Shown here piece after piece: positions 1 through 64,000 of a stretch of DNA of 64,000 nt; within the stretch, counting starts at the first letter, position 1, and every line of letters begins with the position of its first letter. The translations under genes and the position numbers were made by a program. The notes under the pieces are model-generated. The model had not been told where the DNA came from. It saw nothing but the letters and a program-made list of their open reading frames with translations, and searched no databases. The stretch is from Owenia fusiformis (taxonomy: Eukaryota > Annelida > Polychaeta > Sabellida > Oweniidae), in assembly GCA_903813345.2 (NCBI GenBank), contig CAIIXF020000009.1:12146030-12210029 (forward strand). Direction: 5' to 3'.

Positions 1-2317
1 TATAAAATATATCCTTGTATAAAATAAGCATATATTGACTAAGGATAAACATCCTGCTTTTGACATATTTTGTACACAGTTCTTTTCTCACATAATGAAA
101 TCTTATATTTCATAAAGTATTATATGCTGTAAACATGTATAGGAATATCATTCATTTAATTAGCCACCTACTTCAGCCATTTTAAATTCATACCTTGGGT
201 TTAAACATTATTCAGCAACTGGAGACTTTTTAAATACAACAGTATAATATGACTGGTCTCAGACCAATGAATTGTCTCAAACCAAATTACAATAGTACAA
301 AAATGTCTCAAAATCAGAAAAAACAGTGCAATGTTTCAAACCAGCTTGCCACACAAATGGATATATTTCCTTGATTCTTTTATCGTAATATATGACATAT
401 CCAAGATGTAAATGGATATTCAATTCTTGCTTTGAGTGGGCATGCTTATAGGAAAGTGGTCATTCCAATATGCAACCTTGGTTATATTCCTTTTTAGCAA
501 GCTCCCACAAAGAAAAACACTTGAAAAGCTCAACCTTGGGATCAATCCTTCGAAACATGATAATCCAAATAGTTTTATTCATCAATATAACCACTCATTA
601 TTGCCCCTATACAGACCTACTATGACCATTAAGAGCATTTCCTGGTGGATGTTCTTAAACTGTAAATTATTGTCCAATATTAATATCATTATCTCATTTT
701 AATCAACTCAATCGCATTCTTAATTAAGCTACTGATTGTCCATAATCAAATTAACGATAATCACAACTAAAGAATCTGAAGTATCCACAAGGGAGTCCTT
801 TGAGGACGATTTGAGTGACAAATCATGATAGACTTGAACTGCAGAAGATGATAATGAAGATGGTATTAACATCAAAGTCAATATTACAAAATTGAAAGCC
901 AACAATAATTTGGCATGGGGTTGATGGGGTGATGTCATTGATGATGCTATGAGTGTAAGTGCTAGTGTCAAAATGGAAAATTTCCCAGAAGAATTAAAAT
1001 ACACTTAGATAAAGGAAATATATAGAACTACATATGGCAGCCTAACCATCACATCTTAAATAATGATCTGGTGTAAATAATATGCAATTCCTAATTCATG
1101 CACATCTACCTACCTAATTTCATTCATGAATAAATTTAGAAATATATTCCTTCTGTCCATACTGTGTATTTGCTTCAGTCATGAATATCAAGATTTCTAT
1201 AAGAAATGGGAGTTTGATATGAATCTGATGACTTATAGGGATTTAGGCAGTTTTGAGCTGTTTTGATTTGTGATTTCTAGTGCATCCATAAAGTGAATGT
1301 AAAAGTGAAATTAATCAAATTGCTACTGTCAATGAGAATTGAACATTGTTGATCTTCTAAATGACAAAGACAACAAGCCAGTTGATCTTCTAAATGACAA
1401 AGACAACAAGCCAGGTTACAAGTAAATGGCATACAAATAAAACTAATCCTGTTCTACATAAAACAAAATAGCTTTTGAGCTTGAGTAAATATAAAGAAGG
1501 AAGCATCTCAAGAGGAAGGATTAACAATTCTTAAGTTATCAATAGAGCAGAGAGATATGATGATCTTAATGATGAATCAATTGATACAGATGAAGCAATC
1601 CAGCAGAGTTCTATTGGTCAGTTTAGTAAATGTAATCTTGTCCTGTTAATCAGATTAATTGTGATTAATTCTTAATTGTAATTCGAAAGGAAAAATAAGG
1701 CATTGAATTTATTCTTCCATTTGTTCAATTCATGACAAAGAATTGATGAACATTCAGTAAACTGAGATAGCTGTAAATAAAAATGAGGTCATGGAAGCAA
1801 AGGTTGACTTCAACTACCTGATTAATAAAGGGGGAGTTTCCAAAATTGTTTTTTTGCTCGAGCGATGAAATCAAGGTGAAATCCACCCCAAGGCTCGAGA
1901 GTCAAGTTATTGCCACCTTAGAAATGAGAAGTCAAGTGTCGCAGTACGAGATTGTATGAAAACAGGTGTGAATTCCTAACTTGAAACTCTCATTCAACAA
2001 TATGCTCCATTGGGCTCGGTACCTGCTGAGGTGTTTTATTCTATCTTAATATAAATATATTCACTTTTAATGGGGACTTTCTTTGATGTTCATTCACATG
2101 GAAGACTTAACCCAGTCAAATTTTAGAAACATAACACATATAAATGTGCATTTTGTCCATTGAAAGTAACCTCAAATGTTCTCATTCATTTTTTGGCCTT
2201 CTGTTTTGAAAAGGATTTAAAGTATGTTTGCATTTGTTGTTTCGGTGGACTATGGAAAATATTTTGACTGACAATAGTGGACCAGACAACACTTAAAGAA
2301 AACAAACAAATATGGAC
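1..2317. other. AT-rich sequence, no gene recognised
   Basis: No convincing exon or known repeat is visible. Only short ORFs with unremarkable composition occur. The one clear local structure is a perfect 33-bp tandem duplication at 1348-1380 and 1381-1413. The stretch ends at the assembly gap. Confidence 0.5.
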
Positions 2318-2817
2318 NNNNNNNNNNNNNNNNNNNNNNNNNNNNNNNNNNNNNNNNNNNNNNNNNNNNNNNNNNNNNNNNNNNNNNNNNNNNNNNNNNN
2401 NNNNNNNNNNNNNNNNNNNNNNNNNNNNNNNNNNNNNNNNNNNNNNNNNNNNNNNNNNNNNNNNNNNNNNNNNNNNNNNNNNNNNNNNNNNNNNNNNNNN
2501 NNNNNNNNNNNNNNNNNNNNNNNNNNNNNNNNNNNNNNNNNNNNNNNNNNNNNNNNNNNNNNNNNNNNNNNNNNNNNNNNNNNNNNNNNNNNNNNNNNNN
2601 NNNNNNNNNNNNNNNNNNNNNNNNNNNNNNNNNNNNNNNNNNNNNNNNNNNNNNNNNNNNNNNNNNNNNNNNNNNNNNNNNNNNNNNNNNNNNNNNNNNN
2701 NNNNNNNNNNNNNNNNNNNNNNNNNNNNNNNNNNNNNNNNNNNNNNNNNNNNNNNNNNNNNNNNNNNNNNNNNNNNNNNNNNNNNNNNNNNNNNNNNNNN
2801 NNNNNNNNNNNNNNNNN
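2318..2817. other. assembly gap of 500 N
   Basis: Exactly 500 consecutive N. This is a round placeholder length typical of scaffolding, so the true distance, and possibly the join itself, is unknown. ORFs that read across it are artefacts. Confidence 0.99.
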
Positions 2818-2904
2818 GCGGTACTAACTCACCGGGGCGTATCGTAACCAAAACGCCCTGCAAAACCGTTAATTTGAATTTTAAACCTACCCTTGCTTTG
2901 GAAA

Positions 2905-3379
2905 ATCGAAGATGCAAATGTTCAGAGATTTCAACTAAAAGCCTCGATATATCGCCAGTTCTTTTATTATTCTCTCCTATATTTTGCACAAGGACTCCCA
3001 TTACAACCCTCCATCTCTGCATCAACATATTTATTACATTAAACGCAGCAATTTCCAAAAGTCCTACGCATCTGTTCGAAATTGATCAAAACGCCCCGTT
3101 CTCTTCCAAAACGCCCCGTTGGATCTATACACCTTGAAACTACACGTTTGTAGTCGTAGACTCTGCGGGGCGTTTTGGAAGACAACGGGGTGTTTTGGTC
3201 AATTTCGAACAGTTGCGTAGGACTTTTCAGAATTGCTGTGTTTCATGTAATAAACATGTTAATGCAGCGATGGTGGGTTGTAATGGGAGTCCTTTCGTAG
3301 AATATGGGGGAGAGTGATAGAAGAACTGGCGAGATATCAAGGATTGTGGTTGAAATCTCTGAGGATTTGCAACTTCTCA
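2905..3379. repeat. inverted duplication, two 213-bp arms
   Basis: Positions 2905-3117 and 3167-3379 are reverse complements of each other with scattered substitutions and no obvious long indels, separated by about 49 bp. The centre-proximal ends carry the motif GGGGCGTTTTGGAAGA. Read outward from the centre, both arms encode a related peptide: RTGDISRLLVEISEHL on the minus strand of the left arm and RTGEISRIVVEISEDL on the plus strand of the right arm. The arms could be TIRs of a foldback element or an inverted copy of a coding fragment. The family is not recognised. Confidence 0.75.
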
Positions 3380-3459
3380 CATCTGGGGACCAAAACGCCG
3401 CTAAATCGAGGGCAATGTCTCGACTGAAAGGTATTTCTGTGAAGGTTTTAATGGAACAA

Positions 3460-3715
3460 GTTATTAGATTAAATTATTGCAACAAAAATTCAAAAAAGCA
3501 GGGGTGGAAGGGGTTGAAAATCAGTACAACATTTCAGAAAAAACATATGGGTGGGTTGTTTGCATCTCCCCTGTCTCAAAGTCGAAATTATTTTATCATC
3601 TCTATGAGTGCTTTTCCTGGAGATAATGCATTGGCCTAACATATGTACCTGTTTAAATCCTCAGAAAATAGTCAAAATCTAACTTATGACTGTCCAAAAT
3701 CTGTTGCGATACTTT
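3460..3715 (+). repeat. dispersed repeat, copy 1 (copy 2 at 32455-32690)
   Basis: The stretch containing GCAGGGGTGGAAGGGGTTG, then GGGTGGGTTGTTTGCA, CCTGTCTCAAAGTC and AAATCTGTTGC recurs in the same order near 32455-32690, with small indels. It abuts the right arm of the inverted duplication. No coding capacity is recognised. Confidence 0.6.
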
Positions 3716-5866
3716 CCCTCCTCCTTTACTGCAGTTTTGAAAAAATTAACGCACCATAATGTGTTCTAAATTGGTGAACGTGATCATATTCATAATTTGT
3801 TTATGTTTAATAGGTTTGGCATAAAAAAAACTTTGAAAAATTGTAGTATGTGAAGATTCAAACTGATCGTGAGACTGTATCCCATGATATTGCTTGTGGA
3901 ATATGACATTTATTTGTATCTGGTTTACCGCATACACAACTCACCCTTCTTCGGTTTGCTTTCTGATATGACGACTTGCGCCATCACCATCATCAAAACG
4001 AAGCATAACATCTTTAAGTTTCTACCGAATTACTACTGCGCTACTGGTAGGTACTGGTTCACTTTTAATTATCTTCGACGAATTGCGCAGTGTGTTAGTC
4101 CGTGTTAACTATAACTAGTTATGTTATGGACATTAGTTAGAATGGATACGTGCATTACTGATCCGGAAATTACTACGCTCTGTCACGTTACATTGAGGAA
4201 TGCCGCTACATTTGATACTATGGGGGAGCTATTATGGGACGTGGGGATATTATAAGAAGGGTGAAAGTAAATACTAGGAAGTTTAAGCTAGCATGTAGAA
4301 TCGAAACGCCAACCTAAACGTATAACCAATCGCCCATGCAAATGCATTGCTTAAATATTTTCCGTTCACGTTTAGGTTGTGAACAACATTGCAAGCTTAA
4401 ACGCCCCATTGATTACACATTACGTACTTCGGTAGGAACATACAATAAAGAATTTGTCCGCCATTTGATGAATCACCAACCATTTTAGATGAATTTTTAG
4501 AACGATCAAGTGGGTATGTATGTTAAAAATATACCCAAGTGACCTCTTCATTCCAATGTGTTCGGTCCAATGATATTTATTACTGGTGAGTTTGAATTGC
4601 AGTCAATGGCAATGAGCATATGAGCAGCTATGGTAGCAAATGCATTTTCATGCGGGTCCATCCCTCAATTACTAACTTAGAGCAGTTCATTAATGTTCCG
4701 TCCTGGTACTTGCTGATATACATTTGCCAATACGACACACAACATGTAGCGCAAATCATGTGTTTGTTTCAAATGTGGAAATATAACAAAAGACATTGTA
4801 AATGCTGTTGTGTTTAAAAACACTAAATGGGTGGTTTTATGACCGTCGATATTAACATTTAGCTGTTCGTTGCAAATTATCATGTACATTCTATCTGGAT
4901 AATAAATAAAATAATATCGAATCGAAAATGTGAAAATGTCATGGCTTTACGACATGTTCATCGTTAAATTAAAGCTTTTGATAGACACGTAGATGCAATA
5001 ATTCTTTTACGCAGTACATGCAGTAATGAACATCTGCAAAAAATAATTTATGCGCTGGACTAAGTGCATGTTTGCTGAATCATACCATGAAGGTGTTGTT
5101 TCCAAACCTTTGCATGACCGCGCAGTGGGAATGCAAAGTTTAGGAAACAACGCCTGAGTGGAATGAAGCAGCTACAATGCATTGAGTCTTCGGCTTAAAT
5201 TATTTTCACACATTGCAATTCTTTTCCACAACATCATCTAAAATGAACGAAATCACTAAAATAGCACATTTTCAATTACATTTTTCACAAAGGTCAAGTT
5301 GGCAAGTCATGAAATCCAATGTGAAAAGTCCATTCCTCACTCACTATGACAACTGTTTAGCTACATGTTTTGACCTTGCGTGTGTTATTGATATTTCACA
5401 CGCTGTTCATTATGTGAATACTCTGTTCTGATTGGCCAGAATCGGACACACCTTGCCTTGTGTGAATTGTAATTCATGATATTTAGGTAAGGTATTTACG
5501 CTCCTCGTCGCATAAACGATGCAAGCTACATTTATCCTTTTTTATTTCTCCCATTTTATCCAAAAGAATACTTAGAAGTTCAGAATTACATTGTAGACCA
5601 GAACATGCCTACTTCTAAAACACTTCTTGTCTTCTGTCTTTTCCAGCTGTTTGCAGTGGAGAAAATTAAGAAGGGAAGAAATTGCAGAAATGTCAAAGAT
5701 GACGACATTGTTTTCAACCGGCTTCTGATGGTATTTCGATGGCGAGTTACTTTGGTACCAACAAAAATGACACGCAGTTTTAACGCTGGCATGTTAAAAT
5801 AAAATTGTCAGCTCCATCTAATAATTTGTTCACTTCGAATCTCAAAAAATCAGCTACACACCGATA
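3716..5866. other. non-coding stretch, no gene recognised
   Basis: No supported exon was found. Small palindromes occur: an 11-bp inverted pair at 4310-4320 and 4369-4379, and the larger hairpin at 5073-5172 listed separately. The remainder is unique-looking AT-rich DNA. Confidence 0.5.
5073..5172. repeat. imperfect 42-bp hairpin with 15-nt loop
   Basis: Arms 5073-5115 and 5131-5172 are inverted copies with about seven or eight mismatches and one T.G wobble. The best-paired part lies next to the loop (GTTGTTTCC and TTTGCAT blocks). A stem of about 42 bp with a 15-nt loop has the size of an animal pre-miRNA hairpin, but it could equally be a short palindromic mobile element. No small-RNA evidence is available. 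Confidence 0.5.
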
Positions 5867-6613
5867 TTAATGCTCCATATCAACATAGCAGTGGTGTGAG
5901 TGACACCCTTTATGAGCAGCCCCTGAATTTGGACACAGGACATAACTAGCGTGGCTTAATAAATCGCATTCCATCCTGGATAGCTGTAGTTTTGGGGAAG
6001 ACGCAAGTTCCGAACTGTCACTAGAGGGAAAACCAGGGTGTACATAAATCTGGTTCGTTAACTCCACCAGAGAGGTTCTATCGTTGTCCATGAAGCTAGC
6101 GACGTTCAGTAGTTTGTAGTCTGTTGGGGAAATCGTCTTAGAATATGGAGAATAGCAGCACTTTTGGTTGACCATTTGCGATATACTGTCGGCCGATGAT
6201 GTTGCGTCACTTTCTGTGTATATTTGTTGGTTGTTATACAAAATTGATCGATTACTACTCGAGCAATGTGTATACTTGAATTTTGTCGATGTTGGCATGC
6301 GCGTGGCATTTGTCCAAGTAAGTATTGACCTATTATTCGGTTCTTCGTAATATGTGGCATCGATACAATCGTCTGTTTTATCTTGCTTGCTGCTGTTCGA
6401 TTCCACTGTTTGTCTGTTCTCTGTATCATTAAAGAAGTCGCACTCCGTCGTCCTAGTTGTTTGAATTGTATTTATACATTTGTTTTCAGCATCACTTGAA
6501 TGTTTGAAGGTCTTATTATTCATGCAGTTCTGTTGATTTTGGTCTGATGGTGAATCATGAATATAAATGACTGTATCTCCATGATGTTTGTGAGTTGCAG
6601 CCGTTTGGTACAT
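5867..6613 (-). CDS. hypothetical protein or terminal exon, 248 codons
   Basis: This is a long open frame on the minus strand, from an ATG at 6613 to a TAA at 5867. The frame stays open for roughly 30 further codons upstream of the ATG, with a possible 3' splice site in the TTTTCCCAAG stretch near 6640, so this may be the last coding exon of a larger gene. The product is hydrophilic, rich in Ser, Thr, Asn and Asp, with no membrane segment, and has a Cys/His-rich C-terminus (GAAHKGCHSHHCYVDMEH). Several Tyr-containing motifs are present. I do not recognise the family. Its length in AT-rich DNA favours a real coding region, but no upstream exon was identified. Confidence 0.4.
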   Translation of the reverse strand: MYQTAATHKHHGDTVIYIHDSPSDQNQQNCMNNKTFKHSSDAENKCINTIQTTRTTECDFFNDTENRQTVESNSSKQDKTDDCIDATYYEEPNNRSILTWTNATRMPTSTKFKYTHCSSSNRSILYNNQQIYTESDATSSADSISQMVNQKCCYSPYSKTISPTDYKLLNVASFMDNDRTSLVELTNQIYVHPGFPSSDSSELASSPKLQLSRMECDLLSHASYVLCPNSGAAHKGCHSHHCYVDMEH

Positions 6614-6659
6614 TCCTTCACGTGCTCGATTTGCTGGAGTCCTTGGGAAAATTGTTTTA

Positions 6660-7109
6660 TATGAGTCAAAATAATTGAAATTACGTCACAAGGAAACAAT
6701 TAAGTTCCCATGGCGAGGCGTAGGCAGCCTAATCCACAAGAGCACGTCATTCACGTAAAATCTTTAAATAACACCCGAAAAGAACATATCATACAACATA
6801 TCATACAATTCAACTATTGTAAAGATACACATGAAATTAAAATGCATCATTTTAATGCAATTATGTAAGTTCTTCGCCAGCTAAAATGTCACTCGACTTT
6901 TTGGCAATTAAAAGTCCCTGCCTGCATTTAGTAGTCATATAGTGTCATGTGCATAATTTTGAAACCATATCCTAATTATTTCAAAAACCCTTTGTTGATC
7001 ATGCCATAGTTTCCAAATTGTAAACAGCATTTAGCCTTTTTAATTGGGAACTTTTTTGAAATTTCCAAAATGGCTGCCATGTGATTCCAGAATTGACATG
7101 AGTTTGTTT
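6660..7109. other. spacer, nothing recognised
   Basis: AT-rich sequence between the orphan ORF and the 3' end of the CR1-like LINE. It contains an ordinary direct repeat (CATATCATACAA twice near 6785-6810) and no coding signal. Confidence 0.5.
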
Positions 7110-7305
7110 TTGTTTTAGTTGTGTTTATTCAACAGATTCATATACAATAATACAAAAATATGCTGCCAAGCGCCAATGGCATTACTGGCTAGCATTAATT
7201 AATTTCATCTGTAGTGAAATATCATAAAATAAAAACATAGATGTGTGTGCTTAATTGCATAGTTTATCCTGGAGTTTGCCACATTCTACCCAAGACAGAA
7301 GCACT

Positions 7306-10222
7306 TTAAGTATCTTGATGCATTATAAAATTAATGAATTTTTTCTTTAAAATACTATCTTTTTCTAGTGACAGATCGTTTTCAAACACTAATGCCTTAA
7401 TTCTATCATCTTGTCTCCGGGGTAACAGGTTCTCAAGGTTATGCTGCTCAAGGGACTCAATAAACTCATGTCGTCTTGTAGAAAGGCGCTGACAGTTAAA
7501 GATGAAATGCTTAGGCGTTTCACTCTCACCACATATACAAAGGTTGTCAGAAATGCCAGTAAAATTATGCGCAAATTTTTGAGATTTGAAGTAAAGACCA
7601 CATCTTATTCGGTTTAAAATGATTTCCTGTTTACGAGATAGGTTGAGTTTGGATGTGGTGTTAAAATTTTGAAAATCTTTTGTTTTCTTCCTTACCGTAG
7701 TTTTAAATATTGATATTCTGGGTATTACCCTCTCCTCTTCACTTAGTTTGTTCCATTGGTTTATTAACCTCAACACAGGGGATTTCCTTAGCCGGGCACT
7801 CGCCTTGACTGGAATTTTGAAGGGTTGGTGAGATCTGAGATCTCTAACTTGTTCATTTTTGTATTTGTCAAGAAGTTCAGTTATGTAATCAGGTGATAAG
7901 CCTCTACATATTTTATACATAATAACTAGATTTTTGTCATTTCTTCTCATTTCGAGAGTTTTCCATTTTAGGCAGTCCAGGGTTTTGAGGGTACACGAGC
8001 CGTGCAGGGCTCCTGAACAAATTTTCGCAGCTTTGTAATGAAGTTTGTCAAGTTTAGCAAGGTTTTGAAGTGTGCTACCTCCATAGATGGAGCTGCAGTA
8101 GTCCATATGAGAAAGGATATAAGCTTTATAAATAGTTTCGAGATGTTTAGAGTTAATTTTATGGCTTAGTGCTTGTAAAGGGTTGAGTTGCTTTTGAACT
8201 TTACTTGCTAGTTCATTTATATGTATATCAAACTTTAGCCTGTTGTCGAAAGTGAAGCCTAGGTGTTTGTGGAATGTTTTATAGGGAATTTGTGTCCCTT
8301 CAAAGAAAAGGGGCATGGGGTCAAAATTATCTATGTGCTTTGGTTGAAAAATCATATGCGCACTTTTTGAGGCCTTGAATTTTAAGTGCCATTTAGCAGA
8401 CCACTCTTCAAGAATGTTAAGGTCATGTTGGAGGTCAAAAGTTTGATTTAGGGCTGTGTCAAAAGAAGCATATGCTGAGGTGTCGTCAGCGTAAATGAAA
8501 CACTCAGAATTTAGATTTTGCGGAAGGTCATTTATATAAAGAAGGAACAGCAGGGGTCCAAGAACAGACCCCTGAGGGACTCCTGTGTTGATATGGCCGA
8601 TATTTGAAAATTTTGATTTTGCATCATCCACTGTAACACAGATTTTCCTTTGTGATAGATAAGATTTCAAAAGGGTCAAGGTCAGACCAGAGATTCCATA
8701 CGCTTTAAGTTTGTGTAAGAGTAGTGCATGCGGAACAGAATCAAACGCAGAGGAAATATCTAAAAAACAGGAATTAACTCCTTTGCCCTTTTCAAATTCA
8801 TTTAAAATAAAGTCAACTATAGCTGTTATTTGAAGTTCCGTGTTATGTCCAGGTAAAAACCCAGATTGCTTATGGTAAACAAGCTTCTGGTCAAAAACAT
8901 GCTCCATTAAATGGAAGTGTATAACTTTCTCTAAAATTTTGGATAGACTTTGCAGTAGTGTCACTGGTCTGTAGTTTTCAATTGTTGTTCGGTCGCTTTT
9001 TTTGAAGATTGGAATTGTATTTCCTTCCTTCCAGACGGATGGAAATTTTCCAGTTTTGAAAATCAGATTAAATAGATCAGAAAGTTTGGATGACAGTGAG
9101 GGAGATGCTAATTTGATCATATTATTAGTGATATTATCAATACCAGGGGCTTTGTCCCTTTTTAGAGTACCTATAATTAGTGCAATATTTTCTGGAGAAG
9201 TTTCAAGATTACCGATCTGTATGTGGGTTCTGTTGTCAAATTCTGGGAGATTCTGATTAAAATTTATATCAGAGTGGTATTTGGAGGAAAAAAACTTCAA
9301 AAAAAGATTAGCTTTTTCAAGGCTGGTTGACGCAATTGTATGTCCAAGTTTCAGTGAAGGGAAACCAGAGTAGAATTTTCTGTTCATAAGCTTTTGAATC
9401 AGTGTCCAGTATTTGCTACCACTGTTATTTTCAGTGGACAAGTTTTCGCAAATTTTTGAATTGTATTCATCTTTAGCTTCCGAAATTGTTTCCTGAAGTA
9501 TTCTGGCTTTCTCTTTGTAGGTATCAAAATCTGTCGGTTCTTTTGAGGTTTTGAAGCGTTCATATGCTTTTGACTTTAATCGAATCATATGTTTAATTTT
9601 ATTATTGAACCAAGGTTGATCCTTAGAACTGAAAGTTGTGATTTTGTTTGGAATTGTTTCTTCAAAAATTTTGAAAATATCTGTACAGAACGATTCTGTC
9701 AGCAGGTCAACATCATTACATTCGTTATATCTATTTTCTATATCAATTTCAAAAATCCGTCTATTTAATTCCTCAATGTTTGCTTGATCATATTTCCATG
9801 TGCGCTTTTTGGATTTTGTTTTCTTAGGTAATCTCATTGGAAACGTTAAATTCAGGGTCAAATGATCAGTACATCCGATCGGATGAGTGACTTGCACTTC
9901 TCTAACTAGATCCGGTGAGTTAGTTATAGCTAAGTCAATGCACGATCTTGAGTTTAGCTGTATTCTAGTTGGTTCATGGATAAGTTGAACTAAGTTATTA
10001 TTCATGAGGATTTCATCGAGTTTTTCCCCATTGGAATCAGTTATTCCATTAGACCACCATTTCTTGTTTTTTGAATTAAAGTCTCCATTAATTAGTAAAT
10101 AGTCACAATGAGAATGGTAGGCCTGTGCCAAGTTTTGCTCAAGTTTGTCAAAATATTCTGATTCCTGATCTCTGTTTAGATTAGGAGATTTGTAGTACAC
10201 TCCATAGAGAATTTTTATATTA
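7306..10222 (-). CDS. CR1-like ORF2, C-terminal part: endonuclease end, reverse transcriptase, Cys/His tail
   Basis: The ORF encodes the end of an apurinic/apyrimidinic-type endonuclease (INGDFNSKNK, SCIDLAITNSPDL, TDHLTLNL), then a reverse transcriptase. Visible RT blocks are YRPVTLLQSLSKILEKV, LDISSAFDSVPHALL, GVPQGSVLGPLLFLLYIND and the catalytic FIYADDTSAY near 8490. The C-terminus has the CxC...H....C pattern (LCICGESETPKHFIFNC) common in CR1/L2 elements. In CR1-type retrotransposition the endonuclease nicks DNA and the RT copies element RNA at the nick. The codon at 10200 is GTG and is not a real start: the frame continues to the Helitron junction at 10222. The stop is at 7306-7308. No frameshift or premature stop is present in this part. 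Confidence 0.9.
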
Positions 10223-12129
10223 TTAGACTCCAGATTGAAAATCTGGAGTCTATTGTTTTTGCCTGTTTTCTTATTAGACTCCAGATGTCAATCTGGAGTC
10301 TATTGTTTTTGTCAGTATTCTTCTTCTTCTTTTTATTCTTTATTATTCTTTCCCAGTTTTCTCGATAACCATAAGGCTTCCAATAAATATCATTATTCAG
10401 TCAATTTATGTCCAGTATCTAGTTCCTCGGAAATTGGGTCAAATTTTTATCTAGGTCAAAGGTCAAGAACTAGGTCAAATCTTACATTTTCAACATTCTG
10501 TCATTTATCTTCGTCGTTGTTTATCGCAACTCCTAAATCTTTTTTTCATCATGTAGCTTAGAAAAAGCCAAAGCAAAGATATGACATTAGATTTTTGATT
10601 ACGCTTACCGATTTTGAAATATGGCGTCCAGAAAGTAGGTCAAAATAAAAAATTCTCCAAATTTAACATATGAGTTATGAATTAAGGGTAGAATTTACTC
10701 AGGAATCCGAATCTGCAAATCAAATTTCGATCCGACTTCCGGTTCGAAAGTTATGGCGTTTTGAAATTTCGAGAAAAATCGATCTGATGATATCCTTATA
10801 GAAAGTCAAGAGTAGTGAAGAAAATATAGAAAAAATCATCCATCCTTCCTTCCTATGCTGTCTGATCATATCCTTTCTATCTATCCTTCCTTCCTATCCT
10901 TTCCTTCCTATCCTATCCTTCCTTCCTATTCTATATCCTATCCTATATCCTATCGTATATCCTATCCAATCCTATCCTTCTTTCCTATCCTTCCTATCCT
11001 ATCCTCCCTTCCTATCCTATACTATCCTATTGTTTCTTCCTATTCTATCCTATCCTTCCTTCCTATTCTGGAAGGAAGGATAGGATAGGAAGGAAGGATA
11101 GGATAAGAAGGATAGGAAAGAGGGATAGGACTGGACGACTTGGCTTATTCTGGACGACTCGGCTATATCTATCCCACCTATCCTATTCAATCCTATCCTT
11201 CTTTCCTATCCTTTCTATCTATCCTTCCTTCCTTCCTATCCAATCCTTCCTATTCTGTCCTATCTTATTCTTTCTTCGGATTCTATCATATCCTATTCTA
11301 TCCTTCCTATCCTATACTATCCTATCCTTTCTTCCTATTCTGTCCTATCCTTCCTATCCTATGAATTCATCCATTCATCCATCAATCCATCCATCCATCG
11401 GCTTATTCTGGATGACTCGGCTTATTCTGGATGACTCAGCCTATTCTGGATGACTTGGCTATTTTGGATGACTCGACTATAATATCCATCCCACCTATCC
11501 TTCTTTCCTATCCTTCCTATCCTATCCTACCCTTCCTATTCTGTCCTATCTTATTCTTTCTTCGGATTCTATCGTATACTATTCTATCCTTCCTATCCTA
11601 TCCTATACTATCCTATCCTTCCTATTCTATCCTATCCTTCCTCCCTATTCTGTCCTATCCTTCCTATCCTATCAATCCATCCATTCATCAATCCATCCAT
11701 CCATCCATCCATCGGCTTATTATGGATGACTCGGCTTATCTTGGATGACTCAGCTTATTCTGGATGACTTGGCTTATTCTGGAATACTCGGCTATATCCA
11801 TCCCACCTATCCTATCCAATCCTATCCTTCTTTCCTATCCTTCCTATCCTATCCTATCCTTCCTATTCTGTCCTATCTTATTCTTTCTTCGGATTCTATT
11901 GTATCCTATTCTATCCTTCATACCCTATACTATCCTATCCTTTCTTCCTATTCTATCCTATCCTTCTTTCTTATTCTATCCTATCGTTCCTTCCTATTCT
12001 ATTCTATCCTACCTTCCTATTTTATTCATCCATCTTTTTTTGGATGACTCAGCTTATTCTGGATGACTCGGCTAAAAAAGGTCTTAATCTGGAGTCTGAA
12101 ATTGAACTTGTTCAATTTCCAAAGTCTAG
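10223..12129 (+). mobile_element. Helitron-like (non-autonomous) unit 1, with polypyrimidine core
   Basis: The 5' end carries AGACTCCAGAT followed by its inverse ATCTGGAGTCT (10225-10251), and this block is duplicated at 10275-10301. The 3' end has ATCTGGAGTCT (12088-12098), a perfect 10-bp hairpin (12098-12107 with 12110-12119), a 6-nt spacer, then CTAG at 12126-12129 followed by T. A hairpin just upstream of a terminal CTRR is the Helitron 3' signature. Subterminal inverted repeats plus an internal microsatellite resemble Helentron-derived non-autonomous families. No Rep/helicase coding region is present. The exact 5' base (10220 or 10223) cannot be fixed because the target contains repeated TTA. 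Confidence 0.7.
10837..12030. repeat. (TCCTA/TCCTTCC)n polypyrimidine tract with strand switch
   Basis: About 1.2 kb of the plus strand consists mostly of C and T (TCCTATCC, TCCTTCC units), broken by short blocks containing GGATGACTCGGCTTATTCT. At about 11070-11125 the pattern flips to GGAAGGAAGGATAGGATAGG, so the preceding pyrimidine run and this purine run form a palindrome. All three forward frames are open over long stretches and encode only S/Y/P/I/L/F repeats; these are not genes. Confidence 0.85.
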
Positions 12130-12136
12130 TTATTCC

Positions 12137-12170
<34 letters not shown>

Positions 12171-13847
12171 TCCTAACAGATTTTCTCTCCAACTATAACA
12201 TCTTACTTAATCCAACCTATATGGTTGACTAGGGAATGTATCTGGCTTTCTGGGAAATTAGGTCAAATTTTTATCTAGGTCATAGGTCAAGAACTAGGTC
12301 AAATCTTGGATTTTCACTAATTCACCACTTTTCTCAGTCGTCTTTCAATATTTTCGCTCCGGGTTTTTTTCATCATGTACCTATGACAAAAAGCTAATTC
12401 CGAAAGGCAAATCGTTTTTTGATTACTCTTACCGATTTTGAGATATTGCGTCCGAAAAGTAGGTCAGAACAAAAAGTTCTCCAAATTCAAGGTGTGAGTT
12501 ATGAAATATATGTAGAATCTTCCAAGGAATCCGAATCTGCAAACCAAATGTCAATCCGACTTTCGGTTCGGAAGTTATTGCGTTTTGAAAGCTCAAAAAT
12601 CGCTAAATTTGGTGCCTATGTTAAGTCAATGGGAAAAAAGACTTTTTCGAAGTGTAAAATACAAGATATAGACCAAGTGCAGCTTAACATAATGAATGCT
12701 TATAAAAGAAGGCGACCTCAAAAGCTACATAGCTTCAAAATTTGGACACCAAAATGCCTAGGTCAAAATCTAGGTCAAATTCATAGTTTTTCCTTATTTT
12801 TAGGATTCTGACACTACACTTTAATAATTTACTTCAAAATTTTGTATACAGGTAGCAAAGAGTGTGCTAATAGTGTTAGCCTTTTGCCGTCAGAAAGTAT
12901 TTTGACCCACTTTTGAGATATGGTGTCCGAAAAGTAGGTCAAAATAAAAAGTTCTCCAGATTCAACGAATGAGATATGAATTAAGGGTAGAATCTTCTCA
13001 GGAATCCGAATCTGCAAACCAAATTTCGATCCGACTTCCGGTTCGGAAGTAATGGCGTGTCCAAAAAGTAGGTCAAAATAAAAAAATTCTTAATTTAACG
13101 TATGAGTTATGAATTAGGGGTAGAATTTTGTCAGGAATCCGAATCTGCAAACCAAATTTCGATCCGACTTCCGGTTCGAAAGTTATGGCGTTTTGAAAGC
13201 TCAAAAATCGCTAAATTTGGTGCCTCATATTATGTCAATGAGAAAAAGGATTTTTTGAAGTGTAAAATACCAGATATAGACTGAGTACAGCTTAATATTC
13301 TGAAAGCCTATAAAAGGAGGGGACCTCGAAGGCTATCTAGCTTTAAAATTTGGACGCAAAAATGCCTTGGTCAAAATCTAGGTCAAATTCATAGTTTTTC
13401 CTTATTTTTGTGATTCTGACATTACACTTAAAGGATTTGCTTCAAAATTTTGTATACAGGTAGCAAAGAGTGTGCTTATAGTGTTAGTCTTCTGCCGTCA
13501 GAAAGTTTTTTGACCCACTTTTGAGATATGGTGTCCGAAATGTAGGTCAAAATAAAAAATTCTCCAAATTTAACGTATGAGTTATGAATTAAGGGTAGAA
13601 TTTTCTCAGGAATCAGAATCTTTAAACCAAATTTCGAGCGGTTTGGAGTCTCGAAAAGTCGATATGATGATATCCCCATGTTAAGCTAATAGAGTCGAAG
13701 ATAGCCTTCTTAAAATTGTCTAAATGTCTATATTCTAGCTGACTCAGCTTATTCTGAATGACTCAGCTTACAAGTTCTGGATAACTCAGCTTAAAAAAGT
13801 TTGAAATCTGGAGTCTTAAATTGAACTTGTTCAATTTACATGTCTAG
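12130..13847 (+). mobile_element. Helitron-like unit 2, tandem to unit 1
   Basis: From about 12135 the sequence again follows the 5' region of unit 1: a pyrimidine-rich start, then GGGAAATTAGGTCAAATTT, a direct AGGTCA pair, TTTTTTTCATCATGTA and the GATTAC...TTACCGATTTTGA block. It ends like unit 1: ATCTGGAGTCT (13806-13816), a 10-bp perfect hairpin (13817-13826 with 13829-13838), then CTAG at 13844-13847 followed by TTATG of the LINE. The outer hairpin pair is T-A here but G-C in unit 1, a compensatory change. Inside, a block of roughly 150-200 bp starting TTTTGAGATATGGTGTCCGA recurs about three times. No protein-coding gene is present. Confidence 0.65.
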
Positions 13848-14725
13848 TTATGTTTAATTTCAATCCAAATGCAGTCACTGGTATCAAGATCATGTCTGGG
13901 TACAATTATAAATTCACGCCTAACATATATAAGCAATCCTCTATTTTTTGAGCTATATATTGGGGGATGGAAGTGATCCCCCAATGAGTAGTGGTTATTG
14001 ATATTATCTAGGGTTTGATTTCCTGCCTCGCAGATTCCCACTACACTTATATTGTTTGACATAACTCTATTTTTTAGAGTTTCAAATCTGGCCCCGTGTG
14101 CTGCACTGATGCTGTTTATATTGGAAAACAGAAATTGTAACTCATGTAAAGTTTCATTTGGACCCGGATTTCTCTCTACTCCACCAACTGTCACCAAAAT
14201 GAAGGTTAGGTCAGGTTCAAACGCTAGTTGGAGAAAATGAATAAGACCCGTGCCCAGCAGGACTAACCTTAACTGCATAATGCAAAGTTTCATATTAAAT
14301 TTGATACGTAATATGACTAGGGTATAGTACAAGGTATATCCTAATAAGATTGAAGTCAAAAATACACTGTTAATAATCACAATATAGATGAGAGTCCAGT
14401 GTATGATGTGGCTTAGCCATAGAAAAATGTTGGTTAAAATATCTTGGTCAAAATTTATTACCACATAGGTGATTATGAGAAGCAGTTGAATAAGTCTTAA
14501 CCACATTGTGGTAAGAGTTAACTTGTTCCTATATCTATATGAAATACCTTTAGAAACGTGTTTGTTCGAACTTGAAAGGTTGAAGCGACCAATACTGCAG
14601 CGCCAAATTTCTAGCTCTACGCCTATGTTACACCGTTCTCTCCCTTGAAGAGCATAACCTTCAGCAACCCGGAATAACGACTGAAAACAAGAGGTGAAGT
14701 GATTAGTAAGGGTGTTTTGGGCCAA
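13848..14725 (-). CDS. CR1-like ORF2, N-terminal part with hydrophobic segments and 2A-like motif
   Basis: Minus-strand frame interrupted at its 3' side by the Helitron-like insertion. The first ATG in frame is at 14506 (MWLRLIQ); the frame is open upstream of it, to a TTG at 14725. Hydrophobic stretches follow (IQLLLIITYVVI; HWTLIYIVIINSVFLTSILL; TLYYTLVILRI; LVLLGTGLIHFLQLAF), then TVGGVERNPGP ending at 14159. This matches the 2A StopGo C-terminal consensus D(V/I)ExNPGP except Gly replaces Asp. After it comes the endonuclease start (FLFSNINSI, ISVVGICEAGN, RGLLIYVR, DCIWIEIK). 2A-like sequences at ORF2 N-termini are known in CR1/L2/Rex1 elements. Whether this D-to-G variant is active is unknown. 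Confidence 0.8.
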
Positions 14726-14829
14726 TAAGTGTTTGATGTGTTTAAATTTCTTCTATTTTGGGGCAGAGATGTGGCAAAAACCAGGATTTCTATCACTACT
14801 ATTGCATTATCCATGTCAATTGATCAGGA

Positions 14830-16556
14830 ATAACATTGAGGAGTCCTATTCAATTATTTAAAAATTACAATACAGGTTTATTTTAGGTTACTTTTATAAG
14901 CTATGATTTTGAGCACTCTCGTGAAAAGTTACAAAAATTTAGGCCACTATGCCTCATCATAATTTAAAAAGATACTGTATATACAGAATTGCATGTAGTT
15001 ATTGTATACATCTCGAAGAACTTGCTGAAAGTTTGGTTATACTAGAATATTTAAAAATAACTTATGTACATTACAAGGAAATGTTTAAAATCATGATATA
15101 CTGCCTTGTCTGAATACAAACCATCCCTTGACTCCTATAGGCACTACATTGTTTGTGCTGTCCACTGGGATGTGTGAGATCATGACCATCCTAGCGTGTG
15201 TACATGTATCCAAATGGCCTAGAAATATTAGTAAGAGGTATGGATCAGACCTAAAATTCTTAACTCAGGCTGTATGGTCAAGGATAATTATGCATAGTTA
15301 CAGCATGTGTCAATTCAGTTAAGAGACACTTGTCTCAATTGACCTTTTGCGATCAGAATTCAGGAATTTTGTTTATGGATACTGTTGTCGTGTATTTCGT
15401 CTTATTGGTGTGACGTCATATAGAAATGATATTAGACATGATGGAATCACGAAATGGCGGACACTTGGCAGTTTTGAGCAAAAAATATTGTCGTTTCTTT
15501 TATGAAAACCATGGGTCGGATATTTACCAGATATGCCGATTTGACTAGATCATGATTATTTCTATATATGTGCGAAGTTTTGGTGAGATTCATACTAAAC
15601 ATCGATGCCTATAAGCGCCCCCCGTATTTGTCAAAATCGGGGGGCGCTTAACCGCTATCTAAATCATGTCAGTAAGATCTTAGACTTGGTATGTGCTTAG
15701 CATGGATGTTGATCTAGTCAAATAGAACGGTTTCATGAAAAATAAATCAATAAAGCACGAAATATAGAAGATAATCTCTCAAAATCAAACATCTAGAGCT
15801 GGGTGGCCTAATTGTGACGTCACTACAAGATAGAATCCATTCGGTGATCGCAAATCATCAATTGACATGAGTGTGACGTGACATCACAGTTGCTCGTTCC
15901 TAGGTAACAACAAGATCACAATTGCTCGTTTCTAGATAGCAACAAGATTTTTGATAAAATGGCACAGAATTACCCTGATTAACACCCTTAAAATCCGATT
16001 TTCAAAGAATATATTTGGAGAAACAATAAAAGGTAAGTGGAATAAATTAGAAGATGGTTTCAAGTTACCACAGAAGTCAATTTGAAACTCAAGAATGCTT
16101 TCTGGGGGCATGTTGTTTTAAGTGCTGTAACACAATCATGAAATATGGTAGTCTGATAGGAAAATGAATGGTGTAAAATATCAGGGAGTAATTCTTTAAA
16201 ATGACAAAGATATGAGGAAAAATACAGGGTTTTTTTGACCACCCTGTATGGAAAATACAGAAATGGTTTCATGTGAGGAACCTTAATGAAGGGGGAGATT
16301 TGTTGATAACATAAAACATAGAACCCCTGGTCACCGAATTCTGGCTACGCCACTGATCGCCCATCTCAAAATGTATCGTTTTTCTGTATAAATCTCAGTC
16401 ATTTTACTCGAGATAAAGTTATACATCTCACTTGTTTCCATCTTTGCATATACCTCGAATATCTAAGGTAATCAAAAAACTAAAATAAATTACCGAAATA
16501 CTGCATAAAAATTAGCTCGAAAGTGCACTGCACATATAAAGAAAACATTTGTATTC
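14830..16556. other. non-coding stretch with possible decayed TIR element
   Basis: No gene is seen. A loosely conserved inverted pair of about 20 bp (CAATTGACCTTTTGCGATCA at 15336, its counterpart ending at 15864) may delimit a 529-bp element. Inside it sits a perfect 13-bp stem of GC-rich sequence, 15612-15624 with 15638-15650, around a 13-nt loop. TGACGTCA-type motifs occur on both sides. The TIR call is weak. Confidence 0.35.
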
Positions 16557-16560
16557 TTAA

Positions 16561-17240
16561 TTCACGGTGTCCAACCAAAACACTCTTGCATACATGACGG
16601 AGCGTTTCATTACAGAAACTAAACAAGGAAATACACGTGGAAACACTGCAGAGCGAAATGGCGGCTTTTGAAGATCCCACTATGACCGTAAGTGTTGTTT
16701 CACTCGTTTCTGCAACATATGATACGTTATGGTGACATATTATGTACCATTCGATGAACAATACCCTTAGCAAAGATCTTATGTATTCAACTTCTGGTGG
16801 TAAACTGTTATTTGCTTGATCAAACGTCAAACTATATTCTTTTTGTTTAAATGAAAACGTCAATCTCTCTGTAAAAGTAGTAGATCACAAACTCGTGGGC
16901 CTATATTCTCATTTGCTAAAATCCCAGTTCAAATACATTTCTTTTTCTCGAAAAATCACTTGTTTTCCTCGAAACGCTCCGTCGATTTTGGACACAAATT
17001 TGGAAACGCTCTTACCATTTTGTTTTGATATTATTTTCAGATCATTAGAGAAGAGTTTGTAATCGAATCTTTCTCTAAAAACCGTGTTGTACTAGCTAGG
17101 CAAATTGAAACTTCACAACCTGGTGGTGCTACACATGCAACAAGCCGACATCAGATGCTATGCCTACACTATTGACAAGTGCCTTCAGTAATGAAACGCT
17201 CCTTCGTGCATATAAGAGCGTTTGGGTTGGACACCGTGAA
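16561..17240. mobile_element. 680-bp TIR element with TTAA target duplication
   Basis: The ends are inverted copies of about 60 bp beginning TTCACGGTGTCCAACC, with GGAGCGTTTCATTAC also shared. Both sides are flanked by TTAA (16557-16560 and 17241-17244). TTAA duplication is typical of piggyBac-type transposition, although the terminal bases are not the usual piggyBac CCY. No transposase frame is present, so the element is non-autonomous. It ends about 240 bp upstream of the transporter start codon and could overlap its promoter. Confidence 0.7.
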
Positions 17241-17484
17241 TTAATTTCCCATTGACACTAAAGTTCACGCGTGGGTCATATCGGAATATGGACATCAACA
17301 TAGTATTTGCATTCATTTCATATAGCCAGGCGAAGAAAAGTTCAAATAACCATCTGCTTCATATAGACAATAACAAACAACTTGACAGCAGGCAAGAAAC
17401 AATATTACATGTATATAAGATCAACTACAAAATAGACGCTATATATTCTTATCAGACTCGTGTTATAAAACATAAGGACTGAAC

Positions 17485-18897
17485 ATGCAAAGATATATTT
17501 CCTTGTTTGTGGGAATATTGTGCACCTTTTTAGCAGGAGTCTTGTATTGTTTCAATACATATGCAATCGCATTGAAAGCTACATTCAACTACACACAAAT
17601 AGATCTGGAGCATATCTTTATTAGTGCGGACGTTGGTCAAAGTGTTTGCCTCCCCGCCGGATTTATATTTGATAAATTTGGACCTAGAATTGCCAGTTTC
17701 TTTGGCTTGATTTTTACTGGATCTGGATTTACACTACTATGGATGACTACAAAGTTCGAAATATTTTTCGCAACTAATGCATGGTTGAGTTGTATTATAT
17801 ATTTATTTACACTATTTGGAACAACATTTTCTTTTGTTGCAGCTATAAGTGTAAACTCGGGGAATTTTGAAAAGAAATATAGAGGTGTAATACTAGGGAT
17901 TCTCTCCGCGGTATTTGGGGTAGCTGCGACAATATACAGCGCCATCTATCAAGGTTTCTTTGTACAAGACCACATAGAAGATGGTAAGAATCAGAAATAT
18001 GGAGATTTTATGCTGTTCCTAGCCGTCCTGTCTGTGATCATTAATTTGTTAGCGATAGGCCTGCTTAAGGAAATTCCAGTTGATAAAATATATGATACAA
18101 ATGAAAGTAATGAATTAAACGATCTCTTCAAAACATGCGAAGAAAGCAAAGTTACTGAAAACGAAACGAATGCAGTGGAAAGTGGAAATGAGAAGAATAC
18201 ATTGATTCCAAATGACATCATTCCATGTCCACCAAATTTGAATGCCTGGCAAATCATAAAAACGGTGCAATTTTATTACCTTTTTACGATAACTTGTGTT
18301 TTAGGGGGTTCTTGTGCTACGTATGTTAACAATATTTCGACTGTCTTGAAATCCATTAATAGAGAGAATGACATTGTAGTCTTTACAATCAGCCTTCCAA
18401 TTTTCAATTTAATAGGAAAATTAATCAGTTCTTGGGGCTTCAATTATATTTGTCTAAAATGGCCGAACATTCCAAGATCATTGAGTCTTTTACATTGTTC
18501 AATTTCAACGTTTATCGGTCTACTTGTCATGATTTTCTTCTACCATGAATTTGTTGGCTTATTCATCAGCACGATTATGATAAGTTTTGCCTTTGGGTCA
18601 TTTTATGTACAAATACAATGGGTCTTCATGGAATTATTTGGCTTAAAGTACATTGGACAAATCCTTGGCCTCGTATTTCTGGCTCATAGTCTTGGGATGT
18701 TTGGACTCCAAGAATTGTTTGGCTTTAGTTACGAGTTGAATAGCCCGATAGGATCCAATGAGTGTTATGGTGAAGCTTGCTCAAAGGGATCGTTTGTTTT
18801 ACTTGCAATTTTATGCTTTTGTGCATTGTTTCTTAATGTTTGTTTGATTATAATTGAAAGAGATGACATTCTGAAGCGCAAAGAAAACCTTAAATGA
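17485..18897 (+). CDS. major facilitator superfamily transporter, nodulin-like, 470 aa
   Basis: A single uninterrupted frame from ATG 17485 to TGA encodes a protein with about 12 hydrophobic segments. Between the second and third is an MFS motif-A-like loop (GFIFDKFGPR, about residues 60-69). NSGNFEKKYRGVILGILSAVFG (about residues 123-144) resembles the Nodulin-like domain signature (N-x-GNF...RG...GI) shared with plant NFD4-like and related fungal and animal transporters. A hydrophilic central loop (about residues 195-250, rich in E, N, K) separates the two six-helix halves, as in MFS proteins. It is probably an integral membrane solute carrier; the substrate cannot be read from the sequence. 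The first Met lies at the start of the first hydrophobic segment. No intron is needed, which is unusual beside the multi-exon neighbours. An SLC43-like assignment is an alternative. Confidence 0.8.
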   Translation: MQRYISLFVGILCTFLAGVLYCFNTYAIALKATFNYTQIDLEHIFISADVGQSVCLPAGFIFDKFGPRIASFFGLIFTGSGFTLLWMTTKFEIFFATNAWLSCIIYLFTLFGTTFSFVAAISVNSGNFEKKYRGVILGILSAVFGVAATIYSAIYQGFFVQDHIEDGKNQKYGDFMLFLAVLSVIINLLAIGLLKEIPVDKIYDTNESNELNDLFKTCEESKVTENETNAVESGNEKNTLIPNDIIPCPPNLNAWQIIKTVQFYYLFTITCVLGGSCATYVNNISTVLKSINRENDIVVFTISLPIFNLIGKLISSWGFNYICLKWPNIPRSLSLLHCSISTFIGLLVMIFFYHEFVGLFISTIMISFAFGSFYVQIQWVFMELFGLKYIGQILGLVFLAHSLGMFGLQELFGFSYELNSPIGSNECYGEACSKGSFVLLAILCFCALFLNVCLIIIERDDILKRKENLK

Positions 18898-18918
18898 TAG
18901 ATAGTTTCACACGGTAAC

Positions 18919-19026
18919 AGGACAACTCATCCCTAAGACAACTCATCCTAAGACAACCCATCCATAATAGGACATCTCATCCCAGAACAACTCATCGCTA
19001 GATATCTCATTCCAAGACATCTCAAA
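18919..19026. repeat. degenerate minisatellite, about 13-17-bp units
   Basis: Seven or so copies of GACAACTCATCC-like units (ACAACTCATCC, ACAACCCATCC, ACATCTCATCC, ATATCTCATTCC) follow directly after the transporter stop codon, within its likely 3' UTR. Confidence 0.7.
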
Positions 19027-19389
19027 TAATTACAAATTTTGAGAGAATATTTTAAAAAGATTTAGAGATTTTTTGCAGTTAGCACACTGTGTTTGGCCAT
19101 GAAATATCTTTTTTTTATCATATACATTTTCATGCTGTATTTCAAACTGTCACATTTTACATTTTGTCATGCTGTATTTACTTAATATTTTTGTATTTTG
19201 TAATTAATTTTTGTAGTTAGTTTAGTAAGTTTTAGTTAATTTTTGTTGATCGATTAGGATAAAGATAAACATGTTCAAAATATCTAATACTTTGATTATT
19301 AAAGCAAAGATCATCAAATGTATCAGATTAGTATTAACTCAATAAGAATGTATATTATTCGGGGTGATATCAGAATAATTCTCCCTCTC

Positions 19390-21260
19390 GGTCTTGAAAG
19401 AGATTAATAATGTTTTATACAAATTCATCTGGAATTTAAAACCGCATTATCGTGGATCAAAAGAAAAATACTAAGACAAAGCATTGAAAATGGTGGGTTA
19501 AATATGGTTGACATTTTTTCCGTGCAAAGTGCTGCACTATTGGTCTGGGTATCACGTATAAAAAATGTAAAAAATTATGAGTCAAGCTGGAAGCATATGT
19601 TCCTTTACTTTATAAAAAGAATGGGACATGTAGATATATTTGATTACAATATAAAATATGCAGAGTTGAAACCAAAATTAAAACAGGATGAAATGCCATC
19701 ATTTTATGTTGAACTTGTTAAACAATGGTTAGACAATAAAGATTTACATAATGAATTAAACAATGATGATATATTATGGAATAACAACAGTTTGAGATAT
19801 GGTAGAAAGGTTATATATTTTGAAGAATGGGTTAAAAGGGGTATAAAGAAACTTAGACATATTATTGATGAAAATGATAAAATAAAGGAGTTTGATGAAA
19901 GGACCTTATACACCCTCCATTGGGATCTCCCCATGGGAAAAAAATAATTCATCTGATTTTTCAAGATGAGTATTCTGCTTCAATTATTACAATTATATGC
20001 ACACTAGTATCTTGTTGACCTACATTCAGCACTGTATTGATGTATAGGCCACTTATTAGGGTCATAATTCAATCATGAAGTGTAGAGGCATAGATTCCAA
20101 ACCAGGAAGTATTTTTGTGTCTGTCAAAATCCATTTACATCCTACGCATCCCTGCATCTTATCCAAATATGTTACTACATAATGAAATATAATAGTATAA
20201 TCTTTAGTTTTACAAACTTGTATGATATTCGATAAGTGTAAAAGTTGTTTTTGGAGCATTTTTCTATAGCCATTTTGTAGGGAAAAAATGATGAAAAAAT
20301 GTACAATCTTTTAATTTTAAGTATGACCTGAATAGATTGCAAACTTCATATTTGCACATTTGATGAGATAAACCATTTGTGTCGTATTGTGAAATTATTA
20401 AGTTTGCAATCGATTCAGGTCATAGTGTATTTTTGGTATTTCTGTGATAACCAATGGAAACCAATGGCCTCTATTGGGATCTGCTGATATCCTCATGTTA
20501 AGTCAATGGTGCACAGCCCCATGTAAGTCAATACAACCTTACTGAACGAAATGATCCCTATCTCAGCTTATGTGTGTCCGAGCACTTTAATATTTTCCAA
20601 AGTATTATATGACATTTTATTCTTCATGTTACACCTACGAATGATTCATTTTGACCATAGGGATATTTGCCAATAATTGCACCTTGTCCTTTTAAATGTC
20701 ATAGGCCCAAGACCAGAATTAAGAATGCAATATAATTTGTTAAAATCTTTATTGTATAATAAAATCATTGTTCACAAAAGCAATGAAAATATGTATAATA
20801 ATATTGTTATAGCAACAGCAAAATTAAAAGACTATAAAAATACAATAATCAAAAATCAAACAGAACTACCTAATATTCCTGAAAAATTAGGGAAGAGGGT
20901 GACATAGATATGAAATTGTTATTTAGAACAGTTCAATGTCTGAAGGAGCCAAGACTTAGGTCCCTTTATTATAAGATTATTTATAAAGTATACCCAACAA
21001 ATGAACTACTGTATAAGATGAAAAAGAAAGATGATAATGAATGTGAAAAATGTAAATTAAGAGACACATACAAGCATTTCTTTGTTGAGTGTCCACATAT
21101 TAAACAGGTTTGGGAATTGGTGAAAAAATATTGTCAAGATAAATCTAACAAAAATATTGATCTTAGTCCAACAGAAAAATTGATAGGGACAAAGGATCAA
21201 AAAATTAATGTAGTTATTCCAGTGGCACATAATGTTATAAGCAAATAAAAAAGGGAAACC
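19390..21260 (+). pseudogene. Tx1/L1-like LINE fragment, C-terminal part, interrupted
   Basis: The coding remnants are typical of the region after the RT in Tx1/L1-type LINEs: FIWNLKPHYRGSKRKILRQS, then ENGGLNMVDIFS (19440-19947), later LKEPRLRSLYYKIIYKVYP and the zinc-knuckle-like ECEKCKLRDTYKHFFVECPH (20910-21248). About 730 bp of unrelated sequence (about 19948-20676) separates them and stops occur at 20905-20909, so the copy is dead and 5'-truncated. LKEPRL plus YPTN also occurs in the minus-strand fragment at 41760-42164, indicating the same family. Confidence 0.75.
20323..20423. repeat. 24-bp inverted repeat with 53-bp loop
   Basis: Arms 20323-20346 and 20400-20423 (ATGACCTGAAT...GCAAACTT and inverse) differ at one position. 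The structure lies in the sequence interrupting the LINE fragment. Nearby text (GATATCCTCATGTTAAGTCAATG) resembles the Helitron-like core at 13670-13690, so the interruption may be a relative of it. Confidence 0.7.
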
Positions 21261-22744
21261 ATCCAAATTTGGAGTTTTTATTTAACTTGGAAATATTGAT
21301 TAGAAAAATGCAAGTGTTACACAACCTGTTGCTGTTGCTAGTATTGTATTATGTTATTTGTATACTTGTATCTTGCATTAGGAAATAATTAATAAAAAAA
21401 GAATAATTCTCGAGCTCCCAGATTAATTCAGTCTTTGTTTTAAAATATTTTGACTATTTCAAATCAGTCACATTTGGCTTAATCCTAAATAGGATTTCCA
21501 TTTCAAACTTACAGATTTATGATGATTAAATTCGGAAATTCTGTCAGTCTATGACTTTCATTCTCAATTCTATATTCTCAAGTATATTGAGAATAACCTA
21601 GAATTATCTCTCTAAAAATAAGTAGGTCAACACAATTGCAAACATAACTAATCCCTACTCAATGACTATTGAAATATGACTATTTATATGTCCAAAATAT
21701 TAATCCAATGAGTTTATAGAGTGACACAATCAAACAATGGGACATCTGCCAAGTTGGGTTTATACATTCATTTTTTAAAAATATCTCTTGTTCAATATAA
21801 TCCATACAATGCCCCACCACAGCATGGTCTTGTATGTCATTGTCCATATTCCCGACGTTTCTGGAAATTTCTCCACATTCTTCCATGATCACGCCATTTT
21901 TTAAAACAGCCTCCCTAATTTGCAATTTATAACTCCTCATTTTTGGGCTTGTACAAAATACGCCGGGAAAATAAAAAAGAAGATCGATTCAAAACACAGA
22001 TTCGTTGATATGAACGTCAAAGAAATGTTTTAATTGCACTCGTCGATTGAGTTGTTTACACTGCTTATATACAGTAGCTATTTTGGTTTGGGACGTATTG
22101 ACACGTATTGGAACAGTCTTATTTGATTTAATACGGAATGAAGATGGAGTTATGTTAAAAAGTTTTGATACTTTTAACCAGTCTCGCAAGCTTTATAGGT
22201 AAGACTATCAAGTTCTGTTGAAACTTCCGAAGCTGTTAAAATTCGTTCACTATTGGATACATGATCAAATCAGATATGTTGAATCGACATGGGCTTGTCC
22301 TTCATGTCTTATATTCAGCCGATACTAAGTGAGTTCAAGAAGATTGAAAACCCTGTTTCGAATTTCGTTATCTCTTGATTTGTTTAATTAAGACTTCGCG
22401 TTGTCTAGGCCTTTTGGATCACACATCTCTACCGTCATCTAATTTAGCCGCCAAATAACGCAAATGCGAGTAGGTAGTTATCAGTTTCCCCACCAGGTGG
22501 CTCGCTTGGGTCAGATAGCATGGCGGGTATAGTAGAAAGTTCCTTTTAACTTAAATTACATCTGTTTTAGTGGTTCAATTTTCATATATAAATATATATA
22601 TACAATTGTATTTTGAATCTGAGTGCTCTTGAGTTGACATTTTACAAAAAATCATGAAGCTTTGTATTTATCAGTTTTACTTTCATCTATATTGTTTTAA
22701 AAAACCCATCAAACACTTGTTTTGTTCTTGGTATCATGTTTCCA
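21261..22744. other. non-coding stretch, no gene recognised
   Basis: No supported exon or classified repeat is visible. The stretch holds AT-rich sequence, a TATATATA run near 22590 and short minus-strand ORFs without recognisable motifs. Confidence 0.5.
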
Positions 22745-22748
22745 GAGT

Positions 22749-23057
22749 GAAATGAAACATCTTTCCGAACCTCATTGGAACAAAACGACATAAACACAAC
22801 ATGTTTAAGTCTCTCAATATTGTAATTGTACAAAGGAAATTTTGGTTGATTTTAAAAAAGTATCTTGTTAATGAAATAAAAGTTTTTTCTTGATTTTTAT
22901 CTATTTTGGGGGGATTTTGTTTTAATTTTTTGAATACTTTTTTAAATCAACCAAAAATTCATTTGTATAACTTTAATATTGAGAGGTCTAAAAACATGTT
23001 GTATATGCTATTTTGTTCCAACAAGGTTCGGAAAGACATTTTATTTCATTCTCAAGA
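22749..23057. mobile_element. foldback element, about 120-bp imperfect inverted arms
   Basis: The left arm (from GAAATGAAACATCTTTCCG at 22749, through TCTCAATATTG) pairs with the right arm (AATATTGAGAGG through GGTTCGGAAAGACATTTTA, about 22940-23050). TTTTGGTTGATTTTAAAAAA continues the match towards the centre. The centre is about 50-60 bp and T-rich. No coding capacity. A non-autonomous DNA transposon or foldback repeat is likely; target duplication is not clear. Confidence 0.6.
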
Positions 23058-23654
23058 ATTGGTAGAAAGGAGCAAAAACAATTGCACTAAAAAAACAAAA
23101 AATGTTAACAAAACAGTTACATAAAATATTTCTAAATAATTTTCGCATTAAATTGTTGTCAATCAGTCAACATTACATAAAATACCATGTTTTTTTACAG
23201 AATGTTTTCAATGATGGGTTAAAGAGAAAAATATTGTTAAATTCAGTTCTCCATATCGATACATTTCCTTTGCAATACTTATTGAAAGCCCTGTACGCTA
23301 CTCTAATATAAATACCTCAATAAAATAGGGGTACTTTACGATTTAAAACGTATACCTCAGATTACGGACACACAATCTGAACTTGTTGCAAGATGACCCA
23401 GACAAAATATTCCAGATGAAGCAAAACAATACTAAAATACATAAGTGCACTAACTTTTTTACCCTGGATAAGTAGTCAGAATCCCATGCCTTTCTATCGT
23501 TTCCAAAAAATTACTCAACTTATCGGTCTCTTAAATCGATTAATTTATGGCATCCATACTTTTTTGAAAGGTAACACTTTGAGGTTCAATTTTCTGCCGG
23601 ATGCCCTTGCAAACTCTCATTGGTTGCTCTGGTTTGAAGACCTAGATATTTATC

Positions 23655-23995
23655 ATTTTTCATGGCTTTGTATAAAAAACGTCCTACCTCATACCCACCT
23701 ACCCACCTACCTGGGACATGATACAGTCATTGAAGGGTTCAATTTTAAAGATTTTCAAATCTCAAAATAGCTCTAATTATTAACATTTCTACAATTCCGG
23801 CTCTAATTTATGACTAAACGGATGACATATCCATAAATAAAGGCATGTGCAGGTGGGTGCATTGTAATGTGTAATGACCCGAGGGCGAATGCCCGATCTT
23901 TAAAATTGAACCCTTCAAAGACTGAATCATGTCCAACGTACGTGGGTAGGTGGGTATGAGGTAGGAGGTTTTTTATACAAAGCCATTGTTCATGA
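23655..23995. repeat. inverted pair of about 100-bp repeats
   Basis: TGGCTTTGTATAAAAAACGT, CTACCTCATACCCACCTACC and GAAGGGTTCAATTTTAAAGA (23660-23755) recur inverted at about 23895-23995 with few differences. About 140 bp of different sequence lies between. This could be a foldback element or two oppositely oriented copies of one dispersed repeat. Confidence 0.65.
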
Positions 23996-25209
23996 ATGAC
24001 CTTCATTATTTATTGATTAGAAAGTACAGTGTACTGTAAATAATAACCTTGTACTTTAATCCCAGACATAGACTTTGTGCAACAGGCTCATTTATCATTA
24101 ACAGTTTGGTGTTTTTTAACGATACGACTTGATTTCAGTCTCCCGTATTTTAACTTCATATTTCGAAGTGAAACATTGGATTTCGCATATTATTAAGACA
24201 TCATCGTTTTGGTAAGTTTTACAATTAGATTATTTCATGTAAATTCATCTCCAACTGCTCCTTATATCTTGATGGGAGATTCACCTAAATTTTACAGTTA
24301 TTTTAAATATATACAGGATCCTAAGCACAATCTTTCTTACAACAGGATTTTCTGGAAAAAACAAAACCGCCTGGAACATCTTTGCATCTTTGAGGTTGAA
24401 AGTGCAGACGTTAGCCGTTTACGTAACAAAAATGAGGAATTATTTATCAATGCCTGCGTCTCGTGAACTATTCGTTCACAAACGCTCAGTTTTTCTTAAA
24501 CATGTGCTTTGATCTTGATTTTTATTATATTTTTTATTATATTTTACTTTTAATTAATATAATCTACTTAAATATCCCTTTCATATTCAAGGAAATATAG
24601 CATTTCTGGGACCAACATTTTCTTTTGAAACACTGTGACTAGTCGAAATATGTCAGTGTATGCGGTCATGTACATGTAATGTATCGTAGGTGCTCGCGTA
24701 CATTATAGGGAATGCGGTCATTGCAAACATATAACAGCAAATCGAGGTTAGTGATTTAAGTATTCCTACTTGACATTGAGTCTTGAAATGTTGCATACAT
24801 ATTCAATATGAATCGTATGGCAATATAGGAAAGTTTCAGCTCCTACATTCCTGTAATAAAGAAGATATTTGAACAACATTTCGTAACCGTAAACAAAACA
24901 AATGCAAATATGTATCATTTGGATTCAGAACGGTAACAAATGGATGCTATCATAAATAAATTATACTTTTATCATGATGATTTATTTAAAGAAGAACATC
25001 TGGGCAGATTTGTTGTGAATCCATTGCTTGGATAAACATTCCTCATTCAGTGAAGCAATTGATCACACCATTACACACCCTTATGAAGAATTGAGAATTG
25101 ATAGACTAATTATAAATCCATCAACCAGAAAATGCTATTACAGAAGAGAAAAACTATGGTGTCATCTCTCATACTGTGAACTTGAAAAATGCTCCATATC
25201 ATGTAATGA
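23996..25209. other. non-coding stretch, no gene recognised
   Basis: AT-rich sequence without convincing exon structure. A 98-codon open frame at 25028-25324 (RIDRLIINPSTRKCYYRREK, CHLSYCELEKCSISC) runs into the duplicated segment and may be a fragment of a coding exon, but no homology is recognised. Confidence 0.45.
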
Positions 25210-26357
25210 TGACGATGAAAATATTGAAATCATTTACAACAATCAAGTGAATTCAGGGCCAAAGACTCATCAATCCACTGTTTTACCAAAAACACCAAGT
25301 TCAGGAGCAATTAACATCCCTTGACAGTGACGATGAGCAATCGACAGATGGACCATCCGTAAATCTCGATGATTTTGTAAGCTCAGCTGAGCGAGCCTAC
25401 ATATTCCTGAAAACAAATGATTCAAATACAAGAATACTAATATCGATTTACAGTTATTTTTAAAATAGTGGTAAATGTAATCTATCCAATCACCAATATA
25501 GCATTGTTATTGTTTTTGGACACTGTGGTTTATTTCACCGCTCAATGTTCTCAACAAGTGAGATGCAGAAAGGAAACTGAATATTTTTGGTTCATGGGCT
25601 TTCTGTTGCATGGGAAGTTTTTAAAGTAAAACTTCATTCATTTTTACTTTTAATTCTTATGTTAATAAAAAATGGTCTGGGTCAACACAGGCTTCGATAA
25701 AAAATATTGCTGTACCACATCGGTGGAGAAGGCCATGGGTATAGTAGTTCTTATTTAAACATTCTGTGTTATAATACGACAGTTATAATATAAAATATTG
25801 AAATCATTTACAACAATCAAGTGAATTCAGGGCCAAAGACTCATCAATCCACTGTTTTACCAAAAACACCAAGTTCAGGAGCAATTAACATCCCTTGACA
25901 GTGACGATGAGCAATCGACAGATGGACCATCCGTAAATCTCGATGATTTTGTAAGCTCAGCTGAGCGAGCCTACATATTCCTGAAAACAAATGATTCAAA
26001 TACAAGAATACTAATATCGATTTACAGTTATTTTTAAAATAGTGGTAAATGTAATCTATCCAATCACCAATATAGCATTGTTATTGTTTTTGGACACTGT
26101 GGTTTATTTCACCGCTCAATGTTCTCAACAAGTGAGATGCAGAAAGGAAACTGAATATTTTTGGTTCATGGGCTTTCTGTTGCATGGGAAGTTTTTAAAG
26201 TAAAACTTCATTCATTTTTACTTTTAATTCTTATGTTAATAAAAAATGGTCTGGGTCAACACAGGCTTCGATAAAAAATATTGCTGTACCACATCGGTGG
26301 AGAAGGCCATGGGTATAGTAGTTCTTATTTAAACATTCTGTGTTATAATACGACAGT
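25210..26357 (+). repeat. 574-bp tandem duplication
   Basis: The segment from AATATTGAAATCATTTACAA (about 25219) to ATAATACGACAGT (25783) is repeated essentially unchanged from about 25793 to 26357, a constant offset of 574 bp. By eye, no difference is evident over long stretches. It is either a very recent duplication or an assembly duplication of haplotypes or overlapping reads. Confidence 0.85.
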
Positions 26358-26510
26358 CTATTAAGAATTGCTTTAATACAAACTGACATGTATGCTAATC
26401 TTATTAATGATAATTTTGAATAATCTTGTCGGAATTCTGGCCGATCTAGAAACCACCACTTTATTTTCTTGTCCATCATCTACACTTAAAAATATACACT
26501 ATGACATCAT

Positions 26511-28250
26511 ACTATGTCCCGATCTCATGTACATTTACAGAATTACTAACACGTAATGGTACATCTATTTTCGGACGACTCTTGAACAATGGTTTTAGCA
26601 TAATATATAACCTGTTAGATATCAAAACATAGGTAATTGAAATGAAAATTATATGGTATACTAATATTTAATTTTTATTTCCTACTTTTTAGATAAGGGA
26701 CGCTTAAAAGACTCTATTGAGTTTTAAAGTGCACATTTTTACCATGTAAAACGTTGCATTTGATAATTTTGAAATATGGTAATTTGGTCATAACTTTTTT
26801 ATTCCTTAACCAATTTAGTTCAAATTTGGTATGGGACAAAAATTGCTGATGGGCGTTTATGACGTCACGTGATCTTGTGACGTCATCAATGCATATCCGC
26901 CATCTTGGATGCCCAAGAAATAGTAAAAATGTGTAAAACTCGAAAAATAAATGTTGGTAAGGACCTTAGGCCCTTATTATCTTATTTAAAAATCAAACCT
27001 ATGAAAAAGATGTCATTAATACTTATTCTATATATGTTCAACTAGAACTTAACGTTAAAAATATATGTTTTGTATTTAATTTGTTTACATAGCAAGCATT
27101 TTGCGACTTGTGTCTGTTTTGTACCAAGAAAAAAATTGATAGAAATATGGCGGGTTTCAAAGACTCTCGTCATTTAAATACACGAAATTATGTTTTTCTA
27201 GTGACATTCAACTAGATATTTTATAATGTCATAAAAGCATTGCCCTTGTACTACATATACTATAATTTTAAGTTCAGTTGCATTGCTTTGCATGTATTTG
27301 GACCAGGTAATATGACTTGGTCAAATTCAGCATTCTTTTGTTCCAAAATATTTTGACGTTGTAAAAATTGATTAGGGTGTTAATAGCAGTCTAAAATGAT
27401 ATCAGGAAAACAAATGATAACATATTTGGTATGTAGAGAATGCTCATAGCCCATATTTTATGATTCATCACGTTTAACATCTTTAGATTAAGCTAAGTAT
27501 GAGATTTTCCTTTAAACGTGCGTGACAGAGAATTGTCCCATCTCGATTTTTCTTCCTTTGAATTTTAGTAGGCTGAATCCAGGGAAGAAAGGAATGAATA
27601 TAAACTTTGAAAATATATGATATTATATTATCATAAAAATGCTCATAAACTCAAGATTCCAATGATATATCACATGACTATCATCCCTTCATAGATCTTT
27701 AGTTATTGTTTAATATGTGCGTGACATAATTTGTCCCATCGACGATTTTTTTACAAAAATAGAGAAATACGACGTCATATCAGCGCTACAGCAAATCGTG
27801 AAGAACAAAATGCTCTCAAGTCGTGGCATGATAGTATTTTGAACAAAATATTTTAAATGATCGGTTTTTGAGGACGGTAGTGAATTAGACCATTCAAGGG
27901 GTTATATAGAAAGATTCTTCACATGTAGTTCAGACAATTTTAATTATTCTGAGTAGCGGATAGTCATTAATACTGATAGCGGAAAGTCATTTATCATTTA
28001 AGTGTTCATATTTAATTTCGTTATTTTATTTCAATTTGATACCATATTAACACGTATAATCTAGCGTTCTTGTTCATTTAATGACTAAAATGCATATACG
28101 ACCTGAAAGCCCGTGTCTAAATCTACAAAATAATGTTTACTTTATTTGGATTAAATAACAATTGATGACACCTCAAAGCATCAACAGGCGGCCGTTTTAG
28201 CATTATTTTCACTGTTTGCAACGTAAATGTACATGAGATCGGGACATAGT
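26511..28250. mobile_element. 1.74-kb element with 28-bp perfect terminal inverted repeats
   Basis: ACTATGTCCCGATCTCATG begins a 28-bp sequence at 26511-26538 that recurs exactly inverted at 28223-28250. Identity stops abruptly inside. The interior is AT-rich with a TGACGTCA/CACGTGA patch near 26860 and no transposase frame. Related flanking text (CTTGTCCATCATCTAC) occurs at 26468 and again near 28300, so a local duplication also exists outside the TIRs. The superfamily is not determined; target duplication is unclear. Confidence 0.6.
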
Positions 28251-28472
28251 TTACATATTTAAGTGAAATCCATATTCGATCTAGTTAACATTTACTTTCT
28301 TGTCCATCATCTACTCTTAAAGATATATACTATGATATTTTAAAGTGAAATGCCTATTAGATCTAGTAAACATATACAGTAATGTAGATTTTCCTGATAT
28401 CACACATGACTTTATCACCAGGCTTCAAATGCGCATCATATACTACTGTAAAAGTTCATTTTTGTTGTATTA

Positions 28473-29712
28473 TTGTTAATAATACAAAATATAGTAAATG
28501 AATATAAATATTTGGGATTTGTTTTAAAAAGCTCTGGGAGTTTGAAACATGGCATATCAGAATTAAGTAAGAAGGCGATGAAAGTTATTTTTATGATGAG
28601 ACAAAATTTTAAGTTTTCAACTATCAATGTAGAATTGCACACAAAAATCTTTGACATGTGTGTTAAGCCTATATTATTATACGGAAGTGAATTTTGGTCA
28701 ATGCTTCACTTGAAAGTTGACAGGAGGATTAGTCAAGGGGACCTTAAACTAGAGAGTTCTTATGAAGACTTTATTCCTGAAAAAATACACAATAAATTTT
28801 GCAAATTCCTTTTAGGGGTTAACAAATATACTTCAAGTTATGCCGTTAAAAAAGATTTAGGAAGATTTCCATTAGCTATAGACTCACTTATATATTCCAT
28901 AAAATATTGGTTGAAATGTGTGCATCAAACAAACGCGGATAGCTTAATAAATATATCATTTCGGGATAAAAATAACATATATGTCAAACATATGGAATGC
29001 ATATTAAAGTACTTTCATTTTCAACATGTCTTTGAAAATGGGAGTACGTTTGGAATAAAACGATTACTAAAAGCAATTAAACTTGAAATGCAAATAAAAT
29101 ATATAGAACTTAATGATAGAGCTATAAGGGAAAATAGAAAACTTGGAAATTATATGAAAATTGATTACAATCTGGAAAGATATTTAACATTAAGCGTGAA
29201 CAAAATGTTAATTTTTAAAATGGCCAGGTTTAGATTAGCAAACCATAATTTAAGAATTGAAACAGGGAGACACGAGAAAAAGAAAAAAGATGGCACTAAA
29301 CAGCATCGACTTGAAATAAATGAAAGAATTTGTCAGATTTGCAATAAGGGGGAAGTAGAGGATGAAAAGCATTTTCTTCTTGTGTGTGATGGCTATAAAA
29401 AATGTAGATTTGATTTTTTTAATAAACTAAGTTTTATTGACACATTTGATAATATGTCGGATAAAGAAAAATATAACTTTTTGATGACTTCTGATGATTT
29501 TGAAATTGTTAACGAATTGATACATTTTATAAATAAACTTTTTAATCAGCGTCGGGAGCTATTTGAAAAAGGAAAGATTGTATGATGGTATTTGTGAAAC
29601 AATGCATGTTGTTTTTTTTAACTGTATAATTATATGTAAATGTCTTGTAATTGATTTTGTGAGGAAACCAAGTGTTTGGTTTGAAACACAATAAAATCTT
29701 GAATCTTGAATC
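28473..29712 (+). pseudogene. 5'-truncated LINE, RT C-terminal and tail domain
   Basis: One open frame of about 370 codons (to TGA near 29585) starts within the RT thumb region: NEYKYLGFVLKSSGSLKHG, KIFDMCVKPILLYGSEFW, IHNKFCKFLLGVNKYTSSYA and LGRFPLAIDSLIYSIKYW. It ends with a Cys/His knuckle (ICQICNKGEVEDEKHFLLVC). The YADD catalytic block is missing because the copy is 5' truncated. The 3' end has AATAAAATCTTGAATC repeated, a short tandem tail typical of some LINEs. The frame is uninterrupted, so the insertion is fairly recent. The exact clade was not assigned. Confidence 0.8.
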
Positions 29713-30262
29713 TCTTGTTTCTACTAAAGTTTATATGTAACCATAGCTATTTCATCCTATTGTATCTGGTGAAAGCGTTTAAGAAATATATGTAAAATAT
29801 TAAAAATAAACAAATTCAAAATAATTCAATTACAACCTAGTCAGTCTGATTGAATTGAATCCAATAATAAAATCCACTGATTCACACGATACATCATAAT
29901 CAAATTGCTCTGGTTTGGTAAATCAATGAAGTATGATATCCACGGATGAGTAAATATAGATCGTTTAAACAAAAGTGCAAATATGTTCCATTGAAAAGTA
30001 CAGAGGCGGGTACTTTCGACACATTACATGAATATGACTCCATCCACATATTTCGACATATTTCACAGTGTGAAAAACAACAATTTATTACAAAATATCA
30101 AAATTGTACACCCCCAAGTCACAATAAAACATTTGATTTGATTTCTCATAGTCTTCTAAATTTCAAAATGTAAAAATTTGCTAATTAAAGACAAAATCTG
30201 GTCATTAAGCAAGAAGTACATATTGGTCAGTCAGGATAAAAAAAAGTGACGTAAGCTGGTAG
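29713..30262. other. non-coding stretch upstream of FAXC exon
   Basis: Nothing supported beyond short ORFs. A 5' untranslated exon of FAXC must lie upstream of 30736, because a 3' splice site precedes the start codon, but it was not located here. Confidence 0.4.
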
Positions 30263-30644
30263 AGTCCATTTCACTGCTTCATTTCGTCAGTAAAACGGCA
30301 AAAATAAGAAATTGGGAGACCATTGTGCAATAATATATGGAAAAGTATATTCATAATGTACATGAATGCCATTTGTATATTTCAGATTTTTTAGTTTTTT
30401 GTGCAATAAGCCTATGCCGTCTTGTAATTTGAAGAATTTTAGCCATGTTAATCTTATTGAAAATAACACGGCAGAGAAACATCCAAATATAGGAGGCCAC
30501 ACACTTTATAAGCCAAACTAGAAGCAATCCAAGATATACAAATGTCATTCATGTACATTATGAATAAACTTTTCCATATATTATTGGTCTCCCAATTTCT
30601 TATTTTTGCCGTTCTACTGACGAAATGAAGCAGTGAAATGGACT
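30263..30644. mobile_element. foldback/MITE-like element, about 115-bp arms
   Basis: AGTCCATTTCACTGCTTCAT at 30263 and its inverse ending at 30644 bound a segment whose arms match for about 115 bp, including GGCAAAAATAAGAAATTGGG and ATTCATAATGTACATGAATG. The centre is about 150 bp. No ORF of substance. It lies about 90 bp upstream of the first FAXC coding exon. Confidence 0.7.
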
Positions 30645-30737
30645 TCTAGATACGAAAATATTTGGTCAAATATGGTAAGTTATCAGCTCCTTAATTAGAG
30701 GTCCTAGAAATTTCATATAAACAAATTATTTTCAGCA

Positions 30738-33700
30738 ATGTCGGAAACCAAGGAGGCAAGTGTGAAGATTGTAACTATTAAAAGGTTCAAATTTATCCCA
30801 AACGTATCACCATTTTCTCTGGCATTGGAAACATTTATGAGACTGGCGAAAATACAATATGAAGTAAGTGGACGGAAAGGATCGCAACAGATTTCGGACA
30901 TTCATACGTTGTTTGTTTGTTTGTTTGTTTGTTTGTTTGTTTGTTTGTTTATCTTTATTTCCTTCTCGAAGAAGGGCTTTTTTAAAAAATAATTATACAA
31001 GCAGTTATTTACAAACAATTATTTACAAAATAAATATATTTACATTAGTAAGACCATGTTTTACTGCATGCATACAGGGTGTCCGGAAAGTAAAGATGCA
31101 AATGCTCTAATTTCAATAGATTTACCTGTTTTAGATGAAATTGCTACAGATTGTAGAATGGCATAATAACAATATATCCTGCAACTGTCATAATATATTG
31201 TTTCAAAATGAAAAAGTTATGTATTTTATGGTAACAGGAGTCGGGGGTATGTGGAGCAACGCCACTATTGTGTTTTATAATTCTCTTTCCTGCTCATACC
31301 ATCTGTACACTCAATCATATGTTCCTATTTAACATTAAATTATGTATCATACAGACTAAGGATTAGTACTTCTTTAACATTATTTGGTCATTTGCCTCCC
31401 ACCATTATCTAAACATTTGTGGTGCATCTTGGCCGGAGATTCAAAGACCTGACAATTCCGATGCTGTCCATCTTTCAGATTTGCTGATAACATTGGCTTC
31501 CAGATGAGTCTCATTTTTATGTTAAACTTCAAACAAATATCGCTATTAGATATTCATTAACGTAGAAATATAACTGGACTATTTTTTATATTTATTTATT
31601 TGAATCACTTTTAAAACAGTGGCACACACATTGAAAATATGGTGCATCCACATACAAACATGCTTATACAATTGCAGTCAAAATTAAAATACATAAGAAT
31701 GTCACTAAAATTACATCAAACCTTATTACAGGGAATATAAATTGCTTTCAGATATTTCTTTACACACTAGCTTTATCACCCATGGTCAAGCATATTTTAA
31801 TAATATTATGGATTCTAATATGATACGTGACGTCACAATACGAGAACAATTTATTTACTGGTCTATATTGGAGTATGTATGACCACCAAAATTCATAAAT
31901 GCAAATACATGTATATGTTTTTCTTGTCTGTTTACCATATTAGAATCGTAACAAAGACCTCGATTTTATGATTTATGACAAATATATGACCTCAAATTTT
32001 ATTCTGGCCATTGCCAAAGACCTCAATCTCTTCTCATAAAATCTCTTTAAAAGTCTTTATTCCTTAAATATTAGCAGAAATAAGGCTAGATGACAATTGT
32101 TCCTCACAGGAGTTTATCACCTTCAGAAAGAAGTTAGTTCTTTCATTGTTAAAATGACACACAAACATACGATGCTGGATAGAGTCCTTGACATTCATAT
32201 CACATAAATTACATAACCAATTACCTTGGCCTCATCGCTCCTTGTCAGTATTCAGACCAAAACACCCTGATCTTGCCTTGAATTTCAGTTTCTGACCATA
32301 AAAGTCGACATCAGTCTTAAGGTAGTTTTAATGTGAAAACAAAATTGTTTTTAAGGAGCTGTACAGAACATATCAGGGGAATATATGTACAAAAAGGTTA
32401 ATGTCAAGACATTCAATTGTAAGATGTGTTTACACTAGTACTGTGTCTCAAAACGCAAAATATTGATGCAAAAGAAATTGAAAAGGCAGGGGTGGAAGGG
32501 GTTGAAAATCAGGACAACATTTCAGAAAAACACGTGGGTGGGTTGTTTGCACCTTCCCTGTCTCAAAGTCTAAAGTATCTTAACATATGAGTATTTTCCC
32601 TGTAGGTACTGCATTGCCTAACATATCCTCAGACAAAATCCAACATGTGACTGTCTAAAATCTGTTGCTATACTTTCCGTGCTCCTTTTCAAACTTTTGT
32701 GGATTCTTTACAAAGTCCTTAACATCAAAGTACTTATTACAACGTGTGTTATTCAAGGAAATAACTTAAAAAGCACAAGAAAGAATTTATCAACAAAAGT
32801 ATTCAAACATAGTTTACACTGATGAGATAAATGAAACACAAAGCATTGAGTCTGTGCTTCAATATTTTAATGAAAATAGCTATGTTCCTTAAATCATTCA
32901 AGACGAGACCAGTTATAAAATATAATCTATAACAATATATTTAAGATAACATTGAATGAAATAAAAAAAATGCTGATATCTGTATTCGAAAAAATAATTT
33001 GTAGTTTGGGTGAAGAAATAAGATACAATGTGACTTACCATTACGTCAGATTGAAGCCGTTCACTGATGTATTTTTATTAGGTTGAATTTGCAAACAAAC
33101 TCACCGAAAACAAGGAAACTGGACAACTGCCATTCGCCATTGTGAATGGAGTACAAGTGAATGACTCACAAAAGATTATGAGGTAAACACTCAGATAATT
33201 TTAGCTTTTCTAGACACGCAAATTTCCATTAAGATGTTTATCACGAAAAAAGGCTTGTTGTAGAACTATTCGTATGACAAAACAATCAAAGTCAAAAATA
33301 AATCGCCAGATCTGATCAGAGCAAGCAGAGCAATTGATCTGGTGCTTTACCAAGGCATATTTTAAACAGGTTTCTAAAAAGGTATAGATCGATAGATATA
33401 TAAGACTTGAAATAGTAACACCCCAGTCACATTTCCTACGGCGACCTTGCGGTTTATCATTTCTGCGGCCAGTAGCTTTTCTACGCTCGCCGCAGAATTT
33501 CTGCGCTCTCATACTTTTGCAGTCACATTTCCCACGGCAGCCACACGGTGAATTTTAAATTTATATTGATAAATAATAGTTTTTTTTCATTTTATTTACA
33601 TCAGGACAATTTATAAATGTTATTCAAAGTGCTAGGATGTAATATCAAATGAAAGGTGATCGTTAAACATTGACAAATAATGATTCAATCTTGTTGAGCC

Positions 33701-36700
33701 AGTTGATTTCTACGGGGACCTCAGAAATGAACAAATATTATAACTCCGAGTTATAATTTCTACGCCTTCCCTGCGGCCTGTAAAAATCTGCATACGCCGT
33801 ACGGAGGCCGCAAGGCGAGCGTAGTTTTTCTACGCTCGCCGCAGAAATTCAACGATTTAATTGTTCTGCGGTCGACTTGCGGCCGCCGTGCGACAAATGT
33901 GACTGGGGTGTAAATGTTTAATCAATATTTTGACCACCCTGACATATATAAAAGGCCTTCGTGTATAATTGGTAAAATTATAGGAGAAAAACGATCTTAC
34001 GGAATACAGGCCTAAGACGTCTGCGTCGTTTTAAATACATATAGTGGAGTCAGATAGGTGTTCAATTGCACATGCTATATATAGCACCATTTTTTGACAT
34101 AAGTATCACTCATACATAGTACTATATTTTTGAGATCTAACGAAGTGGTGTTGAAAAGTGGCCCTATTTGATTATAGCAGGCACAGGACACTTTAGTAAA
34201 GCCGTATTGATAGCCGTTTATAATGGCAGCCAATGGGGAATTTCAAAAATTCAAATGCAAATATCTTTGGAACTAGGTAAAAGAAAAAAATTAACCCTTC
34301 TTATTTTGAAGATAATCATGTTATTGTAACAACCTGAAAATATGGGCTTTATTTATTTAAAGTTGTTCTGCAGTGGATCTTTTCAAGATTGATAAATTAA
34401 CATGGAGCTCAATGTAAATGTCCGAAATTTCCAAGGCCTGCTATTATCAAATGGGGCCACTTTTCAACACCACTTCGTTAGGTATCAAAAATATATGTAT
34501 TAGTGATACTTATGTCAAAAATGGTGCTATATATGTATAGCATGTGCAATTCTAGTTTTTTGCCTTAATTGACTCCACTAATAACTGTGAGGTTAGACAA
34601 AACTGTCTTCAAACAAGTGATAAATTAAATAAAGAGAACTTATACATGAACTAGTAATTTATTATGAACCCTCTTACGCGGGATATGGCATATATTCATG
34701 GTCGCACGGTTAATCGGGCAATCATAAACGACGACGCGGAGAATTGATACTTCAGCTGCTAGGGGACCATGATTTTACCTGTTCAGGTAAACCTTCTCTT
34801 TAAAACGTGAAGTTTAACATTCCTATTGCCAAGTACTTTGATTATTGTATATTACCACTCTTCACCATTCTAATCAATCACTGGTTTAATATTATGTATT
34901 GCCACTTAAAATTGGTATTTTTCAGCTATCTCAGTGAGCTATTTGATGTTGACCTTGACAGTGAATTAAGCCCAGTAGAGAAGGTCATCTCCCATGCATT
35001 TCAGAAAATGATGAATGAATTCACTGTCTTGTAAGTTATTAAATATGTGGATTTAAAGATAGTTACACAGTGGTAAAAGGAATGCTCTAAAACCCTTCGA
35101 CCATCGACTTATTGTATTTTCAGAAATTCTTGAAATAAAACGTTAGAAAAACCCTTCGACCTACGATCTATTGGGTTCTGAATTGAGGCTCATAAATTCG
35201 TACTCACATTGATATATGTAGTAAATGATGTGTCCCAGGAGATTGTTCCCTACCTCTTCCATTAAAGAATATGCACAATGGCAATGAGGGGGGGGGGGGT
35301 CTGCGCAAAGTTCCGTTTTTGGTTCGGTAAATGAGCATTAAATCCATTAAATTTGATTTGATTAAATTATTAAAATGTATGCGCCATCGATAACTGAAAT
35401 AAGAACATATAATTTGAAATAGGTATCACTTACGTTTATAAATTTTATCATATAAATTATCAAGAAGGAAATTACACTTTTATTCCAATAACTGATCAAT
35501 CTTTTGACCTACTCTCTACTTATGATAGAGAGGTTAATGGCATTTTACTTCGGTTAGACACAAATAAAGCTACTGGCCCTTAAATGTTAAGCAATATAAT
35601 GCTTAAAATGGCAGCACAATCACTTTTTACCTATATTATCAAAATTGTTAAACAAAATGTTCATTCTTAATAAATACCCCCAACCATGGAAGGTAGGCCA
35701 CACTGTAGCAATTCTCAAAATTAAAGACAAAACAGATGTTAAAAATTATAGACCAATAACTCTCCTGAGCTGTATATCTAAAGTTGGAGAACGCGTAATC
35801 TTCAACGCGTAAGACTTTTTGACCATCTCATTGTGAACAATTTGTTTTATAACATTCAAAGTGGCTTCTTGCCAGGTCACAGCACCCAGTCAAAGCTTCT
35901 GAGTATAATTGATGTTATAACTAATGAAATTGAAAATGGGGCCAATGTAAGGGGGATATCTTGACATTTCAGCTGCCTTTGATTCAATGCCCCATGGGCT
36001 ACTATTAAACAAACTGAAAATGTATGGTTTTGGTCATAACATCATAGAATTAATGAAATCTTACCTGTTAAACAGACAAGTTAAAGTTGTACTGGATGGG
36101 CAAGAGTCTGAACTATCTGAGATGAACCATATAAACCCAAGAGTACCTCAAGGCTCCATCTTAAGTGCGCTCTTAGATTTGACTTATTTTGATCCAAGAA
36201 AGCGTGAAAGTTTGACCCTAGATATTTTCCTTGGTAATGGCAAGTTACCAAGAGTAAACAATCACAAGCACATGGGCTTGATTTTGAAAAAATCTCAATT
36301 TTGACTATCACATTACTGATATTGCAGCAAGAATAGATAAACTCATAAATCCGTTAAAAGTCTTCAGTAAGAAAATAAGTTGAAACACCTTGGAACAATT
36401 TTTAAGTCTTTTATTTTGCCACTCTTTGATTATTGTGATATTCTTTACGGGTGTGCAAATTTGACAAAACTACAACTATTAGACCACCTTTACTATAAAG
36501 CTGCAATTATTTGTTCAGGTGCCATGCATGGGACATCAGCCATAAAAGTGTTACATAATTTAAATTGGCCCACACTCTCAAATAGACGTCAATATCGTAG
36601 AGCTATCTGTATGTATAGAGCTCACAACTTGCTGCCTTCTTATGTCACTTAGATATTTGAACCTCTAAATAGAAATCAAACACATGATCTGGGACACCAA

Positions 36701-39700
36701 CTTGACTATATTTTACCAGTTACATCCAAATTCTATGAAAGATCTTGAATTTCAAAAACAATATCAGAATGGAATCTACTCTCATCTGATATTAAGAATT
36801 CATCTAGCTTAAGCATATTTAAATCAAGCTTAAAAAGCACTAATTTTTAACGAAACTGTTATTAACTCATTCGAATAGTCCATTTCAAGAAACCAAGAAA
36901 TAATATTTAACATACTGTATAAGTGGTATTTAATCCGAGTGGTTAATTTTCCGAATGGTCAAATTTCATCATTTTCCTAATTTTAATTTTCCTAATGAGA
37001 TGAAAACTCCCATTGGATAACATTATAAGGACAATATTTCCGACATTTAATTTTCCGAACCAGGCAAAAATTAGGAAATAGGCAAATTAAATGATTAGGC
37101 AAAATTACCACTTATACAGTAGTCCGATGTGATTTCATTTTCAAGGGTCGCGTTTACTCGCATAACTTTACCAATGTAAATCCCCCCATCTGCTCATGTG
37201 GTATCAACACTGAAACAACCAGCCATGTGATTTTTCAATGTAACTTGAGACTAACATTTTGGACTGAATTAGAAAAGCAACTAAAATAAATATAAATATA
37301 CAATACTGCCGTAAATATAAGACACAACGTGACAAATGTTCCCGTATCCTCAATGGTGACAAAAGATTAAGTAGAGTTGAGAATCCGATTGTTTTAAAGT
37401 ACAATGCCATTTTCTTTGAGCGATGTGTATATGTCTGAAATCCTCCACAAAACAACTTTTATTTTCTTGTATTTCATTTATTTTAATCAATATTATTGAT
37501 TGATTACATTGTATATTGTAATTGTAGAACGTGGCTGATAATGCTCAAAGCACAGCCACTTACCCATGCATTATTGCATTGTATTCTTTGTACAAATGAA
37601 TAACTTAATTTTTTTAAAATCGAAGGTGCAGGTCGAAGGGTTTTAAAGCATCCCGTGGTAAAGGGGGCAATAACATAAAATTCAAGTCTCACCATATCTT
37701 CGTTTGTAGGACATACATTTATTGGCGCTATGTTGACCACCCTGAAATGTTCTTAACTACTGATATCATGGATACTCCTGAATTATTTGGGATAAGTCCA
37801 GATGATCCAGAGAAAACCCAAAACATGATCGATGCTGCGCGAAAATACGTGAGGATATACTATTTAGGGTCTCATCACATATGAACGAATTCACTAAAAA
37901 CATCCTTACGAACTTGGATAAATTGTCAATTCTGGCGATTTGGAACGGAAACATGCGAACCGAACTTTGCGCATGCTTCTGAAGCCGTCCGAATCATACC
38001 GAATGGGTATTTCTGCATACGAACGCCCAAACGATGTACATACTTATAATGAAAAGGACATTTACTCAAGTCCAATTCGCCAGTTAACGACGTTGGATGG
38101 GTTTCGTTAATATGTGATGAAGCCTTTACCTTTGCTAAATCATTATAGTAAAGAGTATTTGTGCATTTGCCCTTAAAAAAGGGTACGACGTGAAGGGTGT
38201 GCACGACGTGTGCCATTATACTGTTGCACATATGTCCTTATTCTTAGTTACAAAGAATGTCCTTCTTCTTAGTTACAAAGCATGTATACATTATACATAT
38301 TTGATAATATTTACAAGGATTTGCTATATTTATGTTAAATTATGAATATGTTCTGTTTTAATTGAGTCATGGTGAAAATTATCCATGGACAAGAAAACTA
38401 AAGGAGCATTCTATACAAGAAATTGTCATTGATTTTAGTGCGAAAATAATTGTGATTCTCGAGGAATATTTTGCAAAGCCCGCTCTGGATGTCACCAAGT
38501 AAGTTGTCAAGACACTCTACTATACATTGCATTTGGTGTTCACGACCAACCCATTTGGCTTATCAGTAATGATCATGTTATTTGTTTTTATGTGTCTGTT
38601 CCTTATGAATGGTTTATCGGATGACTGTTAGATGTTAATAAGGCACTTTCAAAAATATACTAAACAATACAAAAACAGAATATCTTGGGTTATGTATAGT
38701 AGAGCGAAGAGTTTAAACGTCATTAAACTACTTTGAATACTATCAATATCGAAGTTACGTATTGACTGCTTTCAAGGTAATTAATAACTTCATTCAAAGT
38801 AATCTCAGACGGCACTCAAATGCATTTTGATCCCGCTAACGGTGATTCCCGTCATGGCTTTCAAGGTTTTACATGACGTTGGTCTCGATGGTCACTAAGT
38901 AAACTATTTTTGTCGTAAAACTTGATATTTTCAATATCTCAAGGACAGAATAAAGATAATACTTATCCAATCTTGTTATACACAACCAACCGATAATGGA
39001 TACCACTTGGATAAGCAGCGTGATGGATGTGGTTCTTCGTATCTATTTTTTCATCTCTTTAAACCAGTAATTTCTTAAAATGTTTGGAATCTCCTCGAAT
39101 TTCAATAGATTTTTGGACGAAGTTTCTCACGATTAACTGGGCGTTTCAAACTGGGCGTACTCAAAATAAACGCCCATGGGCCTTTATCAAGAGGGAAGGG
39201 TGAGGATAGTCGTTTGTCAAGCTAGGATGGGGAAAGGTAGTCAATAAAAGTAGTTAACAATATTTCAATGGAGTTGTTGAATGTCCTGCACGTTGCACAC
39301 GCCATTCACGTCGTACACTTTTGGACCAAATTTAATTTCTCTGTATTCTTCCATTTATGTTGGAAACTGAAGTGTCTATAGATGATGTGTAGTGATTTCA
39401 TTAATAGTTTAGTCACTATTACATGATGATATAACTCAAGATGTCGGAAATGAGATGAATTTTTGCGAAAAATGACAATTTATTTCAATAAATTGCCGTG
39501 CTTTCTAGAAGATTTGAGAAGTGTTAGATCGTATTCATAAAATCTATTGAAACGTAGCTGTACTACAAGCATCTCTGCGTAGCATGGGTGATATTTCAAT
39601 GTGGAAGTAAGGCTCATTGTCTATCAAAACTTTGAAATAAATGGGTAGTCACAAGCTTGGCGCCAAAAGCACGTCGTCCATTTCCGTTGGTAGGACGTGT

Positions 39701-40966
39701 TGAGAATGGGGCGAGGAATTCTAGCAAATAAAAACAAACTTGCAAAATATGACATAAGTTCAACATATCATCCGGGCTCTGTTCAGATGACTGTAAGTTG
39801 AAACATAGAAGCAAGAAAAGAGATCTACGATTTCTGTTTTTCTTGCTCAAAATTTACGTTTCATTCCTAAGAAGGGTATTGGTTGCAATATTGAGACAAA
39901 AATAAGTGTCGTGTCATTTCACCGTTTATTTCCAATCTTTCTGTGGGTAGAACATGACTTAGTTGCAAAATATATATGTCGTGCATAGATTGAACTTATT
40001 CTAATTTTACAGATGCACGGAAAGACCCATAGCCAAGGAGTAGGTAGAAAGCCAAAAGAAGAGATATATAAAATGGGTATAGACGACTTAAGAGGTCTTT
40101 CTGTTTATCTTGGAGAAAAAAGGTTCATGTTTGGAGATAAAGCCAGTATGGTAAGTTACTTGCATAAGCAACCGTTTTTATGATCAAGCTTCACAGAGAA
40201 TGATGCTACCCCGATGAATATAATGAATAGAATAAATAAAACACACGACCATAAGCCTTTTTGAGCTAATCCCTTTGGATTTCCTTTATTGCGCTGAGGA
40301 GAAAGAGACTCGAAGAAATGTGCTCTGGCTAAAGAGATGGAAATTCTAGGCTTCAAGTGCAAGCGCTCTACTGATTCGTTGTTTGATGTAGACGCACCCT
40401 TTGGAAAAATCCTGGAATACTCCTAGAAAATGAGAACTGATAACCACGGATTTTAAATGAAAAGCTTATTTTTGCCATCTTAATCATCTGCATAGATGAA
40501 TCATATTATATTATTTCACATATTCCTCTCATTTTTTCAAAAATATACCCAAAATTAAACCCATGCGTACATACATTACATTTTGGTCACGCTGAAGGCA
40601 TAACAATAGACATTGATATAAGACATTATTTGCAAATAAAATCTATTCAAATATTCTGACTTAAAAGAACTGTCGATACAAGTGTTCACAGTCAAGGAAT
40701 ATGAAATAAAATCCAGACTCAAAATTCATTGCCAAAAATGAAGCATCCCACATAAAACAGTTATTACTGAAACTAATGGTGATTCTTATTCTTATATATT
40801 TCAGGTTGACTGTGTGTTGTTTTCTCACCTCTGCCAGATTGTCTACATTCCTTTACCGACAATGCCACACAAGATTATGGTTGAAAATGAGTGCAAGAAT
40901 CTGGTGGCATTCTGTGATCGCATGAAAACATTGGCTTGGCCTGATTGGGACAAACTGACCAACTAA
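30738..40966 (+). CDS. FAXC: FAXC-like (failed axon connections) protein, six exons, 256 aa
   Basis: Exons read from splice sites: 30738-30863, 33082-33182, 34926-35030, 37710-37848, 40013-40150, 40805-40966. All junctions are GT..AG with compatible phases and the sum is 771 nt (256 codons plus stop). The start ATG lies two bases after a TTATTTTCAG acceptor, implying an upstream untranslated exon. The protein has the two GST-like halves of the FAXC/metaxin-related family: N-terminal thioredoxin-like part (VTIKRFKFIPNVSPFSLALE, LPFAIVNG), then an all-helical part (HSQGVGRKPKEEIYKMGIDD, LGEKRFMFGDKASMVDCVLF, LVAFCDRMKTLAWPDWDKL). Family members act in axonal development in Drosophila. It is shorter than human FAXC, lacking the acidic C-tail. 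A short exon between 37848 and 40013 cannot be excluded. Confidence 0.85.
30909..30950. repeat. (GTTT)n microsatellite
   Basis: About ten GTTT units start 45 bp after the first FAXC coding exon, followed by ATCTTTATTTCCTTCTCG, which resembles the reverse complement of a LINE or SINE 3' tail. Confidence 0.9.
30951..32454. other. FAXC intron 1 sequence, old repeat traces only
   Basis: Contains ACAGGGTGTCCGGAAAGT near 31075, which resembles a mariner-type terminal repeat, but no partner end or transposase was found. The rest is AT-rich and unclassified. Confidence 0.4.
32455..32690 (+). repeat. dispersed repeat, copy 2 (copy 1 at 3460-3715)
   Basis: Shares GCAGGGGTGGAAGGGGTTG, GTGGGTGGGTTGTTTGCA, CCTGTCTCAAAGTC and AAATCTGTTGC with the copy near the start of the window, in the same orientation. 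Lies in FAXC intron 1. Confidence 0.6.
33419..33910. mobile_element. 492-bp MITE with TAA target duplication
   Basis: Perfect 16-bp TIR CACCCCAGTCACATTT at 33419 and inverted at 33895-33910. TAA flanks both ends (33416-33418, 33911-33913), as expected of PIF/Harbinger-type 3-bp (TWA) duplications. The interior is unusually GC-rich for the region and repeats TACGCTCGCCGCAGAA in direct copies. No ORF. It lies in FAXC intron 2. Confidence 0.75.
34044..34578. mobile_element. 535-bp foldback element, about 140-bp TIRs, TA duplication
   Basis: Ends GTGGAGTCA...TGACTCCAC are flanked by TA (34042-34043, 34579-34580). The arms match for about 140 bp, including GCACATGCTATATATAGCAC-like text, GACATAAGTATCACT and AACGAAGTGGTGTTGAAAAG. 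The two arms have diverged by small indels. No coding region. TA duplication suggests a Tc1/mariner-type origin. Lies in FAXC intron 2. Confidence 0.75.
35400..37610 (+). pseudogene. decayed CR1-like LINE copy, same family as 47140-49330
   Basis: Fragments of RT and tail coding in shifting frames: MLKMAAQS, NYRPITLLSCISKV, AFDSMPHGLL, PRVPQGSILS, SFILPLFDYCDILYGCANLTKL and YYKAAIICSGAMHGTSAIKV. The YADD catalytic block is deleted (the sequence jumps from SILSALLDL to the DPRKRESL region). Many frameshifts and stops are present. The 3' UTR shares ACGTGGCTGATAATGCT and TGTATTCTTTGTA with the intact copy. A MITE interrupts it at 36915. Confidence 0.85.
36915..37119. mobile_element. 205-bp MITE with perfect TIRs and TA duplication
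   Basis: TIR CTGTATAAGTGGTA is perfect at 36915-36928 and 37106-37119. TA flanks both sides (36913-36914, 37120-37121). Removing the element plus one TA restores alignment with the intact CR1 copy (TTTAACATAGTCCGATGTGA against TTCAATAGAGTGCGCTGTGA), which proves the empty site. Tc1/mariner-type MITE. Confidence 0.9.
37849..40012. other. FAXC intron 4, mostly unclassified
   Basis: No further exon is firmly supported. An 18-20-codon acceptor-to-donor candidate at about 38436-38500 exists but its in-frame translation does not resemble the family. Sequence at about 38630-38710 (GTTAATAAGG, TTTCAAAAATATAC, GTATAGTAGAG) recurs at about 50665-50755 upstream of the duplicated last exon, marking one side of a segmental duplication. 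Confidence 0.5.
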
Positions 40967-41690
40967 AACATGTGCCATTGTGTATATATGCCAATTTTAG
41001 TGTATTTTTGAAATGCAACTTTATACTCGTATGAGAATTTTAATTGTCACAGATGCACTGGTCACTATTTTGTGAACATTTAGAGATAAACAAGATATGC
41101 ATGAGCTGCAGATGAACTGGTCACTGCCATAAATAATGCCCAAGTTTAAAAAAAACAATGCCCAGTTGTCACCAAATGTTGCCATCTACCTCGAAATTGA
41201 GAGGAAATCATTCATGAAAGCAAAAATGACAGATCCGCATTTTTGATTAGATATCGAAGGGGGTGTAGGGGGGGGGTGTCCGAGCCTGTTCGTAACAAGA
41301 CCCCCCCCCACACACACACACACACACTCACGCCACTCCTTAATCCAAGACCTGACCTAATAGACCAACGGTAACATATTTCAAAACATATAAGTTCTGC
41401 AAAATATTCAGAACTACATCTTAATTACTTTTATTAATCATGTAAGTAAAAATAACAAATGTTGATGCTCATTGTCACTCAAGCATGGCCTTGTTAGAAA
41501 CAATAACTTTTTTATTGCGATTTATTTTCTCCAATCATTTTACATAATTTTATACATTTCTAATATTACATTATTGATCAAACAAGCACAGTAAATTGGG
41601 ATAATACCCATATTTGTACTTACTTATACAATTCTTAGCAATAACAATGATATAATTGATGTAGTCTTCTTCCTTTTTTTGTTTTACATT
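40967..41690. other. FAXC 3' UTR and downstream spacer
   Basis: The first about 90 bp are shared with the sequence after the second last-exon copy (ATTTTTGAAAT, CAACTTTATACTCGTATGAG), so both copies keep the same 3' flank. A G-run, C-run and (CA)n patch lies at 41268-41330. No canonical AATAAA was found close to the stop codon. Confidence 0.5.
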
Positions 41691-43270
41691 CATACTTGAA
41701 TAAAATGAGTTTGTCTCCTAATTCTGTGCCCAAATCTAGCATTTAATTTGTACTCTATTTCATTCCATAAAAGCTTGACTCTTTTGCATGAAATGAAAAA
41801 GTGTGCAGAACAGGATCTGTAATGAGGAAGATTCATATGGCATATAAATCTTCCTCATTACAATAAAATTCTTTGAGGCAACTCCTTCAATTTTCCATTT
41901 GAAAAGGTGAGTATTAGTTGGGTAAATATTATGTAAAATCTTATATTGAATGCTCTTAAGTCGTGGCTCTTTGAGAGTTTGAATTAACTGCCAATTTCTT
42001 TTCCAATTTAAATCTTGATGAATATGTTTCCACCTTTCAATGCAAATAGACACAACTTGGTCTATCTTTAGAATCATTTTCCTTACATCCTTTGAAGTTA
42101 GGGTTTTTATCTCTACATTATTGTTCATCTTCTCACATTTTGATCTATTCATACCCACTTTCAATGCGTATTAAAAAAAGCATCTACCATATTTATTCCA
42201 CCATCTTTGTATGATTGCCTTAACACTTTTCGTTCAATCTTTTCTGAGCCTGATTTTTTCCATAAAAATGTGTACATTTTTGTATTGAGCTCTTTTAAAT
42301 AGATATCTGGACATTTGAATGTCATTAACATGTGTAAAATTTGTGATGAAATGAGAATTTTAAACAAACACACTTTAAAGATAATTTTCTTCTGTCCCAG
42401 CATTTCAAAATGCACTCCATCTTATCTATTTTATCCCTCCAATTTTCATCTCACAAATGTGCTGATTTATGGTTAGAGAAATAAGCACCTAGTATTTTAA
42501 TTTTTGCTGATTTTCCAATTTGCCAATCAATTCTTATTTTTTCCAAGCCACATTGCTTTTGTTTTAATCATATTTAGTTTTAGTCCAGAAGTTTTATAGA
42601 AATTATTTGAATTAATCAGTATATTTTCCAAGGATTTTATATTTTTGATAAAAATCATTGTGTCATCTGCATAACTAGTCAATTTGATTTCGGTGTTGGT
42701 TATCTTGATGCCTTCGACGTTATTATCTTGACTTATTTTGCAAGCAAACACTTCTGTTGATATAGTAAAAATCAGAGAACTCAAAGGGCAACCTTGTCTC
42801 AATCCTTGATTTAGATTGAAATAATTTGTGAAAACTCCATTATTAGAAACCATGGACTTTGCATTTTTGTTAAAAACTTTTATCCAATTTTGAAAATCTG
42901 GCCCAAAATTGAATTTTTCCAAAGCTCTAAATACAAAACTTTTTAGAAATTGAATCAAAAGCCCGGCTGTAATCCAGAGCTGCAATCCTTCTCTTCTTGG
43001 TCATCATTATATATATAGTTCATGACACCATCTATTAATCTCAGGTTAAGGTGTATTCTTCTATCATTAAGGTATGCATTTTGATCACTATTTACTAACT
43101 TTTTAATGACCACTTGTAATCTGTTTCCAAGAACTGTAGCCCCAATCTTATAATCAGAGCATGCTAAAGATATTGGACGAAATGATTTTAGCTTGTTTCT
43201 TGGTAAATTATTTCATTTAAGAAAAAGTATGATTATACCTTGTCTCTGACTATAGTTGATAACTGACCAG
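41691..43270 (-). pseudogene. Tx1/L1-like LINE fragment with RT remnants
   Basis: Minus-strand coding remnants run in order: FRPISLACSDYKIGATVLGN (about 43140-43200), a stretch with NDRRIHLNLRLIDGV, then GLRQGCPLSSLIFTISTEVF, LTSYADDTMIFIKNI (catalytic YADD) and LKLNMIKTKAMWLG (42527-42985). Next come FLWKKSGSEKIERKVLRQSY and KDGGINMVDAFF (42161-42415), and finally LKEPRLKSIQYKILHNIYP (about 41930-41990). At least three frame changes and several stops break it, and the N-terminal endonuclease is missing. The motif order is that of Tx1/L1-type ORF2. Confidence 0.85.
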
Positions 43271-44320
43271 ATTGGAAACCAAAATTCATAACTGATTTTG
43301 GTACTTGTTGTACTCAGAAAGATTATTCTTTATTTGCATTCAAGTCACTCATTAGCTGTCACATAGTTTCTCAAATTTAATTTTCAATTAAAAGTTCAGG
43401 GTTTATCATATCCGAAAGTATATGGCACCCTGGAAGAGATATAATAGGAATTAAGATAAATTAATATTCAGTTTATTAAAAAATAGGGAAAGTTTGGCAC
43501 AATTGCTTTTTAACTCAGGTAGGTTGCCTGGTCATACATGGAAGGTTCCACGATTTGTTCGGCTTTCCCCCTCTTTATGTACCTATTTATCTCGCTACCA
43601 AACAAAATGCCAAAATGACTGATGATGTATTCACAAACTTTTGGAATTTGTCTGTTGAAAGGGTCTACGTTAAACGTTTTTTTCGGTTAGTACGTGTATA
43701 TCCATGACTGCCAAAATAATCAAATACACATTTTCTGTATGAGGAAACTGGTGTTTCTATTAATGATTATGATAAAGACTATAAAAAAGGTTTGTAAGGG
43801 CATTGATCTTTATTTTTGTTAACGGTTAAGCATCGACAGTAACTATATTAAAGTGCACTTAACATTATTTTTTAGACTGATTAACACTTATCCTTATGAA
43901 CAGTTGCTCAACAGCTCATATATAGAAGGAGTTAGCATAGAAAGTCATAAGAGGTTTAAAAAACGGGTATGGATTACTTAAATACATCCTCCGAACACAG
44001 GCCTCCAGAACTCAACCCTCCTTCTTCCTTGGCGGAAGGAAAGGACTTAGTTGATGATCTCTGGAACCCCGCGTTCGGAGGATGACTTTAATATAGTTCT
44101 TAACAATCAATCATGTTTGAAAATAAAGCAAGTAAAGTAAGACGCCCGTATTGATAATGGCTGCAAAATACTTAGAATTAATAACATTCTTTGCAAACTA
44201 TAGTTCTATAGATGCTTAGACATAGAAGATAAAATTTTGTTTTATCTTGATATATTCATTGCTTCTCATTGAATAACGGACGAGATCCGTAATCGATGAT
44301 ATTTAAGTAAACGTGCCCTT
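43271..44320. other. unclassified spacer
   Basis: A GC-richer island at 43969-44085 forms a 38-codon ORF (starts MDYLNTSSEH) bounded by a 12-bp inverted repeat CATCCTCCGAAC / GTTCGGAGGATG (43985, 44073). It may be a fragment of the putative LTR element that follows; function unknown. Confidence 0.35.
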
Positions 44321-44324
44321 CTAT

Positions 44325-44625
44325 TGTGATGATCCTCCCATACTTCATATGATATGATGTTTGTAACTCCAATGACTACAACGTATATAATGGAGAATGG
44401 ACTCAAGGATTACGACTGCCAACAACAATAATGATGAACTCTAGCAGCTTATGAACACTAATTGTTGTGTATAAATTGTATACAAGTTATCAAACTTTTG
44501 CATGTTTTAGTACAAATTGGTAGATGGTGACTTTAGTAACATGAGTATTTGTATCTTTATATTTTCAGAGTTCGGGGTCGAACTGTTTTAAAAGGGGGAG
44601 CAGTGTGATGATCCTCCCATACTTA
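44325..44625 (+). mobile_element. possible LTR-retrotransposon remnant (polypurine tract and LTR start)
   Basis: TGTGATGATCCTCCCATACT occurs twice in direct orientation, near 44325 and near 44604. The second copy directly follows AAAAGGGGGAGCAG, which has the form of a polypurine tract, and begins with TG as LTRs do. This is the usual junction of internal region and 3' LTR in Gypsy-like elements. No protease, RT or integrase coding is present and the LTR 3' end was not found, so the call is tentative. Confidence 0.35.
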
Positions 44626-46680
44626 ATACAATGTTATGTGATTATTCTGGAGGATTATCACTTTGTTTAAATTGCTCTTACCTTCAATTATCTTTGTAGA
44701 TACTTCATAATTCAGGAGTTTGTTCAGAATTTTTCTTATTTCACTACTTCCTTGTTTGTTGATAGTCTCATTAAAAAGTTTATATGAGAATTTCCTACAC
44801 TAGGCACATTATGTCAACTTTATATCAAATGTTGGTCATGTTATTGTTTATTTTAGCAATATTTAATGTTTATTATGTGTGATTGTTTATAGGGGGCCAA
44901 ACTAAGAGATTACATTTTATTTTGAGACTATATAATTTTGGCTAGATTTGCATGAATCATCAGTTCTTCAGTGGGACTTTGAATCACCGGCAAGTAACAG
45001 GAATTAACTTTCTCTCTTCATTTTGGAAGTAATACACATACATATTGGATATATATCATCTTATTAGATACACTAACCCAGGTGAACGGGTTGGTAAGGT
45101 AATGGGATTACTTCTACTCTAAAACAGAGAAACTGTTTATACTTTTTCCTTGTCGGTGAATCTTCTGATTTCTCTCACTCATTTAGCTTCATTTACATTA
45201 GCATAAATTCATTTAAACCACATTGAGGGTTATTATATCAGGTTCAAAAAGAATATTCAGGACCATTTTGTTTGATTACGACTTTGATTTCGATCTGCCT
45301 GGTCACGCCTTAACTCAAACTGTGGCTGTACGTATATAGCAGATTGATTTGAACTTTCAGACATTTTATTTCAATTAAACCCTCATAAGCATAGAGTGAG
45401 CTACGTGTACATTATTGTGAGAAGCATTTCTGATTCATTTGAAATTTACAGATTGACCTACATGTAGATTTAAGATTCAATCGCCAACTTGGTATTTTTG
45501 GCTTTATCTTATATAATTTGAGGGTAATATCTGCTTGCCAGTGTTGATTATTTGAGTCACTAGAATATTCATACTTAGAATCTACATTTTGAACTGAAAA
45601 CTTGAGAGAACTACCAGCTATTTATTTCACTTTTATATATATTGCAACTGCCTAATGTATTCTATATATCCCCAAGGTCGGGTTTGATTTGGCGTAATTA
45701 AGCTATGGCAATTTATTTGCTGCTACGCTGTTAGTCTGCGTGACTCTTGAAGTAAGATATAACCCCCCCCCACACAGCATGGTCTTGAAGAATTTGAACA
45801 AGCGTTGCATATTTAACATATACCAATAATCTATTCTTTATATTTCCCGAGACGAGTTGGTTTGGAGTTTTTCTAAGGCAATCATCAAATTTGCTGATAC
45901 TCCGAGGGGTCTGTGATGCACCTGGTTAGTATCATCAGGCATGGACTAGTGACGATTTTTCAGTTGTCAAACAGCTTCACAGCAATAATCGACTTTTGAG
46001 CGCTCAATTGAGTTCACTGGGCATATTTTATTTACTTTCCTTGAGATTGATTACATTTATATTGGAAATTCTTAGGGAATCTAGCAATTGTTGTATTTTT
46101 CACTCCATTACCTAATTCTTCAAAACATCCCCCGGGCAGGGTTTGATTTTGGGTAAGCAAGGGCAATTAATTTGCTGATACCCTTATTCGTCCCAGGGAA
46201 CTAAGCATAGACAGTGTTGGTATTAATTTGCTAATATAAAGCCTCACAGCATTTCAAATCTTTGTGTGCCTTTGTAATTACTGTGAGAAGATCCTATTTG
46301 GAATTTTGCATAACTCTCTTAAGTTTTTGTCCCATTTGCTACACAGTGACTATCCGACCACCTTTATATTTTCATTGCACTAATCAAACCCCTAGTCTTA
46401 GTCAGCTCCCATGTTGTCACTTTATCTGTATTACATGTAAACACCCTCTGAACATTTGATCATGATTACTATCCCGAACAGGAGATACATGCCTGTACTC
46501 ATTGTATTGATGCGTATCTGGCTATTTTAGCCAGTACAGAACCCTTCTAAGAATTTATCTTTTATTGTTTTTATGATGACAATACAACCCCCCTTTTGCC
46601 TGTATTGAACTAATAAGACAGGTCATTTTACCAAGTGAGGAAAACTGGCAGGCAGAATTACGGTTATCAAGTTACGTTCG
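44626..46680. other. unclassified, with a degenerate long-period repeat
   Basis: GGTTTGATTT..GGCAATTtATTTGCTG.TAC-like sentences occur at about 45675, 45855 and 46138, suggesting an old tandem array of roughly 180-280-bp units. Otherwise no gene or classified element. It may include the body of the LTR suggested at 44604. Confidence 0.35.
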
Positions 46681-47091
46681 CGAACTCCCGTGCAGTGATA
46701 TTATCACTGCGGCGGGCAGGTATCTCACCGTAAGCATGGTAACATCGTAATAAACAACTGACGTGATTGGTTCTAGCCCCATGCTCAGGTCGCGTGATTG
46801 TAAAGTTTAGACAATTTCATTGGTTGAATTGCGCGTATTAACTAATAAACAACACGTATCAACACAACTTTTACTCAGAATTCCTCCGCGGAGATTTCCT
46901 CTTATTTTTCATTGATTTTGGAATATTTTGACAAAATAATTATTGGTGAACATAAAACAACATATATTTTATAAGTTGTGTGAAAAACAAGTACATCTGT
47001 GACAAAAAGGGGGGACTATCTTCCCCAAATTTTGGGGATTCCATAATCTGCCCGCCGCAGTGTCTATACCGAGACACTGCATAGGAGTTCG
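46681..47091. mobile_element. about 410-bp element with 40-44-bp GC-rich inverted ends
   Basis: Left end 46681-46719 and right end 47048-47091 are inverted copies sharing CTGCCCGCCGCAGTG and GGAGTTCG. Each end also contains its own small hairpin (GCAGTGATATTATCACTGC on the left; GCAGTGTC with GAGACACTGC on the right). No ORF. Probably a non-autonomous DNA element. Confidence 0.55.
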
Positions 47092-47139
47092 GGGAGTTCG
47101 GAAAACAACCAAATGGATTTACTTTCACACATGTTACAT

Positions 47140-49145
47140 TGTTATCACATTTTATTGACAAATACCATAATAATTATAATCATGGAAATGAACCATTTAT
47201 TCCAAGAACCGATTTAACATTTGACCTGCTCTCTACCAATGACAGAGAAGTCTATAACATTCTACTCGGCTTAAATATTAATAAAGCCACTGGCCCTGAC
47301 ATGTTGAGTAATAGAATGCTAAAAATGGCAGCACCATCACTTTCACCTATTTTATCAAAACTGCTTAACAAAATGTTTACTTTGAATCAATATCCTCAAC
47401 TATGGAAGGTCGGTCATATTGTAGCTATTCATAAAAACAAAGATAAAACAGATGTGAAAAATTATCGCCCAATAACACTCCTGTCTTGTATTTCTAAAGT
47501 CGCCGAGCGCATTATTTTTAAAAGACTCTTTGATCATTTCATTTCTAACAATTTATTTTACAATCTTCAAAGTGGTTTCCTGCCAGGACATAGCACACAG
47601 GCACAACTTTTAAGTATTATTGACCACATAACAAATGAAATTGAAAATGGGGCTAATGTAAGAGGGATATATCTTGATATTTCGGCTGCATTTGATTCAA
47701 TGCCCCATGGGCTACTATTAGGAAAATTGAAAATGTTTGGTTTTGGTCCGAATATCCTGGAATTGATGAAATCATATTTACTACACAGACAAGTGAAGGT
47801 GGTATTAGATGGTCATGAGTCAAACTTATCTGAAAAGGGTTATATCAATTCTGGAGTTCCTCAAGGCTCGATCCTGGGGCCCCTCTTATTTTTGATCTAT
47901 ATCAATGATTTACCTGACAATTTGAATTCAAAATGTTTCATCTACGCAGATGATACCTCAATTTACCAGTCATTCACAGCTGAAACAGCAACTGAAATGA
48001 ACAATGCCCTACAGGAGGATCTCAACCATATTTTTCAATGGTCTGAAGTATGGAAATTAAATTTTAAAGCTTCTAAAAGCAAAGATTTGACCTTTACCAA
48101 TCCAAAGAAACGTGAAATTTTGACCATAGATCTTTCTCTCGGAAACGACATTATACCAAGAGTAAACAGCCATAAGCACTTAGGCTTAATCCTAGACAGA
48201 AATCTCACTTTTGACCTTCACATAACTGAACTTGGTGCAAGAATAGACAAACTTTTAAATCCACTGAAAGCGCTCTGTCAGAAAATAAATGGAAAACATC
48301 TCGAAACAATCTTTAAATCTTTTATCCTGCCACTTTTTGACTATGGTGATATTTTATATGGGTGTGCAAACACAACAAAATTACAGTTATTAGATCGACT
48401 TTACTATAAAGCCGCTTGCATTTGTTCAGGTACTCTGTAACATGGGACTTCGACAATTAAAGTGTTGAATAATTTAAATTGGCCAACATTAACAAAGAGG
48501 CGTCAATATCACAGAAGCATTTTCATGTATAGGGCACATAATAATATGCAGCCCTCTTATGTTCTTAACATATTTGAGCCTCTCAAAAGAAACCATGCTT
48601 ATGGTCTAAGAAATCAACTGAGCTACACAATTCCTAATAAATCCTCATTTTCTAATAGATCTTGCATATCAAAAACACTGACTGAATGGAATAAGCTTTC
48701 ACCTGAAATAAGAAATTTACCTACCCTTAGTATATTCAAATCCAGACTTAAAATAGATCTATTCAATGACGATGTTACAAATTCATCAGAACTCTCCGTT
48801 TCAAGAAAACAAGAAATAATTTTCAATAGAGTGCGCTGTGATCTCATTTTTAAGGCTCACCTTTACGCTCACAATTTCACTTATATAAACTCCCCCATTT
48901 GCCAGTGTGGAATGGATGGTGAAACAACCAATCACGTAATTTTTCACTGTAATCTAAGATCAACATTTTGGACAGAATTTGAAAATGAATTAAAAAATAT
49001 GAACATAGAATATTCTACTAAATATAGATCACAACGAGACAAACTCTCCCTTATCCTCAATGGCGATAAAAGGCTACCTAAAGCTGTAAACTTAAATATC
49101 CTCAAATGTAGTGCCATCTTTTTTGAACGATGTAAAAATGTCTAG
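47140..49145 (+). pseudogene. CR1-like reverse transcriptase with one in-frame stop
   Basis: Nearly intact RT and tail domain: ATGPDMLSNRMLK, NYRPITLLSCISKVAERI, GIYLDISAAFDSMPHGLL, SGVPQGSILGPLLFLIYIND, catalytic CFIYADDTSIY near 47937-47970, then SHKHLGLILDRNLTFDLHI and the C-terminal knuckle ICQCGMDGETTNHVIFHC. The only break is TAA at 48438-48440, between CSGTL and HGTSTIK. The other copies here read SGALHGS and SGAMHGT, so TAA is an extra codon rather than a substitution. Translation to the left begins at a TTG that is only the truncation point. The copy cannot retrotranspose without the endonuclease. Confidence 0.85.
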
Positions 49146-49330
49146 GTCACCCCCACCACTGTAACCCTCCACAAATACAACCCCTATTTTAATAATTGAT
49201 TGAATACTGTTAATTGATTTTCATCATATAACGTGGCTGATAATGCTGATGCCCAGCCACAAGCACATGTGCACTTTTTTACTGTATTCTTTGTATAAAT
49301 ATATAAATAAATAATAAAAAAAAAAAAAAA
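47140..49330 (+). mobile_element. CR1-like LINE, 5'-truncated, poly(A) tail, 9-bp target duplication
   Basis: The insertion starts after ATGTTACAT at 47131-47139 and ends in a poly(A) run followed by the same ATGTTACAT at 49331-49339. The 3' UTR has ACGTGGCTGATAATGCT, then AATAAATAATA into the tail. It lies inside a tandem array whose unit contains CACATGTTACAT, so the target was an array unit. It starts within the RT N-terminal region and lacks the endonuclease. Confidence 0.85.
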
Positions 49331-50283
49331 ATGTTACATGGTTAGAAGTTCTAGAGCTGATTAACTTTCCGGCGGCCATCTTGCATTCTGGCGGCCATCT
49401 TGGAATTTTTTTAGATTAATATTGTCATCACGATTCCAGAAAAAACACTTCACAGATGTACTTTAAATGTCGACACATGTTATATGGTAAAAAGTCCTAG
49501 ACCTCATTATTTTTTCGGTAGCCATCTTGCATTCTGGCGGCCATCTTGGAAGTTTTAAGATAAATCTAGTCATCACAATCTCAAGAAAACCAAACAGATT
49601 TACTTCAAATTTCTACACATATTACATTGTAAGAAGTTCTAGAGGTGGTTAACTTTTCGGCGGCCATCTTGCAATCTGGTGGCCATCTTGGAAGTTTATG
49701 GATAAATCTTGTCATCGTTATTCCAGAAAACCACTTTACTGATTTTCTTGAACTTTTTACACATGTTACATGGTAGGTTACATGATATCTTTTATATTGA
49801 TATAAACAGGGGCAAAAGGCACTAAAATGGGATTAGACAAGGTGGCATTCTGAAGTCTCACTTTCTTGTCATCACACTGAAACCACTGAACAGATTACTT
49901 CAAATTTTCACACATGTTATATGGTAAGAAATCCTAGAGCTCATTCGTTTTCTGGTGACCATCTTGCATTCTTGCGGACATCTTGGAAGTTTTAAAGTAA
50001 ATCGTGTCATCGTGATTTCAGGAAAACCAAACGGATTTACTTCAAATGTTCACATATGTTACATAGTAAGAAGTTCTAGAGCTGATTAACTTTTCGGCGG
50101 CCATCTTGCATTGTGGTGGCCATCTAGAAAGTTTTTAGATAAATCTTGTCATTGCCATTCCAATTTTAACACATATCAATATTAAGAAGTTCTAGAGCTG
50201 ATTAAGTTTTCGGCAGCCGTCTTGCATTCTGGCGGCCATCTTGAAAGTTTTACAGAAATCTTGTCATCGTGATTCCAGGGAAA
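49331..50283. repeat. tandem array of about 7 diverged 120-150-bp units
   Basis: Each unit contains ACACATGTTACATGGTAAGA, AGTTCTAGAGCTGATTAAC, one or two copies of GGCGGCCATCTTG, and AATCTTGTCATCGTGATTCC. Unit starts fall at about 49331, 49478, 49615, 49757, 49912, 50050 and 50168. A partial unit (about 47099-47139) lies on the other side of the CR1 insertion. Units are diverged, so the array is old relative to the insertion. Confidence 0.85.
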
Positions 50284-50660
50284 CTTTTTTTTTCTTTTAT
50301 TCTTTATTCCTACCCACACTTGTGGGTATAAAATAGTACATACGAGGGTTGTCCCAGAAGTAATGCACTTTATGCTTTAACTTGCTTCAATATTCTTCAA
50401 TTCAGCTGAAATCTTGTGTATATAACAATTGAAGTCTTGTCTATTACATCCTGTAGTTTCAGCATTAAACATTAATATTAAGTCTTAATATGGTTGCTAT
50501 AGCAACATGGGGGAAGGGGTGGGCGGGGCAGGTACCAATTTCTCTAATTATGAAAAGATCCAAAGTGTTATTTTATTAATATTTCTTTCTTTTAAATGAT
50601 CAAAATGTTTGGGAATTTGTTAAATTTATTCAGCATGATGTTAAACAAGTACAAATAATG
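50284..50660. other. LINE tail-like and mariner-end-like fragments
   Basis: TTTTTTTCTTTTATTCTTTATTCC then ACCCACACTTGTGGGTATAA resembles the reverse of a LINE 3' end. GAGGGTTGTCCCAGAAGTAA at about 50344 resembles a mariner terminal repeat, but no opposite end was found. No gene. Confidence 0.35.
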
Positions 50661-50815
50661 ATCGGTGTTAATAAGGTACATTCAAAAATATACCAAACGA
50701 TAAAATTAGACAAACAGAATGTCATGCATTTCTAGGGGTAAGGTATAGTAGAGTGAGTATCCCTCATTAGAAATTCAACGCTGATACTGATGGTGAATAT
50801 TCTTATATTTTTCAG

Positions 50816-50977
50816 GTTGACAGTGTTTTGTTTGGTCACCTCTGTCAGATTGTCTACCTTCCTCTACCAACAATGCCACATAAGATTATGATTGAAAAAG
50901 AGTGCAAAAATCTGGTGGCATTCTGTGATCGCATGAAAACATTGGCTTGGCCTGATTGGGACAAATTGACCAACTAA
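50816..50977 (+). CDS. second copy of the FAXC terminal exon, intact
   Basis: A 162-bp exon with the same acceptor phase and the same TAA stop as 40805-40966. It encodes 53 residues that differ from the first copy at five positions (Cys to Ser, Ser to Gly, Ile to Leu, Val to Ile, Asn to Lys). The TATTTTTCAG acceptor is kept and no stop or frameshift occurs. Upstream intron text (about 50665-50755) and downstream 3' UTR also match the FAXC locus, so this is a genomic, not retroposed, duplication. No other FAXC exon was found nearby. It may be an alternative last exon reached by splicing from 40150, or a relic of a partial gene duplication. Confidence 0.75.
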   Translation, partial: VDSVLFGHLCQIVYLPLPTMPHKIMIEKECKNLVAFCDRMKTLAWPDWDKLTN

Positions 50978-51932
50978 AACACGTGCCATTCTGTATATAT
51001 GCCATTTTAGTGTCTTTAGATTTAGATTTTTGAAATACAACTTTATACTCGTATGAGAACTTTGAGTGACACTGTATATAGTATAAAGCCCATATGGGGT
51101 TCACTGGATACCCTCAGAATAGACTGAAGTGTTTATTTGATTGAAACTTCAGTGTCACTATACAATGCGTATCAAAAAAGGAACAAATAAATCGTAAAAC
51201 CATAAAACCAGAGATGACTGAATCAATTTTATTCAATATACTTAGGGACTTTGAAGTGTTAATCATAATAACAAAGGGATTTGTTTGTATTCACGAATGC
51301 AACTAACGTCTGACGGGTACCGGATTAACTTACTATTTTATTGGCTAATTTCATTTAAATATATATAGGTACCTGCCACTATTCCATTCATATTTAAATG
51401 AGTTGATCATAAAATAGTATGTTAATCCGGTAGCCGCTATTTGCATTGGCGAATACGAGTTTATTTCTTTCTCCTTACATTTTTATGCCCAATCAAAACA
51501 TCAAAATATATACAAGATAAAATATAATTATTTTGTTTATTCTGAGAATATAATAACCAGTTTACAATATTCTTTTTTACTGAATAGTAACAGTTATTAA
51601 ACTTCTACTTATGAACTGTTTCCTCTGTTTGTATAGTTGTAAGTTTGTAAGTTGGACATTTTCAAAATCAAACCACAAAATTCAACTTTCCAGGCTTCCT
51701 CTAGAAGACCACCAATTATACGACCATATCCTTATGAAGTCAAAAGTCTACGTAAAAGTAAACTAACGTAATCTGGTCATCCGTATTGCCAATCAAACCT
51801 CTTTAATATAAATTATGAATAATCTACAGATTTTGGGTATTTTACATATAGTCAAATATTAAGAGCATGTTTATCATTACTCAATATTCTAGTTTTACGA
51901 AATTCTATATGTCTCTTTATTTTGCACACCTG
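50978..51932. other. spacer between FAXC exon copy and CCDC166-like gene
   Basis: The first part matches the FAXC 3' UTR. A pair of inverted CCGGATTAAC / GTTAATCCGG motifs lies near 51323 and 51422, around the text ATTCATATTTAAATGAG. No gene. On the minus strand AATAAA occurs at 51916-51921, 12 bp past the CCDC166-like stop codon. Confidence 0.45.
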
Positions 51933-54900
51933 TCACGACATATCTTCCTCTTCATCTAGTAATCCAAAGTTTTTATAAACTTGATGTTGCCTTGAAGAGC
52001 GTATCTTTTTTAGATCATTAGCATATTGTTGTTCCCGTAAAAGTTGTTTTTTCTGCTCCTCTAACTGAGCTTTGTGCTCGTGAAGTGCCCGAGTTTTACG
52101 GATTAATTTCAAGAGTTCATGTCTCAGGGCTCTGTTTTCTATCTTTATATGATCTGTGTGGTCATTCAGACAAGCAAAGGCTTCCTGAAATAAATATAAA
52201 GCATAATTTTAACATAAGTAAACAATCAACTCAATGGCCATGTACATACAAAATATATGCAGAGGGTTGAATGAAGGATTCACTCAATGACCACACAAAT
52301 ACAATATACAGGGACAGATTTAAATAACAATCCACTCAATGGCCATGTACATACAAAATATATGCAGAGGGTTGAATAAAGGATTCACTCAATGACCACA
52401 CAAATACAGTATACAGGGACAGATTTAAATAACAATCCACTCAATGGCCATGTACATACAAAATATATGCAGAGGGTTGAATGAAGGATTCACTCAATGA
52501 CCACACAAATACAATATACAGGGACAGATTTACAATAACAATCCACTCAGTGACCATGCAAGGCTCACATTATAAAGGGAGTGAGTTAGATAAACAAACA
52601 TGCACATACATTATAAAAGGAGAGGGACTTCTCCAAGACATGGCACATTATGGCCTGATATATCATTTGATTGCATATGCTACTTGTAGACATAGCCAGA
52701 TTATTTCAGTATGACAGCCTGATAATTGGTTTTTGTCCTTAACAAAAATATGTGATACATGCACTAGAAAATTGAAGGATATGCAGGACATAGTCTCTCT
52801 CTTACATTGTAACAGATCCTATTTGTCTTTGAACTATATTACATGTAATGATGGGGCACCAACCTTGTTTGCTTGTTTTGTCATTGTTTGTATCCTTTGT
52901 TCAGATTCAGTCTGGAATTCCCGCTTTTCCTTGAGGAATTTTGCCTTCAATGATTGTATTGTCTCTGAGTGTTTTCCCCGCATATGCATCACCTCCCTCT
53001 CCAGTTCACGAATCTTAGCAAGTTGCTCCTTTTGAAGATTCTGGAACACAAAATTGAAGAAATTGACTTACACGTATAGAGGAATACACATTACCTATCG
53101 AGATAATGTACAAGCAAGGCATTAACATGACAAAATATCACCTAGTTGCTCACAATATTATTAGTCCAATCTAAAGTCAGATTTGAACTTCTGAGAACTT
53201 GTAGATTTTGGTAAAAAATTGGTCAATTTGAAGCAAGTTGAAAAAAGACCTTTTTGACCCTGAGAAGGTCATTGAAGGATGTGAAATTTGAACTCCCGAG
53301 AACTTGTAGATGGTCATTGAAGGACAAATATTTTTTTGACCATGAGAATGTCATTGAAGCTCAAATCTATAGTCAGATTTGAACTTCTGAAAACTTCTAG
53401 ATGATTTTGAAAAAAAATTGGCCAATTTGAAGCAAGTTGGAAAAATACCTTTTTTGACCTTGAGAAGGTCAATGAACATCAAATCTCAAATCTAAAGTCA
53501 GATTTGAGCTTCTGATAACCTCAAGATGATTTTGAAAAAAATATTGGTTAGGCTAATTTGAAGCAAGTAAAAAAAACTTTTTGACCTTTTTTACCTTGAA
53601 AAGGTCACTGAAGGTCAAATCTTAAATCTAAAGTCAGATATGAACTTCTGAAAACTTGAAGATGATTTTGAAAAAAAGTTTAAGTTGATAAGTTATTGGA
53701 AGTTTTAAGAATTGTTGATTACAGACACCAACCGCCACCCGCCGATCGCTAATCACCAACTGCTGATTGCCAACCACCAACCGCCGTCACAAAAAACGGA
53801 GACCATAACAATATGTCACCACTTTTTGGCGGTGACATAAAAGCTATAAATTCAATAAAATATGAAGTATAAATTTTAGACACCTCACATTTGTTAATTT
53901 TAAACCACATGCGCTTAATGACTACATGCACAGTATGTTAGTTCATAATTCAAGCATGGACAAATTTTCTCAACCAACTAGACAACAGCAACGCCAAAGT
54001 GTAGCAAATCCCATCAACAGCAATGGCTGGCATTTTTACAAAGGAAATGTATAGCAAATATCGTAAAATAACATACATAAGAAAGGTCACCATTTTCAAA
54101 ATGGTTGCTCAGTAGCCAAATTATCATCAGAAAAAGAAATATGCTTTTATGTAGGCACATATAAATTTTTTTTTAAATCGCACACACGTACATGTAATTG
54201 TCAGCCATCTTTTTTATTCTCTTTCAACCAATCAAACTACCTATATCTTATCTACATTGCCAATTGTCTCTTGGGGAGTCCCCTTACTTTACCTTATATT
54301 CTTGAAGATCTTCAAGCTCTTGTTTGGTCCTTGACAACATATTCTCCTTCTCCAGCATTACAGCTCTCAGTGCTACAATAATAGATAGCAATACCTAATT
54401 TGATTCAGCCGAGAGTATTTGTCTCCTGGATTTGTCTACATTATAGGTCCTCATAGGATAAGTTGAGTTATTTTATATCTCATGAAATTTACTTTCATTT
54501 TTTAACAATTTTAGACTCAATAAATGAGCGAGATAAAAATACATGTAGAGATTATTTACTAGGAGGGATTGAATATGGGTATTATTTCACAGGATTATTT
54601 CCGAAAGTGTGAAATGTGGAATGAAAAAGTGTATTCTATTGTGTAAATAATAGAGTAAAAAGACTAGTATCAAAAAAATATTTTAAAACAGTTGATGCAC
54701 ATACTGGCTTTTTTCTCCTCATATTGTTTCAACATGTTTTCCTTTTCTTGCTTTATGTCTTGAATTTCTTTTGAGTTCTGGTCACTCAATGAGATGATGG
54801 TTGTCTGTCTTTTGGATGTTTTCTTTTCCATGTAGCTCATGTACTCATGCTGAAATAACAAGCCAAAGCATCACTTATATAATCAGGGGTTTCATTAGCA

Positions 54901-56596
54901 GCACGCAACAGGCGATTTTCTCCAGTTGTTTTCACAAAATCGCCTGTTGTTCTTCGGGACTTTTCCACTTTTCCATGTTAAATTTATGATTTCCATTAAT
55001 TTAGCCTGTTGTTTTCATTTATTTAGCTGGTTGTGAGAAATTCAAGTAAAAACCTCTGGTACTTATGCTGAAATACATGAATTGGCAAATTTTCACAAAT
55101 TGCTAAATTCGCCAAATTAAGATGGCCGCCAAACTAAATATGCAGTATCAGTATCAGTATGCAGGATAATAATTTGTTTATTTACTCACACTCTCAATTC
55201 TAACTTTATGTGCCTCTTGTTGTAGCCACTCATTCTCTGCTCTGAGCTCTTCAACCTTTTGCTTCATGCTATCTAGTTCACCAGTCAGTTGATCAAGTCT
55301 GAAACAGTAAGGACATTTAACTTTGTATATTTGTAATGACCCAAGAGTGCCCTAAAGGAATGACTTAACTACCGAGCACAATGTACAAAAGCCAGATACA
55401 GAAATGAAAAAAAATATTTTCAAGCCCAGGAAATCATTATACTATTCCCCTTTGAAAGGACCACACACTCATGATCATCCCGGCACACTCAGTGGCCATA
55501 GAATATGGTAAACCTTACTCACTTCGAGAGCCATGTTAGATTTTGAAACTTATGGCTCTCAAACGGAGAAGTGAACAGCTGATCAATAGTGACCTTTGAA
55601 ATCGAATTAAGTCGATCAGCGGCTTACTTTTGGTCTCTAACTGTGTCTTACATCAGTATCATCAATCCGTGTAAGTATTGGAGCGCTGGAGTACTTATAT
55701 TTCGATCAAGACTTGTAAATTGTTCATTGAGTGAAAGTTTTTTAGACCTATTTCCAATATGGCGGTTTGCTAGGTGCGAGATACGCAATGAACGAAATGA
55801 ATTTTGAAAATTAGTTAGGTTCGGACAACCTCCGGAGATTTACGAAAATATCCGAGCAGAAACCGCCATATTGGAATTTGGCAGTAAAACGATTCACTCG
55901 ACTAACAATTACAAGTCTTGATCGAAAAAGAAGTACTCCAGCGCTCCAATACTTACACGGATTGATGATACTGATGTAAGACACAGTAGACCAAAAGTAA
56001 ACCCTGATCGACTTAATTCGATTCCAAAGGTCACAATCATTGAGCTGTCCAAATGCTCCGTGGGAAAGCTATTATATCAAAATCCAAATAGCTTTCGCAG
56101 AAAGTAAGGTAAACCATGTCATGTCAGGCCTTGCAATATAGTATAGCATTGTACTGTCATATCAGGTTTTAACATTACGACGGTCATGACGGGCCATGCA
56201 ATTTAATATAGCCTTGTCACGGTTATATCAGGCTATCACAATAACACTACCACGGTCATGCCAGGATCCTTGCGAAACTTAAAAACACTTAATAACATGG
56301 TGACGGTTGTGCCAGGAATTAGTCTTGCAATAGATAGGGTCTCAAGAAAATTTGCTTTAATTAGCAAAAAGTTGAACACATGACGTTCTAGCTGGTCAAA
56401 AATAGAGGTATTAGCCCTATTAATTTTATTGATGAACTGTGATAATTTACTCAGCAGAGCAGTTCATGCTCAGCACTTACTCTTGTTGAAGTAATTTCTC
56501 CTTGTCAGACGGTTCTTTTTCACCATCGTCTTTTCTTTTTGCTTCTCCGTCATCTCCTTTCTTCTTTTTCTCCTTTCCTTTCTTCTTCGGGGGCAT
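51933..56596 (-). CDS. CCDC166: CCDC166-like coiled-coil protein, six exons, 292 aa
   Basis: Minus-strand exons: 56481-56596, 55190-55298, 54705-54849, 54293-54372, 52864-53040, 51933-52184. All have AG acceptors and GT donors with matching phases, totalling 879 nt. The protein starts MPPKKKGKEKKKKGDD, a basic and then acidic tail, followed by almost continuous heptad-rich coiled coil: LDQLTGELDSMKQKVEELRA, EYMSYMEKKTSKRQTTIISL, LEKENMLSRTKQELEDLQEY, IRELEREVMHMRGKHSETIQ, IKIENRALRHELLKLIRKTR. The lysine-rich start and the ELERE...H...K.FL.E and ENRALRHELL segments resemble vertebrate CCDC166 (DUF4515-type, related to the basal-body factor BBOF1). A cilium or basal-body role is inferred, not shown. 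It is shorter than human CCDC166, lacking the Pro-rich tail. Confidence 0.75.
52222..52540. repeat. minisatellite, three units of about 108 bp
   Basis: Three near-identical copies begin at about 52225, 52332 and 52437, each containing CACTCAATGGCCATGTACAT, GCAGAGGGTTGAAT and AATATACAGGGACAGATTTA. They lie in the last intron of the CCDC166-like gene, just upstream (in gene sense) of its last exon. Confidence 0.85.
53165..53690. repeat. tandem repeat, about four diverged units
   Basis: Repeated sentence containing AAAGTCAGATTTGAACTTCTG, AACTTGTAGATGATTTTG, AATTTGAAGCAAGTTG and GACCTTGAGAAGGTCA. The last contains a short inverted repeat of its own (GACCTT/AAGGTC). The units lie in the intron between 53040 and 54293. 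A short ACCAACCGCC-type run follows at about 53727-53790. Confidence 0.75.
55573..56050. mobile_element. foldback element, about 195-bp arms, in CCDC166-like intron 1
   Basis: Left arm from GAACAGCTGATCAATAGTGA (55573) to TTTCCAATATGGCGGTTT (about 55772) and right arm from AAACCGCCATATTGGAA (about 55858) to 56050 are inverted copies. Shared blocks include AATCGAATTAAGTCGATCAG, GTGTAAGTATTGGAGCGCTG, GGAGTACTT and GATCAAGACTTGTAA. The centre is only about 85 bp, so nearly the whole element can form a hairpin. No coding region. Confidence 0.8.
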
Positions 56597-56879
56597 ATTG
56601 AGGTGGATATTTGGCTAAAACTTTAAGAAATTCTGATATTTTCAAAATTTTAGCTTTGTGTTGCCAGGATAAAGAAAAGCTAAGATTTGCAGTGACGCAG
56701 CTTGGTATCTAAAAAAGGACGAACTAAGGATTATGTTTATTTTATTTGACGTTATGTTATGGGTAAAAATATATTTAAACATAATCTAATATTTTTTTAC
56801 AAGATGATAACGATGAATCAATATATGTTTTGAAATAATATAAATTATAAAAATACGAAACAATCCCACAAACCTTAAA
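56597..56879. promoter_or_regulatory. head-to-head intergenic region, probable bidirectional promoter
   Basis: Only 283 bp separate the start codons of the CCDC166-like gene (minus) and LSM11 (plus), so both promoters and 5' UTRs must lie here. No TATA box at a standard position stands out. GTTGCCAGG at 56660 matches only one half of an RFX X-box, which would suit a ciliary gene, but the second half is poor. Transcription start sites cannot be placed. Confidence 0.5.
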
Positions 56880-59800
56880 ATGGCGGCGCCCATAAAAAAC
56901 GAAAAAAATCGAGCTTCCGCTCTAAATGAGAAAGAACATTTACAGGATCCAAGTATCAGTGATCTTAGTGTGTCGAAAGATATGTGTACTAAATATGCAC
57001 AATCTGAAGAGAGTATTATGGGAGGAAATACAGAGGAAAGACCCGAAAATAGCTCTTCAAAAATTCCCGCCTTGGAATTTCATTTCAAATCAAAAGAAAA
57101 CGTCAAAGATAAACGTCGACATGTACATCCAGTGGAATTTGAAGAACATAGGAGTGTTAGAAATGTCCTAACTAGAATGGAAGGTACAAATCAATTTCAA
57201 CAAAAAATGTAACATTTTTAATTTGTTCACAACATAAACATTCAAGCCAGCATGGGCATTCAATAGAAATTGAAAGCAGATGAAGCCAGGTATAACATGA
57301 AGGCATAGGCACCGGGAACATTTATAAAAAAATTGAGGTAATACACATGTCGACTCGATTTTTTTATACATGTTCCCGGGGCCTATGTATAAAAGCGAGT
57401 TGTAATTGTGCCAAGTTGTCCAAGTTCAATTGCATATGGAATCATGGGCTCTACCACCCATGATGGAATCAAACCCAGAACCCTCCCCTTTGAAATTAAA
57501 GTCTGGCGCTCTACCGCTCGAATCAAAGGAGTTATCAGTGGCGTAACCAAGAAGAATAAAGCGACGGGGCGAAAAATATTTCCAAACCGGTTCAAAAAAG
57601 TGATGAGGCAAGCATCTTGTGTGCCTCATCCTGGCTTAAGGTGGCCTATAATGCTGCTTATTTTTTCGTGAAGCCACTCAGTAAAATTATGATTTCTCTG
57701 CAACCTGATGTTCAATCAACATCATTCGAGTATCTACATGTATGTGTTCCTGACACGTTTTTATTTTTATTTTCCAGATGCCAATGAAAGGAAGGGTCCT
57801 TTAAGCTTGTTGTATCGATGTGTCAAAGAGCGCCTGAAAGTTAGAGTTGTAACACGCAGTTACAGACATGTCCGAGGAGTATGTATCGGCTATATTGTAG
57901 CCTTCGATAAGCATTGGAATTTGGTAAGAAGCTTAAACAAGATACATGTATATTTTCTGTTGAATACAATATAACACAGGCTTTGTCTTGGAAGCACTCT
58001 GCCAATGATATTTATCTCAGTACTTGCTTTCTTGCATGTAAATTATGCACATGTACATTACATATTTGTTTGTCATTTATCAATTATGTTACATCAGTGT
58101 TGAATATTATGATATCCATCATAACATCAATAAATATGACTGTCAATTTAGAGAGTCTAGTTATTCATATTTTATATAATGAAGTCCTCAGTTTAATAAC
58201 GCTTGAATAAGAAAAAACATTAATTAGTTCAGCCAATTACAATTTTGTCAAATTGTAATATCCGCAAAATGTTCAAAGATGGAGAGGAAACTTGATCATC
58301 TACAGTAGTTATGAAAAATGGTACAAAAAACAAATAAAAATCAGAATGAAATCACAAGAAACCCTGTGTAACGCAAATATTGAAAATAATACAATTATAT
58401 AACTATGTATATAACAATGTAACTTTGAGTTGTTTTGCATAGAATGTTTATTGTATATTAGGCTACAGGCCATGCTAGATGTTGATGAAACCCCATGCGA
58501 TTCACATATTAAAAATAATATATAACTTTGAGTTGTTTTGCATATCATTTTTATTGTATATTACAGGCCATGCTAGATGTTGATGAGACTTACATGAAAC
58601 CTCTTGCCCTTACACAGAACAGCAGAATGAAAAGATGGAAGAAAAAGAATAAGGTAACAATCAGCTATATGGGCAAAATGCTGACTGTACTCTTACCGAC
58701 TTCATATATACATTTAGATTGATAAAAATATGGCATCGGTAGCAGGCCCGTAGCCAGGATTTGCCAAGGGGGGTGTTCAGTTTTCAAAAATTTCCAGGGG
58801 GGGTTCACATTTGACAATTTTGGCCCAAATATTGCTAAAATCAGAAGTGCTCAAAATGGTGAAAAACTGCATGATTTTGAAAGAATTTTTGGCCAGGGGG
58901 GGGGGTTAGCCCGAACCCTGCGAATCCCCCCTGGCTACGGGCCTGGGTAGTTCTGGTTAAAGGCAGGGCTCCACTATAAAAGCAGAAAGTCAGTTAGAAA
59001 ATGATGTAATATCGCTTTTGAAAATTTAGATGTCCACAGAATCTGACACCCCAGACCTGTTTTCCCACATATCTGTAGTATTTTTGCATAGAATCTAGCT
59101 AAACTTTGTCATGGTTAATTATAAATATATTCTGAATCTGATGGTTACAAGTTTTAAATTTAAATAGAAGATGTAGTTCCTATCTGGCTTGAAATATGTA
59201 ATATAATATATAAAACTGTTATAGCAGTTATATAATAGGCTGCATCAAAATATGGTTGTGGTTTAATTTACCATATGGTAAGGAATCCACTATACTGTTA
59301 TCTGGAGAAAGTGACAATAGTCATTTTATTAGTTAATTTATCAGTTTAGTTTATTTATTTATTATTTTATAGTGGTCAGTCTTACAATTTAACAAATATG
59401 AAAAATCAGCAAAATCATATATTTCCAATTGAATTCATGTTAAATTCCATCGTCATATAACTAAAAGAGTTTGTCTGTTTGATTTGGCATTTTTGGGTGT
59501 GGAAAATGGAAAATGATTATATTTGCTAAGCTGAAACATTACCACACTGGTTAGAATATTAATTGGTACCTTCTAAAACCTCTTTAAAACTGCATTCAAC
59601 TTTAATTCAAATGCTTTAATTATGGTTCATGGCTTCACAGTACAACTGACCTACCAATCTATTCCTTATGATCTCAAATACACTGAATGTATTCCAAAAG
59701 ATCTGTGATATGTTATAAATTGGTGAAATTAATAAGGATTAAAAGTGCAAAAAATTGGAAAAAGTGTTTAAATTATCCCAAATATTAAAAATAACCATAA

Positions 59801-62800
59801 AAATAGAATAATAATGCATTATTGTAAAAATACTTACTTTTCCTGGAATGAATTATTACACATTTTTAGTAAATAGACACGACAAGGAATGATATGAGCC
59901 AAAAATTCAAACAAATTTTGTTTAGCCAGCTCACTAGATCTGATTTCCTTTTTAAGTTGTTCATTATTCCACACTTTTGAACTGCATGTATCTCTAATGA
60001 TGCACTTTTTGCACATTGTTAAACAGTTTACATTAATTATCATTGTAAGGAAAATTCCACATGATAACAATGTAAGTAGAGCAAAGATCAAATACTTCAC
60101 TTTATTTTCAGAAAAAACCTGGTCAACAACAAGCACCTGGTAGTGACATGAAAACTGCTGAATCTGATATTAACGAACAGCTGGCTAATATTAGTATTAA
60201 CAATGATGCTGGTTCTGGTAATAATACCCTGAAAACTGACACTGCCAAAGAGATTGATTCCAATTGTAGTGAGGCCATAGTTACTTGTGAGGATGCAAAT
60301 TCTAACAAAACCAAAACTGATGTATTAAAAATTAAAAACAATATAGAAGTTGTGGATCCACAAGGTGGCAAAGCAAATGAACAATTTGGAGGTAAAAACG
60401 AATGTAATGTCAATGATAATGATAATGAACAGGCTACAATTGAAAATGAGCCTATTGAAATTGATGAGACTGAACTGAACGTAAAGAGAATGGATGGACT
60501 TCAAACTGATAACAACTCAGATGTGAAATGTCTCACAAATGAAACTCCTTTCAAACCTCCAAATGTCTCCAATGAGATAAATTTGGATTACAATGAAGTC
60601 AGTCTAGATTATAATGACCTGAGCTTAGATAATGATCACGACCCTTTTGTTAAAAAGAAGTTTCATCCACACAATAATGATAAGGTTATGCAGCTTGATG
60701 GACATGTTGAAGTGAGTAGTGATGAGGATGATGACAACAATGATGATGACTCTAATAGGGACAACAGCTCAAGTGATGACAATGATGAGACAAGTGATGA
60801 TACTGACAGTGACAATGATAATATAGAAGATGAAATTGATGTAGGAGATATTGATGGAAATGAAGCTGAAATTGAACAAGAAAAAACGGTTGCAGAAGAT
60901 AATGAGAAAATCAGTAATTATGACACTAAAAATGATAATGTTAAAGAGCCTGAAACAGCTGAAAGTGATGATGGTGAAATTACAGATAGTGACATTGAAA
61001 TAGAATTAGAAGTCCCCGATATGGCTGAGGAAGAGGGTGAAAATATCACTGATTTACACACTGAGCGTGACATCCTACAACAACAATTAGATGGACTTAG
61101 TGAGGGAGAAATTCCAAGCTCTGATGATGGAGAAATAGTGGAAGATGACGAAGTCAAACATGAGAAGATAAAAGATAAATCTCATAAGAAAAAAAGACAT
61201 AAAGATAAACATAAAAAACATTCTGAGGGAAAACATAGAGAATATTCAAAAGATGATTATGAAAGAAGTAAACACTTGAAAGATAGGCATGCAACACGGA
61301 AACACTCAAAAGAAGATAAGGAGAAACGAAGTAGATCAAAACATTCCACAGATAAAGAGGACAAACATCACAAATCTAAACATAAGGATGATGATGGAAA
61401 GCATAGAGACAAGTCAAAAACAAAATCTAAACACCACAAATCAAGCCAAGGTGAAGCTAGCAAAAGACAGTCTGAAGAGTTTGATTTAAGGTCTAAACTT
61501 GAAGCTCTTAAAAAGTCCAAAATATCTGGAGGACTTAGGCCTAGACCTCCCTCACCATACATGAGTAGATCTAAATCTCCAACTAGTGGCAGACCAAGAT
61601 CTCCAAGAACACTTCATTCACCAACTAGTTTTAGGCCACAGTCTCCATTTGAAAGACATTCATATTCCCCTGAAAGGAGGCCTCCATCTCCACATGATGG
61701 GAGACCTGAATTTAGATCTCGATCCCCTGGAAGATCTAGAACACCTCCACTGAGGAGGCCAATATCTCCCCATAGAAATAGAGCAAGGTCTCCACCAAGA
61801 ATAAGATCCAGAACTCCACCACCTAGGTCAAGAGCAAGATCTCCAGATAGACCTAGATCTCCAGGTAGACCTAGATCTCCACTTGACAGAAGGTTGAGAT
61901 CCCCTGAAAATAGACCAAGATCACCTCGTGGGAAAAGACCTAGAACCCCTGGGCGACCTAGAACTCCAGAGAGACCAAGAACCCCTGAGCGACCTAGAAC
62001 TCCTCGTGGAATAAGATCCAGGACTCCAGAGAGACCAAAGTCTCCAAGGATACCAAGAACTAAAGATAGAAACATGTCTGAAAGACCATTACATGATAAA
62101 ATGAGAGCAAAATCACCTAAAAGGAGATCAAAATTATCTAGGAGGAGATCAAAATCACCTAAGAGATCAAAATCACCTAGGAGAAGATCAAAATCACCTA
62201 AGAGATCAAAATCACCTAAGAGATCAAAATCACCTAGGAGGAGATCAAAATCACCTAAGAGATCAAAATCACCTAGGAGGAGATCAAAGTCACCTAAGAG
62301 GAGATCAAAATCACCTAGGAGGAGATCAAAATCACCTAAGAGGAGATCAAAATCACCTAGGAGGAGATCAAAATCACCTAAGAGGAGATCACAATCACCT
62401 AGGAGGAGATCTAAATCACCTACGAGATCAAAATCACCTAGGAGATCACAATCACCTAAAACCAGATCTGAATCATCAAACAGAAAATCTAAAGTTAATG
62501 AGAGAGTATCTTCAAAAGATGAAAATAATTTAAAAACTAAACTTAAGGACCAAAGTTCTTTTGTATCAGTTGATCAACAGGATCTAGATTCAAAAAGAAA
62601 ATCAAGGCCAAGCTCTAGAGAAGGACAAGAATTGAAAAATAAGAATATTGATATTGGTGCTGTTGCCATGGATACCACTGAGGATGTCCCAGAATGTGGT
62701 TACTACGGCGATGCTACAATAGAAATGCAATCCAATGTTGTTTTACGTCATGTTAATCAGCTTTTCCTGCGCGGAGACAATGTGGTGCTTGTTTCAATAA

Positions 62801-62811
62801 TTACTTACTAG
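56880..62811 (+). CDS. LSM11: LSM11, U7 snRNP Sm-like protein, four exons, about 1078 aa
   Basis: Exons: 56880-57183, 57778-57923, 58567-58653, 60112-62811; GT..AG junctions and phases agree and the sum is 3237 nt. Residues 102-160 carry Sm1 (KERLKVRVVTRSYRHVRGVC, GYIVAFDKHWNL, MLDVDETYMKP). The extreme C-terminus (about 1053-1075) carries Sm2 (VVLRHVNQLFLRGDNVVLV). LSM11 replaces an SmD protein in the U7 snRNP ring that processes replication-dependent histone pre-mRNA 3' ends in the nucleus. A long Sm1-Sm2 spacer is a known family trait, but here it is about 890 residues: acidic D/E/N/S-rich (about 375-490), KH-rich (about 525-625), RSP/RTP repeats (about 655-835), then RSKSPKR repeats (about 845-965). 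Human LSM11 is about 360 residues. The N-terminal region carries NVLTRM as in vertebrates. Confidence 0.9.
57304..57387. repeat. 30-bp near-perfect hairpin, 24-nt loop
   Basis: Arms 57304-57333 and 57358-57387 differ at two positions (CATAGGCACCGGGAACATTT and inverse of the right arm). The folded length of 84 nt is pre-miRNA-sized, but a short palindromic repeat is equally possible. It lies in LSM11 intron 1. Confidence 0.7.
57455..57535 (-). mobile_element. tRNA-derived SINE-like head
   Basis: On the minus strand, CGAGCGGTAGAGCGCC (about 57505-57520) matches a pol III A box and GGGTTTGATTCC (57464-57475) a B box, with tRNA-like spacing. The acceptor and anticodon arms do not form a clean tRNA, so this is a tRNA-related SINE remnant rather than a functional tRNA. 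It lies in LSM11 intron 1. Confidence 0.5.
58423..58490 (+). pseudogene. duplicated acceptor and start of LSM11 exon 3 (decoy exon)
   Basis: AACTTTGAGTTGTTTTGCAT, TTTATTGTATATTA, ACAG and GCCATGCTAGATGTTGATGA occur here and again about 100 bp downstream at the true exon 3 (58567). The copy holds a usable AG acceptor and seven codons identical to exon 3 before diverging. It then reads into an in-frame TAA without a donor site. If used, it would truncate LSM11 inside the Sm1 region. Confidence 0.8.
58743..58945. mobile_element. 203-bp MITE with CAG-type TIRs (hAT-like)
   Basis: Perfect 16-bp TIR CAGGCCCGTAGCCAGG at 58743 and inverted ending at 58945. GGTAG flanks both sides (58738-58742, 58946-58950). 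Termini beginning CAGG(G/C)..GTAGCCAGG are common in hAT-derived MITEs, whose duplications are normally 8 bp; only 5 bp match here. Subterminal G-runs and C-runs. It lies in LSM11 intron 3. Confidence 0.8.
58980..60111. other. LSM11 intron 3 remainder, nothing recognised
   Basis: AT-rich intronic sequence with no supported exon or classified repeat, ending in the TTTATTTTCAG acceptor at 60111. Confidence 0.55.
62104..62470 (+). repeat. in-frame coding repeat encoding RSKSP units
   Basis: Alternating 18- and 21-bp units (AGATCAAAATCACCTAAG and AGGAGATCAAAATCACCTAGG minus or plus one codon) encode about 18-20 RSKSP motifs joined by KR, RR or K. The units are nearly identical at synonymous sites, indicating recent expansion. 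An older degenerate RSP/RTP repeat precedes them from about 61540. Confidence 0.9.
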
Positions 62812-64000
62812 TATTGAGTATTGAGTTACTTTGAGTAAACCGAGTTATGCATTATTTAAGCAGTTGAACATGAGACCTTTCACCGAATGGAAGCATTTCT
62901 CATTAAAATATTCAATTGCATTAATGAAAAAGAATTTCCAACTATTTGAAATATCTGAGTAACTGATTTAAGTTGCAGAAATGTCCAAAGTGGATTTGTA
63001 ACCTTAAAACATGCTTCTGGGAAACTAATAGATGGCGCTTCGGGTTCCTGTCTAAAAAATTCAGGCAAGCATCAGAAGTCTATAGGACATTTTTGGAAAA
63101 AATTCTAAATATAATATTTTAAGAGGAAATTGGTGCATGGTGACTTTAATTTCGCTACGCTATCCCATTGTCATTTGAAATACAAGTATGAATGACATTT
63201 TTTTGATACAAAAGAACTTTTTGTATTTTAGTATCAGTTTATTTCGTTTGAAAAACAGATATTACTGCATAAAATTGGTTATCTTGAATAGTTTATAATG
63301 ATAAATTGTTGACAGAATAGAAAAGAAATATATTTAATTTCATAAAATTGTATTCTTTTTATTTGATTATCCAATCGAACGAAGTTCATGTGATATAGAG
63401 AACGGCACCATCCGCACATCCTCCATCCGTAGCTCAAACCTCATTGAACCAATATCGTATATATTTTATACTTATAGTATATGTCCCAAAATAGTAAAAG
63501 TTTTGCTCGAAAGCAAATTTTCAAAATGGCCGCCAGGTTCAAAATGATTTTATTGATATTTTTTATATGTGCCTACTTAGAAGCATATGATTACACTTTA
63601 TTATGACGAATTAATTAGTGAGCGGCCATTTTTATGTCCGTAATACTTTTGCTTAAACTGAAAAGTTAGTGTAGGAAATATGTAAAAATGATCTAACGTG
63701 AAAAGAAACATTAGGGAGTTTAAGATTAGCGTAAATAACCCATTTACCTATACCTATACGTAATTTGTTATTACACTAAGCGGTATTTTACCTAAGTTAC
63801 AAGGTTTACGATACGTTATTACCTATAAATGGCCGAAGATAGGTAATTCGAAAACGTATGTTTTTATCCCACAAATTATGTCATTTCTAGATCAAATATC
63901 ATCCACTAAACTTTAAAATATGTAACAACAAACATTTCTCATTACATCTGCATAGAAGTTAAGTGGTCCAACACATTCATTGATGCGATAAACGATGCCA
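62812..64000. other. LSM11 3' UTR and unclassified downstream sequence
   Basis: No further gene is supported. The sequence is AT-rich, with AAAATGGCCGCCAGGTTC near 63523 and no long ORF. The LSM11 polyadenylation site was not located with confidence. Confidence 0.5.

What the first reader, a model, noticed from the sequence alone, without database searches (positions are those of the whole stretch)
60112..62811. LSM11 Sm fold split by an about 890-residue SR-like spacer
The sequence shows Sm1 in exons 2-3 and Sm2 at the very end of exon 4, with acidic, KH-rich and RSP/KSP repeat blocks between them in one uninterrupted frame. Family knowledge: LSM11 has a spacer between Sm1 and Sm2, but human LSM11 totals only about 360 residues. 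Inference: the spacer has become an SR/KSP phospho-domain inside a snRNP core protein. It could link histone pre-mRNA processing to splicing kinases, CDKs or condensate behaviour in this lineage.
Basis: partly seen in the sequence, partly recalled or inferred. Interest (0 to 1): 0.75.

Follow-up and report, generated by a model that had tools for sequence, protein, structure and literature searches.

The report
LSM11 with giant SR-like loop
A core protein of the machine that trims histone messenger RNAs carries, in this animal, a loop about seven times longer than in humans, which looks like a splicing-factor tail and contains short motifs that may plug it into the RNA cap-binding machinery; the gene looks real, the function is untested.

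Summary
A four-exon gene (56880-62811, +) encodes a 1078-aa protein whose only strongly significant match among solved structures is human U7 snRNP subunit LSm11 (Sm1 region E 4.7e-20; the 22-residue Sm2 stretch also ranks LSm11 first, but weakly, E 0.021). An open spacer of 889 aa, nearly all in one exon (human loop: 131 aa), separates Sm1 from Sm2: acidic/Asn, Lys-His, RSP/RTP and a young 21-bp KSP array. No second copy of the Sm1 region or of the spacer parts searched was found. The best in-frame internal splice pair is no better than chance.

The genome's ARS2 keeps the three lysines that bind such motifs in human. LSM10 and SLBP are present. The N-terminal extension lacks the vertebrate CPSF73-contact pattern.

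Best reading: a genuine LSM11 whose loop became a disordered, phosphorylatable arm, probably docking ARS2/cap-binding complex and nuclear bodies. It is a new variant of a known kind; the ARS2 link is post hoc inference. No orthologues or transcripts could be examined.

The parts
56880..57183 (+). Exon 1: N-terminal extension (aa 1-89) and start of the LSm11-like stretch (VRNVLTRM), ahead of the Sm fold proper
   Evidence: frame and GT donor; alignment to human LSm11 starts at aa 90
57778..57923 (+). Exon 2: first part of Sm1
58567..58653 (+). Exon 3: end of Sm1 (MLDVDETYMKP) and basic linker
60112..62811 (+). Exon 4: nearly all of the spacer, and Sm2, stop codon included
60130..61164 (+). Acidic/Asn-rich block, aa 186-530
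60967..60981 (+). ARS2-recruitment-type motif DDGEI (aa 465-469)
61099..61113 (+). Relaxed motif SEGEI (aa 509-513) in DGLSEGEIPSSDD, 7 of 13 identical to the human FLASH FARB peptide
   Evidence: FARB from PMC5923425
61123..61137 (+). ARS2-recruitment-type motif DDGEI (aa 517-521)
61165..61494 (+). Lys-His-rich basic block, aa 531-640
61495..62100 (+). RSP/RTP block, aa 641-842 (16 SP, 7 TP)
62103..62458 (+). 21-bp tandem array, 17.8 copies, coding KSPRRRSKSPKR-type repeats
   Evidence: codon spelling nearly uniform, 14 of 15 KSP units alike
62737..62808 (+). Sm2 motif, aa 1055-1078

Best explanation
This is the animal's LSM11 gene, the only copy found. SHOWN: Sm1 and Sm2 sequences of LSM11, separated by an uninterrupted 889-aa coding spacer of low hydropathy and alternating charge, with two strict and one relaxed ARS2-recruitment motifs; the genome also encodes LSM10, SLBP and an ARS2 with the motif-binding lysines. 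INFERRED: Sm1 and Sm2 pair into one Sm fold in the U7 ring with LSM10, the spacer leaving the ring as the disordered beta3-beta4 loop, as the shorter loop of human LSm11 does. The loop grew from the ordinary LSM11 loop by accretion of low-complexity sequence and lastly by 21-bp slippage. It works as a flexible arm: the acidic motifs dock ARS2 and through it the cap-binding complex on nascent histone transcripts (a job that FLASH does in human cells), while the Lys-His and RSP/KSP blocks, phosphorylated by SR-type and proline-directed kinases, set nuclear-body residence and S-phase control.
For: LSM11 identity. Gene model and coding potential: (uneven base use by codon position in five of five blocks; stop-free over 899 codons). 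Copy number: the Sm1 region gives only its own two exons at E up to 10; aa 180-278 and about 377-853 of the spacer give only themselves at E up to 0.001. LSM10 present, E 4e-15; SLBP present, E 2.7e-13. Motifs: 2 strict [ED][ED]GE[ILV], the only 2 in six frames of the window; 2 or more in 0.036% of 100,000 shuffles of aa 370-540. Motif definition: PMC9402713 (passages), ELM class LIG_ARS2_EDGEI_1 in PMC10767929 (passages). Human FLASH binds ARS2 by DELEEGEIRSDSE, and ARS2 K719A/K722A/K734A does not bind (PMC5923425, passages). The genome's ARS2 exon aligns without gaps to human ARS2 and has lysines at 3 of 3 places with the spacing of 719/722/734 (my numbering; same peptide in both copies). 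The human ring assembles with the loop removed (PMC7026596, passages). Spacer blocks fall on the disordered side of the charge-hydropathy line.
Against: No transcript, protein or orthologue was seen. The motif was recognised after looking, so the shuffle figures are optimistic; the 7-of-13 match to FARB is reached in 756 of 20,000 shuffles, about 4%, weak by itself, and the two strict motifs match FARB at only 4 and 5 of 13. DGEI-type strings can be expected now and then in acidic regions of nuclear proteins. Sm2 scores only E 0.021. The single-sequence AlphaFold model was useless (mean pLDDT 33.8), so pairing of Sm1 with Sm2 was not tested. The N-terminal extension is short (89 aa) and shows neither alignment to human LSm11 nor the CPSF73-contact pattern, so U7 function rests on homology of the Sm parts. 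U7 snRNA was not found (inconclusive; pattern 35 hits against 20 in the control). The KSP part is young and nearly uniform at DNA level, as drift by slippage would give.
Confidence: 0.5

Rival explanations
1. Neutral low-complexity growth: LSM11 is real and works as usual, and its loop has simply swollen by slippage and biased substitution into generic SR-like, charged sequence with no new function; the GEI strings are incidental.
For: The human loop can be removed without loss of ring assembly (PMC7026596) or of methylosome binding (PMC10578488). The KSP part is a young 21-bp array with almost no synonymous divergence (14 of 15 KSP units spelled alike).
Against: The frame is kept over 899 codons. 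The RSP/RTP block repeats the motif with 10 different codon spellings in 15 units, so the peptide outlasts the DNA repeat, though picking units by peptide makes this partly circular. The order acidic-GEI / Lys-His / RSP recalls ARS2- and splicing-linked nuclear proteins such as PRPF4B (from memory).
Confidence: 0.33
2. Exitron: exon 4 holds an optional intron, and the main product is a short LSM11 of ordinary size; the long form is minor.
For: Splicing out 60392-62569 would be in frame and leave 352 aa, close to human 360; the internal donor at 60712 scores 8.0, above the three real donors.
Against: Internal acceptors (best 7.2) score below the three real ones (8.8, 11.1, 12.6), and in-frame pairs as good as the best arise in 211 of 300 random sequences.
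Confidence: 0.1
3. Misassembly or fusion: the spacer belongs to a neighbouring or foreign SR-type gene joined to LSM11 by error.
For: None found; tandem repeats can collapse or expand in assemblies.
Against: The spacer is continuous in one frame with Sm2 within a single exon, lies deep in a 38.9-Mb contig, and the parts searched have no second copy (the KSP array itself was not searched). The exact repeat number may still be wrong.
Confidence: 0.03
4. Paralogue: a duplicated LSM11 that left U7 and became an SR-type factor, with the true LSM11 elsewhere.
For: The N-terminal extension lacks recognisable FLASH/CPSF73 contact sequence.
Against: The Sm1 region finds only its own two exons in the assembly at E up to 10 (gaps and withheld stretches could hide a copy); LSM10 and SLBP are present.
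Confidence: 0.04

Closest known systems
Human LSm11 (U7 snRNP subunit; PDB 6v4x, 8g1u, 9nh5)
   Same: Sm1 (E 4.7e-20) and Sm2 order, loop between the two, N-terminal extension before Sm1
   Different: Loop 889 aa instead of 131; acidic/Lys-His/RSP/KSP make-up; N-terminal extension 89 aa without detectable similarity
Human FLASH (CASP8AP2) FARB segment
   Same: EGEI-type acidic motif that binds the ARS2 C-terminal leg; same pathway (PMC5923425)
   Different: In human the motif sits on FLASH, here on the Sm-ring subunit itself; no overall homology shown
ARS2-recruitment-motif proteins (ZFC3H1, ZC3H18, ZC3H4, NCBP3, PRPF4B, THRAP3)
   Same: One to three motif copies in disordered regions (PMC9402713); SR-type sequence nearby in PRPF4B and THRAP3 (recalled)
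   Different: None of those named is an Sm-ring protein
SR-related splicing proteins (SRRM1/2 type; recalled)
   Same: Dense RSP/KSP repeats
   Different: Pfam finds only the LSM domain here; repeats sit inside an Sm fold, not in a terminal tail

Membership tests
LSM11 | Sm1 motif most similar to LSm11 among Sm/LSm proteins | tested here: met
   LSm11 4.7e-20, next SmD2 0.01
LSM11 | Sm2 motif at the C-terminus, separated from Sm1 by a long loop | tested here: met
   LSm11 first, E 0.021 (weak, 22 residues); position
LSM11 | N-terminal extension that binds FLASH | tested here: inconclusive
   89-aa extension present; no alignment to human; a FLASH-contact pattern recalled from memory has no + strand match in the window and two minus-strand matches elsewhere
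LSM11 | N-terminal helix contacting CPSF73 (RIxRLRxL pattern, derived from the mutated residues in PMC12774660) | tested here: not met
   no match in the protein or in the + frames of 10 kb upstream; best window 3 of 6 positions. The paper calls it conserved among vertebrates, so it is not a defining feature of the whole family
LSM11 | Pairs with LSM10 in a U7 snRNP | not testable with these tools
   LSM10 gene present; complex not testable
ARS2-recruitment-motif (LIG_ARS2_EDGEI) proteins | [ED][ED]GE[ILV] in a disordered region | tested here: met
   2 strict copies at aa 465 and 517; acidic block disordered by charge-hydropathy
ARS2-recruitment-motif (LIG_ARS2_EDGEI) proteins | Binding partner with motif-binding lysines in the same genome | tested here: met
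ARS2-recruitment-motif (LIG_ARS2_EDGEI) proteins | Direct binding to ARS2 | not tested
   needs protein
SR proteins (strict sense) | RRM domain plus C-terminal RS domain | tested here: not met
   only the LSM domain found at E up to 1

The most novel reading that the evidence does not exclude
In this lineage the cap-side docking of histone pre-mRNA processing has moved from FLASH onto the U7 ring: LSM11's loop carries a FARB-like ARS2-recruitment cluster together with an SR/KSP phospho-domain, so that one ring subunit joins the Sm core, cap-binding complex/ARS2 and phospho-controlled nuclear bodies. The only FLASH/YARP-type SANT gene found above cut-off (C10) shows no coding motif of this kind on its strand in the 30 kb examined, and LSM11's N-terminal extension lacks the vertebrate contact sequences, which would fit such a rewiring but does not show it; that gene may be YARP rather than FLASH.
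Probability: 0.2. Interest if true: 0.75.

Novelty: new variant of a known kind. Interest (0 to 1): 0.5.

Why it matters
Sm-ring proteins are among the most conserved proteins of eukaryotes (general knowledge). A ring subunit whose fold is interrupted by nearly 900 residues of SR-like, ARS2-motif-bearing sequence would show that the snRNP core can take on regulatory scaffold functions, and would make testable how cap recognition, histone 3'-end cleavage and cell-cycle kinases are joined, a job that in human cells is spread over FLASH, NPAT and ARS2.

Tried and rejected
Origin of the spacer by capture from another gene: no second copy of aa 180-278 or about 377-853 at E up to 0.001; the rest, with the KSP array, was not searched, and low complexity or divergence could hide a donor. 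A paralogous short LSM11: none at E up to 10. An upstream exon with the FLASH-contact segment: a pattern recalled from memory gave no + strand hit in the window. Exitron: best in-frame pair no better than chance. Structure: AlphaFold2 of the single sequence gave mean pLDDT 33.8, not used; no fold search was run. U7 snRNA: the Rfam model gave nothing and rang in no control genome; the pattern search was not enriched enough to pick a gene (35 against 20). FLASH: one PF21227 gene on C10 above cut-off, its domain matching human FLASH (1.8e-9) and mouse Gon4l (1e-8) about equally, so its identity is open; on its strand in 30 kb neither an EGEI-type motif in an open frame nor an LDLY-type string was seen. 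Baits from Gon4l and FLASH found the same place only. A second PF21227 hit on C9 (E 0.0765) is below cut-off, and 20 kb before it showed no such motif. Papers: nine searches, whose listings are capped; none of the titles or abstract starts listed reports an SR-type or ARS2-motif-bearing LSM11 loop. The library holds open-licence papers only. I read passages of nine papers (PMC7026596, PMC10767929, PMC10720265, PMC9402713, PMC12774660, PMC5636114, PMC7432317, PMC5923425, PMC10578488), none whole.

Full report
WHAT IS THERE. Four exons on the + strand (56880-57183, 57778-57923, 58567-58653, 60112-62811) with GT/AG introns join to a protein of 1078 aa that starts MAAP and ends ...LRHVNQLFLRGDNVVLVSIITY; an in-frame stop lies 36 bases upstream of the ATG (the frame opens at 56844). 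Against the solved structures, residues 1-376 match human LSm11 best (aa 90-175, E 4.7e-20; the next other protein is SmD2 at 0.01), and the last 63 residues, searched alone, again rank LSm11 first, at E 0.021 over 22 residues. Pfam gives the LSM domain only (E 1.5e-6). The Sm1 region finds only its own two exons in the genome at E up to 10.

THE SPACER. From the end of Sm1 (aa 165) to Sm2 (aa 1055) there are 889 residues, all but the first 14 in exon 4. Human LSm11 has a 131-residue loop, 207-337, between strands beta3 and beta4 (PMC10578488, passages); cut at the residues that align with human 207 and 337 the loop here would be about 894. The order is: acidic/Asn-rich (aa 186-530, net charge -0.23 per residue), Lys-His-rich (531-640), RSP/RTP (641-842; 16 SP, 7 TP), KSP array (843-962; 17 SP, +0.52 per residue), and a mixed linker (963-1050). 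All five fall on the disordered side of the charge-hydropathy line, as does the N-terminal extension; the Sm1 region (narrowly, 0.47 against 0.45) and Sm2 fall on the folded side. Tandem Repeats Finder sees a 21-bp array, 17.8 copies, at 62103-62458.

IS IT CODING? The last exon has no stop in 899 codons where its composition predicts 7.1% stops, about 2e-29 by chance; the other two + frames hold stops in each of five blocks; base use differs by codon position in each. The minus-strand 319-aa frame under the repeats is taken as a by-product of the repeats. The KSP units are spelled almost alike (14 of 15), a recent expansion; the RSP/RTP units have 10 spellings in 15. Internal splice sites: best acceptor 7.2 against 8.8, 11.1 and 12.6 for the real ones; one internal donor (60712) scores 8.0, above the three real donors; in-frame pairs as good as the best occur in 211 of 300 random sequences. 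One pair, 60392-62569, would leave 352 aa, so a short isoform cannot be excluded.

The acidic block carries DDGEI at aa 465 and 517 and SEGEI at aa 509. The relaxed motif [ED][ED]GE[ILV] for ARS2 binding is from PMC9402713 (passages), and ELM lists it as LIG_ARS2_EDGEI_1 (PMC10767929, passages). Human FLASH binds ARS2 through DELEEGEIRSDSE, and ARS2 K719A/K722A/K734A loses it (PMC5923425, passages); ZFC3H1 and ZC3H18 compete through similar motifs (PMC10720265, passages). The strict motif occurs twice in six frames of the window, both times here. Two or more arise in 0.036% of 100,000 shuffles of aa 370-540; three of the form with Ser allowed first in none, but that form was chosen after seeing the sequence. 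The context DGLSEGEIPSSDD matches the FLASH peptide at 7 of 13; 756 of 20,000 shuffles have a stretch that matches as well, and the two strict motifs match at 4 and 5 of 13, so that resemblance alone is weak.

PARTNERS. The genome's ARS2 lies on contig C2, with a copy on C483 that is about 95% identical in DNA over the two next-longest aligned stretches and 88% over the longest, probably the other haplotype. Its zinc-finger exon aligns without gaps to human ARS2 (E 2e-24). The only spacing of human lysines that fits 719/722/734 in that stretch falls on three lysines kept here; this numbering is my deduction from the alignment. LSM10 is present (E 4e-15), as is SLBP. A PF21227 SANT gene on C10 is FLASH- or YARP-like; on its strand in 30 kb one EGEI-type match was seen, in a frame full of stops, and no LDLY-type string. 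Whether it is FLASH is open, and its 5' end was not defined.

N-TERMINUS. The 89-aa extension does not align to human LSm11 and lacks the RIxRLRxL pattern of the CPSF73-contact helix (residues from PMC12774660, passages, described there as conserved among vertebrates). FLASH and Lsm11 N-termini form a 2:1 complex in human (PMC5636114, passages). Either these contacts have diverged beyond recognition here or they are made differently.

HOW IT PROBABLY WORKS. Shown: sequence identity, anatomy, motifs, partners' genes. Inferred from established knowledge: Sm1 and Sm2 close one Sm fold in the U7 ring, and the loop leaves the ring, since the human ring assembles with the loop removed (PMC7026596, passages). 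Inferred further: the acidic motifs dock ARS2 and the cap-binding complex; the basic and RSP/KSP blocks serve nuclear-body retention and kinase control. I put about 0.5 on the whole of this, about 0.97 on LSM11 identity, and about 0.2 on the bold version in which ARS2 docking has moved from FLASH to LSM11. The strongest rival is neutral growth of the loop (0.33).

LIMITS. The motif finding is post hoc. Nothing here tests phosphorylation, binding or localisation.

Noticed in passing
L012 (G000:C1:14042760-14045951), ORF 1450-2082: LSM10 also has a long tail here: a 210-aa frame from its ATG against 123 aa in the human chain, with a repetitive Gln/Met/Ala/Lys-rich C-terminal part. Both U7-specific ring subunits may have grown.
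   Followed up: partly
window 13847-14752 (-): Open frame with GGVERNPGP, a 2A-like self-processing string (motif recalled), just before a stretch that looks like the endonuclease of a non-LTR retrotransposon (by eye).
   Followed up: no
window 7309-10287 (-), 47085-49142 (+): Long reverse-transcriptase-like frames of LINE-type elements, 993 aa and 451+234 aa (by eye).
   Followed up: no
window 17476-18894 (+): A 473-aa open frame that looks like a major-facilitator-type membrane transporter (by eye, no family search).
   Followed up: no
L002/L004 (C2) and L003/L005 (C483): ARS2 occurs twice, about 95% identical in DNA over two aligned stretches and 88% over the longest, with the same zinc-finger exon peptide: probably an unmerged haplotype.
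   Followed up: partly
window 10866-12229 (+): Long repetitive C/T-rich stretch open in several frames.
   Followed up: no
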